The position numbers and the translations under genes are program-made. The notes under the pieces were generated by a model, which worked only from the letters and a program-made list of their open reading frames with translations, made no database searches and was not told the DNA's origin. Below are positions 1 to 64,000 of a DNA stretch of 64,000 nt, in pieces; positions within the stretch are counted from its first letter, which is position 1; each line of letters opens with the position of its first letter. This stretch comes from Opitutia bacterium (GTDB lineage Bacteria > Verrucomicrobiota > Verrucomicrobiia > Opitutales > Opitutaceae), in assembly GCA_016187925.1 (NCBI GenBank), contig JACPIS010000048.1, forward strand, positions 1-64,000, in the 5' to 3' direction.

Positions 1-190
1 AAAACACCGCCACTGGTGGCGCGTCCTCCTCCGCCAATTGAGCGACGCGGATCCCTGCTATGCAGTTGCCGCCCTCGCCGCCAGAGCCGGAAAAAATCAG
101 ATTATCTCGACCTCGACTGCATGAGTCCGGCTTAGGAAACCCGCTTCTACAGTGGTTGACAGCAGCGTGGGTCGAGAAGAAGTCTGTCAC

Positions 191-610
191 ATGACTTACG
201 GACCCGACCTCCAGCGCGCCCGCGCGCAGTTGAAAGTATGGTGGATCGTCTGGGCGGCGCTGCTCGTCGGGCTCTGCGCGCTTTGGTGGTTTTTCGGATT
301 TCTGAAACTGCTGGGCAACGAGCCGCATGCGAACCCGCTGCTCGATCTCACCGGGTTGGTGCCGCTGTTCGTGAGCATCGTCATCCGCTGGCTCGTGCTG
401 CCGCGCGGCATCGAGATGGCGCGCGCCTTCGTGATGTTCATCACCGGCCTGGCGCTGGCCGAGGCCTGCGGAGTTCTGGGTATCTTCCTCGGCGGCCCGT
501 ACCGCGACGACCTGTTCCTGCTCGGCGTGCTGGGCATCGCGCAATACGCGCCGTTCTTCGCGAAGCGCTACCTCGAGCCGAAGCCGCAAGGTTTCATCCC
601 GAACAACTGA
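191..610 (+). CDS. hypothetical membrane protein
   Basis: ORF track; several hydrophobic segments; start taken at internal ATG (MTYGPDLQ). Confidence 0.6.
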   Translation: MTYGPDLQRARAQLKVWWIVWAALLVGLCALWWFFGFLKLLGNEPHANPLLDLTGLVPLFVSIVIRWLVLPRGIEMARAFVMFITGLALAEACGVLGIFLGGPYRDDLFLLGVLGIAQYAPFFAKRYLEPKPQGFIPNN

Positions 611-615
611 CCCGC

Positions 616-1305
616 CTATTTCCAGGCGGGATCGAGGCTCCAGAACGGTCCCGTGAGGCCGAGTTGCTCGAAGGTCGCCTTCGCCTCGGCCGGAGTCTTG
701 CGCCGCCACTCTGGGGCGAGCCAGTCGCCGTACCAGTTGCTGGCCAGCCGCCACATGGTCTCGAGGGGCATGACGTAGCCGCGCGCGACGTTGTGCCGCC
801 GGCACCAGTCGTCGATGTCGGTCTCGGTGCGGAACGGCAGCATGTTGCCGCAGGTGAAGACAACGTTATCCCAGAACTGCGCGACGGGCACGACGAGATG
901 CACGAGGTAATCCTGGTCGAGCAGCCGGCCGCCCTGCATGCGTATGGTGACCTGCTCCGCCTCGCCGCCGAGCCGGACGTGGATGGTGGTGTCCTCCTTC
1001 ACCATCGCAGCGATGCCGAGCGAGCACCAGATGCAGTTGCTCCACCAGGATTGCCGGGCGGTCTGGACGAAACAAGGACCGGGCCAGAGGGCGAAGGGAT
1101 GGACGAGCCACAGCTTGCAGCCGCAAGCCTCGGGATGAAGCACGACGCCGTGGGAGGCGTGCAAGCGTTTCAGGGAATTCTCGACGTCGGCGGTCTCGCA
1201 CTTGAACTCGCGGGCGAGCTGCGCGTTGTCGGGGGCGAAACCGCGGTCGGCGATGAAACGGGTCAGACGCGCCCGGACCAGGGCGTCGTTCAGCGGGGTA
1301 GGCAT
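616..1305 (-). CDS. alkylmercury lyase (MerB)-like family protein
   Basis: MerB-like layout: N-terminal helical domain, then SNCIWCSLGIAAM and later FTCGN motif; start at MPTPLNDAL. Confidence 0.6.
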   Translation of the reverse strand: MPTPLNDALVRARLTRFIADRGFAPDNAQLAREFKCETADVENSLKRLHASHGVVLHPEACGCKLWLVHPFALWPGPCFVQTARQSWWSNCIWCSLGIAAMVKEDTTIHVRLGGEAEQVTIRMQGGRLLDQDYLVHLVVPVAQFWDNVVFTCGNMLPFRTETDIDDWCRRHNVARGYVMPLETMWRLASNWYGDWLAPEWRRKTPAEAKATFEQLGLTGPFWSLDPAWK

Positions 1306-1351
1306 GTGCCGAACCGTGTTTCGTTTTACCGGATTCGCAAGCGGGAGACAG

Positions 1352-1684
1352 CTAGGCCTTCGTCTCACGCTTCATCGCGGCGAACTCGGCGCGCAGCCAT
1401 TGCTTCGTCTCGAAGGGAATCGCGTTCCAATGCGTCCCAATGAGTGCGCCTTCGAGCGCGTAGGCCATGAGCACGCTGACGGGATGGCCGGACTGCCGGA
1501 TGCGCCGACAGGCTTCGATGGGGCCGAGCCGTTCGAGTTGCTCGCGGGTGTGGATGCCGGCCGCGGCGAGCCAAGCCGAGGATTTCGGCCCGAGGTTGAG
1601 CAGGTTGCCGAGTGAGCGTGTTCCGGCCTTCCCGTTTCGATGAGACGGCGTGCGGCGCACTTTGATGGGCTTGAGGCGCCCCAT
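1352..1684 (-). CDS. TfoX C-terminal domain-like protein
   Basis: LLNLGPKSSAWLAAAGIHTREQLERLG...AYALEGAL pattern of TfoX C-terminal domain. Confidence 0.75.
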   Translation of the reverse strand: MGRLKPIKVRRTPSHRNGKAGTRSLGNLLNLGPKSSAWLAAAGIHTREQLERLGPIEACRRIRQSGHPVSVLMAYALEGALIGTHWNAIPFETKQWLRAEFAAMKRETKA

Positions 1685-1689
1685 GGTGT

Positions 1690-2079
1690 TCAGACCGTGA
1701 GCTCGATGCGGTTGCCGTCGGGATCGAGCACGCAGCTCTCGTAGTAACCATCGCCCGTGCGGCGGGGAGCGGACACGACGCGGTAGCCGTCGCGCTGCAG
1801 GCGCGCGGTCAGCTCGTCCACGGCGGACTCACTGCCGAGGGAAACGGCGAAGTGGATGAGGCCGGTCGCCTGCCGGTCGACGTCGTTCGCGTTGGCGGGG
1901 ATGCCGGGCATCTGCATCAGCTCGAGCCGCGCCCCGGTGGTGAAGTTCAGAAAGTACGAAGAGAAGCCGTTGCGCGGATTGTGATAGCGCTCCCCGGCGC
2001 GCGCGCCGAGGTAGGTTTCGTAGAAATGGCGGGCCCGCTCGAGGTCGTGCGTCCAGAGGGCGATGTGCTCGATCTGCAC
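1690..2079 (-). CDS. VOC family (glyoxalase-like) protein
   Basis: HIALWTHDLERARHFYETYLGA ... DPDGNRIELTV. Confidence 0.88.
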   Translation of the reverse strand: MQIEHIALWTHDLERARHFYETYLGARAGERYHNPRNGFSSYFLNFTTGARLELMQMPGIPANANDVDRQATGLIHFAVSLGSESAVDELTARLQRDGYRVVSAPRRTGDGYYESCVLDPDGNRIELTV

Positions 2080-2098
2080 CGACGTGAAGCGCGAAGAC

Positions 2099-3238
2099 TC
2101 AGTTGGCGCCCGCGGGCACGCTCAGCCGGCGCAACCAGCGGTAGTGCGAGACGAGCCCGGCCCAGAGGGTCTTGTGCTCGTTGTAGCGCACGCCGAACTC
2201 GCGGCAGGTGGACTCGACGATCTTCGAAATCTCCGGGTAATGGATGTGGCAGATGCGCGGGAAGAGGTGGTGCTCGACCTGGAAATTCAGGCCGCCGAGC
2301 AGCCAGCACACGAGACGGCTGTTGCGGGCGAAATCGACCGTGGTGTGGATTTGGTGAACCATCCAGTTGTCCTCCATCCGGTTCGTGGCCTGGTCGGGCA
2401 TCGGGAAATCGGCCTCCTCCACGCAGTGCGCGAGCTGGAAAACCACGCTGAGCACCACGCCCACGACGCTGGCCACCAGCACGTAGAACAGCAGCACCTT
2501 CCACCAGGTGTGGAGAAACAGCGGCACGACGAAGGCCAGGGTGAAGAACACCGCCTTGCCGCCGATGAAGATGGCCAGCTCCCGGCCCTTCGGGCGCGGG
2601 AACGGATGCCCGCCGATATCGCGCGTCACCAGATCGCGGAAGTCGCCGTAGAGATGCCAGCGGATCGTCATGAAGCCGTAGAGCGCCCACAGGTAGAAAT
2701 GCTGCAGGCGGTGGAAAAAATAATGCGGCTGGTGCGGCGTCACGCGCGCGAACGCCCCGAGATCGACGTCCGCATCGTGGTCGGTGATGTTCACGTAGAT
2801 GTGGTGCGAGGCGACGTGCTTCCAGTGCCAGAGGTAGGAGCTGGCGCCGATGAGATCCATCGACATGGCGGTCAGCTTGTTGATCCAAGGATGGTCGGAG
2901 TAGGCGAGGTGCGAGCCGTCGTGCTGGATGTTGAAGCCGATCATGCCGGCCGAGCCGCCGAGCATGAGAGCCGCGGCGATGGCCTGCAGCGGCGTGTGCG
3001 CGAGAAACACGAGCACGATGTAGCTGAGGAAGAACACCGCGAGGATGACGCAGGTCTTCACGTACATCTGCGCGCAATCGCGCGGATTCTTGCCGGTGCG
3101 GCGGAAAAAATCCTCCACGCGGCGGCGGAGCTCGGCTTGGAAGCCGTCGTTTTCGCCGAAACGCGGGCGGGCATGCGGGGAGGCGACGGCGATGGACGGC
3201 GTGTCGATGGTGAGGGCGGGGGTCGGGGGGACGGACAT
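2099..3238 (-). CDS. fatty acid desaturase / acyl-CoA desaturase
   Basis: Histidine boxes HDGSH, HVASHH, QVEHHLFP. Confidence 0.9.
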   Translation of the reverse strand: MSVPPTPALTIDTPSIAVASPHARPRFGENDGFQAELRRRVEDFFRRTGKNPRDCAQMYVKTCVILAVFFLSYIVLVFLAHTPLQAIAAALMLGGSAGMIGFNIQHDGSHLAYSDHPWINKLTAMSMDLIGASSYLWHWKHVASHHIYVNITDHDADVDLGAFARVTPHQPHYFFHRLQHFYLWALYGFMTIRWHLYGDFRDLVTRDIGGHPFPRPKGRELAIFIGGKAVFFTLAFVVPLFLHTWWKVLLFYVLVASVVGVVLSVVFQLAHCVEEADFPMPDQATNRMEDNWMVHQIHTTVDFARNSRLVCWLLGGLNFQVEHHLFPRICHIHYPEISKIVESTCREFGVRYNEHKTLWAGLVSHYRWLRRLSVPAGAN

Positions 3239-3322
3239 GCAAAACCGTCGGGTGACGGCACTCAAAACCTGCGAAATCCCGCGCCCAGCGCAAGCGCGGC
3301 GCCAAGAAATTTTTTTGAACGC

Positions 3323-3354
3323 AAGCGCCCCGCGCGGAGCCGCGCGAGGCGCTT
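3323..3354. repeat. strong GC-rich hairpin AAGCGCC..GCGCGG..CCGCGC..GGCGCTT
   Basis: Direct reading of inverted repeat; no T-tract on either strand in the right place. Confidence 0.5.
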
Positions 3355-3359
3355 GTTAC

Positions 3360-3566
3360 TCAGCGGGTTTCGCAGTAGGTCTGGCGGGGCGCGTCCACTT
3401 CCGGCCGGTCCGGATCCACGAAGAAAACGTGGGTCAGGTCGACGGCGGTGAAAGACGCGGTGTCGATCAGCCGTTGAAGGGCGGCGAAAGGCCCGCGTGC
3501 GGGCCGCGCTACGGGCGCGGCGACGGGGTTGAGCTTGGCGGTGGGAATGGTGCAGCAGGAGTTCAT
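3360..3566 (-). CDS. small hypothetical protein
   Basis: ORF track only. Confidence 0.4.
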   Translation of the reverse strand: MNSCCTIPTAKLNPVAAPVARPARGPFAALQRLIDTASFTAVDLTHVFFVDPDRPEVDAPRQTYCETR

Positions 3567-3630
3567 GGCGGCAGTTGGTTTGATTTTTGAATCTAGCCAG
3601 GCAGACGCGGAATTCCACCGGGGGACGCGA

Positions 3631-4644
3631 CTAATCGGCTGTGCGGATGACGATTTTGCCGAAGTGTGCTCCTGTCAGGAGGTGCCGGAAGGCGGCCGGC
3701 GCCTCGCCGAAGGCGAACTCCCGGTCGATCACCGGATGCAACCGGTGTTGCTCCATCGCGCGGAGCAGCTCGCGGAACATCGCCCTCGAGCCGACGCGCA
3801 ACGAGTGCACGGTGGCGCCGCTGCGAATGAACTCCACCGCGTCGAGCTGCAACGCCGTGCCGCTCAGGAAGCCGACGAATGCGATGCGCCCGTTGGCGCG
3901 CACCGCGCGCAGCGCCTCGCCGAAGGTCGCCGGTCCGCCGACCTCGAGCACGAAGTCCGCCCCGCGGCCGCCGGTCAGCTCCCGCACGCGCCGACCCCAG
4001 TCGGGTGTGGCGCGATAGTTGATGGTCTCGTCCGCCCCGAGTTCGCGGGCGCGGGCCAGTTTTTCGTCGCTGCTGGAAGTGATGAGCGTGCGCAACCCGG
4101 CGGCATGCGCGAGCTGGAGCCCGAAAAGCGATACGCCACCCGTGCCTTCGAGCACGACGGTCGCGCCGGGCCGCAGGTCGCCGGTCGTGAACAGCGCGTT
4201 CCACGCCGTCAGCGCGGCGATGGGCAGGGTTGCGCCCTCGGCGAAGGAGAGATGCGCCGGCAGCGGCACCAGTCCGTGTTCGGGTAGCACGGAGAACTCC
4301 GTGAGCACGCCCGGCAGCGGCGCGCCGAGCGAGAGGCGGGTGTTTTCCGGCGTGGGCGGACCTTCCTGCCACGATTGGATGTAGTGGCCGATGACGCGGT
4401 CGCCCGGCCGCCACGCAGTCACGCTGTCGCCCACGGACACGACTTCACCGGCGGCATCGGAGAGCGGCGTGAACGGCAGCGGCAAGTTGGGCAGGTAAGT
4501 GCCCTGCACGATGACGAGATCGCGGTAGTTGAGCGACTGCGCCCGCCAGCGGACGAGCACCTCGCCCGAGCCGGGTTGCGGGATAGGACGATCGATGAGC
4601 TTTAACGCATCGATTCCGAAACGATCAATCTGCCAGGTTTTCAT
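3631..4644 (-). CDS. NAD(P)-dependent zinc-type alcohol dehydrogenase / quinone oxidoreductase family
   Basis: MDR fold: MKTWQIDRFGIDALKLIDRPIPQPGSGEVLVRW..., VLEGTGGVSLFGLQLAHAAG. Confidence 0.88.
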   Translation of the reverse strand: MKTWQIDRFGIDALKLIDRPIPQPGSGEVLVRWRAQSLNYRDLVIVQGTYLPNLPLPFTPLSDAAGEVVSVGDSVTAWRPGDRVIGHYIQSWQEGPPTPENTRLSLGAPLPGVLTEFSVLPEHGLVPLPAHLSFAEGATLPIAALTAWNALFTTGDLRPGATVVLEGTGGVSLFGLQLAHAAGLRTLITSSSDEKLARARELGADETINYRATPDWGRRVRELTGGRGADFVLEVGGPATFGEALRAVRANGRIAFVGFLSGTALQLDAVEFIRSGATVHSLRVGSRAMFRELLRAMEQHRLHPVIDREFAFGEAPAAFRHLLTGAHFGKIVIRTAD

Positions 4645-4696
4645 AGGAGAAAAGGGGGAATAAACACGCTTGGCCGACGCACCGGCCGGGGTGCTT

Positions 4697-4890
4697 ATAC
4701 CAATCGCCCGTAGCATTTGGACTTTGGCGCGGCAGCAGCCGGTAGGGACGGACCGCCGGGCCGTCCGTTCTGCTGGCCAGCAGAATCCTCACGGCGCGCC
4801 CAGCGGCGACGAGTGCTTGAGCCTCGGCGGTCGCGCCCTACCTCGTCGGACTTGGCCCAATAGTCTATTTCCTACGGGCGTTTGGTATTA
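4697..4890. repeat. MITE-like palindromic element with 16-bp terminal inverted repeats (TACCAATCGCCCGTAG / CTACGGGCGTTTGGTA)
   Basis: TIRs read directly; ~190-nt body shared with 28317-28528. Confidence 0.75.
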
Positions 4891-5541
4891 GTCGGGGATT
4901 TGGTCGAGGGTGGTGACGATGGTGGCAAACCGATCCGCCAGCTCGGCCAGCGCGACGCGGTGCACCGTGGCGGCAGGCAGCGAACCACCGGCTCCGTCGG
5001 GAAGATCGCGCGTCGCGCAGGCATCGGCGATGACGGTGATTTCATAGCCGAGATCGAAGCCGGCCCGGACGGTGGCGCTCACGCACATGTGGGTCATGTA
5101 GCCGGAAACGACAATTTTTTTGCGTCCGAGCTGCTGCAGGGCATCGGCCAGCGTCGTGCCGGCGAAGGCATTGGGCAGTTGCTTGGCGATGACGGTCTCG
5201 CCCGACCGGGGCGTCGCTTCCGGCGCGAAGGCCACGAAGGGTCCGTCGGAGTCGAAAAGTCCGCGTCCGGGCTTGCTCAGCTGCTGGATGTGGATGATCG
5301 GCACGCCGGCCGCGCGCGCACGCGCTAGCAACCGGTTGGTCTGCCGGAGTGCGTCGGCGACCCCGGCGAGGGGCAGGCGGCCGTCGGTGTATTCGCGCTG
5401 GGCATCGATGATGACGACCACGCTCGCGGAGAGCGGTGCGGGCGATGGACGGTGGCCACCGATTTCGCGCAGAGTGAGCGGAGCGGCCGCAGCGACGACG
5501 GTTCCGAGCGCGGCGAGAGCAGGCAGGAGGAGATGCTTCAT
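4888..5541 (-). CDS. cysteine hydrolase (isochorismatase-like) with signal peptide
   Basis: VVIIDAQREY, ...VVSGYMTHMCVSATVRAG. Confidence 0.85.
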   Translation of the reverse strand: MKHLLLPALAALGTVVAAAAPLTLREIGGHRPSPAPLSASVVVIIDAQREYTDGRLPLAGVADALRQTNRLLARARAAGVPIIHIQQLSKPGRGLFDSDGPFVAFAPEATPRSGETVIAKQLPNAFAGTTLADALQQLGRKKIVVSGYMTHMCVSATVRAGFDLGYEITVIADACATRDLPDGAGGSLPAATVHRVALAELADRFATIVTTLDQIPD

Positions 5542-5632
5542 GAGGCGGACAGCTTACCCCGCCGGCGCCGGGCCGGCTAATGCCTCCTTTTTGGGCTCGT
5601 ATGCCTTTTGGTTATGAGGCTGAACAGGCGGC

Positions 5633-6523
5633 ATGGAACTGCGGCACCTGCGGTATTTCGTGGCGGTGGCGGAGGCGCTGAACTTCTCCCGCGCCGCCGC
5701 GCGCCTGCACGTCACCCAGCCCGCGCTCAGCCGGCAGATCCGCGACTTGGAGGCGGAGCTCGGCCGCCGGCTGCTGCACCGCGGGGCGAATGCCCGCACC
5801 GAGCTGACGCCGGAGGGCAAGGCGCTGCTGGCGGGCGCGCGGGAGTTGCTGGCCGGTGCGGACCAACTGGCGGCCAAGGTGCGCGAGGGCGCCACCCGCC
5901 TGCGCTTCGGGCACTACGGGGTGCTGTGGCTCGACTATTTTTCGCCGGCGCTCCGCCGCTTCGCCCAGCGCCACCCGAAGGTCAAACTGTGTCCCATCGA
6001 GCTGACGCCGCGCGAACTGGCCGGCGCGTTGCGCCGCGGCGAAGTCGACTTGGCGCTCGTCGGTTTGACAGACGCGGCGCAGCGCCGGGAATTTTCCACC
6101 CGGCGCGTGGCGACGTATCCGGCGTTGCTGGCGCTGGCGGCGACGCATCCGCTCGCCAAGCGGCGGAAGCTGCGGCTGGCCGAGTTGCGCGACGCCGAGT
6201 GGGTCACGTGGGACGAGCGGGAATTTCCCGGTCGCAAGCAACAGCTGATCGAGGTGTGCCGGGCGGCGGGCTTCCGGCCGCGCATCGCGCTGGAGACCGA
6301 CAGCATGGCTTCGCTCTTCGTGCATGTGGCCACGACCGAGACGGTGGGGCACGTCATCCCGATGACCCGGCGCATGCCGCACGAAGGGGTGGTGTTTGCC
6401 GAGATCGATCCGCCGTCGGCTTTTGTTTCCGAGATGCACGTGGCGTGGCGGCGGCACGAGCCGCGCGGCGTGCTCATTGAGGAATTGGTCGGCGAGCTCG
6501 CGGCGACGCCGGCGAAACGCTGA
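5633..6523 (+). CDS. LysR family transcriptional regulator
   Basis: MELRHLRYFVAVAEALNFSRAAARLHVTQPALSRQI. Confidence 0.95.
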   Translation: MELRHLRYFVAVAEALNFSRAAARLHVTQPALSRQIRDLEAELGRRLLHRGANARTELTPEGKALLAGARELLAGADQLAAKVREGATRLRFGHYGVLWLDYFSPALRRFAQRHPKVKLCPIELTPRELAGALRRGEVDLALVGLTDAAQRREFSTRRVATYPALLALAATHPLAKRRKLRLAELRDAEWVTWDEREFPGRKQQLIEVCRAAGFRPRIALETDSMASLFVHVATTETVGHVIPMTRRMPHEGVVFAEIDPPSAFVSEMHVAWRRHEPRGVLIEELVGELAATPAKR

Positions 6524-6534
6524 GTGGCGGCAGC

Positions 6535-7056
6535 TCAGTCCTGCCCCAACCGGCCCGTGTCGGCGAGGCGTTCCAAGAACAGCCAGCAGCGCTTCGCGCG
6601 CGTCTCGGGTGTCTTCGCTTCCTCGATGTAGCGGATGACCTGCCGGCGGCTGGCGAGGCTGTTGGCGAGCCAGCGCCCGGCGAGCGGCGGGCGCGACTGG
6701 AAGGCTTTCCGCATCTCCTCGGGCAGGTCGGGCTCGCGCGAGGCGGTGTCGGGCGCGAGGGTGAACTCGATTTCGTCGCCTGCGTCGACGCCGGCGGCGC
6801 GGAGCAGCTCGACCTTGAAAGCCAGCTTGTAGTGGCCGCGCTTGCCCGGGAGCAGCGTCACGCGGTCGAGGTCGCCGTTGAAGCGCAGCACGGCGTTCCA
6901 ACCGCGCCCGCCGCCCTTGATCTCGGCGGCCGGCAAGCCGAGCGGATCGACGAGTTTCCTGGGCAGATCGACCCAGCGGACGAGGGCGATCTGGTACAGC
7001 TTGGCGGTAAAACAGTTCACGCGGCTGGAGTCTACGGCTGGAGACATGCGGGGCAA
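6535..7056 (-). CDS. DUF1905 / YdeI-OmpD-associated domain protein
   Basis: DUF1905-like beta region plus RPPLAGRWLANSLASRRQVIRYIEEAKTPETRAKR. Confidence 0.75.
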   Translation of the reverse strand: MPRMSPAVDSSRVNCFTAKLYQIALVRWVDLPRKLVDPLGLPAAEIKGGGRGWNAVLRFNGDLDRVTLLPGKRGHYKLAFKVELLRAAGVDAGDEIEFTLAPDTASREPDLPEEMRKAFQSRPPLAGRWLANSLASRRQVIRYIEEAKTPETRAKRCWLFLERLADTGRLGQD

Positions 7057-7069
7057 GCCGGAGCCGGGT

Positions 7070-7414
7070 TCAGCGTTTGCGGCGGGAGGACTGGGCGCGC
7101 GGATTAAACGTCAGGGCGAGGCTCAGCCACGAGGCGAGTTGCGACTCGGTACGCAGAACGGACCGGTCGACGAAGACGTATCCGCGCATCGGGCGACCGG
7201 TGAAATCCATCGGCTTGCAGCCGGGCCGCCGGAGGGCGTCGTCATATGCGGCCGGATCGATGCGGGCCATGAGGCGGTCCGACTCCACGCCGACGCACAT
7301 CTTGCCACGGACCATGAAGACGAGGCCGCCCATCATGCGCTTGGTTTCAGGATGGATCTTCTTGGCCGTGAAATAGCCGGCAACACGGGCAGCGAGGACT
7401 TCATCGTAAGGCAT
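7070..7414 (-). CDS. TfoX/Sxy N-terminal domain protein
   Basis: ETKRMMGGLVFMVRGKMCVGVESDRLMARIDPAAYDDAL. Confidence 0.85.
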   Translation of the reverse strand: MPYDEVLAARVAGYFTAKKIHPETKRMMGGLVFMVRGKMCVGVESDRLMARIDPAAYDDALRRPGCKPMDFTGRPMRGYVFVDRSVLRTESQLASWLSLALTFNPRAQSSRRKR

Positions 7415-7424
7415 ATGGCGGTTC

Positions 7425-7883
7425 CTATTTGCAGGGTGGAGGAGGGAGTGGTTTGCCGGCGGCCTTGAACTCGGCGAGCAGCCCGGCACGCAGCGTGCGG
7501 ATGAAGTTTTCCCGATCGTGTTTCAGCGGGTGCAGGCTTTCGGCGGGCGCCTTGACCGCGGGCAGGTGGCTGGCACTCCAGAGGATCAGTTCAATCATGG
7601 TGGGAACGAGATCGAGGCCCATCTCCGTGACCCGGTAGACGTATTTTTTCCCGTCGGCGGGGTGGTCGAAACGGGCCACGAGCCCGGATCGGCAGAGTTT
7701 TTCCAGGCGGTCGGTGAGAATGTTGGTGGCGATGCCCTCGCCGGCGCCAAGAAATTGGCCGAATTCGCGGCGGCCGAAGAAAATCAAGTCGCGCAAGACG
7801 ATCAGCGTCCAGCGGTCGCCCAGCAAATCGAGCGCGTTGGCGACAGGACAGCCCGAGCGGGCCGGGTTTTTTTTCGGCGGCAT
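7425..7883 (-). CDS. HxlR family transcriptional regulator
   Basis: CPVANALDLLGDRWTLIVLRDLIFFGRREFGQFL. Confidence 0.93.
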   Translation of the reverse strand: MPPKKNPARSGCPVANALDLLGDRWTLIVLRDLIFFGRREFGQFLGAGEGIATNILTDRLEKLCRSGLVARFDHPADGKKYVYRVTEMGLDLVPTMIELILWSASHLPAVKAPAESLHPLKHDRENFIRTLRAGLLAEFKAAGKPLPPPPCK

Positions 7884-7904
7884 CAGCGAAACAGGAAGTT
7901 AATA

Positions 7905-7949
7905 CTTGCAAAGAGCAAGAAAAGATAATTCGAGTTCGCTTGTAACTCG
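7905..7949. promoter_or_regulatory. candidate HxlR operator region: dyads CTTGCaaagaGCAAG and CGAGTTcgcttgtAACTCG
   Basis: Inverted repeats in divergent intergenic region. Confidence 0.45.
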
Positions 7950-7978
7950 CAAGTAAACGTCAACCCCCCCCCCGCTCT

Positions 7979-8395
7979 ATGAATCTACGTTTCTTCCTCA
8001 GTCTGTTCGCCTACGCGTTGCTCACGATGATTCTCGGTCCCTTATGGCATTTCGTGCTCTTTAAGGACGCCTATCACGCTTTCGGCATCTATAACCGGGC
8101 CGATCCGATCATCCCGCTCGGATTTCTCTCGATGTGGATCCAGGGCGCGATCCTCGCCTGGCTGTTTCCCCGTTGGCTGGAGGCCAAGGCTCCTCTGGCC
8201 AGTGGACTGAAGTTCTGTCTGCTGATGGGGCTGTTCATGTTTACCGTTTCGACCCTGGCGGCGGCGGCCAAGACGGTGGTGCACGGAATGAGCCAGTTCT
8301 TACTGATCCAGGCGGCGTTTCATCTCATCCAATTTGGCCTCACGGGTCTGTTGCTGGGCTGGATTCACCGCGAACCCCGTCCGGCGGCCGCTTAA
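7979..8395 (+). CDS. hypothetical membrane protein
   Basis: Four hydrophobic segments; divergent from HxlR. Confidence 0.75.
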   Translation: MNLRFFLSLFAYALLTMILGPLWHFVLFKDAYHAFGIYNRADPIIPLGFLSMWIQGAILAWLFPRWLEAKAPLASGLKFCLLMGLFMFTVSTLAAAAKTVVHGMSQFLLIQAAFHLIQFGLTGLLLGWIHREPRPAAA

Positions 8396-8424
8396 ACCCA
8401 AACCCAACTCAACCCACTATCACC

Positions 8425-8835
8425 ATGAAAACCATTCATGCGGAAATCATCATTCAAACTTCGGTGCCGCAAGTTTGGGCCCTGTTGGGTGATCCAACGG
8501 CCGCCTCGCGCTACGTGCCCGGCGTGGTGCAAGCCCGGTTCGACGGGACGCACCGCGTCTGTGTTTTGGCGAACGGTGCCGAGATCCACGAACACCTGAC
8601 TTTCAACCCGGAGCAACATGCGCTGACTTACCGGCATGTGAAGACCCCGATGCCGGTGCGACATTCGGCGGGTGCATTCCGTGTGCGGCCCGAAGGAGAC
8701 TGTAGTCGGGTGGAAGTGACAGCCGAGCTGGAGGCGAACTCTGCGGACATGGAGCCGGCGTTGGCCGCCATGATGAGCGAAGGGCTCAAGGCGACTCTGC
8801 AGAATCTCAAGCTCCTAGCCGAGAGGGCGGGGTAG
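8425..8835 (+). CDS. SRPBCC family protein (polyketide cyclase/START-like)
   Basis: EIIIQTSVPQVWALLGDPTAASRYVPGV; start at ATG 8425 inside longer ORF. Confidence 0.85.
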   Translation: MKTIHAEIIIQTSVPQVWALLGDPTAASRYVPGVVQARFDGTHRVCVLANGAEIHEHLTFNPEQHALTYRHVKTPMPVRHSAGAFRVRPEGDCSRVEVTAELEANSADMEPALAAMMSEGLKATLQNLKLLAERAG

Positions 8836-8903
8836 CTCGCGCCCTGAAAGAAAACATCGCGCGGAACGCCGTGGCGCCCGCGTTCGGTCGGCGGCGGCCG
8901 GGC

Positions 8904-9890
8904 TCAGGCATGGTCGCGCTTTTTGAGGAAGCGCGTGATCTCGCGCGCGGTGGGCATGGCGGCGGCGGTGCCGGGCTGCGTGACCGAGAGAGCCGCGACG
9001 GCGTTGGCGAAATGCGCCGCCTCGAAAACGTTGCGGTTGAAGCGCACGAGGCCGGCCGCGAAGCCGCCGACGAAGGCATCGCCCGCGCCGGTCGTGTCCA
9101 AAGCGTCGACGTCGTGCGGGTTGATGCGGGTGTAAACGTCGGGCTGCGAGACGAAGCAGCCCTTGGCGCCGAGGGTGACGATGACGATGGGCACGCCCAG
9201 CGCGCGGCAGAGCCGGTGAAAGGCGTCCGCCTTGAGCGAGGCGAGGTTGCTGTAATTCAATTCGCCGGCCTCGCGGTAGGCGGCGGTGCGGAGGAGCGCC
9301 GCCGTGGCGGGCACGCCCCGCGCCAGCGCCAGGAATTCCATTTCATTCGGCACGAGCACCTCGGTATGGCGCAGCAGCTTGAAGTCGAACTCCGGCCGCA
9401 TCGGGGCGGGGTTGAGCACGGTGACGGCGCCCGCCGCGCGGGCGGTCTTCAGCACATGGGCGACCGTGCGGAAATCCGACTCGCACTGGCAGACGACGAC
9501 GTGGGCGTCGCGCAGCGGCTCATCGGGGATGTCCTGCTTGTGCAGCGCGAGATTGGCGCCGGGCGCGACCACGATGTGGTTCTGCCCGGAGGCATTGACG
9601 CAGATGACGGCGGTGCCGGTCGGCTCCTTCTTCTTCTCGACGAAATGCGAGCGCAGGCCGTTGGCGTGGGAGAATTTTTTGGCGCCCGCGCCGAAGGCGT
9701 CTCGGCCCACGGCGCCGATGAACAGCGTCGGCGCACCCGCGCGCGTGGCGGCGACGGCCTGGTTGAAACCCTTGCCGCCGGGGCCGGGGCGGAAGTCGCC
9801 GAATACCGTCTCGCCGGGCCGGGGGAAGTTCGTGGCGAAAAACGCGAGGTCCTGACTGAAGCTGCCGACGACGACGACGCGAGGTTTCAC
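8904..9890 (-). CDS. PfkB family carbohydrate kinase (ribokinase-like)
   Basis: GGKGFNQAVAATRAGA and DTTGAGDAFVGGFAAGL. Confidence 0.92.
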   Translation of the reverse strand: MKPRVVVVGSFSQDLAFFATNFPRPGETVFGDFRPGPGGKGFNQAVAATRAGAPTLFIGAVGRDAFGAGAKKFSHANGLRSHFVEKKKEPTGTAVICVNASGQNHIVVAPGANLALHKQDIPDEPLRDAHVVVCQCESDFRTVAHVLKTARAAGAVTVLNPAPMRPEFDFKLLRHTEVLVPNEMEFLALARGVPATAALLRTAAYREAGELNYSNLASLKADAFHRLCRALGVPIVIVTLGAKGCFVSQPDVYTRINPHDVDALDTTGAGDAFVGGFAAGLVRFNRNVFEAAHFANAVAALSVTQPGTAAAMPTAREITRFLKKRDHA

Positions 9891-10148
9891 AGCGCGCCAA
9901 TGTAGCGCCGCGCGTGCGCGTGGCTACGCAAATCTGCTCCACCGGGAATTACTACCTGGAATTTACTGGAACGGCGCCGCGTCCGGCGCCGCTCATCGGG
10001 CGGGCTGACCGTCCGTCCAAATGGGTGCCGCCGGTGGGCGCGCGCGGGCCAAGCTCCCGGCATGGCCGTCCCAACCGCCGTCTCCGCCTTTGTCCGCCCG
10101 GACGTTCTTGCCGTGCCCCCCGCCGGCGTGGTTCGCTCGCGCCCGGCC

Positions 10149-11288
10149 ATGAACACCGCAGCGGAAACCCAAGCCCGGCTCCAGCGCGCCAAGGAGCGGC
10201 TCTACGTCCTCTGCCAGGTCGGCGGGTGGGGGGTGTTTCTCTCCCTGCAATTTGTCTTTGTGCAGGCGTTCTCGGACCGGACGCGGGCGCGCGAGGATTT
10301 CGGGCGCTATGGGCAGTTCGTGCTGGTCGTGCTGACCGGCCTCCTGCTGACGCATTTCGTGCGGCCGGTGATGCACCGCTGGGGTTGGAAGGAGTTGAGC
10401 TGGCGCGCCCTGATCCCGCGCGTGCTGATGATGGGGGTGACCCTGTCCTTTCTGTGGGTGAGCTTCGGCTACGGCTACACCTACGGCGTCCTGCGCGAGC
10501 CCTGGCCGCCCAAGTCGAGCCCGCAGCTGATCTTCCTCGTTACCTGGATCAACGGCAGCATCATGATGATCGGCTGGCTGTGCTTTTATTTTTTCTACCA
10601 CACGTTCGAGCGGCTCAACCGCCTGCAGTTCGAGCAGCTGCGGCTGGTGGCCAATCTCCGGGAAGCCGAGCTGCGCGCGCTCAAGTCGCAGGTCAACCCG
10701 CACTTTCTCTTCAACTCGCTCAACAGCCTGCGCGCGCTCATCGACGAGGACGCCCCGCGCGCCCGCGAGTCGGTCACCCGCCTCGCCAACATGCTGCGCT
10801 ACTCGCTCCAGTCGGGCCAGCTGGCCACCGTGCCCTTCGAGGATGAGCTGCGCATCGTCGAGGACTATCTCGCGCTCGAGCAGATCCGCCACGAGAGCCG
10901 GCTCACGGTCCGCTGGCAGATTTCCGAACTGGCGCGCCCGCTCGCCGTGCCGCCGATGCTGTTGCAGACCTTGGTGGAAAACGCCGTGAAATACGGCATC
11001 TCCTCCCGGCGCGAAGGAGGCGAACTCGTCATTTCCGCCCATTACGATGCCCCCGCCGCCGCCCAGCCGGGCGCCCTTCACATCCGGGTGACCAATCCGG
11101 GCGACCTCAATGCGCCCGCCACCCAGTCGGCCGCGCGGGCCGGCTCGTCCACCGGCGTCGGCCTGCGCAACGCCTCCGAACGGTTGAAGCTGCTCTTCGG
11201 CGACCAGGCCGTCCTCTGCCTGCTGGCCGAGCCCGCCGGCTTCGTCACGGCCGATGTCCGCATCCCCATCAAGAACACCGCCGCATGA
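10149..11288 (+). CDS. LytS/YehU-type sensor histidine kinase
   Basis: LKSQVNPHFLFNSLNSLRALI; VPPMLLQTLVENAVKYGIS; GVGLRNASERL. Confidence 0.93.
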   Translation: MNTAAETQARLQRAKERLYVLCQVGGWGVFLSLQFVFVQAFSDRTRAREDFGRYGQFVLVVLTGLLLTHFVRPVMHRWGWKELSWRALIPRVLMMGVTLSFLWVSFGYGYTYGVLREPWPPKSSPQLIFLVTWINGSIMMIGWLCFYFFYHTFERLNRLQFEQLRLVANLREAELRALKSQVNPHFLFNSLNSLRALIDEDAPRARESVTRLANMLRYSLQSGQLATVPFEDELRIVEDYLALEQIRHESRLTVRWQISELARPLAVPPMLLQTLVENAVKYGISSRREGGELVISAHYDAPAAAQPGALHIRVTNPGDLNAPATQSAARAGSSTGVGLRNASERLKLLFGDQAVLCLLAEPAGFVTADVRIPIKNTAA

Positions 11289-12010
11289 AAGCCCTGCTGA
11301 TCGACGACGAGCGCCTCGCGCGCAACGAACTCCGCCGCCTGCTCGCGGCCCACGCCGACATCGAGATCGTGGGCGAAGCCAAGGACGTGGAGGACGCGCT
11401 GCAGAAGATCGGCGAGCTCAAGCCCGAGCTGATCTTCCTCGACGTGCAGATGCCCGGGGCCGACGGCTTCAGCCTGCTCGAGCAGCTCGAGCCGCCCGCC
11501 CCCGCCGTGATCTTCACGACGGCCTACGACGAGTTCGCCGTGAAGGCCTTCGAGTTCAACGCGCTCGACTACCTGATGAAGCCCGTCGACCCCAACCGGC
11601 TCGTCGCCGCGCTGGAGAAGCTGCGCACGCGTGGCGCCGCCGGCCCCGAGGGCGAGGCCGCACCGCAGCACCGGCTGTCGCTCGACGACAAGGTCTTCGT
11701 GCGCGAGGGCGACCGCTGCTGGTTCGTGCCGGTGAAAAACATCCGGTTGCTCGAGTCCGAGGGCAACTACACGCGCGTCCACTTCGACGACAACAAGCCG
11801 CAGCTCTTCCGCTCGCTCACCGCGATGGAGGAGCGGCTCGAGGCCAAGCACTTCTTCCGCGCCAACCGCAAGCAGGTCATCAACCTCGCATGGGTCGACG
11901 GCATCGAGCCGTGGTTCAGCGGCGGCCTGCTCGTGCGGCTCAAGGGCGGCCTCAAGGTCGAGCTCTCGCGCCGTCAGGCGCAGGATTTCCGCGAACGCAT
12001 GAGCCTGTGA
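11285..12010 (+). CDS. LytTR family response regulator
   Basis: LIDDERLARNELRRLL, FLDVQMPG, LytTR domain RANRKQVINLAWVDGIEPWFSGGL. Confidence 0.93.
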   Translation: MKALLIDDERLARNELRRLLAAHADIEIVGEAKDVEDALQKIGELKPELIFLDVQMPGADGFSLLEQLEPPAPAVIFTTAYDEFAVKAFEFNALDYLMKPVDPNRLVAALEKLRTRGAAGPEGEAAPQHRLSLDDKVFVREGDRCWFVPVKNIRLLESEGNYTRVHFDDNKPQLFRSLTAMEERLEAKHFFRANRKQVINLAWVDGIEPWFSGGLLVRLKGGLKVELSRRQAQDFRERMSL

Positions 12011-12030
12011 AAACTGCGGCCAGGACTTTC

Positions 12031-12168
12031 ATGAAATTCTGCCTCAACCTCTCGCTGCTCGCGGTGCCACTCGGCATCGGTCTCGCCCTCGGCGTCTCCA
12101 ACGGCCCGGCGATCGGCACCGCCGTCGGCGCGGCCCTGCTCGCCGTCTTCACGCTGCGGCGCGGCTGA
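12031..12168 (+). CDS. small membrane peptide, hypothetical
   Basis: 45 aa hydrophobic ORF between response regulator and ABC ATPase. Confidence 0.45.
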   Translation: MKFCLNLSLLAVPLGIGLALGVSNGPAIGTAVGAALLAVFTLRRG

Positions 12169-12190
12169 CTTCCTTTCACACACCACAAAC

Positions 12191-12952
12191 ATGATTGAAG
12201 CGAGAAACCTGACCAAGACGTTTCAGGACAAGAAGCGTGGCGCCATCCACGCCGTCGAAAACGTATCCTTCACCTGCCGGCCCGGGCGGATCTACGGCCT
12301 GCTCGGCGCCAACGGCGCCGGCAAGACCACCACACTCCGCCTGCTGGCCACGCTGCTCCAGCCGACCAGCGGCACCGCCATCGTCGCGGGGCACGACGTG
12401 GCCGCGGCACCGGAGAAAGTCCGCGCCAACGTCGGCTTCCTCGCCGCCAGCACCGCCCTTTACGGCCGGCTCTCCGCCCGCGAGATGGTCACGTATTTCG
12501 GGCAGCTCAACGGCATGGAGGAGGCCGCGATCAAGGCGCGCCTGGCCCAGCTCGCAACCGAGCTCGACATGCACGAGTTCCTCGACCGCCGCTGCGACAA
12601 GTTCTCCACGGGCATGAAGCAGAAGACTTCCATCGCCCGCACGCTCATCCACGACCCGGCGGTGATGATCTTCGACGAGCCCACGCTCGGGCTCGACGTG
12701 ATGACCGCGCGCTCCATCGTCCGGTTCGTGCGCGACTGCCGCGACCGCGGCAAGACCGTCATCTACTCGACGCACGTCATGAGCGAGGTCGAGAAGCTTT
12801 GCGATGTCATCGGCATCATCCACGGCGGCCGGCTCGTGGCCGAGGGATCGCTGGCGCAGCTCCAGCAGCGGTTCGGCGAGCAGGACATGGAGGAAATTTT
12901 CGTGAAGGCCGTCGGCGGCGAGGCCGCCCTGGCCGCCGCGCTGAAAGCCTGA
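12191..12952 (+). CDS. ABC transporter ATP-binding protein (NatA-like)
   Basis: Walker [10 protein letters not shown], signature [14 protein letters not shown], Walker B VMIFDEPT. Confidence 0.93.
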
Positions 12953-12964
12953 GGACCACGCCCC

Positions 12965-14185
12965 ATGAACTGGAACAACATTCTCACCATCTATCTCAAG
13001 GAGCTGAAGGACTCGCTCCGCGACCGCCGCACGCTCATCTCGATGATCGTCGTCCCGACGGTCGTGATGCCGCTGCTTATGTTCGGCGTCGGCAAGGTCA
13101 TGTCGAAGATCATCAAGGAGGCGCAGGAGGAGGCGTCTTCGGTGGTCATCCTCGGCGGCGCCGATTCCCCGGGCGTGGTGGCCGCGCTCAAGGCCGAGAA
13201 GAAATTCCGCATCGTCGCCCCGGCCGGCGATTACCGCACGCTCATCTCCGACAAGAAAATCCGCGCCGCCGTGGAGATTCAAGAAGGGTTCGAGGCATCG
13301 TTGAAGGATGGCGGCGGCAAGACCGTCACGATCTACCACTACGAGGGCGAGCTGAAGTCGGGCATTGGCGCGGGTGAGCTGGAGAAGTTCTTCCGCAACC
13401 TCCGCGAAAAGACCGTCGGCGCCCGCCTCGTGGCGCACGGTCTGCCGGAGGACATCGTGCGGCCGTTCGAGATGAAGCGCCAGAACGTGGCGCCGCCCGA
13501 GAAGGTCGGCGGCAACATCATCGGCGGCATCATTCCCTACATCATCATCATCCTGTGTTTCACCGGCGCGATGTACCCGGCGATGGATCTCACCGCGGGC
13601 GAGAAGGAGCGCGGCACGATGGAGACGCTGCTCTGCAGCCCCGTCAGCCGGATCAACATCGTGCTCGGCAAGTTCCTCATGGTGCTGACGGCCTCGATCA
13701 CCACGATGCTGCTCACGCTCGTGTCGACCGGCGTCGCGACGACCCTCGGCATCTCGATGTTCGGCGTGTCCGCCTCGGCCGGGACGAAGGCCACGGCGGC
13801 CGGCGTGATCCCGCTCATCGCCCCCGAGGGGTTGATCGGCGTCTTCGCGATGGTCGCGCCCATCGCGGTCTTTTTCGCGGCACTGCTGCTCGCGATTTCG
13901 CTTTTCGCCAAGAGTTACAAGGAGGCGCAGAGCTACGTCTCGCCGCTCATCATCGTCGTCATCATGCCGGCGGTGCTCGGCATGCTGCCGGGCATCGAGC
14001 TCTCGTCCCGGACCGCGCTCGTGCCGATCCTCAGCCTCTCGCTCGTGTGCAAGGAGATGCTCTCCGGCGTCTGGCACTGGAACTACATCGCGCTCATCTT
14101 CGGTTCATCGTGCCTCTATGCGATCATCGCGCTCGGTTTCGCGGTGCGGATGTTCAACCGCGAGGACGTGATGTTCCGGGCCTGA
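12965..14185 (+). CDS. ABC transporter permease (NatB-like, ABC-2 type)
   Basis: LKDSLRDRRTLISMIVVPTVVMPLLM; EKERGTMETLLCSPVSR. Confidence 0.9.
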   Translation: MNWNNILTIYLKELKDSLRDRRTLISMIVVPTVVMPLLMFGVGKVMSKIIKEAQEEASSVVILGGADSPGVVAALKAEKKFRIVAPAGDYRTLISDKKIRAAVEIQEGFEASLKDGGGKTVTIYHYEGELKSGIGAGELEKFFRNLREKTVGARLVAHGLPEDIVRPFEMKRQNVAPPEKVGGNIIGGIIPYIIIILCFTGAMYPAMDLTAGEKERGTMETLLCSPVSRINIVLGKFLMVLTASITTMLLTLVSTGVATTLGISMFGVSASAGTKATAAGVIPLIAPEGLIGVFAMVAPIAVFFAALLLAISLFAKSYKEAQSYVSPLIIVVIMPAVLGMLPGIELSSRTALVPILSLSLVCKEMLSGVWHWNYIALIFGSSCLYAIIALGFAVRMFNREDVMFRA

Positions 14186-14209
14186 GACCAATTTGGTTAG
14201 TGTGTGTCT

Positions 14210-14248
14210 GAAGCCGTCCGGCGCAAGCCGGGCGGCTTCTTGCGTTTT
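14210..14248 (+). terminator. rho-independent-like terminator
   Basis: GAAGCCGtCCGGcgcaagCCGGgCGGCTTC followed by ttgcgtttt. Confidence 0.65.
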
Positions 14249-14378
14249 GCCGGGAGCAAAAGTGTTCAGAGTTTGTCAAAACCTCCGCCCGACCCGTAAA
14301 CGCCCGGTAAATGCCGGCCGCACCCCTAGCGCAAAAGAACCATTCCCGCTAGGATGGCGTCGCACCCTCAGAAACCAC

Positions 14379-14900
14379 ATGAGCACGAATCAGACCCAGA
14401 CTCCCGACGCCCCCGCGGATCACCTCCGCTACGAAATTTCCCAGCTCGAAACCATGCGCCAGCAGATCCTCGCCGACATGGAGACGCTGCGCCAGCAAGA
14501 GACCAACCTTCGCGCCTTCGAATCGCACCTGCGCGAATCCATGCCGCCCATGGGCGCCGTTTCCCGCGCGCCGATGTCGGCCGCTCCTTTCGCCGGCGAC
14601 GCCCAGACTCTGGCCGGCGAGTGGGAGAAATTCCAACGCTCCCGCGCGCTCCTCGAGGCCGAGCGCCGCGCCCTGACCGACGACCTCATCGCCCTGCGCG
14701 AGGACCGCGAGGCGCTGCGGCGCCGCGAGGATGCGCTCAAACAGCGCGAGGCTTGGATCGAGACCCGGGAAAAGGACCTCGCCGCCAAGGCTTTTGCCCC
14801 GCCGCCGCGGGCCGCGAAGCCGGACGGCCAGTACATCCGCATCGGCCTCAATGAAATTCCTTTCGTGGATTTGTTCCGCTCTCATCGGCGCAGCGCCTGA
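14379..14900 (+). CDS. hypothetical coiled-coil protein
   Basis: Heptad-rich E/Q/R region; start MSTNQTQTPDAPADHL. Confidence 0.75.
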   Translation: MSTNQTQTPDAPADHLRYEISQLETMRQQILADMETLRQQETNLRAFESHLRESMPPMGAVSRAPMSAAPFAGDAQTLAGEWEKFQRSRALLEAERRALTDDLIALREDREALRRREDALKQREAWIETREKDLAAKAFAPPPRAAKPDGQYIRIGLNEIPFVDLFRSHRRSA

Positions 14901-14958
14901 CCGGCGTCGCGACCGATGGCTTCCGGCGGCCGCAGGGGTGTGACCGGCCGGAACAATT

Positions 14959-14996
14959 GCCGACCGGCAGCTTAGGTGCTGCCGGTCGGCCTATTT
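14959..14996. terminator. bidirectional hairpin between convergent genes
   Basis: Perfect 13-bp stem GCCGACCGGCAGC/GCTGCCGGTCGGC, loop ttaggt, then ctatttt. Confidence 0.7.
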
Positions 14997-16868
14997 TCAG
15001 GCCTTTTCCAGCTCGGCGAGCCGGCTGGCCGTCTTTTCCCACTCGGCGGTGGCGGCGTGCAGCTGGTCGACCGTGGTGCTCAACTCCCGGTTCAAATGCT
15101 GGGCGCGGCCGGGCGAGGTGTAAGTCTCGGGTTTCTCCAGCTCCGCGGTGAGCTCGTTCTGCTTCGTCTCGAGTTCGCTGACGCGCTGCTCGAGATGGCC
15201 GACGTCGATGCGGAGTTTCTTGAGGTCGCCCGCTGACGGTTTCGCCTGGGATTTGGAATCTGAGATCTGGGATTTGAGATTTGCGGGCGTCCCCTGCACG
15301 GGCCGCGCATCGGTGAAGCCGGCGGTGAGAGCGGCGCGGGCGCTCGTGGCCTTGGACTTCTCGAGATAGTAGTCGTAGTTGCCGGCGTAGGGCGTGAGCC
15401 GGCCGCTGTGCACGTGGAGCACGGTCTGCGCGAGTGTGCGGATGAAATACACGTCGTGACTGATGAAGATGAGCGTGCCCTCGTAGTTCTTGAGCGCGTT
15501 GACGAGCGCGTCGATCGACGGGATGTCGAGGTGCGTCGTCGGCTCGTCCATCAGCAGCAGGTTGGGCGGGTTGACGAGCAGGCGGGCGAGGGCGAGGCGC
15601 GACTTCTCGCCGCCGGAGAGCACGGCGGCTTTCTTGAAGACGTCGTCCTTGCGGAAAAGGAAACCGCCGAGCACGGCGCGGGCCTGCTGCTCCGTGAGCT
15701 GGTTCTCGGCGGTGCGCAGCTCCATGACGTTTTCGAGCACGGTGAGGTCGAGTTTCACGTTGTCGCCGCGGTTCTGGGCGAAGTAGCCGGGCACGACGTT
15801 GCTGCCCAGCTCGCGCACGCCGCCCTGGATGGGGACGACGTCGGCGAGGATTTTCAGGAGCGTGGACTTGCCCGCGCCGTTGGGGCCGACGAGCACCATT
15901 TTCTGGCCGCGCTCGGCCTCGAAGTTCAGGTCGCGATAGACGACGTGGTCGCCGTAGGCCTGCTGGACGTTCTTGAGATTGACGACCTTCAGGCCGGAGC
16001 GGATCGGCTGGGGAAAACGGAAATTGATCTTCTTGAGGTCTTCCCACGGCTCCTCGACGGCGACGTCCTTGAGGCGCTCGATCTGCTTCTCCTTGGACTT
16101 CGCGCGGGAGGCCATCGAGGCCTTGGCGCCGAAACGGTCGACGAATTTCTGGAGGTGCGCGATCTCGCGCTGCTGGTTCTTGAAGAGCGCGGCCTGCTGC
16201 TCCTTGCGGGCGTCCTTTTCGGCGAGATAGTCGTCGTAGTTGCCCGTGTATTTGTTGAGTGTGCCGCCCTTCAGCTCGAGGATGCCGGTGCAAAGGGTGT
16301 TCAGGAACTCGCGGTCGTGCGAGATGATGACGAGCCCGCCCGGGTAGCGCGTCAGGTAGTCCTGGAACCAGAGCAGCGCCTCGAGATCGAGGTGGTTGGT
16401 CGGTTCGTCGAGGAGGAGGAGCGCCGGCTCGCTGACGAGCAAGCGGGCGAGGTGGGCGCGCATGACCCAGCCGCCGGAGAAGCTCTTGGCGGGCTTCTCG
16501 TGGTCCTCCTCGCGGAAACCGAGGCCGGCCAGAATTTTTTTCGCGCGCGGCTCGAGCGTCCAGTCGATGTCGTAATCGTCGTCGTTCTCCGGGACGAGCT
16601 TCTTGCCGCTGGTGGCGATGGCGAGGATGGTCTCGTCGCCGACGGGGGCGCTCTCCTGCGGGAGGAAGCCGAAATCCGCCCCCCGCTCCCACTCGATGAT
16701 GCCCTCGTCGGGTTGCTCCTCGCCGAGGATGAGGTTGAAGAGCGTGGACTTGCCCGCGCCGTTGGGGCCCACGAGGCCGTAGCGATCGGTGCGCGCGACG
16801 AAGAGCGACACCTCGGCGAAGAGCTCGCGGGTGCCGTAGGACTTGGCGACATCGGCTAGGGTCAGCAT
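14997..16868 (-). CDS. ABC-F family ATP-binding cassette protein
   Basis: Two ATPase domains (GPNGAGKSTLFN, GPNGAGKSTLLK), SGG signatures, C-terminal coiled coil. Confidence 0.93.
   Translation of the reverse strand: MLTLADVAKSYGTRELFAEVSLFVARTDRYGLVGPNGAGKSTLFNLILGEEQPDEGIIEWERGADFGFLPQESAPVGDETILAIATSGKKLVPENDDDYDIDWTLEPRAKKILAGLGFREEDHEKPAKSFSGGWVMRAHLARLLVSEPALLLLDEPTNHLDLEALLWFQDYLTRYPGGLVIISHDREFLNTLCTGILELKGGTLNKYTGNYDDYLAEKDARKEQQAALFKNQQREIAHLQKFVDRFGAKASMASRAKSKEKQIERLKDVAVEEPWEDLKKINFRFPQPIRSGLKVVNLKNVQQAYGDHVVYRDLNFEAERGQKMVLVGPNGAGKSTLLKILADVVPIQGGVRELGSNVVPGYFAQNRGDNVKLDLTVLENVMELRTAENQLTEQQARAVLGGFLFRKDDVFKKAAVLSGGEKSRLALARLLVNPPNLLLMDEPTTHLDIPSIDALVNALKNYEGTLIFISHDVYFIRTLAQTVLHVHSGRLTPYAGNYDYYLEKSKATSARAALTAGFTDARPVQGTPANLKSQISDSKSQAKPSAGDLKKLRIDVGHLEQRVSELETKQNELTAELEKPETYTSPGRAQHLNRELSTTVDQLHAATAEWEKTASRLAELEKA
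15247..15283. repeat. AAATCCCA/TCTCAGAT-type repeat inserted in frame in ABC-F CDS
   Basis: tgggatttggaatctgagatctgggatttgagatttg; encodes NLKSQISDSKSQ. Confidence 0.7.
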
Positions 16869-17093
16869 GGAAAACCCGCGAGTGAGCCGGTTCGCCGCGC
16901 CGCCGTCAATGGCTTTGCGGGCGAATCCACCGAGTGTGGACAAATCGCGCGTGAAGCTACGCTGGTCCGCGGCTTTTGCCTGCGTCCGCGTTCCGCCTTC
17001 ACCTTCCCGTGGCCCAAGAGGTTGCGCGGGCGCGGGCCGTTGGGCCGTGGCAGGTGTGCGGCTCGCTCGACCCGCGAACGCCGTGACCGTTTT

Positions 17094-18188
17094 TCAGCGG
17101 GCGAGCGGCAGGCAGAGCGTGGTGCACTCGCGGAGGCTGTCGCGCGAGACGTTGAACCGGTAGCGCCCGGGATAGTAACGCTCGAGGTTGGCGCGGACAT
17201 CGGCGACCTCGGGGCTCGCCTCCGCGAAAGGCTGGCGGCTGCCGCGCGTCCGGCGCGTGCGCGCGATTTCGAACGCCACCAGCCCGTCGGGATTGCACTG
17301 GATGGTGACGCTGACCTCCAGCGGCTCCTCCACGGTGCCGTGGCCGCTCTTGACGGCCTTTTCCGCGATCGGCAGCAGCAGGATCGGCGGGAGCGGCAGG
17401 TCGAGCAGCGACTCGTCGACCGCGAAGCGCGCGAGCAGGGCGCCGTGCTGCCGGAGGCGCTCGAGTTCGAGGTACGTCCGCAGCAGCGCCACTTCGTCGC
17501 CGATGGTGGCCGGCCTTTCCCGGGCGGTCTGCCGGAGTGCGCCCTGATAAAAATCCGCCAGCCGCAGGGTCATCGCGTGCGCGGCCGCGACATTTTCGTT
17601 CATCTCCTGCGCGATGGCCGCGAGGGATTTGGCCAGGAACCCCGGGTTGAGCTGGTAGCGGAGCAGCTCGAACCGGTGGCGTTCCTCGGCGACGGCGGTT
17701 TGGAAGGCCTGCTCGCGCGTCTGCCGCTGCGTCTTGATCAGCAAGTAGGCGAGGCTCCAGCCGAAGTACACGGCGAAGCGGAAAAAATACATGGCGGGCT
17801 CGACCAGATCCGAGCGGGTGGCGATGCCGAATTGGCGCGTGAGCGGGATGCTGATGCCCGTGTCGATGGTGCAGACCCCCGCGCACGCCACCCACACCAG
17901 CAGCGCGGCCCGGCCGAAGGTTTGACCGGCGGGCGCCACTCGCAGGTAAAACCGGCGCAGCGCCGCCGAGAGCGCCAGGCTGAGGGGAAACTGGAAAACC
18001 GAGATGAGCACCGCCGCGCGCATGGAGCCGAACGCCAGTTGCTTCAACGGCAGGGCCAGCACGGCGAAGGCGCCCCAGCCGGCGAGCTGCAGCTGCCAGA
18101 AAAGCGACAGCCGGGCGAATACCGGAATCTGCGTGAAACGGGATGGACGGGGCATGAAACCTTGGCCGGGACGCAGCCGCTTTTTCAT
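17094..18188 (-). CDS. degenerate LytS-type sensor histidine kinase (predicted pseudokinase)
   Basis: His_kinase-like region with [11 protein letters not shown] in place of QLNPHFLFNSL; EKAVKSG in place of ENAVKHG. Confidence 0.75.
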
Positions 18189-18273
18189 ACGAGCCCTCCC
18201 CGTTGTGCAATCCCCAATAACGCTTGCAGGCAGGGTTTGCCACCGGGCGGCACCTGATGTTCCGTGGCAAACC

Positions 18274-20496
<2,223 letters not shown>

Positions 20497-20506
20497 CCCC
20501 GCCAGC

Positions 20507-21799
20507 TCAACGCGCGAGCGCCTCGCGCACCAAGCGGTCGTCGCCGTCGTTCGGCGCGGGTTGCAGGCCCAACGCGGCGCAGAGCAGATTGTAGACGTGG
20601 ATGTTTTCCACGTCGGCGAACTCATGCCCGCGCCGGAACGTCGGGCCGTGCGCGATGAACAGCGCGCCCATGTTGGAGGTGGCCGGATCCCAGCCGTGCG
20701 AGCCGCGGACATAGGTGGGCGCGCGCTTCGGCCAGCCGGTCTTGCTCTCGATGTTCCAGCCGTCGTCGGCCATCAACACCACGGGCGGGATGCGGTCGCC
20801 GCGGCTGTAGTGCAGCCGCGCGGGCACTTCCTCGCGCAGGAAAACCCGCAGATGCGGGACATTCCTCGCGCGGATGGCCGCCACGAGTTCGGCGGGCGTC
20901 GGGCCGCCGGGCTTCGGGCGCACGCCGCCGTTGGGGCCGGTCGACTCGACCTGCACCGTGTTCACATCCATCAGGTCCTCGAGAAAGATGATCCGGTCCG
21001 GCCCGCACGGAGACATGCCGTGGTCCGAGACGATGACGAGGTCGGTCTTGTCCCGCAGGCCGCGCGCGGCGAGTCCGGCGAGCAGGCGCGCAATCGCGGC
21101 ATCCGCCTGCTGCACGGCCGTGGCGGTCTCGGGTGCGTCGGGGCCGTACGTGTGGCCGGCGTGGTCGACGAGATCGAAATACAAAGTGCAGAGCTGCGGC
21201 CGTTGCCCCGCCGGCAGATCGAGCCATGCGAGCAGGCCGTCGACGCGGTCGTTGCTCGGCATTTTCCCTTCGAACGGCCGGAAGAGGCTCGGGCGCGCCC
21301 CATGATTCTCGGTCTCGGAGCCGGGCCAGAAGAAGCACGCGCTGCGCACTCCTTGTTGCTCGGCGGTGATCCACACCGGTTCGCCACCCGCCCACCAGCG
21401 CGCCTGGCTGTTGCTGTCGGGCTTGCTCATGCCGAAAGTCTCGCCGTAAGCCGGATCGAAAAACCAATTCGAGACGATGCCGTGGTTTTGCGGGTAAAGG
21501 CCCGTGACGAGCGTGTAGTGGTTGGGAAAGGTCTTGGACGGGAAACTCGGCGTCATCCGCCGCGCATGCACGCCCCCGGCCGCGAGCTGCCGCAGGGTCG
21601 GTGCGTCGTATTTTTGCAGGTAGTCCCAGCGAAAACCGTCGATCGAGACGAGGATCAGCAGTTCGCTGCGGTGCGTGGCGGCGGTCGGCGGGGCGGAGCA
21701 CGACGTCAAGCCGAGCAGGACAGCCGCGAGCAACAGGAGGCGCAGGGCGGTTCGGGTCATCAGTGCCGCCCACACTAGGGTTTGCGCGCCGCCCGGCAA
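20507..21799 (-). CDS. alkaline phosphatase family / ectonucleotide pyrophosphatase-phosphodiesterase, lipoprotein
   Basis: LILVSIDGFRWDYLQKYDAPTLRQLAAGGVHARRMTPSFPSKTFPNHYTLVTGLYP. Confidence 0.92.
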   Translation of the reverse strand: MPGGAQTLVWAALMTRTALRLLLLAAVLLGLTSCSAPPTAATHRSELLILVSIDGFRWDYLQKYDAPTLRQLAAGGVHARRMTPSFPSKTFPNHYTLVTGLYPQNHGIVSNWFFDPAYGETFGMSKPDSNSQARWWAGGEPVWITAEQQGVRSACFFWPGSETENHGARPSLFRPFEGKMPSNDRVDGLLAWLDLPAGQRPQLCTLYFDLVDHAGHTYGPDAPETATAVQQADAAIARLLAGLAARGLRDKTDLVIVSDHGMSPCGPDRIIFLEDLMDVNTVQVESTGPNGGVRPKPGGPTPAELVAAIRARNVPHLRVFLREEVPARLHYSRGDRIPPVVLMADDGWNIESKTGWPKRAPTYVRGSHGWDPATSNMGALFIAHGPTFRRGHEFADVENIHVYNLLCAALGLQPAPNDGDDRLVREALAR

Positions 21800-21816
21800 C
21801 CTGCATTGTGCCGTCC

Positions 21817-22023
21817 ATGTCCGACGCCGACCGATTGCAGCGCCTCGAGGAGCGCTACGCCCATCTGCAACGCCACGTGGCCGAGCAGGACAAGGCCATG
21901 CTCGAACTCAACGAGGCGATGATCCGCCTCCACAAGGAGCTGGCCGCGCTGCGCGCGCAGGTGGTCGCGGCGCCGGATTCCGGCCCCGAGTCGCCGGAGG
22001 ACGAGCGCCCGCCGCACTACTGA
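21817..22023 (+). CDS. slyX: SlyX family protein
   Basis: RLQRLEERYAHLQRHVAEQDKAMLELNEAMIRLHKELAALR; ends PPHY. Confidence 0.8.
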   Translation: MSDADRLQRLEERYAHLQRHVAEQDKAMLELNEAMIRLHKELAALRAQVVAAPDSGPESPEDERPPHY

Positions 22024-22042
22024 GCGCGGCGGGCATCCCGCG

Positions 22043-22069
22043 GAAGTGTCATACAATAGATGACACTTC
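22043..22069. repeat. hairpin repeat GAAGTGTCAT-acaatag-ATGACACTTC
   Basis: Perfect 10-bp arms; second copy at 36085-36112. Confidence 0.85.
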
Positions 22070-22110
22070 TCGGGGGCCGACGGGCGGCGCCCGGTTGCGT
22101 GGCGTGGGTA

Positions 22111-22485
22111 TCAGCGATCGCCGCGGGCCGTGGGCCAGGCGTGCGCGAAGATTTCCGCCTCGGTCTCGGTGATCATGCCGTCGTGATCGGTGTCGCAGAA
22201 GGCCACGGCTTCGTTGAAGAGGTGGTTCGGGCCGGTGACCGTGCGGCGGTCGACATCGATGAGGATGAGGCTGACCTCGGTGTGCTTCTCGGTGCGCTGG
22301 CGACCTTCGGGCGTGTGCGAGAGCGTCTCGTAGAAGACGCGGCCGGCCTTGTCGCTGGCGAAGGCGACCTTCGCGCGCGGCGCGTCCGAGTAGACCGTCT
22401 CGTGGGTCGAGATGCAGCCGGTGCTCGCACTGAGCGCGAGCAGACCGAGGGTGGCAATCAGGGCGGATTTCAGGTGGTGGGTCAT
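22111..22485 (-). CDS. lipoprotein with C-terminal EF-hand-like motif
   Basis: Lipobox LSASTGC; CDTDHDGMITETEAEIF. Confidence 0.7.
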   Translation of the reverse strand: MTHHLKSALIATLGLLALSASTGCISTHETVYSDAPRAKVAFASDKAGRVFYETLSHTPEGRQRTEKHTEVSLILIDVDRRTVTGPNHLFNEAVAFCDTDHDGMITETEAEIFAHAWPTARGDR

Positions 22486-22558
22486 AGATGCGGCCAGGGC
22501 CGGCCGTGCCCCAAGGACACCGGTGCGGGCGGAAAGTCGCAGCCGAATTCCGGCGCGG

Positions 22559-23893
22559 TCAGAACAACGCCGTGACCTCGGTGTGGCGGCCGGGCTCGAG
22601 GGTGACTTCGCCGGAGAGCGCGGCGGACTCGTCGTTTTTGTAGAGCTTGATGCGGACCGGGCCGGCGGCGTCGTGCGTCGACCAGCCCCACTTGCCGATG
22701 GAGACGAACTGCATGGGCACGCCGCGATCCCAGCTGAGGCCGGGGCCATCGCCGCGGATGAAAAGCTTGTTGCCGATGCCGATGTAGGCGGTGGCGAGCA
22801 ACCGCGTGGCGCCGTCGGATGAAGCCGAGGCCTCGACGGCGGCGGGCGCTTCGGAGGGCGAGTCATCGGCCACGGAAACCGGGGTGGAGTCTGCTTGCGG
22901 CGGTCTGTGACCGCCGTCGACGGTCGGCGTGCTTTCTTCCCGGCGGTCATAGACCGCCGCTACAGAGGGCGACGATGCCGGTTCGGCCGCGGAATCGCCG
23001 GACATCGCCATCATCGTGTCCTCGGGTTTCGGCTTGCGCGGGGCGCGGGGCTTCTTGGGCTTCGGTGGTTCGCTGGCGACGGGTTCGGAGGAGACGGAGA
23101 TTTCGGGTGTCGCGGCGAGAGGTTCAGCGGGCTCGGCGGCGGGAGTTGGAGCAGGGGCAACAACCGGTTCGGCCGCGGGCTCGGGTTTCTTTTCCTCGGC
23201 GGCGACGGCCGGGGTATCGTGCTGCTTGGCGTGCGAGCGGGCCGGGGCGGAGTGGAGCGCCTTCTCGAGCTCGGCGATCTTGGTGTCGAGCGTGGCGAAG
23301 GCGGACTTGAGTTTGTCGTCGAGCTTGGCGGCGGCGTCCTGTGCGCCGGTGAGCTGCTTGCGCGTGGCGACCTCGAGGGCGGCCCAGTCGGTGGTGGCCT
23401 TGGCGATCTTGTCGGCGATGGCCTTCAGCTGGTCGGCGTTGGCGGCGCGCAGTTCCTCGAGCTCGCGCTCGAGCGCCTCGCGTTCCTCGTTTTCCTTCTC
23501 GGCGAGCGCCTCGTTGAACTCGGCGAGTTTCTCCTGCATGCGATAGGGCAGCGTCTCGGCGTCGCGGGCGGATTTGTGCACGGCCTCCTCGATGGCCTTG
23601 ATCTGGGCGGCGGCGCGGCTGAGGCCCTCGCTCGCGGCCTGCACGCGCTTGATCTGCAGCTCGAGCTCGTCGCGCAGCCGGTCGGCGGCTTCGCGCGAGT
23701 CGGCCACATAGGCGATAATGAACGGGGCGATTATCAGACCTGCCCCAATTATCACGAGCACAGCGACGATCACAATGATGGTCGTATCAAGCGGCTGGGC
23801 GCTGAATTTTGCCAGAGCAGTGGCGGCGAGAAGAAGCACGGCATCCGCGATGAAGAAGGGCAGTTTTTGTAGGCGGGGTTCGGAGGAATTCAT
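22559..23893 (-). CDS. membrane-anchored coiled-coil protein, hypothetical
   Basis: Two N-terminal TM segments, long coiled coil, Ala/Pro/Lys-rich linker, C-terminal beta domain. Confidence 0.75.
   Translation of the reverse strand: MNSSEPRLQKLPFFIADAVLLLAATALAKFSAQPLDTTIIVIVAVLVIIGAGLIIAPFIIAYVADSREAADRLRDELELQIKRVQAASEGLSRAAAQIKAIEEAVHKSARDAETLPYRMQEKLAEFNEALAEKENEEREALERELEELRAANADQLKAIADKIAKATTDWAALEVATRKQLTGAQDAAAKLDDKLKSAFATLDTKIAELEKALHSAPARSHAKQHDTPAVAAEEKKPEPAAEPVVAPAPTPAAEPAEPLAATPEISVSSEPVASEPPKPKKPRAPRKPKPEDTMMAMSGDSAAEPASSPSVAAVYDRREESTPTVDGGHRPPQADSTPVSVADDSPSEAPAAVEASASSDGATRLLATAYIGIGNKLFIRGDGPGLSWDRGVPMQFVSIGKWGWSTHDAAGPVRIKLYKNDESAALSGEVTLEPGRHTEVTALF
22897..22975. repeat. 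GCGGTCTATGACCGCCG-type palindromic repeat inserted in frame
   Basis: TGTAGCGGCGGTCTATGACCGCCG...GACGGCGGTCACAGACCGCCGC (minus strand); encodes VAAVYDRREESTPTVDGGHRPPQ. Confidence 0.75.
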
Positions 23894-24001
23894 GGGGTGG
23901 TTCCGCGCGCGCTTGGTTTTCGTCGGGGGCCGGGGTTTTCTCAAGGCAAAAGCGGCCCGCGGCCCGACGGGAAACGGCTTGTGCCGCCCGGAGTCGCGGA
24001 C

Positions 24002-24289
24002 ATGCTCCGGCTCGTGCCGGACAGCAACCCCCACTTCGTGCGCATCGACCGGGACGGACGCAGGACGGGCGCGCAGCATTACGTGGTGCACACGCACGAC
24101 CCGAAGTTCACGCTTGAGCTGACCGCCGACACCGACGCGCCCGACCGGGTCGGCCGGGGCGTGATCAAGCGCATCTGCGTGCCCAATTCGTGGGCCGGCG
24201 ACTACACGAAATACTCCCAGCTGCTCGCCGCCGCGCAGGAGTTCTTCGTCCAATCCGGCGAAACCGGCCCCGCGCCGCGCGGGGCATAA
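24002..24289 (+). CDS. hypothetical protein
   Basis: ORF track; start at MLRLVPDSNPHFV. Confidence 0.55.
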   Translation: MLRLVPDSNPHFVRIDRDGRRTGAQHYVVHTHDPKFTLELTADTDAPDRVGRGVIKRICVPNSWAGDYTKYSQLLAAAQEFFVQSGETGPAPRGA

Positions 24290-24340
24290 GCATCCCGGCT
24301 CCGCGCCTGCTCCTTCGCGGCGCGGCGGCACGCCCCGGGC

Positions 24341-24715
24341 TCAGTGCGTGAGCGCCCGCCACGTCATGCCGACGAGGGAGATGAGCATGCCGATCCGGAT
24401 CGAGCCCTCGAAGGTGAGGATGACGAGCGTCCACTTCAGGCTGGTGGTCGAGCGCAGCAGGTAGCCGAGAAAGGTCACGACGAGGAGCACCGCGCCCTGC
24501 GCCCGGCCCACCGGATGAAACAGCAGGGTGAACATCCAGAGGCCGTAGGTGATGAGCCCGCCGGACCACGTGACCGCCATCCAGTTCGGCATGGGCAGCT
24601 CGCGCGGGTCCGCGCTCACCTTGATCTGCCGGATGCCGAGGTAGCGTTCGCCCACGTAGAGCTGCCAGAGCTCGAAGGCGAAGAACAGCGGCGTGAGCAG
24701 GACGAAGGGATTCAT
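24341..24715 (-). CDS. hypothetical membrane protein
   Basis: Hydrophobic segments; start MNPFVLLTPLFFAFELWQ. Confidence 0.7.
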   Translation of the reverse strand: MNPFVLLTPLFFAFELWQLYVGERYLGIRQIKVSADPRELPMPNWMAVTWSGGLITYGLWMFTLLFHPVGRAQGAVLLVVTFLGYLLRSTTSLKWTLVILTFEGSIRIGMLISLVGMTWRALTH

Positions 24716-24875
24716 CGTACCGGCGCAGCTTCGCGCAACCCGGGTGCCGCGCCAAGCGATTTGCGCGCCGCGGAAAACCGGGATGGCTTTCGTCCCGCGA
24801 GCATGCATAGTGCTGTGACCGCGGCCGCGTAGCGGCGGCCCCGGCTTTCTTGATCCACGCAACCAAGGAAACGCG

Positions 24876-25343
24876 ATGAATACCGCGCTATTGATTCTCG
24901 GTCATGTGCTGACCGCGTTGATTGCCGGCGTGCTGGGTGGCGCCGCGATGGAAGGGGTGCTGCTGGCGGTCGGAGGCGCCAGCGGCCGCCGGGTCGACAT
25001 GATCCTGGCGCTCGGCAGCCTCATCACCCGCACCCGGGAAAACGCCTACCGGGTCGGCCTGGTGATCCACGCGATCTCGGCCGTCGGTTTCGCGCTGGTC
25101 TACACGATGGCGCTGGTCGCGCTCGGCTACACCCGGCTGCCGAACTCCATGATGCTCGGCCTCGGCTTCGGCGTGCTGCACGGACTGGTGGTGAGCCTGA
25201 TGATCGTCTGGATCGTGGCGGACCAGCACCCGCTCGAGGAATTCAAAGAGGCCGACCTCGCCATCGGGCTGAGCCACCTGGCGGGGCATGCGGCTTACGG
25301 CCTCGTGGTCGGGCTCGTCGTCGGGTTGTCGCCGGGAGTCTGA
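24876..25343 (+). CDS. hypothetical membrane protein
   Basis: Four hydrophobic segments. Confidence 0.75.
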   Translation: MNTALLILGHVLTALIAGVLGGAAMEGVLLAVGGASGRRVDMILALGSLITRTRENAYRVGLVIHAISAVGFALVYTMALVALGYTRLPNSMMLGLGFGVLHGLVVSLMIVWIVADQHPLEEFKEADLAIGLSHLAGHAAYGLVVGLVVGLSPGV

Positions 25344-25353
25344 CGCGGCGGGA

Positions 25354-25860
25354 TCAAAAGCGCACCGTTTTTTCGCCCTGATCCGGAAGGAAGACGAGCG
25401 TGACCTGGCGATCGCCGTCGCGCACGCGTACGGTGTTCAACTGGTCGTGGAACAGGTCGCAGAGCAGCTGCTGCTGGAGCCGCGCGCCCTCGCTGCCGCC
25501 GGGCAGCGGGGCCTCGAAGTAGAGCCAGAGCACGTCTTGCGCGTCCTTCACTTCCCGGCCGACCCACGTGAGCGGAACCTTGGCGCCGTCTGCCGGCCGC
25601 ACGATGAACCGCTCGGCGAGGTACACCTGGATCAGGGCGTCCAGTTCGGCCGCAGGCGTTTTTTCGAGGGAGACTTTTTTGCCGGCCCGTTGCGAGAGTG
25701 CGGATTCGAAGTCGTTGGCGAAGACGCGCAACGCCACCTCGAGCCGGAGTGTGGCCCGGTTGTAGTCGGCCTCGGCGAACGAGGTATGGATCGGGTGGGC
25801 GAAGACGGACGGCAGGAGAATCGAGACGAAAAACAGTACGGCCGACAGGATTTTGACCAT
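25354..25860 (-). CDS. DUF6702-like secreted protein
   Basis: Signal peptide then HPIHTSFAEADYNRATLRLEVALRVFANDFE. Confidence 0.7.
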   Translation of the reverse strand: MVKILSAVLFFVSILLPSVFAHPIHTSFAEADYNRATLRLEVALRVFANDFESALSQRAGKKVSLEKTPAAELDALIQVYLAERFIVRPADGAKVPLTWVGREVKDAQDVLWLYFEAPLPGGSEGARLQQQLLCDLFHDQLNTVRVRDGDRQVTLVFLPDQGEKTVRF

Positions 25861-25897
25861 GCTTCTCACGGCAACGGGTGGCGGGTTGTCGGTCCGC

Positions 25898-28222
25898 TCA
25901 AGGCTTCTTTTCCTCGGCCTTGGGCTTCAGCTCGCGCATCGGGTTCTTCTCGGCATCGTCCTTGAAGAGCTGGAAACGCGTCTTCACGGGACGGCGCGGC
26001 CAGTAGTTGTTCTCCACGTCAGTGTCGACGAGCTCCTGGCGCGGATCGAAGACGATGCCCTTGATCTCCTTCGGCGTCAGGATGAGCTTGGAGCACTTCT
26101 CGGTGTTGTAGCGCCAGATTTCGGCGGGGATGCGCAGCTCCTCGCTGGTGCCGTCGGTGTAATCGATGCGCAGCACGAGCGGCATGACGATGCCGCCGAG
26201 GTTGGAGAAATCCACGAGGTAGAAGTTGCGCGCGGTCTTGAGCAGGGAGGGGTCGATCTTCGCGTCCTTGAGCTCGGCGAGGAGCCGCTCGTAGACTGTC
26301 TTCTCGCTGGGGAGAACGGTCGTTTCGTCGTAGTCGGTGTAGAAGTCCTTCAGTTCGGGAAAGCAGTCGACGCGCTTGGGCAGCGGGGCGTTGCGCTCAG
26401 CCATGAGGGTTTTCGGCAGAGCGTCCTTTTCGGCCTTGGCCTTGGGTTTCTCGACGGCGGGGTCACGCGAGTCGAGCTGCAGCCAGCGCACCTGGTCGAT
26501 AGCGATGTCGACGTGTCCGGTGCCGTAGAACCAGCCGCGCCAGAACCAATCGAGATCGACGCCGCTGTCGTCCTCCATGGTGCGGAAGAAATCCGCCGGC
26601 GTGGGGCGCTTGAACATCCAGCGCTGCGCGTAGGTCTTGAAGGCGTGGTCGAAAAGCTCGCGCCCCATGACGACTTCGCGGAGCAGGTGGAGCGCGACGG
26701 TAGGCTGGGCGTAGGAATTGTAGCCGAGTTCGTAGATCGATTCGGAGTTGCTCATGATCGGCACGCGGTCGGTGCGGCGCATGTATTCCGGGAGGGCACG
26801 GGCGTCGCGGCCCTGCGGGTAGTCCTTTTCCCATTCCTCCTGGGCGAGCGACTGCACGAAGGAGTTGAGGCCTTCGTCCATCCACGTCCACTGGCGCTCG
26901 TCGGAGTTGACGACCATCGGGAAGTAGTTGTGGCCGACCTCGTGGATGACGACGCCGATGAGCGCGTATTTGGTGCGCTTTGGATAGGTGCCGTCGTCCT
27001 CGGGGCGCGGGCGGTTGAAGCAGATCATCGGATACTCCATGCCACCGCCGACGGGGCCGTTGACCGACTGGGCCACCGGGTAGGGATACGCGAAGGTGAA
27101 TCGCGAGTAGACGTCGAGCGTCTGGCAGATGGCGTGGGTGGAGTATTTGTCCCAGAGCGGCATGCCTTCCTTCGGATAGAAGGACATGGCCATGACGGGG
27201 CGACCTTTGTAACTGTGGCCGGCGGCGCCCATGGCGTCCCAGATGAACCTGCGCGAGGTGGCAAAGGCGAAATCGCGGACACTTTCGGCGTGGAAAATCC
27301 AGGTCCTCTTGCCCGCGGGTTTGTGGGTCTCGCTGGCCTTGGCCTCGTCCGGCGTGACGATGAACACGGGAGACTTCGCGGTTTCGGCCTGCTTGAGCCG
27401 GGTGCGCTGCGCGGCGGTGAGCACGGCGTCGGCGTTCTGCAGCTCGCCCGTGGCGGAGACGATGTGGTCGTCGGGCACGGTGATGCGGACATCGTAGTCG
27501 CCGAACTCGAGGGTGAATTCGCCGGTGCCGAGATACTGCTTGTGCTGCCAGCCGGTGTAGTCGGTGTAGGCGGCCATGCGCGGGAACCACTGCGCGACGA
27601 CGTAGAGGGCGTTGCCGTCCTTCTCAAACACTTCGTAGCCCGTGCGCGCGGGCGAACCCTTCCAGGGGTTGAGCTGGTAGCTCCACGTGACCGTGAACTT
27701 GAACGTCTGGCCGGGAGCGAGTGGTACCGGCAGGTCGACGCGCATCATGGTCTTCACGATGGTGTGCGCGAGCGGGGCACCCGCGGCGTCGGTGACGGAG
27801 GAAATCTGCAGATCGCTGCCGTAGGTCTCCTCGGTGAGGAGCGACTCAAGTTTCTTGTAGGGGAACTTGGCGATGTCGACCGGCCGGTCGGCGGTGCGGG
27901 AGTCAGCGTTGTGCGAGAAGAAGTTCGGGTCGAGTTGCAGCCAGAGATACGTGAGCGTGTCCGGAGAGCGGTTCTGATAGGTGATGGTGCCCCGGCCGGC
28001 GATGGAGTGCGTGTGCTCGTCGAGTTCGACGTCGAGGGAGTAGTCGGCGCGTTGCTGCCAATAGGCCGGGCCCGGCGCACCGGCGGCGTTGCGCCGGGCG
28101 GTGGGCGTGGGTAGCAGCTGCTCCAGCTGCTGGAATTGGGCGATGGGCGCGCCGCTCTCGGTGGCGAAGGCGGACACGGTGAACAACGAGACGAACAGAA
28201 GAACGCGGACAGGCTTCAGCAT
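25898..28222 (-). CDS. M1 family metallopeptidase
   Basis: GGMEYPMICF and VVIHEVGHNYFPMVVNSDERQWTWMDEGLNSF. Confidence 0.93.
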   Translation of the reverse strand: MLKPVRVLLFVSLFTVSAFATESGAPIAQFQQLEQLLPTPTARRNAAGAPGPAYWQQRADYSLDVELDEHTHSIAGRGTITYQNRSPDTLTYLWLQLDPNFFSHNADSRTADRPVDIAKFPYKKLESLLTEETYGSDLQISSVTDAAGAPLAHTIVKTMMRVDLPVPLAPGQTFKFTVTWSYQLNPWKGSPARTGYEVFEKDGNALYVVAQWFPRMAAYTDYTGWQHKQYLGTGEFTLEFGDYDVRITVPDDHIVSATGELQNADAVLTAAQRTRLKQAETAKSPVFIVTPDEAKASETHKPAGKRTWIFHAESVRDFAFATSRRFIWDAMGAAGHSYKGRPVMAMSFYPKEGMPLWDKYSTHAICQTLDVYSRFTFAYPYPVAQSVNGPVGGGMEYPMICFNRPRPEDDGTYPKRTKYALIGVVIHEVGHNYFPMVVNSDERQWTWMDEGLNSFVQSLAQEEWEKDYPQGRDARALPEYMRRTDRVPIMSNSESIYELGYNSYAQPTVALHLLREVVMGRELFDHAFKTYAQRWMFKRPTPADFFRTMEDDSGVDLDWFWRGWFYGTGHVDIAIDQVRWLQLDSRDPAVEKPKAKAEKDALPKTLMAERNAPLPKRVDCFPELKDFYTDYDETTVLPSEKTVYERLLAELKDAKIDPSLLKTARNFYLVDFSNLGGIVMPLVLRIDYTDGTSEELRIPAEIWRYNTEKCSKLILTPKEIKGIVFDPRQELVDTDVENNYWPRRPVKTRFQLFKDDAEKNPMRELKPKAEEKKP

Positions 28223-28316
28223 GGCGTGCGGGGGGGTGGGGAGACCCGCAGGAAATCCACGCTTCGCCGGAACGCCAGAGCATAGTGGGCTCCGGACAAT
28301 CCGTCTGCATCCGTAT

Positions 28317-28528
28317 CATACCAATCGTCCGTAGCATTCGGGTTTTGGCGCGGCAGCGTCGGCAGGGACGGACCGCGAAGGCTTACGCACTTCGCGCCGC
28401 CGGGCCGTCCGTTCTGCTGGCCAGCAGAATCCTTACGGCGCGCCCAGTGGCGACAAGCGCTTGAGCCTCGGCGGTCGCGCCCTGCCTCGTCGAACCTGGC
28501 CCGATAGTCTATTCCCTCCAGGGTGGGA
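28317..28528. repeat. second copy of MITE-like palindromic element; right end degenerate
   Basis: TACCAATCGTCCGTAGCATT...GGCCGTCCGTTCTGCTGGCCAGCAGAATCC...GATAGTCTATTCCCT, compare 4697-4890. Confidence 0.75.
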
Positions 28529-29947
28529 TCAGTTTTTCTCTCCGGCGGTGAACTCGGTCCACGACTGGCTGGGCCGGCTCTTGAGCAGGCCGTCCATCCA
28601 GTCGAACTGCGGGTGCGCCTGCAGGAATTTCTTCGCGTCGAACTCGCGGCCGTCGGCCGAGCCCCAGCGGGCGGCGAAGCTCATGCGCTTGGCCAGCGCC
28701 GTGTCGACGACCTTGGCGTCCGTGGTGCCGGCGGGATTGAACGGGATCTTGTGCGGATTGCCAAACTGCGGGTCGAGGTCGCCGCGGGCGTTGAGCGCGC
28801 GGCCGTTGGGTTTGCCGTCCTCGTTGTAGCAGGTGTCGTAGCAGTCCGCCTCGAAGTCCTTGGCCTTGGCGAGGTCGATCTGTCCGACGTTCTCCTTCAT
28901 CAGCTGCTTCCAGCGCACGCGGCGCGAGACGGGCGAGAGGCGGATGTCGGTGTCGTGCATGTCGGTCTCGAGGCGGAGGATCTTCAGGTTCTCGGCGATG
29001 TTGGAGCCGAGGTAATAGCCGTCCTTCGTGCGCTCGAAGCCGATGTATTTCAGGCCGAGCTCGAGGCGGGCGATCTCACGGGTGTGGATGTCGCCGATGA
29101 GCCAGGCGTTGGCGTAGCCGCCGTTGTTGCCCTTTTTCATGATCTCGCACCACTGGTCGAGGCCGCCGGCGTCCTGCGTGGCGCGGCGCATGCGGATGAA
29201 CTCCGGCACGCCCTTCTCGGTGAAACCGTGGAAACCGCCGATGGTCGTCTCGGAGCCGACGAGCCCGGCGTCGGTGAGGAAGAAATCCGTGCCGCTGTGG
29301 ATCCAGCCCGGCTGCGTCTGCATGAGGATGCGGTGGCCGTGCGCTGGCGCGAGATCGAGCACGACGTTGTAGAGCGCCATCGTGAAATCCGACATGGTGT
29401 TGTGCGCGAGCACCACGCCGCCGTCCTTCGTCATGCCGCCCGTGGCGATGAACGACGAGCACATCTCCTTCGGGTTCGTCACGACGGTGGCGGAGCCGTC
29501 GAGTTTCTTGGCGGCCTCGGGCCACCAGTAGCCGGTGGTCTCGATGGAGGCGTTGTAGGCGACGATGTCATCGTAGGTCGTGGCGACGCCGGCGGCGTTC
29601 ATGCCCTCGGCGATGCCGGTCATCTCCTCGCGGTTCTCGTCGTCGATGCCGGCCTGGATGAAGCCGTTGGTGCTGTCTTTGAGCCACGTCCAGTCGAAGC
29701 TGCTCTCGTGTTCCCACTGCGCGGCGGTCACGCGGATCGCTTCGGCAATTTCCTTGGCCAGGAGATAACCGTGTTGGAATCCACGCTCGCGCGGGCCGCC
29801 CTCGATGTGCAGATAGGTCCAGCCGGCCTTCTCGTGCCGGTGGGCTTTGGCCAGCCAGGTTTTTTGTTCCGGGGTCAACTCGGCGCCGGAGAGCGCCAAC
29901 ACAGCGGCGAAAACCGCCAATCCAATCAGGGGCAGGAGTCTCTTCAT
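28529..29947 (-). CDS. C45-like/phospholipase B-like autoproteolytic hydrolase
   Basis: MCSSFIATGGMTKDGGVVLAHNTMSDFTM catalytic Cys region. Confidence 0.75.
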   Translation of the reverse strand: MKRLLPLIGLAVFAAVLALSGAELTPEQKTWLAKAHRHEKAGWTYLHIEGGPRERGFQHGYLLAKEIAEAIRVTAAQWEHESSFDWTWLKDSTNGFIQAGIDDENREEMTGIAEGMNAAGVATTYDDIVAYNASIETTGYWWPEAAKKLDGSATVVTNPKEMCSSFIATGGMTKDGGVVLAHNTMSDFTMALYNVVLDLAPAHGHRILMQTQPGWIHSGTDFFLTDAGLVGSETTIGGFHGFTEKGVPEFIRMRRATQDAGGLDQWCEIMKKGNNGGYANAWLIGDIHTREIARLELGLKYIGFERTKDGYYLGSNIAENLKILRLETDMHDTDIRLSPVSRRVRWKQLMKENVGQIDLAKAKDFEADCYDTCYNEDGKPNGRALNARGDLDPQFGNPHKIPFNPAGTTDAKVVDTALAKRMSFAARWGSADGREFDAKKFLQAHPQFDWMDGLLKSRPSQSWTEFTAGEKN

Positions 29948-30055
29948 GGCCCGGCACGCTAGCCAGCCGGCCCGGTCTGGCGAATGGAAAACGGCCGGCC
30001 CGCCCTGCCGCGCGACGAAGGACGCAAACTCCCCGGCTGCCGGGCCTCGCGTCGC

Positions 30056-31195
30056 TCAGCCCAGCGCCTGGGCGAGGTCGGCGCGGAGGTCGTCGACGTG
30101 CTCCAAGCCGACGGAAAACCGCAGCAGGTTCTCCGGCGTGGGTGAGTCGGCGCCCTCGACGAGCTTGCGGTGCTCGATGAGGCTTTCGATGCCGCCGAGG
30201 CTGGTGGCGCGCGTGATCAACCGGACCTTGGCGGCGACGGCGCTCGCGGCGGCGAAGCCTCCGCGTACCTCGAACGACAGCATCGCGCCGCCGCTGGCCA
30301 TCTGCCGCCGGGCGGCAGCGTGGCCGGGATGCGAGGGCAGGCCGGGGTAGTTGACGCGTTCGACCTTCGGGTGCTCGGCGAGCCAGGCCGCGAGCTGGGC
30401 TGCGGTGGTCGACTGGGCGCGGACGCGGACGGGCATCGTGGAGAGACTGCGCAACAGCAGCCAGCAGTCGAACGGCGCGGGCACGGCTCCGCCGATCTGC
30501 TGCCAGGTGCGCACGCGGGCGACGAGCTCCGCCGGGGCATCGGCACCGAACACCAGCACGCCGCCGAGCACGTCGCTGTGGCCGCCGATGTATTTCGTGC
30601 TGGAGTGCATCGCCACGTGCGCGCCGAGCGCGAGCGGTTGAGTGAGAATGGAGGTGGCCCAGGTGTTGTCGGCCACGACCAGCGCGCCGACGGCGCGGCC
30701 AAGCATGGCCACCGCGGCGAGATCGGTGATCTTCAGCCGCGGGTTGGAAGGCGTCTCGATCCAGACGAGCTGCGTCGGTGCGGCCTGGAGCGCGCGCTCG
30801 ACGGCGGCGAGGTCCGTGAAGTCCACGAAATCTCCGCGCACGCCCCAGCGCGCGAACTCGTTTTTCACGAGGTGGCGCGTGCCGTGATAGATGTCGTCGG
30901 GGAAAACCACCCGGGCGCCGGGCGCGAGCGCCTGCAGGATGGCGGCGGTGGCGGCCTGGCCGGAGGCGAAGGCCATGGCGTCCTTGCCGCCCTCCATGGC
31001 GGCGAGCGCCTGCTCGAGGGCGTGGCGGTTGGGCGTGTCGGTGCGCGAGTAGACGAAGCCGTGGGGCAGGGAGCCGTCGGGCGCGCGCTCGAAGGTGGTG
31101 GCGAGGGTCAGGTTGGGCGTGACAGCGCCGGTGGCGGGATCAACGCGGCGGCCGGCGTGGACGGCGAGCGTCTCGGGGTGGCGGGTGGGGCTCAT
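30056..31195 (-). CDS. PLP-dependent Cys/Met metabolism enzyme (cystathionine gamma-synthase family)
   Basis: AMHSSTKYIGGHSDVLGG; TLAVHAGRRVDPATGAVTPNL. Confidence 0.92.
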   Translation of the reverse strand: MSPTRHPETLAVHAGRRVDPATGAVTPNLTLATTFERAPDGSLPHGFVYSRTDTPNRHALEQALAAMEGGKDAMAFASGQAATAAILQALAPGARVVFPDDIYHGTRHLVKNEFARWGVRGDFVDFTDLAAVERALQAAPTQLVWIETPSNPRLKITDLAAVAMLGRAVGALVVADNTWATSILTQPLALGAHVAMHSSTKYIGGHSDVLGGVLVFGADAPAELVARVRTWQQIGGAVPAPFDCWLLLRSLSTMPVRVRAQSTTAAQLAAWLAEHPKVERVNYPGLPSHPGHAAARRQMASGGAMLSFEVRGGFAAASAVAAKVRLITRATSLGGIESLIEHRKLVEGADSPTPENLLRFSVGLEHVDDLRADLAQALG

Positions 31196-31270
31196 GGGCG
31201 TGGTTGGTTGCTAACGGTTGAGCAGCCGGGACGCCAGACTTGGTTGCCGGCCGGTACAGTCCGATACGCG

Positions 31271-31304
31271 GAAAACAAAACAGCGCCGGCGGCGGCCGGC
31301 GCTG
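31271..31304 (-). terminator. rho-independent-like terminator downstream of GGT
   Basis: CAGCGCCGGcggcggCCGGCGCTG followed on minus strand by TTTTGTTTTC. Confidence 0.7.
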
Positions 31305-31332
31305 GCTCAAACGAGGGGGAGAGAGGCGCGGC

Positions 31333-33099
31333 TCAGTAGCCGACGGCCCGCGAGTCGCCTTTGCGCGGGTCGGCCGCGCCGAGGATGAGGCCGGTGGCGG
31401 GGTCGACTGCGATGGTTTCGCCGTCGCCCTGGTAGGCGCCTTCGTAGGATTTGCGCTCGGGCAGGTTGTGGCCCTTGGCCTTGAGCAGCGCCATCGTGTC
31501 GGGCGAGAGGCCGAAGCGCTCGAAAGTGACGACGTCGGGCAGCCACTGGTTGTGGATGCGCGGGGCGTCGACGGCCTGCATGACGGGCATGTGGTGGTCG
31601 ATGACGTTGGTGATGATCTGAAACACGGTGTTGATGATCGTGGGGCCGCCGGGCGAGCCGGTGACGAGCACGAGTTTGCCGTCCTTGAACACGAGGGTCG
31701 GCGTCATCGACGACAGCGGGCGCTTGCCGGGCACGATGGCGTTGGCTTCGCCCTGGATGAGGCCGTAGGCGTTGGGCGTGCCGACCTGCGACGTGAAGTC
31801 GTCCATTTCGTTGTTCATGAGGATGCCGGTGCCGGGAATCGTCACGCCGGAGCCGTAGGCGCCGTTGAGCGTGTAGGTGTTGGCGACGGCGTTGCCGGCG
31901 GCGTCGACGACGGAGAAATGCGTGGTCTCGTTGGATTCGTGCGGCGAACGCGCGACGAATTTGCCGAGGCCCGGCTGCACGGCGCTGGCGGGCGTGGCGT
32001 GGTCCGGCGAGAAGTCCGCCATGCGGCCCCGGATGTAGGCGGGGTCGAGCAGCTGCGCGACCGGCACGTGGACAAATTCGGGATCGCCGAGATACTCGGC
32101 GCGGTCGCGGAAGGCGCGTTTCATCACCTCGGCGAAGAGATGGTACTTGGCCGCGGAGTTGTAGCCGAGGGCGCCGACATCGAACGGCTCGAGCATGCCG
32201 AACATCTGGAGCAGCGCGATGCCGCCCGAGCTCGGGGGCGGCATGGTGACGATGTCGTAGCCGCGATATTTGCCGCGCAGGGGTGTGCGCTCGGCGACCT
32301 GGTAGTTCTTCAGGTCGTCGAGCGTGATGTTGCCGCCGTGCGCGGCCATGGCGGCGGCGATGCGCCGGGCGGTCTCGCCTTCGTAGAATTCGCGCGGGCC
32401 GTTCTTCTGCAGGCGGGCGAAGGTCTCGCCGAGGTCGGCCTGCACCCATTTCTCGCCGGCATTCCAGAACTCGCCGTTCTTCAGGTGGATTTTTTTGGAT
32501 TCATCGAACTGACCGAGCAGTTTCGCCCAGTCGCGCAGGCCGTGCGCGGTGGACTGGGAAACGATGTGGCCCTCGGCGGCGAGCCGGCGGGCGGGTTCGC
32601 AGATCTCGGCCCAGGTGACCTTGTGCGAACCATATTTCTCGACGGCGAGGGCGAAGCCCGCCACGGAGCCGGGGATGCCGCTGGCCTTCCAGCCGACGGT
32701 CGAGGAGCCGGTGCCTTGGATGACTTTGCCGTCAGGGCCGACATACATGTCGCGCGAGGCGGTCGCGGGAGCCGTCTCGCGGTAATCGATGGCGATGTCC
32801 CGGCCGCCGCCGGGCGCCGCCGGATCGGCGAGGTGGACGAGCATGAAGCCGCCGCCGCCGAGGTTGCCGGCGAAAGGGTAGACCACGGCGAGCGCCAGGC
32901 CGGTCGCCGCGGCGGCGTCGACGGCGTTGCCGCCCTTCCGGAGAATCTCGACGCCCGCCTGCGAGGCGAGTTCATGCGCCGAGGTGACCAGGCCGTGCTG
33001 TGCCTCGATGGCGGGGCGCTGCGCGTGGAGCGCGAGTGGGGCGGACAGAACCAAGGCCGCACCGAGCAGGGCGGCCAGCAGACGCGGGGAAACGTTCAT
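31333..33099 (-). CDS. ggt: gamma-glutamyltransferase
   Basis: GLVTSAHELASQAGVEILRKGGNAVDAA; ETTHFSVVDAAGNAVANTYTLN. Confidence 0.95.
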   Translation of the reverse strand: MNVSPRLLAALLGAALVLSAPLALHAQRPAIEAQHGLVTSAHELASQAGVEILRKGGNAVDAAAATGLALAVVYPFAGNLGGGGFMLVHLADPAAPGGGRDIAIDYRETAPATASRDMYVGPDGKVIQGTGSSTVGWKASGIPGSVAGFALAVEKYGSHKVTWAEICEPARRLAAEGHIVSQSTAHGLRDWAKLLGQFDESKKIHLKNGEFWNAGEKWVQADLGETFARLQKNGPREFYEGETARRIAAAMAAHGGNITLDDLKNYQVAERTPLRGKYRGYDIVTMPPPSSGGIALLQMFGMLEPFDVGALGYNSAAKYHLFAEVMKRAFRDRAEYLGDPEFVHVPVAQLLDPAYIRGRMADFSPDHATPASAVQPGLGKFVARSPHESNETTHFSVVDAAGNAVANTYTLNGAYGSGVTIPGTGILMNNEMDDFTSQVGTPNAYGLIQGEANAIVPGKRPLSSMTPTLVFKDGKLVLVTGSPGGPTIINTVFQIITNVIDHHMPVMQAVDAPRIHNQWLPDVVTFERFGLSPDTMALLKAKGHNLPERKSYEGAYQGDGETIAVDPATGLILGAADPRKGDSRAVGY

Positions 33100-33272
33100 G
33101 GCGGGCTAGGATTATCAGGAAGCGGGCGGCGACAAGATGTAATCGCCGCCGCCTTCGGCGTCATAGACCGATAATTTCTTGTTAGCTCAACTTCAGCATC
33201 GTATAAGGTGTTTATCCTAACTGCCTGGGTGCTTAACGGCACTTGGGCGGCAGTCACCACCTAGCAACCCTT

Positions 33273-35960
33273 ATGAACCCACTGAAGAAAAGTGTTCAGG
33301 CCGCGCGTTTTGCCGGCCTACGTCGGGCGCATGTAGTCACCGTTCTGGCCTTCGGGGCCGGTCTCGGTCTGGCGCCCTTGTCCGCCCAACAGGCCGCCCA
33401 GCCCGCTGCTGGCGAGCCGAAGAAGGAAGAAGTCGTCAAGCTGACCGAATTCGTGACCACCGGCTCGCGTTTCAACGACCGCACCGTCACCGACTCCCCC
33501 GTGCCGATCGATGTGATCAGCGGCAACGAGCTCAAGCAAGGCGGCTACCTTGAGACCAGCCAGATGATCCAGGCGCAGATCCCGTCGTTCAACTTCCCGC
33601 GCCCGTCGCTCACCGACGGCACGGATCACATCCGCCCGGCCACGCTGCGCGGCCTCGCGCCCGACCAGGTGCTGATGCTCGTCAACGGCAAGCGCCGCCA
33701 CACCAGCTCCCTCGTCAACCTCAACGGCTCCATCGGCCGCGGCTCGGTCTCGACCGACTTCAACGCCATCCCGTCGGCCGCCATCGGCCGCATCGAGGTG
33801 CTGCGCGACGGCGCGTCCGCCCAATACGGCTCCGACGCCATCGCCGGTGTCATCAACGTCATCCTCCGCAAGGACAAGGGCTGGGGTCTCGACCTCGCCT
33901 GGGGTCAGACGAAGGAAGGCGACGGCGAGGACTACAAGCTCGATGCCTACGCCGGCACCGACCTCGGCGACAAGGGTTCGCTCTTCCTGAACTTCTGGGT
34001 GCGCGACCACAGTCCGACCAACCGCAGCCTGGCCGACACGCGCCAGCAGTATTTCGGCACCAATCCCGCGACCGGCGCCAAGACGACGATCTCCGGCAAC
34101 TACGGCTCCGGGGTCGGCCTCAGCGCCTCCAGCGGCACACTCGATCCGCGCGAGCAGACCGTCAACCGCATCAACCACCGCTTCGGCGATCCGCTCACCA
34201 AGGACCGCGGCCTCTGGGTCAACGGCAGCTACCCGCTCGCCAACGACCTCGATCTCTACTTCTTCGGCGGCTCCAGCCTCCGCCACGCCAACGGCGCCGG
34301 CTTCGCCCGTCGCGCGGGCGACGATCGTACGGTCCGCGCCATCTACCCGAACGGCTTCCTGCCGTTCATCCAGTCAGAGGTCGTCGACACCTCCTTCGGC
34401 GGCGGCGTGAAGGGCAAGTCGAGCAACTTCGACTGGGACCTGAGCACCGTCTACGGTTACAACACCCTCGACTACCGCACCGCCAACTCGGCCAACGTCA
34501 CGCTCGGCACCTCGAGCCCGACCAGCTTCTACGACGGCCAGCTCGGCTTCAACCAGTGGACCACCAACTTCGACGTCACCACCACGGCCAATCTCGGCCT
34601 GGAGACGCCCCTCAAGGTCGCGGCCGGTGTCGAATACCGCTGGGAGGAATACACCATCAAGGCCGGCGAGCCCGACTCCTACCGCAACGGCGGCGTCCGC
34701 ATCATCGACGGCCCGAACGCCAACGGCCTCGCGGCCGTCGGCGCGCAGGTCTTCCCGGGCTTCAAGCCCTCCGATGCCGGCTCGCACGACCGCCAGGCCA
34801 AGTCCGTCTACCTCGACTTCGAGCAACAGCTCACCGAGCGCTGGCTCGCCTCCGTGGCCGGCCGCTTCGAGGATTATACCGACTTCGGCACCAACACGAC
34901 GGCGAAGTTCGCCACGCGCGTGAAGATCAACGACACCCTCGCCCTCCGCGGCTCCATCAGCACGGGCTTCCGCGCCCCGCACCTCGCGCAGGAGTGGTTC
35001 AGCTCCACCGCCACCAACTTCATCGGCGGCGTGCCGTTCGACATCCTGACGTTCCCCGTCAGCGCCCCGGCGGCCATCGCCCTCGGCGCCAGCCCGCTCA
35101 AGCCCGAGAAGTCCACCAACGAGAGCATCGGTTTCACCTGGAACCCGGATGACCGCTTCTCCGCGACCGTCGACTACTACAACATCGACATCAAGGACCG
35201 CATCGTCCTCTCGTCGAACTTCACCGGCAACGCCGTGATCAACCTGCTCGCCACGCAGGGCATCACCGGCATCGGTGGCGGCCGTTACTTCACCAACGCC
35301 GTCGACACCACCACCAAGGGCATCGACGTGAACCTGCGCTACACTTGGAAGACGCACGACTTCGGCAAGATCACGTTCACCGCCGGCTACAACCACAACT
35401 CCACCTCGGCCACCAAGATCAAGCCGCCGCCCGCGGCGCTCGCGGCCATCACCACCACGCCGCTCTTCGACCTCACCGAGACCATCCGCCTCGAGAAGGG
35501 CCAGCCCAAGGACGCCCTCAACCTCGCCGCCAACTGGTCGTGGAACAAGTGGTCGTTCCTCGTCCGCGAGGTGCGCTATGGTGAGGTTTCCGCCGTCGCC
35601 TTCTCCAGCGCGACGCAGGCCCAGATCGACGCCCTCACGCCCGGCTACGACGTCGAGCTCCGACCCGCCGTCCCCGGCTCGGTCGGCGGCACGACGACGA
35701 ACAAGCAGATCATCCAGACGTTCGGCGCCAAGTGGCTCACCGACCTCGACGTGACGTTCCACTACAACAAGAACATCACGGTCTCGGTCGGTGCGAACAA
35801 CCTGTTCGACATCTACCCGGACGAGAACCTCCGCTCGAAGATCGTCAACGGCACCGTGTTCAACGGCTCCGACAACGCCGGCATCTTCCCCTACAGCGGC
35901 ATCTCGCCGTTCGGGTTCAACGGCGCGTTCTACTATGCGAAGCTGAGCCTGAAGTACTGA
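33273..35960 (+). CDS. TonB-dependent receptor
   Basis: Plug SPVPIDVISGNELKQGG...LRGLAPDQVLMLVNGKRRH; C-terminal Y terminus. Confidence 0.95.
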   Translation: MNPLKKSVQAARFAGLRRAHVVTVLAFGAGLGLAPLSAQQAAQPAAGEPKKEEVVKLTEFVTTGSRFNDRTVTDSPVPIDVISGNELKQGGYLETSQMIQAQIPSFNFPRPSLTDGTDHIRPATLRGLAPDQVLMLVNGKRRHTSSLVNLNGSIGRGSVSTDFNAIPSAAIGRIEVLRDGASAQYGSDAIAGVINVILRKDKGWGLDLAWGQTKEGDGEDYKLDAYAGTDLGDKGSLFLNFWVRDHSPTNRSLADTRQQYFGTNPATGAKTTISGNYGSGVGLSASSGTLDPREQTVNRINHRFGDPLTKDRGLWVNGSYPLANDLDLYFFGGSSLRHANGAGFARRAGDDRTVRAIYPNGFLPFIQSEVVDTSFGGGVKGKSSNFDWDLSTVYGYNTLDYRTANSANVTLGTSSPTSFYDGQLGFNQWTTNFDVTTTANLGLETPLKVAAGVEYRWEEYTIKAGEPDSYRNGGVRIIDGPNANGLAAVGAQVFPGFKPSDAGSHDRQAKSVYLDFEQQLTERWLASVAGRFEDYTDFGTNTTAKFATRVKINDTLALRGSISTGFRAPHLAQEWFSSTATNFIGGVPFDILTFPVSAPAAIALGASPLKPEKSTNESIGFTWNPDDRFSATVDYYNIDIKDRIVLSSNFTGNAVINLLATQGITGIGGGRYFTNAVDTTTKGIDVNLRYTWKTHDFGKITFTAGYNHNSTSATKIKPPPAALAAITTTPLFDLTETIRLEKGQPKDALNLAANWSWNKWSFLVREVRYGEVSAVAFSSATQAQIDALTPGYDVELRPAVPGSVGGTTTNKQIIQTFGAKWLTDLDVTFHYNKNITVSVGANNLFDIYPDENLRSKIVNGTVFNGSDNAGIFPYSGISPFGFNGAFYYAKLSLKY

Positions 35961-35999
35961 GCTGCCCGCCGCGGGATGCTCCCGCAGCTGCCTCTTCAA

Positions 36000-36032
36000 G
36001 GCGCGGACCACCCGGTCCGCGCCTTTTTCTTT
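36000..36032 (+). terminator. rho-independent terminator of TonB receptor gene
   Basis: GGCGCGGACcacccgGTCCGCGCC then TTTTTCTTTT. Confidence 0.9.
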
Positions 36033-36084
36033 TCCCCGTCCTCCCGCGCTCGACGCTCCGCGCGGCGTCCGGCCGGCCCGCTCG

Positions 36085-36112
36085 GAAGTGTCATATAATA
36101 GATGACGCTTTC
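36085..36112. repeat. second copy of hairpin repeat GAAGTGTCAT-ataatag-ATGACGCTTTC
   Basis: Near-identical to 22043-22069. Confidence 0.8.
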
Positions 36113-36175
36113 TGCATTGGTACGCGGAGGAAAAACGCTTCGCCAAACACGGCGCGATGGGCTTCATTTCCCGCC

Positions 36176-36622
36176 ATGCCCCACGTGGAAGGTTTGCGCT
36201 CCCCCTACGACAAAACCGCCGGCGGCCTGCATCACCTCGGCCGCATGCTCGACAAGATCCGGCTCATGCTGGCCGGCCGGCTGCCGGGCCATTTTCACTC
36301 GAACTACGGCATGGGCGCGGGCCTCGACGGCCACCTCTGCGGCTTCCTCAACGTCGAGTTCAAGGACATCGAAGCGCGCGTGCGCGAAGGCGGCTCTGAT
36401 GCCGAGCTGGTCGAGTGGATTTTCGCCCGCGGCCTGCGCCCGACCAAGATACAGACGCGCATCTGGAACGAGTTTTCGCGCAAGATCGGCTGGAACGATT
36501 TCGCCACGCGCTACCTGCAGGATTTGAAGCAGGAATTCGGCATGGCGCACCATCCGCACGGCACGTCGTTCGATCTCATCGAGATCAGCGAAAACCGTCC
36601 GCCACCCGCCAGTCGCGCCTGA
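36176..36622 (+). CDS. DUF5069 domain-containing protein
   Basis: LRSPYDKTAGGLHHLGRMLDKIRLMLAGRLPGHFHSNYGMGAGLDG. Confidence 0.85.
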   Translation: MPHVEGLRSPYDKTAGGLHHLGRMLDKIRLMLAGRLPGHFHSNYGMGAGLDGHLCGFLNVEFKDIEARVREGGSDAELVEWIFARGLRPTKIQTRIWNEFSRKIGWNDFATRYLQDLKQEFGMAHHPHGTSFDLIEISENRPPPASRA

Positions 36623-36664
36623 GCGGAGACCGAAACGAAGGATTCGCGTTTTGGTCGGACGGGT

Positions 36665-37492
36665 TCAATTGGGCCACGCCGCACCCGGACCGCCGAAACG
36701 CGTGCCGGCCGGGAAGTGCAGCCCGAAGTGCCGCGCGAGAATCTCCAGCAGCTCGGCGGGTGCCGTAATCACGCGCCGCTCGAGGACGGTGGTGCCCTGC
36801 CGGCGGATGAACTCGTTGTCGCGGATCGCCAGGCGCGTGCCCGCCGGGCCAGCCAGCCCCACGCCGAGCGTCCGCTTGAATTTCGATTGCGGGCTCGTGC
36901 TGGTCCACCAGTTGGCGAGTTCCCGGTCGACGGCGGGCATCGCCTCGCCGGTGAATTCGTAGATATCGGACCATTCATCGCCCAGTCGCACCTGATGAAA
37001 CAGCCGGCCGTCCTCGCGCAGGATGCGGAGCGGCTCGTGGGCCGTGGACTGCTCGCCCTCGAGATCGGCGCGGATGCAGGAGGTGAGCGAGAAGGCTCCG
37101 ACGCCGGCATCCACCAGCCAGGGAATGCCGTCCACTTCGACCCGCAGGAAAAGATGCGTGCGCGGCGGGGTGAACTCCCGCGGCTGCTGCAGGCGGATGC
37201 GCGCCGAGAGCGGCATGACGCGGAAACCGAGCTTCGTCAGCACGTGGAGCATCAGGGTGTTCTGCTCGAAACAATAGCCGCCGCGCTTTCCGTGCACGAG
37301 CTTCCGCTCGATGGCGGCCAGTTCGATGTCGACGGGCCGGCCGAGCAGGATGTCGAGGTTCTCGAACGGTATCGCCGTCACATGCGCGCCGGCGATCGCG
37401 TTGAGCGTGGCGAGGGACGGATCGCGCGGGCCGGTGTAGCCGATGCGGGCGAAATAGGCGTCGAGGTCGGGTGCTTGGTCCGGGGTCGGCAT
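36665..37492 (-). CDS. nat: arylamine N-acetyltransferase
   Basis: AYFARIGYTGPRDPSLATLNAI; RGGYCFEQNTLM. Confidence 0.93.
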   Translation of the reverse strand: MPTPDQAPDLDAYFARIGYTGPRDPSLATLNAIAGAHVTAIPFENLDILLGRPVDIELAAIERKLVHGKRGGYCFEQNTLMLHVLTKLGFRVMPLSARIRLQQPREFTPPRTHLFLRVEVDGIPWLVDAGVGAFSLTSCIRADLEGEQSTAHEPLRILREDGRLFHQVRLGDEWSDIYEFTGEAMPAVDRELANWWTSTSPQSKFKRTLGVGLAGPAGTRLAIRDNEFIRRQGTTVLERRVITAPAELLEILARHFGLHFPAGTRFGGPGAAWPN

Positions 37493-37549
37493 TCCTGCAC
37501 GCTAATAAACGGGCATCGGCGCGCCAGCGTCCAATGCCCGGACTCCGGC

Positions 37550-39325
37550 TCAGTGCGTGGTGGCGGCGGCCGGCACAGCGCCGGCCGCGCTCCAGCCGTC
37601 GATGACCTGCTCGAGCACGGCGAGCGGCACGTTGCCGGTCTGCAGGACGACGTTGTGGAATTCCTTGATCGAGAATTTCGCGCCGAGCGCCTGCTGCGCC
37701 TTGGCGCGCAGTTCGAGGATCTTGAGCATGCCGATTTTGTAGGCGCAGGCCTGGCCGGGGTTGGCGACGTAGCGCTCCACCTCGGAGGCCTTGATGCCGT
37801 AGTCGATGGCCTGCTGGCGCGTCCACTTCATCGCGTGGAGGCCGGTGTCGACCACGAGGCGGCGGGCGCGGAAGAGCTCGTCGTCGAGCTGGCCGAGACG
37901 GCCGACGATGTCGCCTTCATACCAGTTGTTCTCGGCGGCCAGTTGCTCGGCGTAGAGCGCCCAGCCCTCGGCGTAGGCGGAACCGCCGCCGAAGACGCCA
38001 TCGCGGCGGAAGCGCGGGAGGCTGTCCGTCTCGCGCTGCAGCGCGATCTGGAAATGGTGCCCGGGCACGCCCTCGTGGTAGACGAGCGTGCGCATCGTCA
38101 CCATCTCGAACGTCGGTCCGGGCAGCGGCGCCCAGAAGATGCCGGGGCGGCTGCCGTCCTTGGCCGGCCCGGTGTAGTGGGCGGCGGCGGTCTTCTCCGT
38201 GAAGGGCGGCTCGCGCTTCACGACGACGGGGGCCTTGGGCGTGAGGTCGAACACCAGCTTGGCGCGCCGCTCGGCGTCGCGGAGGATTTCCTCGAACTTG
38301 GCGAGCAGGACGGGGCGCGGGTCGGCGTCCTTGGGCTGCCGGTCGTGCTCGAGCTTTTCCATGCGCTCCTTGATCGAGCCCTCCTGGTAGCCGAGCTGGC
38401 GGAAGTAGCCGTCCATCTCCTGTTCGATGCGCGCCACCTCCTTGAGGCCGAGTTCATGGATTTGCTCGGCGGTCATGTCCGTGGTGGTGAAACGCCGGAG
38501 GGCGTTGGCATAGGCGCGGTCGCCGCCGGGCAGCCAGCAGAGGCCGGCGTGGTCGGTGGTGTGCGGCAATTGCTCCTGCAGCAGCGCCAGCGCGCGCTTG
38601 AACGCGGGGATGATCGCCTCGGTCGTGGTCTGCTCGGCGGCGGCGGCGAATTGCGCGCGCTCCTCGGGCGTCACGTCCTTCAGCTTGGCGGCGCGTTCGT
38701 CGAGCGAGGCGACGAAGCGGTTCTGGCGCGGCGCATCGGCGAGGAAGCGCTCGAACTGCCCGATGGCCGAACGGGTGATGAAGTCGGGCATGAGGAAACC
38801 GCGCGCGGCGGCGTCCTTGGCCAGCGCGATGCCGTCGTCCATCCGGCCGGCGACGAGGGCGAGGCGGGCGAGGTAGTTCTCGATGTCGCGCTTGTTCCGG
38901 ATCGGGTGCGACTGGCTCAGGAAGTTGACGATGTTCACGTGCAGCCCGCCGAACTGGTTGAAGACAAAACCATAGTCGGCGAACGGCTCGGACTCGACGA
39001 CGCCCCGGAGCGACCACTCGATGACGGCGGCGGACGTGCGCTGCGCCGGATCAAGGCGGCTGCGGTCGAACTTCGCCAGCGCGGCCAGGCCGGCCTGGGC
39101 GGCGGCGACGCGTTGCGCGCGGAACTCGCGCGTGATGGGCGTGAGCTGGCGGTCGAGCGCGTCCTGCTCGCTGGCGGGCAGGTATTGCTGCAGCGTCGAG
39201 ACCGTGGGGTTGGCGCGCACCCAGTCGGCGGCGAAGGTTTCGGTCCACTGATCGAAGGCGGCATCGGCGGCGTTGAGCGCGGTCGCGCCCAGCGCGAGGA
39301 GGGGGAGGACGTGGCGGAGTTTCAT
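37550..39325 (-). CDS. DUF885 family protein
   Basis: YHEGVPGHHFQIALQRE; YIANPGQACAYKIG-like motif (YVANPGQACAYKIGMLKI). Confidence 0.93.
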   Translation of the reverse strand: MKLRHVLPLLALGATALNAADAAFDQWTETFAADWVRANPTVSTLQQYLPASEQDALDRQLTPITREFRAQRVAAAQAGLAALAKFDRSRLDPAQRTSAAVIEWSLRGVVESEPFADYGFVFNQFGGLHVNIVNFLSQSHPIRNKRDIENYLARLALVAGRMDDGIALAKDAAARGFLMPDFITRSAIGQFERFLADAPRQNRFVASLDERAAKLKDVTPEERAQFAAAAEQTTTEAIIPAFKRALALLQEQLPHTTDHAGLCWLPGGDRAYANALRRFTTTDMTAEQIHELGLKEVARIEQEMDGYFRQLGYQEGSIKERMEKLEHDRQPKDADPRPVLLAKFEEILRDAERRAKLVFDLTPKAPVVVKREPPFTEKTAAAHYTGPAKDGSRPGIFWAPLPGPTFEMVTMRTLVYHEGVPGHHFQIALQRETDSLPRFRRDGVFGGGSAYAEGWALYAEQLAAENNWYEGDIVGRLGQLDDELFRARRLVVDTGLHAMKWTRQQAIDYGIKASEVERYVANPGQACAYKIGMLKILELRAKAQQALGAKFSIKEFHNVVLQTGNVPLAVLEQVIDGWSAAGAVPAAATTH

Positions 39326-39413
39326 GGGGTAAGGAGCGGGGAGGCTGGCGAGCCGGCCGGCCGGAGTCGACGGCAGTTCGACCAACGCGGCAAAATCGCC
39401 GGTGCGACGCCCG

Positions 39414-41609
39414 TCACGGCGTGCCGGCCGGCACGGACACGGCTGCGGGCGCGGCGGCCTCGGCCTCCTGCAATTCACGCAGGAGCGAGCGGTGGTCGAT
39501 CTTGCCCGAGCCGAGCTTGGGGATGGCGTGCACGTAGCGCAGCTCGCGCGGCGCGCAAAGATTGCTCAGGCCCTTGGCGCGGACGGTGGCGCGGACGTCG
39601 GCGAGCTGCAGGCGGCTTTCGTTGGCGATGGCGATGAGCTTCTCGCCCTTGTCGTGGTCGGGCACGGCGACGACCGCCACCTGGCAGCGCAGGCCGTAGT
39701 GCGCGGCGAAGGCGCCCGCGAGCGCGTCCTCGACCGCGGTGAGCGAGACCATCTCGCCGCTGACCTTGGCGAAGCGCTTGAGCCGGCCGAGCACGGTGAC
39801 GTAGCCGTCCTCGTCGATTTTCGCGATGTCGCCGGTGTCGTACCAGCCGCCGAGGGCCTGGAACGCGGCGTGGGCGTCGGCGTTGAGGTAGCCCTTCATC
39901 ATCGCGGGTGTTTTCACAAACAGCCGGCCGCCCTCGGGCACGCCTTCGACGGGTTCGAGGCGGTATTCGACCGCGGGCACGAGCCGGCCGGCGGTCGCCG
40001 TGTTCGGGTCCATCTTCGTGTTGAGGCAGATGACCGGGCCGCATTCGGTGGCGCCGTAGCCCTCGTGGATGCGCACGCCGAACTTGCGGGCGTAGGTGTC
40101 GAACGTCGCCGTTTGCACCTTCTCGGCACCGGCGACGAGGTAGCGCACGGTCTGCAGGTCGTAGGGGTGGGCCTTGCGCGCGTAGCCGTTGAGAAAGGTA
40201 TTCGTCGCGAGCATGATGGTGCAGTTCTTCTCGTAGACGACGGTCGGCACGATGCGGTAGTGCAGCGGCGAGGGGTAATTGAACACGTAGATGCCGCGCA
40301 CGAGCGGCACCACGATGCCGCCCACGAGCCCGAAACTGTGGAAGAACGGCAGCGCGTTGAACAACCGGTCGTCGTCGCGCACGTCGGCGGCGACGAAGAT
40401 CTGCCGGAGGTTGGCCAGCATGCCGCGATGCGTGAGCTCCACGCCCTTCGGGATGCCCTCGGAGCCGCTGGTGAAGATGACCGCGGCGGTGTCGCCAGCC
40501 GCGACCGGCGCCCGGCGCAGCGCGCGGCCGAACGACCACCGGTTGCCAAGCGCCGCGGAGAGCTTCGCGAGCGCACCGATGCCGGCGCGCACGTCCTCGA
40601 GGTGGACGAATTTCAGTCCGGCGGCCTCGAGCGGAGCGAGGTTGATCCGCGCCTTCTCCAGGAACACGCGCGAAGTGAGCACGACCTTGAGGCCGGCGAG
40701 CTGCGCGCAGCTGACCATCACCGGCCCGCCGGTGGAGTAGTTGAGAAACGCCGGCACCTGGCCGCGCGCCCACAACGCCAGCACGGTGACAACCGCGCCG
40801 TTGACGGTCGGCAGCAGCACGCCGATGCGCTCGCCGGGCCGCGCCGGGCCGAGGTGGCCGTCGAGCGCGCGGGCCAGGACCTCGGTGCCGATCATGAGCT
40901 TCCGGGAGGTGAGTTCGGTGAACGAAACGTCCTCGCAGGCGACGCGCCCCGGCGTGGCGGCGGCGGTCTCGGCGATGGCGGCGGGCAGCGTGGGCGGGCC
41001 GAGCCGCATCTCGGTCTCGAACTGCTGGCGCATCATCTGGTCGCGCAGCCATTGGGTGAGCTTCTGGCGGGCGACGTTGTGCGCGAGGTGCGCGGTGGGC
41101 GGCGCGGTGAGCGGCGCGCTGAAATGCACCGACACGCGCGGGAACCACTGCGTCCAGCCCTTGTGCCGCACCCATTTCACGCGGACGGCGTTGCGCAGGT
41201 AGCAGGTGACGACCCGCGCCCCGGTGCGGTGGACGAGGAAGGCCGTGCCGTCGTAGATGCGCATCAGGTCGGTCGTCGCGCTGATGCGGCCCTCGGGGAA
41301 AAGCACGAGCTTGCCGCCGCGCTCCAGATACTCGGCCATGCCGCGCACGGCGTAGGCCGAGGTGTTGTCCACCGGGAACGTCCGGGAGTTGATCATCAGC
41401 TTCCGGTGGATCCACGTGGCCTGCGCCGTGGTGGAGGACGCGACGAACTTCCAGTCGTCGCCGAGGCAGGCGAGCACGAAGAGCCAGTCGAGCCACGAAG
41501 TGTGGTTGGGGCAGAGCAGCATCGGCCCGGGGCCGCGCAAGGCCGCCTCGCCCTCGACGCGGAAGCGGAAGAACACTTTCAGGACCAGACGCAGAAGGGA
41601 AAGCATCAT
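39414..41609 (-). CDS. bifunctional PlsC-type acyltransferase / AMP-dependent synthetase (Aas-like)
   Basis: NHTSWLDW and FPEGRIS (PlsC); IFTSGSEGIPKGVELTH and YGATECGPV (AMP-binding). Confidence 0.9.
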   Translation of the reverse strand: MMLSLLRLVLKVFFRFRVEGEAALRGPGPMLLCPNHTSWLDWLFVLACLGDDWKFVASSTTAQATWIHRKLMINSRTFPVDNTSAYAVRGMAEYLERGGKLVLFPEGRISATTDLMRIYDGTAFLVHRTGARVVTCYLRNAVRVKWVRHKGWTQWFPRVSVHFSAPLTAPPTAHLAHNVARQKLTQWLRDQMMRQQFETEMRLGPPTLPAAIAETAAATPGRVACEDVSFTELTSRKLMIGTEVLARALDGHLGPARPGERIGVLLPTVNGAVVTVLALWARGQVPAFLNYSTGGPVMVSCAQLAGLKVVLTSRVFLEKARINLAPLEAAGLKFVHLEDVRAGIGALAKLSAALGNRWSFGRALRRAPVAAGDTAAVIFTSGSEGIPKGVELTHRGMLANLRQIFVAADVRDDDRLFNALPFFHSFGLVGGIVVPLVRGIYVFNYPSPLHYRIVPTVVYEKNCTIMLATNTFLNGYARKAHPYDLQTVRYLVAGAEKVQTATFDTYARKFGVRIHEGYGATECGPVICLNTKMDPNTATAGRLVPAVEYRLEPVEGVPEGGRLFVKTPAMMKGYLNADAHAAFQALGGWYDTGDIAKIDEDGYVTVLGRLKRFAKVSGEMVSLTAVEDALAGAFAAHYGLRCQVAVVAVPDHDKGEKLIAIANESRLQLADVRATVRAKGLSNLCAPRELRYVHAIPKLGSGKIDHRSLLRELQEAEAAAPAAVSVPAGTP

Positions 41610-41768
41610 GCGGGCGGGGGTGACCGGAGCAGCCCCACTCAACGCCACGCGGCGCTGCGTCGCAAAGCTAAAACCACCCCGTTGCCGGTCGGGCGAAGCG
41701 GTGGACCCCGGCCCGCGGGGACGCGGACCCTCCCGGTTACCGGCTGCCTCAAAGTCAGGCCCAACGAG

Positions 41769-41832
41769 TTGTAGCGTGGTCTATGACCGCCGACCGCGCA
41801 CACGGCGGTCATCAACCTCCGCCGAGGCTACG
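41769..41832. repeat. GTAGCGTGGTCTATGACCGCCG palindromic repeat
   Basis: Shares core with in-frame element 22897-22975. Confidence 0.65.
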
Positions 41833-41947
41833 GCCGACGAGCAGGCCGCCGCTGCAGGCGGCAGCCACGCCGGAATTTGCCGCCTGCCCTAAGATTTATC
41901 GGGCCCTTTCGGCTTCTGGCCACACTTGGGGTGGATAGATTGGGCGC

Positions 41948-43354
41948 ATGAAGCTACCCCCCTCGTTTCGCGCGCTGCTGCGCTCACTCCTGTTGCTGGC
42001 CTTGGTCGTCCCGTTCCTGCGCGCCGAGGAGACGCGGGATTTCTCGAAGGAGTCCGCTCGCGCCGTGCCGGCGTGGGTGCGCGACACGGTGATCTACGAG
42101 GTGTTTCCGCGGCAGTTCTCCGCCACGGGCAATTTCGCCGGCATCACGGCGCGGCTCGACGAACTCAAGGACCTCGGCGTCGAGGTGCTCTGGCTGATGC
42201 CCATCCATCCCATCGGCAAGCTGAAGGCCAAGGGCAGCATCGGCAGCCCGTACGCGGTGCAGGATTACTACGGCATCAATCCCGACTACGGCACCAAGGA
42301 GGATTTCCGCCGGCTCGTCGACACCGCCCACGAGCGCGGGCTCAAAGTCATCATCGACATCGTGGCCAACCACACGGCGTGGGACAGCGTGCTCATGGCC
42401 AAGCCGGAGTTCTACAAGCACGACGCCGCCGGCCAGGTGATTTCGCCGCACGATTGGTGGGACGTGGCGGGCCTCGATTTTACGAACGCCGGGACGCGCC
42501 GCTACATGGGCGACATGCTCCAGTACTGGCTGCGCGAGTTCAAACTCGACGGCTTCCGCTGCGATGTGGCCGGCGAGGTGCCGGTGGGTTTCTGGGAGGA
42601 AGTCCGCCCCGCGCTGGAAAAAATTCGCCCCGGCCTGCTGATGCTCGCCGAGGCCAGCAAGCCCGACCTGATGGTGCAGGCGTTCGACGTGGACTACGCG
42701 TGGCCGTTCCACGCCACGCTCAACCGCGTGCTGATGGGCGGCGCCCCGGCGAGCGACCTCCAGCGCAGCTGGCAGGACGAGGAGCGCGGCAAGTTCCCGC
42801 GCGGCTCGCTGCACCTGCGCATTTCCGACAACCACGACGAGGCGCGCGCCATCAGCCGCTTCGGCTGGCCCGCCGCGCTGGCCGCCAGCGCCATGATGTT
42901 CACCCTCGACGGCGTGCCGCTCGTCTACAACGGCATGGAGGTCGGCGACACGAGCGAGTCCGGCGCCCCGGCCCTCTTCGAAAAGCTGCCCATCTACTGG
43001 CAGCCGAAGCAGCGCGAGCATTTCCGCGCGACCTACCAGCACCTCATCGCCCTGCGCCGCGCGCACCCGGCGTTCCGCACCGACGAGGTCGTGTGGCTGA
43101 AAAACTCCGCGCCGGACAACGTCGTCACCTATCTGCGCCGCGATGCGCAGGAGGAGTTCGCCGTCGTCATCAATTTCTCCAACCGCCCGCAGTGGGCCGA
43201 CATCGTCGTGGCGGACGCCGCCGGCTTCGCGTCGGTGCTGCGCGCCGACCCCAAGGCCGGCGACGTGCCCGCCGGCATCGGCCACGTGGCGCTCGACGCC
43301 TTCGAGTGGCGCATCTACCGCCGGGCGGTGGCGGTGCCCGCCGCCGGCAAGTAG
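41948..43354 (+). CDS. alpha-amylase family glycosyl hydrolase (GH13-like)
   Basis: VIIDIVANHTAWDS; DGFRCDVAGEVP; ISDNHDEARA. Confidence 0.93.
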   Translation: MKLPPSFRALLRSLLLLALVVPFLRAEETRDFSKESARAVPAWVRDTVIYEVFPRQFSATGNFAGITARLDELKDLGVEVLWLMPIHPIGKLKAKGSIGSPYAVQDYYGINPDYGTKEDFRRLVDTAHERGLKVIIDIVANHTAWDSVLMAKPEFYKHDAAGQVISPHDWWDVAGLDFTNAGTRRYMGDMLQYWLREFKLDGFRCDVAGEVPVGFWEEVRPALEKIRPGLLMLAEASKPDLMVQAFDVDYAWPFHATLNRVLMGGAPASDLQRSWQDEERGKFPRGSLHLRISDNHDEARAISRFGWPAALAASAMMFTLDGVPLVYNGMEVGDTSESGAPALFEKLPIYWQPKQREHFRATYQHLIALRRAHPAFRTDEVVWLKNSAPDNVVTYLRRDAQEEFAVVINFSNRPQWADIVVADAAGFASVLRADPKAGDVPAGIGHVALDAFEWRIYRRAVAVPAAGK

Positions 43355-43441
43355 CCGCCGCGGAACGCCGTTCACTTGGACCACGGATTGCGTCGATGAA
43401 GCGGATGGAGGGCGCGACCTTGGGGCGAGACTCCGGTCCGT

Positions 43442-43462
43442 GGCCTCACGCCAGGTGAGGCC
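43442..43462. repeat. hairpin GGCCTCAC-gccag-GTGAGGCC
   Basis: Perfect 8-bp arms in convergent intergenic region. Confidence 0.65.
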
Positions 43463-43483
43463 CTACGCAGAGGGGATTTCACT

Positions 43484-43535
43484 GTAGGGCGCGACCTCGC
43501 GTCGCGCCGAGCAGGATTTACGCGGTGCGCCCTAC
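43484..43535. repeat. REP-like element GTAGGGCGC...GCGCCCTAC
   Basis: 9-bp perfect terminal inverted repeats; related to 19687-19747 core. Confidence 0.7.
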
Positions 43536-43550
43536 CGGGTTAGGAAGTGC

Positions 43551-44243
43551 TCACGGCGCCGGCCGGCCGGTGAGCGCGCGGTAGACGGTGCGGGCCAGCA
43601 GGCGGGCGCCGGCGGCGTTGGGATGCACGTGGTCGGGCACGAGATCGTGCCGGCCTTGCAGCGTGGCGAATTGGTCGATCAGCCCCGTATGCTCGCTCCG
43701 GGCGATGCGGGCGACGAGCGGGCCGATCTCGCGCTCGATGAGGGCCGGGCTGATGCCCCAATCGCTGGGCGGGAAAGCCGGCATCGGCCGGCACACCCAG
43801 AGGCGCGGAGGCGAGGGCAGGGCGGCGAACTCGCGGAGCAGCGCGGTGTAGTCGCCGGCGAACTGGTCGCGATGGGCCCAGTTCTGCGGCTTGGAGTCGT
43901 TCGTGCCGAGCATGATGATCACAACGTCGGGCTGGAAGGCGAGGGCCGCGACGAACTCCGGCTGCTGCCGGTAGGGCTTGTCGCCGGCGTTCAGCAGCGT
44001 GCTGCCGCTGACGCCGAAGTTGCGCACGTCCCACCGCGCGCCGAGCAGCGCGCCCAATTGCGCCGGGTAGGAATTCTGCTCCCGCCCGGCGAGGCCCGCG
44101 CCGTAGGTGATGCTGTCGCCCACGCAGGCCACGCGCACCGGCGCGGCGGAGCGGGCGGCATCGACCGGACGGTTCGGCGAGGTGCAACCGGCCGAGAAGG
44201 CCAGGGAGAGGAGCGCAGCGAGGGGGAGCAGGCGACGAAACAT
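43551..44243 (-). CDS. SGNH/GDSL hydrolase family lipoprotein
   Basis: RVACVGDSITYGAGL; MLGTNDSKP; DHVHPNAAG. Confidence 0.92.
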   Translation of the reverse strand: MFRRLLPLAALLSLAFSAGCTSPNRPVDAARSAAPVRVACVGDSITYGAGLAGREQNSYPAQLGALLGARWDVRNFGVSGSTLLNAGDKPYRQQPEFVAALAFQPDVVIIMLGTNDSKPQNWAHRDQFAGDYTALLREFAALPSPPRLWVCRPMPAFPPSDWGISPALIEREIGPLVARIARSEHTGLIDQFATLQGRHDLVPDHVHPNAAGARLLARTVYRALTGRPAP

Positions 44244-44314
44244 GCCGCGACTGTGCGGCGCCGCGGACGGGCTTGGCAAACCGGTTCGCCGATTATGCCG
44301 CGTGGCGAGGTCTG

Positions 44315-44500
44315 GGCGGATTGCCGCTGAGGTTGGCAAGGCGGGTTGGCCGCAAAGAGGCGCAAAAGGGCGCAAAAAAATGCCGATGGAGAGAGGTGAG
44401 TCGGTGCAGGAAGCGGGCGCATGAGGAGTTTGGTCTTGGCTCCTTTGGAGGAGGCGATTTGGCTTTTTGCCCGGGCCGACGCACGCCGCCGTTTGCGGCG
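44315..44500. repeat. ~185-bp direct repeat, copy 1
   Basis: CTGAGGTTGGCAAGGCGGGTTGGCCGCAAAGAGGCGCAAAAGGGCGCAAAAAAATGCCGATGGAGAGAGG...GCCGCCGTTTGCGGC shared with 45097-45287. Confidence 0.9.
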
Positions 44501-44523
44501 AGAGGAACACTTGCCGCCGCCCG

Positions 44524-44847
44524 ATGCGATTACCCGCTGACACTCGGATTGCCCCGGAAAAACTTTCGGACTACCTGCTGCGACCACGGGACGATCATGA
44601 CAAGTCGGGATTTCTTGCGCTGGCCGGATACGCAGAAAAGGATGCGGCCAGATTGGAAGTGGATCTGCGCGCCCAACTGCTTTCCCTGGAGGCGGACGCG
44701 GCCGGGGAGGACCAGTATGGTTGGCGATATGTCATTCGGGGCTCCCTGACCGGTCCCAACGGCCGGCGACTGCGGGTGCTTTCGGTCTGGATGAAGGAAA
44801 AAGCGACTGGCGTGACCAAGTTTATCACCCTATATTCCGACCAATGA
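44524..44847 (+). CDS. DUF6883-like protein (possible toxin of TA-like pair)
   Basis: RIAPEKLSDYLLRPRDDHDKSGFLALAGY; ATGA overlap with next gene. Confidence 0.7.
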   Translation: MRLPADTRIAPEKLSDYLLRPRDDHDKSGFLALAGYAEKDAARLEVDLRAQLLSLEADAAGEDQYGWRYVIRGSLTGPNGRRLRVLSVWMKEKATGVTKFITLYSDQ

Positions 44848-45095
44848 AATTTCCGCTCTACAGCCGCGTGGCGCTGGCCGTCGATATTCCGACGGAGCGA
44901 ATCCGGCGTGGCGACCTCGCCACGGTCGTGGAGCATCACGCTGCGCCAGCGTCGGGCGGCGAGCCGGGCTATTCGGTGGAGGTTTTCAATGCCGTGGGCG
45001 ACACGCTGGCGGTGCTGACCGTACCCGAATCGAGCCTGGAAGCATTGCGCAGCGACGAGGTGCTGAGCGTGCGCGCCCGCACCACCGCGGCCTGA
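44844..45095 (+). CDS. DUF4926-like protein
   Basis: RVALAVDIPTERIRRGDLATVVEHH; overlaps upstream stop by ATGA. Confidence 0.7.
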   Translation: MKFPLYSRVALAVDIPTERIRRGDLATVVEHHAAPASGGEPGYSVEVFNAVGDTLAVLTVPESSLEALRSDEVLSVRARTTAA

Positions 45096-45096
45096 T

Positions 45097-45287
45097 GGGC
45101 GCGGACTGCCGCCTGAGGTTGGCAAGGCGGGTTGGCCGCAAAGAGGCGCAAAAGGGCGCAAAAAAATGCCGATGGAGAGAGGGGAGTCGGCGCAGGTAGC
45201 GGGCGCATGAGGAGATTTGGTCTTGGCTCCCTTGGAAGAGGCGATTTGGCTTTTTGCCCGGGCCAACGCACGCCGCCGTTTGCGGCA
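45097..45287. repeat. ~185-bp direct repeat, copy 2
   Basis: See copy 1. Confidence 0.9.
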
Positions 45288-45303
45288 GAAAAACGTTTCG
45301 CCC

Positions 45304-45900
45304 ATGCCCCAATCAACTTCCGATCTGCTGTCCGCTCGCATCCACGCCATCCGCGGCCAGCGCGTCATCCTCGATAGTGATCTGGCCCGGCTCTATGGCG
45401 TGCCGACCTTCCGCTTCAACGAGGCGGTGAAGCGCAACGCGGAGAAATTCCCGGAGGACTTCCGGTTCCAACTCACGCCCGAGGAGTTCGCCAATTTGAA
45501 ATCGCAATCTGCGATATCGAGTGTGGACACCGCTGGCCTGGAAGGGGTTAAGGGCATCTCATCGCAATCTGCGATGAGATCCAAGCGTGGGGCTGGCTAC
45601 AGGCCTTGGGCCTTCAACGAGCATGGCTGCCTGATGGCGGCCACCGTGCTGAACAGTCCGCGGGCGGTGCAGATGAGCCTCTACGTTATCCGGGCCTTTG
45701 TGCAGATGCGGGAGGCGTTGGCTTCCAACCAAGCGGTGCTGCGCAGATTGGCGGAGATCGACAAGACGCTGCTCGAGCACGACGCCGCGCTCCGGGCTTT
45801 GTGGGACAAACTCCGTCCGCTGCTCACTCCGCCGCCGGAACCGCTCGCCAAGGAGATGGGGTTTCATGTCGGTATCGGAAAACAGAAACGTGGCCGATGA
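45304..45900 (+). CDS. ORF6N domain-containing protein
   Basis: LDSDLARLYGVPTFRFNEAVKRNAEKFPEDFRFQLTPEEFANLKSQ. Confidence 0.9.
   Translation: MPQSTSDLLSARIHAIRGQRVILDSDLARLYGVPTFRFNEAVKRNAEKFPEDFRFQLTPEEFANLKSQSAISSVDTAGLEGVKGISSQSAMRSKRGAGYRPWAFNEHGCLMAATVLNSPRAVQMSLYVIRAFVQMREALASNQAVLRRLAEIDKTLLEHDAALRALWDKLRPLLTPPPEPLAKEMGFHVGIGKQKRGR
45556..45580. repeat. in-CDS perfect hairpin ATCTCATCGCA-atc-TGCGATGAGAT
   Basis: 11-bp perfect arms, 3-nt loop; smaller copy ATCGCA-atc-TGCGAT at 45501-45515. Confidence 0.8.
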
Positions 45901-45989
45901 CCGCCCGCGGTTCGCCTCGCCGTCCCGGCCCATGAAGAGATTGCTCGCCATCGCCGCGCCAACCGAAACTTTCCGGCGGAAGGTTTGGG

Positions 45990-46040
45990 CACAAAGAGGC
46001 GCAAGAGGGTGCAATAAGGGGCACTCGGTGGAGAAAAGGA
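45990..46040. repeat. degenerate third copy of the direct-repeat core
   Basis: CACAAAGAGGCGCAAGAGGGTGCAATAAGGGGCACTCGGTGGAGAAAAGG versus core of copies 1 and 2. Confidence 0.6.
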
Positions 46041-46052
46041 AATTGGAAGCGC

Positions 46053-46820
46053 TCAGGATCGCTGCCAGACGCCGCGCTGCGGCTGCTGCAGGAGACCGCG
46101 GTCGCGCAGGACTTGGAGCTGCTGCCTGATTTTGTCTCGGATGTGGCGATTGCCGGGATAGAGTTTGGCCAGTTCGGCTTCGAAAGCGTAGATGTCGTCG
46201 TTGGTGAACACGGAATTGGGTAGCGACTCCACGCATCGGAGAACATCGAGAGTCCAACCGCGCTGTTCGGGCTTCAAGACCTGGAGACGAGCGATGCGCG
46301 CATACTGTTCGCGGATATCGCGCCGATCTGCCACCACACCTTCCGTGATAAGCGGAATCTTGGCGGACGCGGGGACCAGGCCGACGTTGAGTATGTAGCC
46401 GGTCCATGCACTGCGGCGCGCCACAGCCGAGAGCGGCTTACGTCTGATGATGACAGCGGGAGAGATGGCGAAGCGCGGAATGAGAAGAAGATTCCGTACC
46501 ATCCATTCTGGAAGTTGGTAGTGCAGGAGGAAAAAGTTCGGGGTCCTGTTGCCCAGAACGGCGTCCAGCATCTTCTGGTAATTCGACCCGAGAATCCCAG
46601 CACTCAACTTCTTGCTGTGACTCTTGAGTTGGTAGCGCTCGACGCACTCCGGACAAACAAGATCGCTGACTTGGGTGTTGTTTCTCTCGGCGTGGAGTCG
46701 GTCACTGGTACAGGCGCAGCAGTAGAGATTATCCGCTCCCCATGGTTCGGTGATGCGACGCGCCAATTGGGACGGACTTTTGTAGCCTTCGCCAAAACGC
46801 GTCGGTAACTGCAGATTCAT
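46053..46820 (-). CDS. DpnI-like / Dam-replacing family restriction endonuclease
   Basis: Zn-binding CCAC...CPEC, GNRTPNFFLLHYQLPEWMVRNLLLIPRFAISPAVIIRRKPLSAVARRSAWTGYILNV, C-terminal winged helix DKIRQQLQVLRDRGLL. Confidence 0.9.
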   Translation of the reverse strand: MNLQLPTRFGEGYKSPSQLARRITEPWGADNLYCCACTSDRLHAERNNTQVSDLVCPECVERYQLKSHSKKLSAGILGSNYQKMLDAVLGNRTPNFFLLHYQLPEWMVRNLLLIPRFAISPAVIIRRKPLSAVARRSAWTGYILNVGLVPASAKIPLITEGVVADRRDIREQYARIARLQVLKPEQRGWTLDVLRCVESLPNSVFTNDDIYAFEAELAKLYPGNRHIRDKIRQQLQVLRDRGLLQQPQRGVWQRS

Positions 46821-46853
46821 CTGCGCCGACTAGATCAGCCCGGATTCGGCTCT

Positions 46854-48122
46854 TCAATGGGATTTAACTCGGAGAATCTCCGTTTCGCAGCGGACGATGT
46901 GGGTCGTCTGACGCTTCTTGCCGTCCGGGGCGTGGGCCCAGGCTTGCTGTAGGGAGACGTCCACCGTGGTGTGGACCACGCTCGCCTGGCTGACGTGGGC
47001 ACACGAGAGGAACACAAATTTGAATTCGTGGAAGATGCAGTCGGTTTTGGGCGCGACCTCGGTGGACATCGCCGGGATCGGATCGATCCGATCTGAAACC
47101 AGTTCAAGATCATTTTGAGTTTCGACGAAGACATGGATGCGGACCGTGAGATCGAAGGTCACGCTGTGGAGTCGGCGAAAAGTCAGGTCGAGATAAACGG
47201 AGTCACGTTCAATTCCGACGAAGGTCCGAGCCAGCAGCGCGCAGACGACGGCCGTCGTGCCGCTGCCCATGAAGGGGTCCATGACGAAGTCGCCGGGACT
47301 GGTGGACGAAAGGATGATGCGTTCGAGCAGGGCGACGGGTTTTTGCGTGGGGTGCTTGCCGAGGGTTTTCTCGACGGGCTTCGGCGCCGTCAAGGTCCAG
47401 ACGTCCTTCATCTGTTTGCCGGCGTTGGCGCGTTTCATGTCGGTGTAGTTGAAGCGGTGCCGGCTCTTTTCGTTCTTCGCGGCCCAGAGAATCGTCTCGG
47501 TGGAGTGTGTGAAGTAGCGGCAGGCGAGGTTGGGCGGCGGGTTGGGCTTCTGCCACGTGACTTGGTTGAGCAGCTTCATGCCGAGCTGCTGCATGGCGTA
47601 GCCGACGGAGAAAATGACGTGGTGCGTGCCGCTGACCCAGAGGGTGCCGTTGGGCTTGAGCAGGGCCTGGCAGCGGCGGAGCCACTCGTGGTTGAAGTTG
47701 TGATTCTCCTCGGGGCCGCGGGACTTGTCCCACTCGCCCTTGTCCACCTTCACCATCTTGCCGGCATGGCAGGTGATGCCGCCGTTGGAGAGAAAGTAGG
47801 GCGGGTCAGCGAAAATCAGGTCGAACACGCCGCCGGGGTGTTTCTGCAGCAGATGGTCCATAACCTCGAGGCAGTCGCCGTGGTAGAGGTAGAGCCCGCG
47901 GGCGTCGTCGCGGTAGGCGAGCTTCGACGGCTGCAAGACCTCGGGGCCCTCTTGGACGATGGCGTCGTCGGGACGGAACGTGGCGTCGTAGTCGGGGTAA
48001 ACGGTGCTGCTCGATGAGTTACGGCGCGACAAGGTAACGACAGAGGTTCGCTTGGTTTTCCTGGCAGGGCGGTTGGGGGCAACCGCCCCTACCTTCTTGG
48101 TCGAGGGCTTCTTTTTCGGCAC
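46854..48122 (-). CDS. DpnA-like site-specific DNA methyltransferase (beta-class, adenine)
   Basis: DLIFADPPYFLSNGGITC, VDKGEWDKS, NLACRYFTHSTETILWAAK, HPTQKPVALLERIILSSTSPGDFVMDPFMGSGTT; GTG start. Confidence 0.9.
   Translation of the reverse strand: MPKKKPSTKKVGAVAPNRPARKTKRTSVVTLSRRNSSSSTVYPDYDATFRPDDAIVQEGPEVLQPSKLAYRDDARGLYLYHGDCLEVMDHLLQKHPGGVFDLIFADPPYFLSNGGITCHAGKMVKVDKGEWDKSRGPEENHNFNHEWLRRCQALLKPNGTLWVSGTHHVIFSVGYAMQQLGMKLLNQVTWQKPNPPPNLACRYFTHSTETILWAAKNEKSRHRFNYTDMKRANAGKQMKDVWTLTAPKPVEKTLGKHPTQKPVALLERIILSSTSPGDFVMDPFMGSGTTAVVCALLARTFVGIERDSVYLDLTFRRLHSVTFDLTVRIHVFVETQNDLELVSDRIDPIPAMSTEVAPKTDCIFHEFKFVFLSCAHVSQASVVHTTVDVSLQQAWAHAPDGKKRQTTHIVRCETEILRVKSH
47076..47093. promoter_or_regulatory. 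18-bp palindrome GATCGGATCGATCCGATC with four GATC sites
   Basis: Direct reading. Confidence 0.6.
48063..48092. repeat. palindromic repeat GGTAGGGGCGGTTG-cc-CAACCGCCCTGCC at methyltransferase 5' end
   Basis: Near-perfect inverted repeat; in frame as VGAVAPNRPA. Confidence 0.7.
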
Positions 48123-48127
48123 GCGTT

Positions 48128-48157
48128 GATCGGATCGATCCGGGGGCGGAAAGGATC
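48128..48157. promoter_or_regulatory. GATC cluster (4 sites) immediately upstream of methyltransferase GTG start
   Basis: GATCGGATCGATCC at 48128-48141 plus GATC at 48154-48157. Confidence 0.5.
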
Positions 48158-48301
48158 AAGGCAAATTGGCCGGAGGGGAGGGCTGGAATCCAAAATCCAC
48201 GAGCAAAAGACTGCAAGGCGGAGTGCTTGGGTTGGCCGTGGGAGATATGGCCTTGCCGGGCCGGGCGGGTGCGGGTAACAAGGCGGGGCCATCACGCAGG
48301 C

Positions 48302-48322
48302 CTGCACCTGCGACAGGTGCAG
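48302..48322. repeat. hairpin CTGCACCTG-cga-CAGGTGCAG upstream of orphan secreted protein
   Basis: Perfect 9-bp arms. Confidence 0.75.
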
Positions 48323-48346
48323 AACGCCGGTCAACCCCAACCGCCC

Positions 48347-50464
48347 ATGCATGCCCGTGGATTTTCCAAGGCAGCCCTTGCACTGCTAACCGTCCTGCTG
48401 TCCGCCAGCCCCGGCCCGGCCACGGCGGAGGACGGCGCGCCGCCGGCGAACCCCTTCGGCAACGTGGCGCCGCCCAGGCCCGCACCCGGCCCGGAGATGG
48501 AGTGGGTGTTCAACCAGCCCGCACCCGAGGCCAGGGTTCGCACGGCGTTCGACCTGGAGAGGATCGAAGTGGAAAGCAGCCTTCGCGCCTTTCGGGAGGC
48601 CAACGCAAAGTTGATCGGCGGAGTGGCCACGAAAAAATCGAGCCCGGCCGCCGCCTTGAATGAGGCCAAGGTCTTGCTCAAAGACTCGCAGTCACAGACC
48701 ACCCTCGCCACCTTGCGGACACGGCCGGAACTCCAAACGGCAGACGGCCTGCAAAATCTGGCCGCCGCCGCGTTCGCATCCGGCCGGCCGCTGCTGGCGC
48801 TGGGTGGATTGTGGTTGGCCGAGGAGCGTTGGCCGGGCAACCCCGATGTGAGGTTCAATCTGGCCAGCCTGCTGGCGCAGCACGGCTCGGTGAACGAGGC
48901 GCAGGCGCTGCTCGACGACCTCATGGCACGGCAGAAGCTGCCCGCGCATCCGTTCGGCATTACGGCCCAACAGGGCGCCGACTATCTGCGGGCCTACATC
49001 CAGACGCGCCAGGGCCGGACCAGGGAGGCGGCGGGATTGCTCAAGCCCATCGTCGCGGCCAATCCGGCCTTCGGGGAGGCGGCGCTGCTGTTCGCACTCG
49101 TCACGGAATCGGAGGAGGAGGCGCGCAAGGCCTACCGCGTGGGCATCTGGCGCCGGGCGCCGGCCCGTCAGTTGGCCAATCTGCCGACCGCCGAGGCAGG
49201 GCCCAAGGCCGCGACAAGCTCAGCGGCGGATCCGACGCCATCATCGGCGGAGCCGCCCGAGCCGAGCTTGGTCGGATTGGATGCGGCGCTTTTTGTGGAC
49301 CTCTCCAAGGGGCAGCCGGGTGAACTTCCCGCGATCCGCGAGCCGGTGGACCTGCAGGATTGGGCTAGATTCGGTGAGTGGGTTAAGAACGTCGTTTCGG
49401 CGCGGCAGAATGAGGAGTTCCCGACGCTCATCGCAGCGAGAGACGCACACATGGAGCGTTGCCGCCAGAAAGACCTCCCGTGGCCGGTCCGGGAGCGGCT
49501 GATGGAATTGGAGAACATGATCGAGCCCGAGAACGCCCGCTTGGCCGAAATACGGACGCTGAACCAAGCGCTCAACCGGGCGATCGTGGACTCGACGGAC
49601 GCTTTTGAACGCGTGTTCGAACAATACACGCTGGAATTATATGCGATCAACTCGAAGCCCAAAATGGATAAGGCCAAGATATGTGCGGAGACCATCGCGG
49701 CGGCCGAGAAGGCGAATGCCGCGATGCGTCCGCATGTCCAGGCGGTCGACCTCGCCACGCGGCGGCTGCACCGCGCCTGGCACCGGTATGTGACCGCCCT
49801 AGGCAGCCTGACGGCCGATCCGGACTTCCGCGCCTATCTCGCCGCCCACCTTAAATTAGCCAGCAACCTCAGCTACAACGAGCTGTTGCTGAACATGGCA
49901 ATCCATCACTTCGGCCCCGAATTGAGCTGCCTCACCCCGGGAAAACCGTCGGCGAATGAACTGGGCAAGACGGAAGATGCGACGCTCGCCAACTGCTCGG
50001 AGGAGGACGCGAAGAAATCGGTCGGAGCCGAAGTCAGCTCGGAGATCGCGGCCCCGATGGAACCCATCGACGCCTCGGTGGGAATCGAGGCCACCTGCGA
50101 CGGGATCTCGGTGGAAGTGGGGATGGAATTGCTCAAGACCGCGGGTCTGACCGCCGAGGCCGAGTTCAAGATGGACGGAACATGCACTCTCTACCTGGGA
50201 CCCAAGATCACCATGGGAGCGGGCGGCGCGGAAGCCAGCAGCAAGGGCGGTGTCTACGTTACCGTGAACAATATATCGTTCCAGAACCCGATCCAGGATG
50301 CGGGCGTTCGGAGTGTGGTGAAAACGACGGTGAAAGCCGGGCTGCCAGGTGCGAGTGCGACCGCCAGCTACACGGGGAGCGATACGAGAATCAGCCTGAT
50401 CGCCGGGCCGACGGTTCCGGCTCACAATGCCGGCGGGCTGGCGAATTTCAGACAGGGGAAATGA
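48347..50464 (+). CDS. large secreted hypothetical protein with TPR-like region
   Basis: Signal peptide MHARGFSKAALALLTVLLSASPGPATA; TPR-like helices; beta-rich C-terminus. Confidence 0.75.
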   Translation: MHARGFSKAALALLTVLLSASPGPATAEDGAPPANPFGNVAPPRPAPGPEMEWVFNQPAPEARVRTAFDLERIEVESSLRAFREANAKLIGGVATKKSSPAAALNEAKVLLKDSQSQTTLATLRTRPELQTADGLQNLAAAAFASGRPLLALGGLWLAEERWPGNPDVRFNLASLLAQHGSVNEAQALLDDLMARQKLPAHPFGITAQQGADYLRAYIQTRQGRTREAAGLLKPIVAANPAFGEAALLFALVTESEEEARKAYRVGIWRRAPARQLANLPTAEAGPKAATSSAADPTPSSAEPPEPSLVGLDAALFVDLSKGQPGELPAIREPVDLQDWARFGEWVKNVVSARQNEEFPTLIAARDAHMERCRQKDLPWPVRERLMELENMIEPENARLAEIRTLNQALNRAIVDSTDAFERVFEQYTLELYAINSKPKMDKAKICAETIAAAEKANAAMRPHVQAVDLATRRLHRAWHRYVTALGSLTADPDFRAYLAAHLKLASNLSYNELLLNMAIHHFGPELSCLTPGKPSANELGKTEDATLANCSEEDAKKSVGAEVSSEIAAPMEPIDASVGIEATCDGISVEVGMELLKTAGLTAEAEFKMDGTCTLYLGPKITMGAGGAEASSKGGVYVTVNNISFQNPIQDAGVRSVVKTTVKAGLPGASATASYTGSDTRISLIAGPTVPAHNAGGLANFRQGK

Positions 50465-50534
50465 TCCGGGGTCAGGGGAGACCCGTGGTCGGCTGACATG
50501 GCCAGCCGTTGGATCAACCGCGGGAACGCACGGA

Positions 50535-51026
50535 TTACTTTCCGGGCACCGTCGTCATGATCAAAGCGGTGCTCAGCTTGTCGTCTTCCTTGCTAAACAT
50601 CACCGCGCATTCGCGCTTGTCCTTCTTGGCGGACACGACGCCAGAATCTCCCTGATCGAGGGCGACCGTAACGTCCCAGCCCTCGCCTTTAAGTTTCTCC
50701 GCATAAAACTTCAGGCCCTCTTGGATCGAGCCCTTGAAGTTTGTCTTCACCTGGAATATTTCGCCGAGGGTGCTGGCTGCGATAACCAGCGCATCCTTGA
50801 TGACCGGGACATCCTTGGGAAAGTTCTCCGGCAAGGGCACGCCTTTCTCGCTGGCCACGATCTTCATGCCTGGTCCCCCATCCTTGCCCTTGACTTCGAC
50901 GGTAGCGACATCGCCCTTCTGCTCCATGGTGACGCCGCCCGCGGAGGTTTTCTGGGAGGTCTTCTTGCCGCAGCCGGCGGTGACGAGCAGCAGGGCGGCG
51001 ACGGGGATCAGGAATTTCGGGGACAT
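50535..51026 (-). CDS. lipoprotein, hypothetical
   Basis: Lipobox LLLVTAGC; start MSPKFLIPVAAL inside a longer spurious ORF. Confidence 0.8.
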   Translation of the reverse strand: MSPKFLIPVAALLLVTAGCGKKTSQKTSAGGVTMEQKGDVATVEVKGKDGGPGMKIVASEKGVPLPENFPKDVPVIKDALVIAASTLGEIFQVKTNFKGSIQEGLKFYAEKLKGEGWDVTVALDQGDSGVVSAKKDKRECAVMFSKEDDKLSTALIMTTVPGK

Positions 51027-51183
51027 GGGGTCGGTGGGTTGGGGGTGGAACCGGCAGGCAATCCTGACCATTGCCCCGGCGCGGGGGCTTACAACAGAAA
51101 TACCGGGAGGCGCCGGCATATTAACGGGGGCAATATTAAGAAATGCGCGCCTGCCGGCAGCTGCCGGTGTGGAGCAAACGCGG

Positions 51184-51216
51184 AGAAAAAAAGGCCGCGG
51201 CGGGAGCCGCGGCCTT
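51184..51216 (-). terminator. rho-independent terminator of the pyrophosphatase gene
   Basis: AAGGCCGCGGC-ggga-GCCGCGGCCTT followed on minus strand by poly-T. Confidence 0.9.
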
Positions 51217-51262
51217 GAAGGGGGTGGGCGCGTGGGGTGGAGACCACGCCTTGCCGGTGGGT

Positions 51263-53710
<2,448 letters not shown>

Positions 53711-53851
53711 AGTCAGAACGTTGGGGTTGGGGTTACTGCGGCGGAAGTTGCCAAATGTCATAAGGCGGAGCCAGTCAATTCGGGGTCGGAGCCGGGGAAC
53801 CGTTGACCTGTTAGCGCGTTTAATCTTCGTTGCACCAAGCATAATCTGCGC

Positions 53852-54526
53852 ATGCCCCTGCTCGCCATCCACGACCTCGTGAAAGCCTACCGGACGCCCG
53901 GCGGCGGCGAGCATCGGGTGGTGGACGTGCGGGAATTCTCGCTCGAGGCGGGCGCGCAGGTCGCGCTGCGCGGCGAGAGCGGCTCGGGCAAGACGACGTT
54001 TCTCAACCTCATCGCCGGCATCCTCGCGCCCGATTCCGGCGCGATCCTCCTCGACGGGCTGGACCAGGCCCGCGTGAGCGAGGCGGCGCGCGACCGGCGC
54101 CGCGCGGAGAGCCTCGGCTACATTTTCCAGACCTTCAACCTGCTCCAAGGCCATACGGTGCTCGAGAACGTGGAGCTCGGCATGGCGTTCGGCCGCGGCG
54201 TCGACCGCGCCTACGCCGCGTCGCTGCTCCAGCGCGTCGGGCTCGGCGGGAAGCTCGGGCATTTCCCGCGGCAGCTCTCGACCGGCCAGCAGCAGCGCGT
54301 GGCCGTGGCCCGGGCGCTGGCCAACCACCCGAAGCTCGTGCTCGCCGACGAGCCCACCGGCAACCTCGACCACCGCAACGCCCGCGAGTCGCTCGCGCTC
54401 ATCCGCGAGGTCTGCCGCGAGTGCGGCGCGGCGCTGCTGCTCGTGAGCCACGACGAGGGGATTTTGTCCGGCTTCGAGTCCGTGCAGGACTTCACCCGCC
54501 TCAACCGGGCGCTCGCGGCGCCATGA
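53852..54526 (+). CDS. ABC transporter ATP-binding protein (LolD/MacB-type)
   Basis: GESGSGKTTFLNLIAG; LSTGQQQRVAVARAL; VLADEPTGNLD. Confidence 0.93.
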   Translation: MPLLAIHDLVKAYRTPGGGEHRVVDVREFSLEAGAQVALRGESGSGKTTFLNLIAGILAPDSGAILLDGLDQARVSEAARDRRRAESLGYIFQTFNLLQGHTVLENVELGMAFGRGVDRAYAASLLQRVGLGGKLGHFPRQLSTGQQQRVAVARALANHPKLVLADEPTGNLDHRNARESLALIREVCRECGAALLLVSHDEGILSGFESVQDFTRLNRALAAP

Positions 54527-54533
54527 AAACGCC

Positions 54534-54618
54534 CAACACCAAATCCCAAAGGCCAAGGCTGGCGTGCGCCAATGCAGCCGCGCCTGCAGGTTTGGAGTTT
54601 GGCCGTTTGGAATTTGGG
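54534..54618. repeat. imperfect long inverted repeat inside ABC operon
   Basis: CCAAATCCCAAAGGCCAAGG ... GTTTGGCCGTTTGGAATTTGG. Confidence 0.6.
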
Positions 54619-54629
54619 ATTTTCACGCC

Positions 54630-55844
54630 GTGATCTGGAACCTCATCTACCGCTCGCTCCGCCAGCACGCGCTTTCCACGCTCGTGACCGCGGGCAGCAT
54701 CGCGCTCGCGGCCGGCCTGCTGCTGACGGTCTGGGTGGTGAAGACGCAGTCGCAGGCGGTGTTTGCCGCGACCAATTCCGGCTTCGACGCCGTGCTCGGC
54801 GCGCGCGGCTCCAAGCTCCAGCTGGTGCTCAACACGATTTTCCACCTCGAATCCTCGCCGGGCAACATCACGGCCGCCGACTACGAGGCCATCCGCCGCA
54901 ATCCGATGCTCGGGGCCGCCATCAAGACCGCCATCCCCATCGCGGTGGGCGACAGCTTCCAAGGCTGGCGCATCGTCGGCACGGTCGAGCAGTTGTTCGC
55001 CGAGGTCGAATACACGCCGGGCAAGCGCTACGCGTTCGCGGCTGGCGGCCGGAATTTTAAGCTCGGCACGCAAGAGGCGGTGATCGGCAGCTACGTCGCC
55101 AAGAGACTCGGCTGGCGGGTCGGCAGCACGTTCCACCCGCAGCACGGCGTGGCGGAGCAGGGCGAGAGCGAACACGAGGAGCTTTACACGGTGGTCGGCG
55201 TGCTCGCGCCGACGAACTCGCCGGTCGACCGCGTCATTTGGATTCCGTTGGAGGGACTGCAGACGATGAGCGGCCACAATCCGCTCGCGAAAACCGAGAT
55301 CAGCGCCGTGCTCATCCAGCTGCGCGCGCCGACGGCGGGGTTGATGGCGAGCAACCTCATCAACCAGTCGGGCGGCAAGCTGACCTTCGCGTATCCCATC
55401 GGCACGATCGTCGCCGAGCTGTTCAACAAGATCAACTGGATCGACCGGGTGCTGACGCTGCTCGCGTGGCTGGTGGCCGCGGTGGCGTCGGGCTCGGTGC
55501 TGGTGAGCATCTACAATTCGATGAGCGCGCGGGCGCGCGACATCGCCATCCTGCGCGCGCTCGGCGCGCGGCGCCGCACGGTCTTCGGCGCGGTGGTGGG
55601 CGAGGCCGCCGCCATCGGCGTGCTCGGCGCGGCCGCGGGCTTCGCGGTGTTCGCGGTGCTCGGTGCGGCCGTGGCGTCGATCATCCAGGCGCAGACCGGC
55701 GTCGTGCTCGAGCCGCTGCGCTGGAATCCCGTTTTCTGGTGGGGCCCGGCGGTGTTCGTCGGCCTGTGCGTCATCGGGGGCATCGTGCCCGCGCTCAAGG
55801 CCTACCGCGTGCCCGTGGCGGAGACGATTGCCCCCGTCTCGTGA
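54630..55844 (+). CDS. ABC transporter permease (FtsX/MacB-like)
   Basis: GTG start; RARDIAILRALGARRRTVFGAVVGEA. Confidence 0.92.
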   Translation: MIWNLIYRSLRQHALSTLVTAGSIALAAGLLLTVWVVKTQSQAVFAATNSGFDAVLGARGSKLQLVLNTIFHLESSPGNITAADYEAIRRNPMLGAAIKTAIPIAVGDSFQGWRIVGTVEQLFAEVEYTPGKRYAFAAGGRNFKLGTQEAVIGSYVAKRLGWRVGSTFHPQHGVAEQGESEHEELYTVVGVLAPTNSPVDRVIWIPLEGLQTMSGHNPLAKTEISAVLIQLRAPTAGLMASNLINQSGGKLTFAYPIGTIVAELFNKINWIDRVLTLLAWLVAAVASGSVLVSIYNSMSARARDIAILRALGARRRTVFGAVVGEAAAIGVLGAAAGFAVFAVLGAAVASIIQAQTGVVLEPLRWNPVFWWGPAVFVGLCVIGGIVPALKAYRVPVAETIAPVS

Positions 55845-55930
55845 TGCTCGTCCTGTCGCGGCGTGTCGTGCGCCGGATAATTCTTTGACGGCGGGCGCGA
55901 GCCGGCTACGTTGCGGCCACGTTTGCCACC

Positions 55931-56458
55931 ATGAAAAGCACCGCCCTGAGCTCCCTGCGCCTTGCCACCGTCCTCTTTGCCTTGGGCGCCGTGGCCGGCG
56001 TGTGCGCGGTTGAGGCGCCGGCGGCGGCCAAGGCCGAGGGTTACGAGAAGGTCGGCTTCGACAAGCTGGCGTCCTACAATTTCACGCCGCCCGGCTACGA
56101 GACGGGTGCGCCCGACGCGCAGGCGCCGGCGAAGGGCGACGACCAGATCCCGGAGCGCATCCGCGCGTACAACGAGAAGAAGGTCGCGATCACGGGTTTC
56201 ATGCTGCCGGTGAAAATGGACGGCGGGCTGGTGAAGGAATTTCTCCTGGTGAAGGATCCGATGATGTGTTGCTACGGCGTGATGCCGAAGATCAACGAGT
56301 GGGTGGTGGTCAAGATGACCGGCGCCGGCGTGAAGCCGCTGATGGACGTGCCGATCACGTTCGAGGGCAAGCTGAAGGTCGGCGAAATGTTCGAGAACGG
56401 TTACCTGACCGGCGTGTATCTGCTCGAAGGCGACCGGATGGCCGAGACGAAGGGCTGA
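55931..56458 (+). CDS. DUF3299 domain-containing periplasmic protein
   Basis: ITGFMLPVKMDGGLVKEFLLVKDPMMCCYGVMPKINEWVVVKM. Confidence 0.85.
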   Translation: MKSTALSSLRLATVLFALGAVAGVCAVEAPAAAKAEGYEKVGFDKLASYNFTPPGYETGAPDAQAPAKGDDQIPERIRAYNEKKVAITGFMLPVKMDGGLVKEFLLVKDPMMCCYGVMPKINEWVVVKMTGAGVKPLMDVPITFEGKLKVGEMFENGYLTGVYLLEGDRMAETKG

Positions 56459-56592
56459 GCGGAATTCACCCTGGGTTTGGCCTGTGGCCGGATGTGGGAG
56501 GGGCTTTATGCCCCGACTTGATCGGCCGCTCGTACCCGGGTCGGGGCATATAAAGCCTATCTCACCGAGTGAAGGACAGGCGCGCCCTCGTA

Positions 56593-58074
56593 TCAGAACA
56601 CGCCCGCGGGCGAATCGGTGGTGCGGTTCAGCACGGTGTAGGTGGAGGAGGCGCGTTCCGTGGCCTGAGTGAGTTCCCGCCAGCTGGCGATGCGGAAGGG
56701 ATTGCCGCTACTCATATTGGCCAGCGACTCGTCGTAGTGGAAGGTGGCGTTGCCGGTCATGGTGATGTTCTCGGCGACAACCGAGCCCATGACATCGCCG
56801 TTGCCGTTGATCGTGACGTCGGCGTTCGGCGCGTAGACGACAGCGGAGAGGACGCCGTTGCCGGCGATCTTGATGTCCTGATTGGCGACAGTGCTCGTGT
56901 TCGTGCCCCAGATCTGGAAATTGATGGGCTGGTTCGCGGTGGCGGTGCTCGTGCCGCCGTTGGCGATGCCGTTGCCACCAATGTCGATGTTGCCCTCGGT
57001 GTAGATGGTCAGGGAGGCGCCGGGAGCGATCGCGATGCTGGATTGGCCGCCCATGCTGATGGCGCTGGAGCCGGCAGTGTTGGTGAGGATGAGCGTCACA
57101 TGGCCTTCAATGGTGAGCACCTTGCTGCTGTTGCCGGTGGCGGAGATGCTGGGCATGCGATAGGTGGCGGTGGCGCCGGCGGTGCCGATGGTCGTCGGCA
57201 GATCGCCGTTGCCGATGGCGGAGAGGGAAGAACCGCCGGCCGGGGTTGTCACAGGATCGAAGCTGGCCGAGAAATCGGTGGAGACGTGACTCATGTCCAT
57301 CGTGCCCGTGGAGGTGCCGAACGGGCCGACGAGGCCGTTGGAGCCGACGGAAGGCAGGGCGCCGCCGGTGGAGGCGTAGCCCCAGATGTCGGCGTTGTTC
57401 ACGCCCACCGCGCCGACGGCGACGGAGATGCTGCCGATGCTGCCGTTGTCGTCGCGCACGTCGGTGCTGTAACCCACGGCTGGACTACGAGGGTTGCCGT
57501 CGGAATCTTTCTCCGAGTTCCAGCTGTCGACGGAGGCGTTGTTGCCGTTGAAGCGGAGGCTTTCCTTGGCGACGAGGCCGTTGGAGAACTTGGAGGTCTT
57601 GCGGAGTTGGACCATGACCCACTTCTCGATGGTCTTGCCATTCGAGCCGGCGCCGAGGGTGATGATGGAGCGGGCGATGAATTTCGGGGCGGCATTGCCG
57701 AGGTAGTTATAGGCGTAGACCCGCACGAGGCCGGTGGCGTTTTGATCAAACGTGTAGGTGCCGGAGGTGGGGAACTGGCGCCAGGCGTTGGTGCCGTTGT
57801 TATTCCAGTCGGACCAAGTGTAGGTGGTGTCCTCGACCATCTTGTTGATCGAATACATGGCCTCCTCGAGGCCGTTCTCGGCCAGATTCATCGCAGCGTT
57901 GTTGTAGAGGGCGCGATTCGAGATGGTGAGGCTGGTGCGGCCAAGCTGCAGGTAACTCGCGATGGAGATGCCGATGATGGCGCAAAGCAGCATGGAGACG
58001 ATGAGGATGGAGCCCCTCGTTGCGACGCGGGGCTGCCCGCGCAAGGCGCGGAAAGAGGGAGAATGGATTTTCAT
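56593..58074 (-). CDS. PilX N-terminal-like pilus assembly protein, copy 1
   Basis: GSILIVSMLLCAIIGISIASYLQLGRTSLTISNRALYNNAAMNLAENGLEEAMY; repeated beta C-terminal region. Confidence 0.75.
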   Translation of the reverse strand: MKIHSPSFRALRGQPRVATRGSILIVSMLLCAIIGISIASYLQLGRTSLTISNRALYNNAAMNLAENGLEEAMYSINKMVEDTTYTWSDWNNNGTNAWRQFPTSGTYTFDQNATGLVRVYAYNYLGNAAPKFIARSIITLGAGSNGKTIEKWVMVQLRKTSKFSNGLVAKESLRFNGNNASVDSWNSEKDSDGNPRSPAVGYSTDVRDDNGSIGSISVAVGAVGVNNADIWGYASTGGALPSVGSNGLVGPFGTSTGTMDMSHVSTDFSASFDPVTTPAGGSSLSAIGNGDLPTTIGTAGATATYRMPSISATGNSSKVLTIEGHVTLILTNTAGSSAISMGGQSSIAIAPGASLTIYTEGNIDIGGNGIANGGTSTATANQPINFQIWGTNTSTVANQDIKIAGNGVLSAVVYAPNADVTINGNGDVMGSVVAENITMTGNATFHYDESLANMSSGNPFRIASWRELTQATERASSTYTVLNRTTDSPAGVF

Positions 58075-58088
58075 GGCGAATCCTCGGT

Positions 58089-58664
58089 TCAGGCGGTGAC
58101 GACCTTGTTGCGGAGAATGTAGCGGGCCGAGAGCACGGAGTTGGTGGCGGCGACCACGGTCTGGCTGGTGCGCGTAGCCTCGAGCGAGATCTGGAGCTGC
58201 TTGGTGGTCGAGGTGGCGGTGGCCAGCTCGGCGGCCGAGGTCAGCGGCAGGTCGGTGCCGTTCACGTTGTAGGCCTTGAAGGCGAAGGAGGATGCGGTGA
58301 TGCCGGTGATGAGGGCGCGACTGCTGCCCGAAACGCGACGGTAGAACGTGGCCGTGCTGCTGTCGTATTCATACACGACGACCACGGTGTTCACGGTCAG
58401 TCTGATCGACACGTTGGAGTTCCACGTGATGGTATCGGCCTGACGGGCATCCTCGGCGAAGGTTTCGAGGGCCTTGCGGGCCTGCGATTCCATGTCGCTG
58501 TAATTCTGGAAATTGGCCCCGCTGCGACCCATGAAGAGGAAGGTCGACATCACGCCAGCGAGGAGGATGGCGCCGAGGCCGGCGCTGATCATGACCTCGA
58601 CGAGGGTGAAGCCGCCGCGCGGGCGCCGCGGCTCACGGATGGGCGACAGTGTAGTAGTAGTCAT
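58089..58664 (-). CDS. prepilin N-terminal cleavage/methylation protein (PilW-like), copy 1
   Basis: GGFTLVEVMISAGLGAILLAGVMSTFLF. Confidence 0.88.
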   Translation of the reverse strand: MTTTTLSPIREPRRPRGGFTLVEVMISAGLGAILLAGVMSTFLFMGRSGANFQNYSDMESQARKALETFAEDARQADTITWNSNVSIRLTVNTVVVVYEYDSSTATFYRRVSGSSRALITGITASSFAFKAYNVNGTDLPLTSAAELATATSTTKQLQISLEATRTSQTVVAATNSVLSARYILRNKVVTA

Positions 58665-59163
58665 AAAGTCCGTTCTTGGCGTAGATCGCAGTGAAACTGC
58701 GCTGGTGCCAGCGGTTGTCGTACGATTGCCAGCGCACCGACAGCGTGATGTTCCTGACTTTTCCCGGGCGGGTGGAATCATCGGCCACGGTGCGGGTGAT
58801 GGTGTACTTGCCGATGAGGTCGGCGTGATTGCTGAAGTAGGTGGCGCCGTCGAAGGTCTCCGAGGCGGGCAGTTCGCTGATGCTGTCGACCACGCTGGCG
58901 GGAATGGTCTTGTTCCAGGGCATCATCCGCAGCCGCTCCATCTCGCTCTGGATGATCTGGGAGGCCAGAGTGGTGCCGCGGGCGACGTCGATCTGCTTGA
59001 AGCCCGACTGCATCGCGATGATCGCGGAGGCGATGCCCAGCAGCATGACGAACGAAGCCATGGAGACCTCGAGAATGGTGAAGCCGCAGGAGCCGAGGGA
59101 GCGCAGGCCGCGCCGCGCAGGGGCGGAAGACCGGGAGGTGAGGGAAGGGGGCGTGCTGTTCAC
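58633..59163 (-). CDS. prepilin-type protein (PilV-like), copy 1
   Basis: CGFTILEVSMASFVMLLGIASAIIAMQ. Confidence 0.88.
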   Translation of the reverse strand: MNSTPPSLTSRSSAPARRGLRSLGSCGFTILEVSMASFVMLLGIASAIIAMQSGFKQIDVARGTTLASQIIQSEMERLRMMPWNKTIPASVVDSISELPASETFDGATYFSNHADLIGKYTITRTVADDSTRPGKVRNITLSVRWQSYDNRWHQRSFTAIYAKNGLYDYYYTVAHP

Positions 59164-59231
59164 GCCTCCACTCTACGCCGGATAACGTCCGGAGCTAAGT
59201 GCCGCTCGCCTGTTTTAATAGCCTCTAGCCG

Positions 59232-59918
59232 CTAGGGCCGAAAGGGGGGCTTGGTTCCCCGGCTTTCGGCGTAGAGCACGGCGGCCTGCGAGCGGCGGCT
59301 GATCTGCAGCTTCTCGAAAATGTTGCTGAGGTAATTCTTCACCGTCTTGTCGCTGAGCCCCATCTGCTCGGCGATTTCCTTGTTGGTCTTGCCGTCGGCG
59401 ACGAGCGCGAGCACGCGGCGCTCCTGCGCGGAGAGCTGGGCGATCTTGTCCTGCTCGCTCTGCGGCGCGCCGTTGCGCACGAGATTCAGCACGCGCGTGG
59501 TGACGGCGGGGTCGAGGATGAACTTGCCCGCGGCCACGTCGATGATGGCCTGGCAGAGCGACTGCGCGTTGATCTCCTTCAGCAGATAGCCGTGGGCGCC
59601 GCTGCTCATGGCCTCGTAGACGAGGTTGTCGTCGATGACGGAGGTGAGGATGAGCACACGGACGTCGGGATGCCGGGCGATGATCTGGCGGCAGGCCTCG
59701 AAACCCGTGCCGTCGGGCAGGCGGATGTCGAGCAGCACGACGGCCGGCTGCAGGCGCGCGGTCTCGCTCAAGGCGGTGGCCACCGAGTGGGCTTCGCCGA
59801 CGATCTGGAAATGGCCCCCGGCGCCGCGTCCGGTGAGCAGGGTCTTCAACCCCGTGCGGACCAGTTCGCTGTCGTCGACGAGCAGGAGGGTGATGGCGTG
59901 GGTCGCGGTCGAGTTCAT
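59232..59918 (-). CDS. LuxR/NarL family response regulator
   Basis: LLLVDDSELVRTGLKTLL; LSAQERRVLALVADGKTNKEIAEQMGLSDKTVKNYLSNIFEKL. Confidence 0.95.
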   Translation of the reverse strand: MNSTATHAITLLLVDDSELVRTGLKTLLTGRGAGGHFQIVGEAHSVATALSETARLQPAVVLLDIRLPDGTGFEACRQIIARHPDVRVLILTSVIDDNLVYEAMSSGAHGYLLKEINAQSLCQAIIDVAAGKFILDPAVTTRVLNLVRNGAPQSEQDKIAQLSAQERRVLALVADGKTNKEIAEQMGLSDKTVKNYLSNIFEKLQISRRSQAAVLYAESRGTKPPFRP

Positions 59919-61564
59919 GCGGTGACGGCAGTGTGGTTGAAGGTGACAGTGAGGCGAGTGCCTTTTGCGGGCGCGGAGTCGATGCCGACCTGCGCGCCCA
60001 TCTCGCCGACGCGCGAGGCGATGTTGGCCAGGCCGCTGCCCTTGCCGGCCTCCGCCGCCGGGTCGAAGCCGCAGCCGTCGTCCTCGATGCTGAGCACGGC
60101 GTGGCCGCCTTCCTGCCGGAGGCCGACGCGGACGCGCGAGGCGCCGCTGTGCCGGAGGGCGTTGCTCACGCACTCGCGCACGATCTGCAGGGCATGCACT
60201 TCCTCGGGGGCGGTCAGGCGCGCGGCGGCCTCCTCGGAGATCTGCAGCTCGAAGCGCAACGGGTGGAGGGCCTGCAGCGTTTCCACCAGCGTGCGCAACG
60301 CGAGGGCGAACTGTGGTTGGAGGTTCTGCTCGGGCTCGAGGCCGCCGATGAAGCTGCGGATCTCGCGGATGGTCTGGTTGAGGCTGGCGAGGGTGGCGGT
60401 CAGGCGCTGCTCGGCGGCGACGGGGTCCTGGCGCAGGGAATGGCGCATGCTCTCCAGGCCGAGGCCGGCGGCGTAGATGGACTGGATGACGCTGTCGTGC
60501 AGGTCGCGGGCGAGCCGGGTGCGAAGCTCGGTCGAGCGGCGCAGGCCCTCCTCGCTGGCGCGCAGGGCGATCTCGGCGCGCTTGCGCTCCTCGACTTCGC
60601 CTTCCAGCGCGGCGCGGCTGGTGAACGAGGCCTCGGTCAGCCGGGCGATGCGGCCGAATTCGTTGGGCTGGCCGCGCAGCGGCGCCAGCGGCGCGGGGGA
60701 ATTCTGCGTGAAGCTGCGCTCGATCTGCTGCAGCGGCCGGATGACGAGATACGAAACGGCGGTGAGCGTGAACCCGATCACGGCCAGGCCGAAGCCGCAG
60801 AAGATGGCCATCTCGTAGGTGTTGTTTTCCAGCAGGCTCGCGAGCGCCGCGGGGTGGTAGCGCACCTGCAGGACGCGCACGGTCCGTCCGTCCCAGCCGG
60901 GCAACGGGTGGTGCAGCTCGATTCCGAGCGGATCCGCCGGGGGTGGCGCGGCGGACGGGAAGCGCAGGGCGATCTCGCTCTCCATCGTTTCGCGCAGGGT
61001 GATCAGGTGCGCCTCGCTCCAGTGCCGGGCGACGAGGTACCAGCCGAGCGGCGGGGAGGTGCGCTTGAGGTCGGCGGAGGGCTGGATCGGTGCGGCGCGG
61101 ATTTCCAGCAGCCGGCCGCCGGGCGCCTCGGCGAAGAAATGCATGAAGCGTTCCCGTTGCAGGCGGGGCAGGAGCGGCGCGAGTGGGACCGGCGGCACCG
61201 CCAGCCCGGAACCCGGCTGCCGTTCCGCGCCGTAGACCAGCCGGCCGTCGGCGCAAACCACCCAGGCCGCCTCGGCGTTGAAGTTGGGCAGGCTCGCGTC
61301 GATGTTGATCGCGGCCCAGGCCTTGTCGCCCGAGGCGACAAACGCCACCATGTCGTCCCACTGCGCGTAGTCGCTGGCGAAGCCTTGCAACGGCTGCCCG
61401 GTCAGGCTCAGCAGGCGCTCCAGCAGCTGCGCGCGATCCCGGTGCTGCGCGGCGAGCATTTCCCCTGTCTCCGAGCTGTGCGAATTCTGCAGGGCCCACG
61501 CACCCAGGGCGAACGCCAGTAACAGCGTGCCGAGCATGAGAACGAGGCGGATGCGGGTGTTCAT
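59915..61564 (-). CDS. NarL-type sensor histidine kinase with CHASE4-like periplasmic domain and HAMP
   Basis: LQGFASDYAQWDDMVAFV (CHASE4-like); RTRLARDLHDSVIQSIYAAGLGLE; ATGA overlap with regulator. Confidence 0.88.
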   Translation of the reverse strand: MNTRIRLVLMLGTLLLAFALGAWALQNSHSSETGEMLAAQHRDRAQLLERLLSLTGQPLQGFASDYAQWDDMVAFVASGDKAWAAINIDASLPNFNAEAAWVVCADGRLVYGAERQPGSGLAVPPVPLAPLLPRLQRERFMHFFAEAPGGRLLEIRAAPIQPSADLKRTSPPLGWYLVARHWSEAHLITLRETMESEIALRFPSAAPPPADPLGIELHHPLPGWDGRTVRVLQVRYHPAALASLLENNTYEMAIFCGFGLAVIGFTLTAVSYLVIRPLQQIERSFTQNSPAPLAPLRGQPNEFGRIARLTEASFTSRAALEGEVEERKRAEIALRASEEGLRRSTELRTRLARDLHDSVIQSIYAAGLGLESMRHSLRQDPVAAEQRLTATLASLNQTIREIRSFIGGLEPEQNLQPQFALALRTLVETLQALHPLRFELQISEEAAARLTAPEEVHALQIVRECVSNALRHSGASRVRVGLRQEGGHAVLSIEDDGCGFDPAAEAGKGSGLANIASRVGEMGAQVGIDSAPAKGTRLTVTFNHTAVTA

Positions 61565-61625
61565 CGTCGGACGGGCAGCCAGTCTGGCGCGAACTCGGGG
61601 CGGGGCCAAGCAAAAGCCCGCCCGC

Positions 61626-63029
61626 TCACCAGCCGCGGAAACGGTCGGCGTAGGCGGAGCGGTCGCCGCTGCCGGTCAGTTCGCGCCAGCTCGAGATGCC
61701 GTACGGCATGCCGGTGTCGAGGTTCACGAGGGATTCGTCGTAGTGGAAAGCGGCGTTGCCCGTCAGCGTGATCGAGCGGCCGATGACCGAACCCATCACG
61801 TCGCCGTTGCCGTTGATCTGGATGTCGGCGTTCGGCGCGTAGGCGACGGCGCTGAGCTTGCCGTTGCCGGCGATGTGGATGCTCTGGCCGCTCTCATGGG
61901 TGTTGGTGCCGTAAAGCTGGAAGGTCGCGGGACGAAGGTTGTCGTTGGCAAGGCCGTTGCCGGCGATGAGCACATCGCCCTCGGCGTAGAGGGTCAGGCT
62001 GGAATCCTTGGCGATGATGATCGAGGCCTGGCCGGTGACGTCGATAGCGTGGGTGCCCGGGCCGGCGGTGATGACCAGGGTCACATCGCCGAGAATGGTC
62101 AGGGTTTTCTTGCCGTTCAGAGAGAGGCTGGGGCTGCGCCACTTCGTGGCCTTGTGCTCGGTGCCGAGGGTCTCTTCGAATTTCGTGATGAGCGTGCCGT
62201 CCTCCGGGGCGGCGACGTTGGGGAAAGTAGCGGTGAAATCCGTCGCGACGCGCGCGGCGTCGATCTGGACGCCGTCGGGAGTGCTGCGGCCGGTGATGGA
62301 GCCCTGCGTGCCGACCTGCGGTGCGGCGCCGCCGGTGGAGACGTAGCCCCAGATGTCGGCCTGGTTGACGAGCATCGCCGTGTTCGCGACGGACACGCTG
62401 GCGACGCTGCCGCGGTCGTTGCGGGTCTCCTCGTTGTATTCGACGGGCTCGGTGGCGGGATTGTTGTCGGGGTCGGAATTCCAGCTGTCGACCGAGGTGC
62501 GCGTGCCCGAGAACGTGACGCGGTCCTTGGCCATCAGACCGGCGGTGAAATGCGAGCGGCGGCGCAGGCTGACCTCGATCATCTTGGTGACGGGCGGATC
62601 GCCCGGGGCCTGCACGGTGGAGAGTGCAACGACGGTCGGCCGGACGTTGCCGGCGGGGGCGAAATTGTCGACGTAGACCTTGACCGAGCCGGCCGTGTTG
62701 CCGCCGAGATCGAAGCCGGTGAACGCGCGCTTGGCCACGCCGCCGCTGGTGGCCCAGCCGCTCCACGCATCGCCGGCGCCGGCGTTGGCGCGGTTGAAAG
62801 ACCACACGGCCTCCTCCGCGCCGGTCTCCGCGAGGTTGAATGCGGCCGTCTGCGAGAAACCGCGCTTGGCCAGGCGGGCCGAGCCGAGGCTGAGGTTCAG
62901 ATAACTGGTGATGCCGAGCGCGATCACGGCCATGATGAGCAGCGCCACCACCAGCACGGTGCCGCGCGTGCGCGCCGCCGGCCAGCGGCGGGCGGCAGGG
63001 AGGGCGGGACTGGAGGGGCGGCGGCGCAT
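61626..63029 (-). CDS. PilX N-terminal-like pilus assembly protein, copy 2
   Basis: GTVLVVALLIMAVIALGITSYLNLSLGSARLAKRGFSQTAAFNLAETGAEEAVW; C-terminus similar to copy 1. Confidence 0.75.
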   Translation of the reverse strand: MRRRPSSPALPAARRWPAARTRGTVLVVALLIMAVIALGITSYLNLSLGSARLAKRGFSQTAAFNLAETGAEEAVWSFNRANAGAGDAWSGWATSGGVAKRAFTGFDLGGNTAGSVKVYVDNFAPAGNVRPTVVALSTVQAPGDPPVTKMIEVSLRRRSHFTAGLMAKDRVTFSGTRTSVDSWNSDPDNNPATEPVEYNEETRNDRGSVASVSVANTAMLVNQADIWGYVSTGGAAPQVGTQGSITGRSTPDGVQIDAARVATDFTATFPNVAAPEDGTLITKFEETLGTEHKATKWRSPSLSLNGKKTLTILGDVTLVITAGPGTHAIDVTGQASIIIAKDSSLTLYAEGDVLIAGNGLANDNLRPATFQLYGTNTHESGQSIHIAGNGKLSAVAYAPNADIQINGNGDVMGSVIGRSITLTGNAAFHYDESLVNLDTGMPYGISSWRELTGSGDRSAYADRFRGW

Positions 63030-63640
63030 CAGTTGCTCACGCGCTTGTTGCGCAGGATGTAGCGGGCGGAGACGACGGACTGGCTGACGCCGGCTGTCGC
63101 GACACTCGTGCGCTGGGCACGCAGGACGAGTTGGATTTGCTTGGTCTCGAGATCGCTGGCGGCCGAATTGTCGGCGACGCCGGGCTGCTCGAGCTTGTAG
63201 CGCTTGAACGCGAAGTCGGGCGCGAGCCCGTGGATCAGCACGCGGCGCGGCGCCGCGGAATCCGCGTCGCCCGGCAGCCGGTAGAAAGAGCCCGCGGTGA
63301 CACCCGCGGAGGAGGAATCGTATGCGTAGGTGACTTGGGTGCTGGCCGCGGCGCTGGCCGGCACGGTGAGCGTGATGCTTTGCGCATTGTTCCAACGGAT
63401 GTCGCTGGCGAGCCGGGCGTCCTCGGCGAAGACCTCGAGGCCGCGCCGCGCCTCGTTTTCGAGTTCGCTCAGGCTGCTGGTGCGGAAGCCGCTCCGGCCG
63501 ATGAAGACGAACGCGCTCAGCACGCCCGCGAGCACGAAGCCCGAGAGCGTGGCGGCGATGATGAGCTCCGTGAGCGAGAAGCCCGCGGAGCGCACGCGGC
63601 GCCGGTCAATGCGCGGTGCTGATGTAGTCGCTGAGGCCAT
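63029..63640 (-). CDS. prepilin-type protein (PilW-like), copy 2
   Basis: AGFSLTELIIAATLSGFVLAGVLSAFVFIGRSGF. Confidence 0.88.
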   Translation of the reverse strand: MASATTSAPRIDRRRVRSAGFSLTELIIAATLSGFVLAGVLSAFVFIGRSGFRTSSLSELENEARRGLEVFAEDARLASDIRWNNAQSITLTVPASAAASTQVTYAYDSSSAGVTAGSFYRLPGDADSAAPRRVLIHGLAPDFAFKRYKLEQPGVADNSAASDLETKQIQLVLRAQRTSVATAGVSQSVVSARYILRNKRVSN

Positions 63641-64000
63641 TTTTGCCGTAACGGGTGATGAGCCGGGCGGTGTGCGGGCGGCCGTCGTAGCCGTTCCATT
63701 GGGTGACGAGCGTGATCTCCTTCATGTCGGACTTCGCGTCCGTGATGGCGCGGGTGCAGGCGAAGCGCGCGGCGGCGGCCCCGGCCGAGCCGTCGAGCGC
63801 GACGGCCGTCTGGCCGGAGGCCTGCAGTTCCGTGAGCTGCGTCCAGCTCTTCAGGCGCAGGCGCTCCATCTCGGTCTGCATGAGCTGGGTGGCGAGGGCG
63901 AGGTTGCGCGAGGTATCCACGGCCTGCAGGCCGCGCTGCATCGTGGTGATGGCGGTGACGATGCCGAAGACGAGCACGACCGACGCCACCATCACCTCGA
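63606..64000 (-). CDS. prepilin-type protein (PilV-like), copy 2, N-terminus beyond window edge
   Basis: EVMVASVVLVFGIVTAITTMQRGLQAVDTSRNLALATQLMQTEMERLR; reading frame open to window end. Confidence 0.8.
   Translation of the reverse strand, partial: EVMVASVVLVFGIVTAITTMQRGLQAVDTSRNLALATQLMQTEMERLRLKSWTQLTELQASGQTAVALDGSAGAAAARFACTRAITDAKSDMKEITLVTQWNGYDGRPHTARLITRYGKNGLSDYISTAH

Follow-up and report, generated by a model that had tools for sequence, protein, structure and literature searches.

How can one genome carry both an enzyme that makes a DNA mark and a nuclease that cuts wherever that mark is found? Mark-requiring nucleases and mark-making enzymes are held to be mutually exclusive, and a specialist would expect a GATC adenine methyltransferase (MTase) set beside a nuclease for methylated GATC (G6mATC) to be lethal. 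The 64,000-nucleotide stretch of DNA analysed here (the window) comes from a genome of 4.0 Mb, and the relatives of the locus in the named collection are Opitutaceae. The first-pass annotation had described two minus-strand open reading frames (ORFs), an MTase and then a nuclease, separated by 33 bp, and the ORF coordinates (48122..46854 and 46820..46053) bear this out. It overlooked a C-terminal MTase domain of ~71 aa, a set of GATC elements, and the replacement of the catalytic E64 of the nuclease by Q. The coding features are:

46854..48122, minus strand: DpnA-type (M2.DpnII-like) N6-adenine MTase ORF, fused to a small domain; 422 aa, GTG start
47157..47894, minus strand: catalytic core of the MTase, aa 77-322; DPPY precedes the glycine-rich motif, as in the beta class; PF01555 at aa 101-314
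46857..47069, minus strand: small domain of ~71 aa, with a possible ATG start of its own at 47069
46053..46820, minus strand: DpnI-family nuclease ORF, 255 aa; zinc-bearing PD-D..QxK catalytic domain and winged helix, with Q64 where DpnI has E64

The nuclease and its methyl-reading residues

The assignment of the nuclease to the DpnI type was upheld by matches to the Pfam families DpnI (PF06044, 4.4e-53) and DpnI_C (PF17726, 1.3e-26), to the PADLOC model mREase_II (1e-67) and, over its full length, to DpnI in the PDB (4esj/4kyw, 2.4e-51). The architecture is that of the family, a PD-(D/E)XK domain and a C-terminal winged helix, with the four cysteines of the zinc site (C34, C37, C56 and C59) all kept. 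The structure of DpnI has been used to assign side-chain roles in the recognition of both methyl groups and of the outer G:C pairs (PMC4117772), and the window nuclease retains all the residues of the methyl pocket and of G:C readout (Q18, N48, R126, L129, R135, W138, G140, K229 and R231). Thus it resembles the type IIM enzymes DpnI (Streptococcus pneumoniae) and Drg (Neisseria) in its two domains, zinc site and methyl-reading residues, and matches them over its full length at identities of 39% or lower, but unlike them it has Q64 in place of E64. This is the sole change in the catalytic triad; D53 and K66 are kept, and both are invariant among the homologs compared. The QxK form of the active site is the one found in the nucleases Mrr and MspJI (PMC12707154). 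Q64 marks a clade holding 48 of the 73 homologs scored by type, spread over archaea, Acidobacteria, Verrucomicrobia and Planctomycetes and mostly stand-alone. Viral homologs came to one fragment (IMG/VR). We also considered whether E64Q is a disarming mutation of paired copies, and rejected this because Q64 is found in lone and paired copies alike across a broad clade.

The nuclease probably still needs G6mATC, since lone copies also occur where no GATC MTase can be recognised. Two genomes with an intact lone nuclease (G039 and G133) yielded no D12 MTase and no close DpnA-type MTase, and 8 of 27 further genomes have an intact lone copy with neither a D12 match nor a match to the window MTase. 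Many of these genomes are MAGs, so that absence from them is soft evidence. In G133 the opening codons of the MTase run directly into the closing codons of the small domain, with one GATC element and an intact nuclease still present, which we read as the clean removal of both MTase and small domain. An enzyme cutting unmethylated GATC would not be expected to persist after such a loss. DpnI-family enzymes are expected in hosts without a GATC MTase; here, a predicted DpnA-type MTase lies 33 bp upstream. GATC is mildly avoided in the window (observed/expected 0.82) and more strongly around E-type nucleases (0.25-0.55); considered as a possible trace of restriction, this avoidance did not decide the matter. 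As a separate observation on tetranucleotides, GTAC is strongly under-represented in the window and in the Opitutaceae loci L021-L028 and L068 (observed/expected 0 to 0.39), with CATG near expectation.

The MTase, its target and its small domain

By its sequence the MTase is of the DpnA type. It matches the Pfam family N6_N4_Mtase (3.9e-60) and, as its best PADLOC family, PDLC03371, has the beta-class order of motifs and is closest to the DpnA of DpnII-type operons. Its best PDB match is CcrM (2.6e-57), ahead of H. pylori DpnA (1.7e-34). Among plasmid records, however, it shares 57% identity with the second MTase of a DpnII-type operon on the Lactococcus plasmid pSRQ700, as against about 43% for alphaproteobacterial CcrM-like matches, and for this reason the DpnA label given at first pass is the right one. 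On pSRQ700 the DpnA-type MTase comes after a DNA adenine methylase and is itself followed by a type II endonuclease, an operon that we take to be the GATC-specific LlaDCHI system.

The likely target is GATC, and four indirect lines agree on this: the kinship with pSRQ700, the partner of an orthologue in another genome, the occupant of the MTase slot at a related locus, and a control region built of GATC. The orthologue (G037) is 84% identical in the core and is paired with a protein of the Sau3AI/MutH family (PF02976 6e-10, NF040973 1e-15, MutH in the PDB 3e-5); it is nested among DpnI-paired MTases in the tree, with moderate support, so the same MTase lineage also serves beside a Sau3AI/MutH-like enzyme. 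At L116 a Dam-family (D12) MTase fills the MTase slot behind a similar GATC cluster. In G079 the lineage stands beside a DUF6997-type apparent type II endonuclease in a genome without a D12 match, and the window genome likewise has no D12 MTase. Two further genomes (G093 and G095) keep only MTase remnants of ~110 aa.

The first-pass annotation had called for a survey of DpnI-DpnA adjacency in related genomes, and this survey found that the pair recurs in Opitutaceae and in other phyla. The nuclease is present in 9 of 200 sampled genomes of the host family, in 6 of which, the window included, the MTase is directly upstream. Seven Opitutaceae-type loci share the gene order and have intact MTases, as do L106 and L119 (Verrucomicrobiota), L140 (Sumerlaeota), and L115 and L153 (Acidobacteriota); paired loci outside Opitutaceae include Verrucomicrobia subdivision 3. 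Because of this recurrence in relatives and in other phyla, the pairing is evidently not due to chance. The MTase core (pN/pS 0.295), the small domain (0.234) and the nuclease (about 0.31) are all under purifying selection, compared with 0.72 for the linker. An inactive MTase, one of the ways out of the conflict offered at first pass, is argued against by this selection and by the conservation of the MTase. With the methyl pocket intact and the MTase very likely directed at GATC, the conflict that the first-pass annotation expected finds support and looks genuine.

Next to E64 (DpnI/Drg-type) homologs, MTases are mostly broken: they are truncated in L138, L150, L152 and N. gonorrhoeae, and an exception is L171, with an apparently intact MTase. 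In N. meningitidis drg is inserted in dam (PMC4269198), and in the examples of a survey of PD-(D/E)XK-winged-helix enzymes, directly adjacent 6mA/4mC MTases were inactivated by frameshifts (PMC11037411). The MTase has also been lost repeatedly within Opitutaceae.

Other MTases were noticed near DpnI genes. A PF01555 MTase of another kind, bearing an HPPY-type motif, is transcribed divergently from a Q-type DpnI homolog at a distance of 86-208 bp in Nitrospirae and archaea (L123, L124, L129, L137 and L145, at about 4050-4850 on the minus strand), a possible second MTase-DpnI association. In Bacteroidota (L138, L146 and L167) one common short sequence precedes the DpnI genes and is joined to truncated MTase ORFs, which belong to two different families, as though MTase genes served as insertion sites for a DpnI cassette.

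The small domain is present in the intact MTases that adjoin nucleases in Opitutaceae, L119 and L140, and is absent from Opitutaceae MTase orthologs in nuclease-free genomes. Since its fusion to the MTase occurs only with the nuclease present, the small domain probably helps to keep the activities of MTase and nuclease apart. L153 has a separate short ORF of weak resemblance in the same position; the domain persists without the MTase in G049, and only its last ~30 residues remain in G039. It had no match in Pfam, and Foldseek returned no fold relative below E 0.7 for models of which the best (AF2) reached pLDDT 84 and the other four were poor. Two identities were considered and set aside: homology to DpnD found no support (hhalign probability 0.6%, no Pfam match), and a role as essential antitoxin of the nuclease is argued against by G133, which keeps its nuclease after losing MTase and small domain. 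Separately, a small zinc-ribbon-like ORF occupies the small-domain position just upstream of the nuclease in L110, L116 and L156.

Two observations concern the surroundings. Near the operon, window positions 44273-44500 and 45132-45370 are two similar stretches whose translations have long segments in common, and the ORF adjoining these stretches (45217-45900, plus strand) looks ORF6N-type. In several Opitutaceae (loci L069, L075, L025 and L028), as in the window (51263-54556, minus strand), a gene for a membrane pyrophosphatase is found close to the MTase or nuclease module.

GATC elements before the starts

GATC stands before each of the three starts:

48128..48159, minus strand: GATC-cluster element upstream of the MTase, TTGATC-N11-CGGATCGATCCGATC, with 5 bp between it and the GTG start
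47076..47093, minus strand: second copy of the element, an 18-bp palindrome GATCGGATCGATCCGATC in the linker, 6 bp before the small-domain ATG
46829..46837, minus strand: extended -10-like sequence TGATCTAGT containing GATC, the G of which is at -16 from the nuclease ATG; conserved in position

The 14-mer GGATCGATCCGATC occurs at this locus only in the 4-Mb genome. A 60-bp stretch with four or more GATC sites is common by chance, so density alone was dropped as evidence and the element was judged on conservation and position instead. In relatives it is found at the same places, including before MTase orthologs that have no DpnI homolog, and all 7 genomes compared use the same five codons for RIDPI in the linker (codon usage p=0.008 per draw, for sequences that are not independent). 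In other phyla, different GATC clusters occupy both positions, before the MTase and before the small domain. The GATC clusters upstream of the MTase show no convincing -10 sequence.

Before the nuclease, GATC is part of the extended -10-like sequence TGATCTAAT at a fixed distance from the start, the window version being TGATCTAGT. A promoter here would give a leaderless mRNA. GATC falls within the -10-like stretch at 17 of 48 Q-type loci, against 5.7% expected (binomial 5e-10), and at 2 of 25 E-type loci. Within the group of the window it does so at 12 of 12 paired and 7 of 12 lone loci (p=0.04, from a small, post hoc comparison uncorrected for relatedness), and most Q-type nucleases outside this group have no GATC in the promoter stretch. 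Provided that GATC is the target of the MTase, the locus thus has sites for its own methylation before each start, the arrangement of a restriction-modification (R-M) system regulated by promoter methylation.

Proposed mutual exclusion and its rivals

Among the ways out that had been offered at first pass, controlled expression is favoured, in the form of GATC-bearing promoters. With an intact MTase, an apparently intact methyl-dependent nuclease and such promoters, mutual exclusion is the simplest model that fits. We propose, at a probability of about 0.4, that the locus is a single evolved unit of a GATC MTase, a small partner domain and a G6mATC nuclease, in which methylation-switched promoters would avoid joint activity. 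The MTase would methylate double-stranded GATC. A methylated GATC in the -10 region would alter transcription of the nuclease gene, and methylated clusters in front of the MTase and of the small domain would do the same for those two. There is precedent for such effects: at the IS10 transposase promoter, N6-methyladenine overlapping the -10 site is repressive, and several promoters controlled by MamA respond to it too, with an effect opposite to that in IS10 (PMC3701705), and the R-M operons CfrBI, LlaDII and AhdI are controlled by methylation of their own promoters (PMC12707154). In a methylated cell the nuclease gene would be off, and the cell's own MTase tolerated; in an unmethylated cell the nuclease would be made and GATC-methylated invaders restricted, as in a pneumococcal DpnI strain. 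The small domain may add separation at the level of the proteins. More tentatively still, promoter methylation could keep the cell in either of two heritable states that exclude each other, GATC-methylated or DpnI-like, within one genome. These would correspond to the DpnI/DpnII alternative of pneumococci, recast as an epigenetic switch, a parallel that we offer with the same reserve.

The main rival, which we consider unlikely, is that chromosomal GATC is never fully methylated: the MTase would act mainly on single-stranded DNA or at special times and leave hemimethylated sites at most, so that the nuclease could be made constitutively as a defence against Dam-methylated invaders, with DNA uptake or another role left to the MTase. 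Pneumococcal DpnA does methylate single-stranded DNA and is induced in competence (PMC3573125), hemimethylated GATC is a poor substrate for DpnI (PMC12707154), and the window genome has no D12 MTase to complete the methylation. Beside the apparent type II endonucleases of G037 and G079, however, the same MTase lineage would have to protect double-stranded DNA; moreover, a Dam-family MTase fills the slot in L116, and the GATC promoter elements would be left unexplained. Next, and a little less likely, comes an ordinary type II R-M system, also raised at first pass, in which the QxK nuclease is re-tuned to unmethylated GATC and the MTase protects the host. Intact MTases do cluster with Q-type rather than E-type nucleases, MTase-then-endonuclease is the usual order, and MTase orthologs adjoin other type II endonucleases. 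Yet the residues of the m6A pocket are all retained, and the proposal is also disfavoured by repeated loss of the MTase with the nuclease left intact, as in the clean deletion in G133, and by the lone nucleases of G039, G133 and the 8 of 27 further genomes.

We regard two other explanations as improbable, and about equally so. The pair might be transitional debris, a DpnI gene beside a GATC MTase with dead expression, decaying as in Neisseria and Bacteroidota; the insertion of drg in the dam of N. meningitidis (PMC4269198), the truncated MTases beside E64-type homologs and the repeated MTase losses in Opitutaceae would all suit this, but MTase and small domain are intact at many loci and under purifying selection, and GATC elements are conserved across phyla. 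Alternatively, the QxK protein might have lost efficient nuclease activity and act as a reader of methylated GATC, binding to the GATC clusters and so regulating the MTase. The exchange of the catalytic E64 for Q with both methyl-reading domains retained, and the position of the clusters before the MTase, are in keeping with a reader, whereas D53 and K66 are invariant, Mrr and MspJI cut DNA with a QxK active site (PMC12707154), and the MTase element is also found in genomes without a DpnI homolog.

By sequence the nuclease is a member of the DpnI family and the MTase of the DpnA subfamily; taken together, they match neither the DpnI cassette nor the DpnII operon. The locus differs from the DpnI and Drg loci in the intact GATC-type MTase directly upstream of the nuclease and in the GATC within a -10-like sequence, and no DpnD homolog was found in the window. 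With the DpnII/LlaDCHI operons (Dam-type MTase, DpnA-type MTase, DpnII endonuclease) it shares the DpnA-type MTase, but it has no adjoining Dam-type MTase or DpnII, a DpnI homolog holds the endonuclease slot, and the MTase carries an extra C-terminal domain. The nuclease resembles the surveyed PD-(D/E)XK-winged-helix endonucleases (PMC11037411), which are usually stand-alone, in its winged helix and its predicted dependence on m6A; unlike the frameshifted neighbours in that survey, MTases of the window type are intact and conserved. CfrBI, LlaDII and AhdI also carry the recognition sites of their own MTases in the promoter region, as predicted here, but they cut unmethylated DNA, whereas the window nuclease is predicted to need a methylated site. 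If mutual exclusion through promoter methylation holds, the locus would work like a promoter-methylation-regulated R-M system with its logic inverted.

The analysis brings to notice a large uncharacterised QxK clade of DpnI homologs, and a small domain tied to the coexistence of MTase and nuclease. A conserved, intact pair with GATC-bearing promoters offers a natural test of how a cell lives with both enzymes, and the switch, if true, would be a concrete and easily assayed epigenetic choice between two opposite restriction phenotypes.
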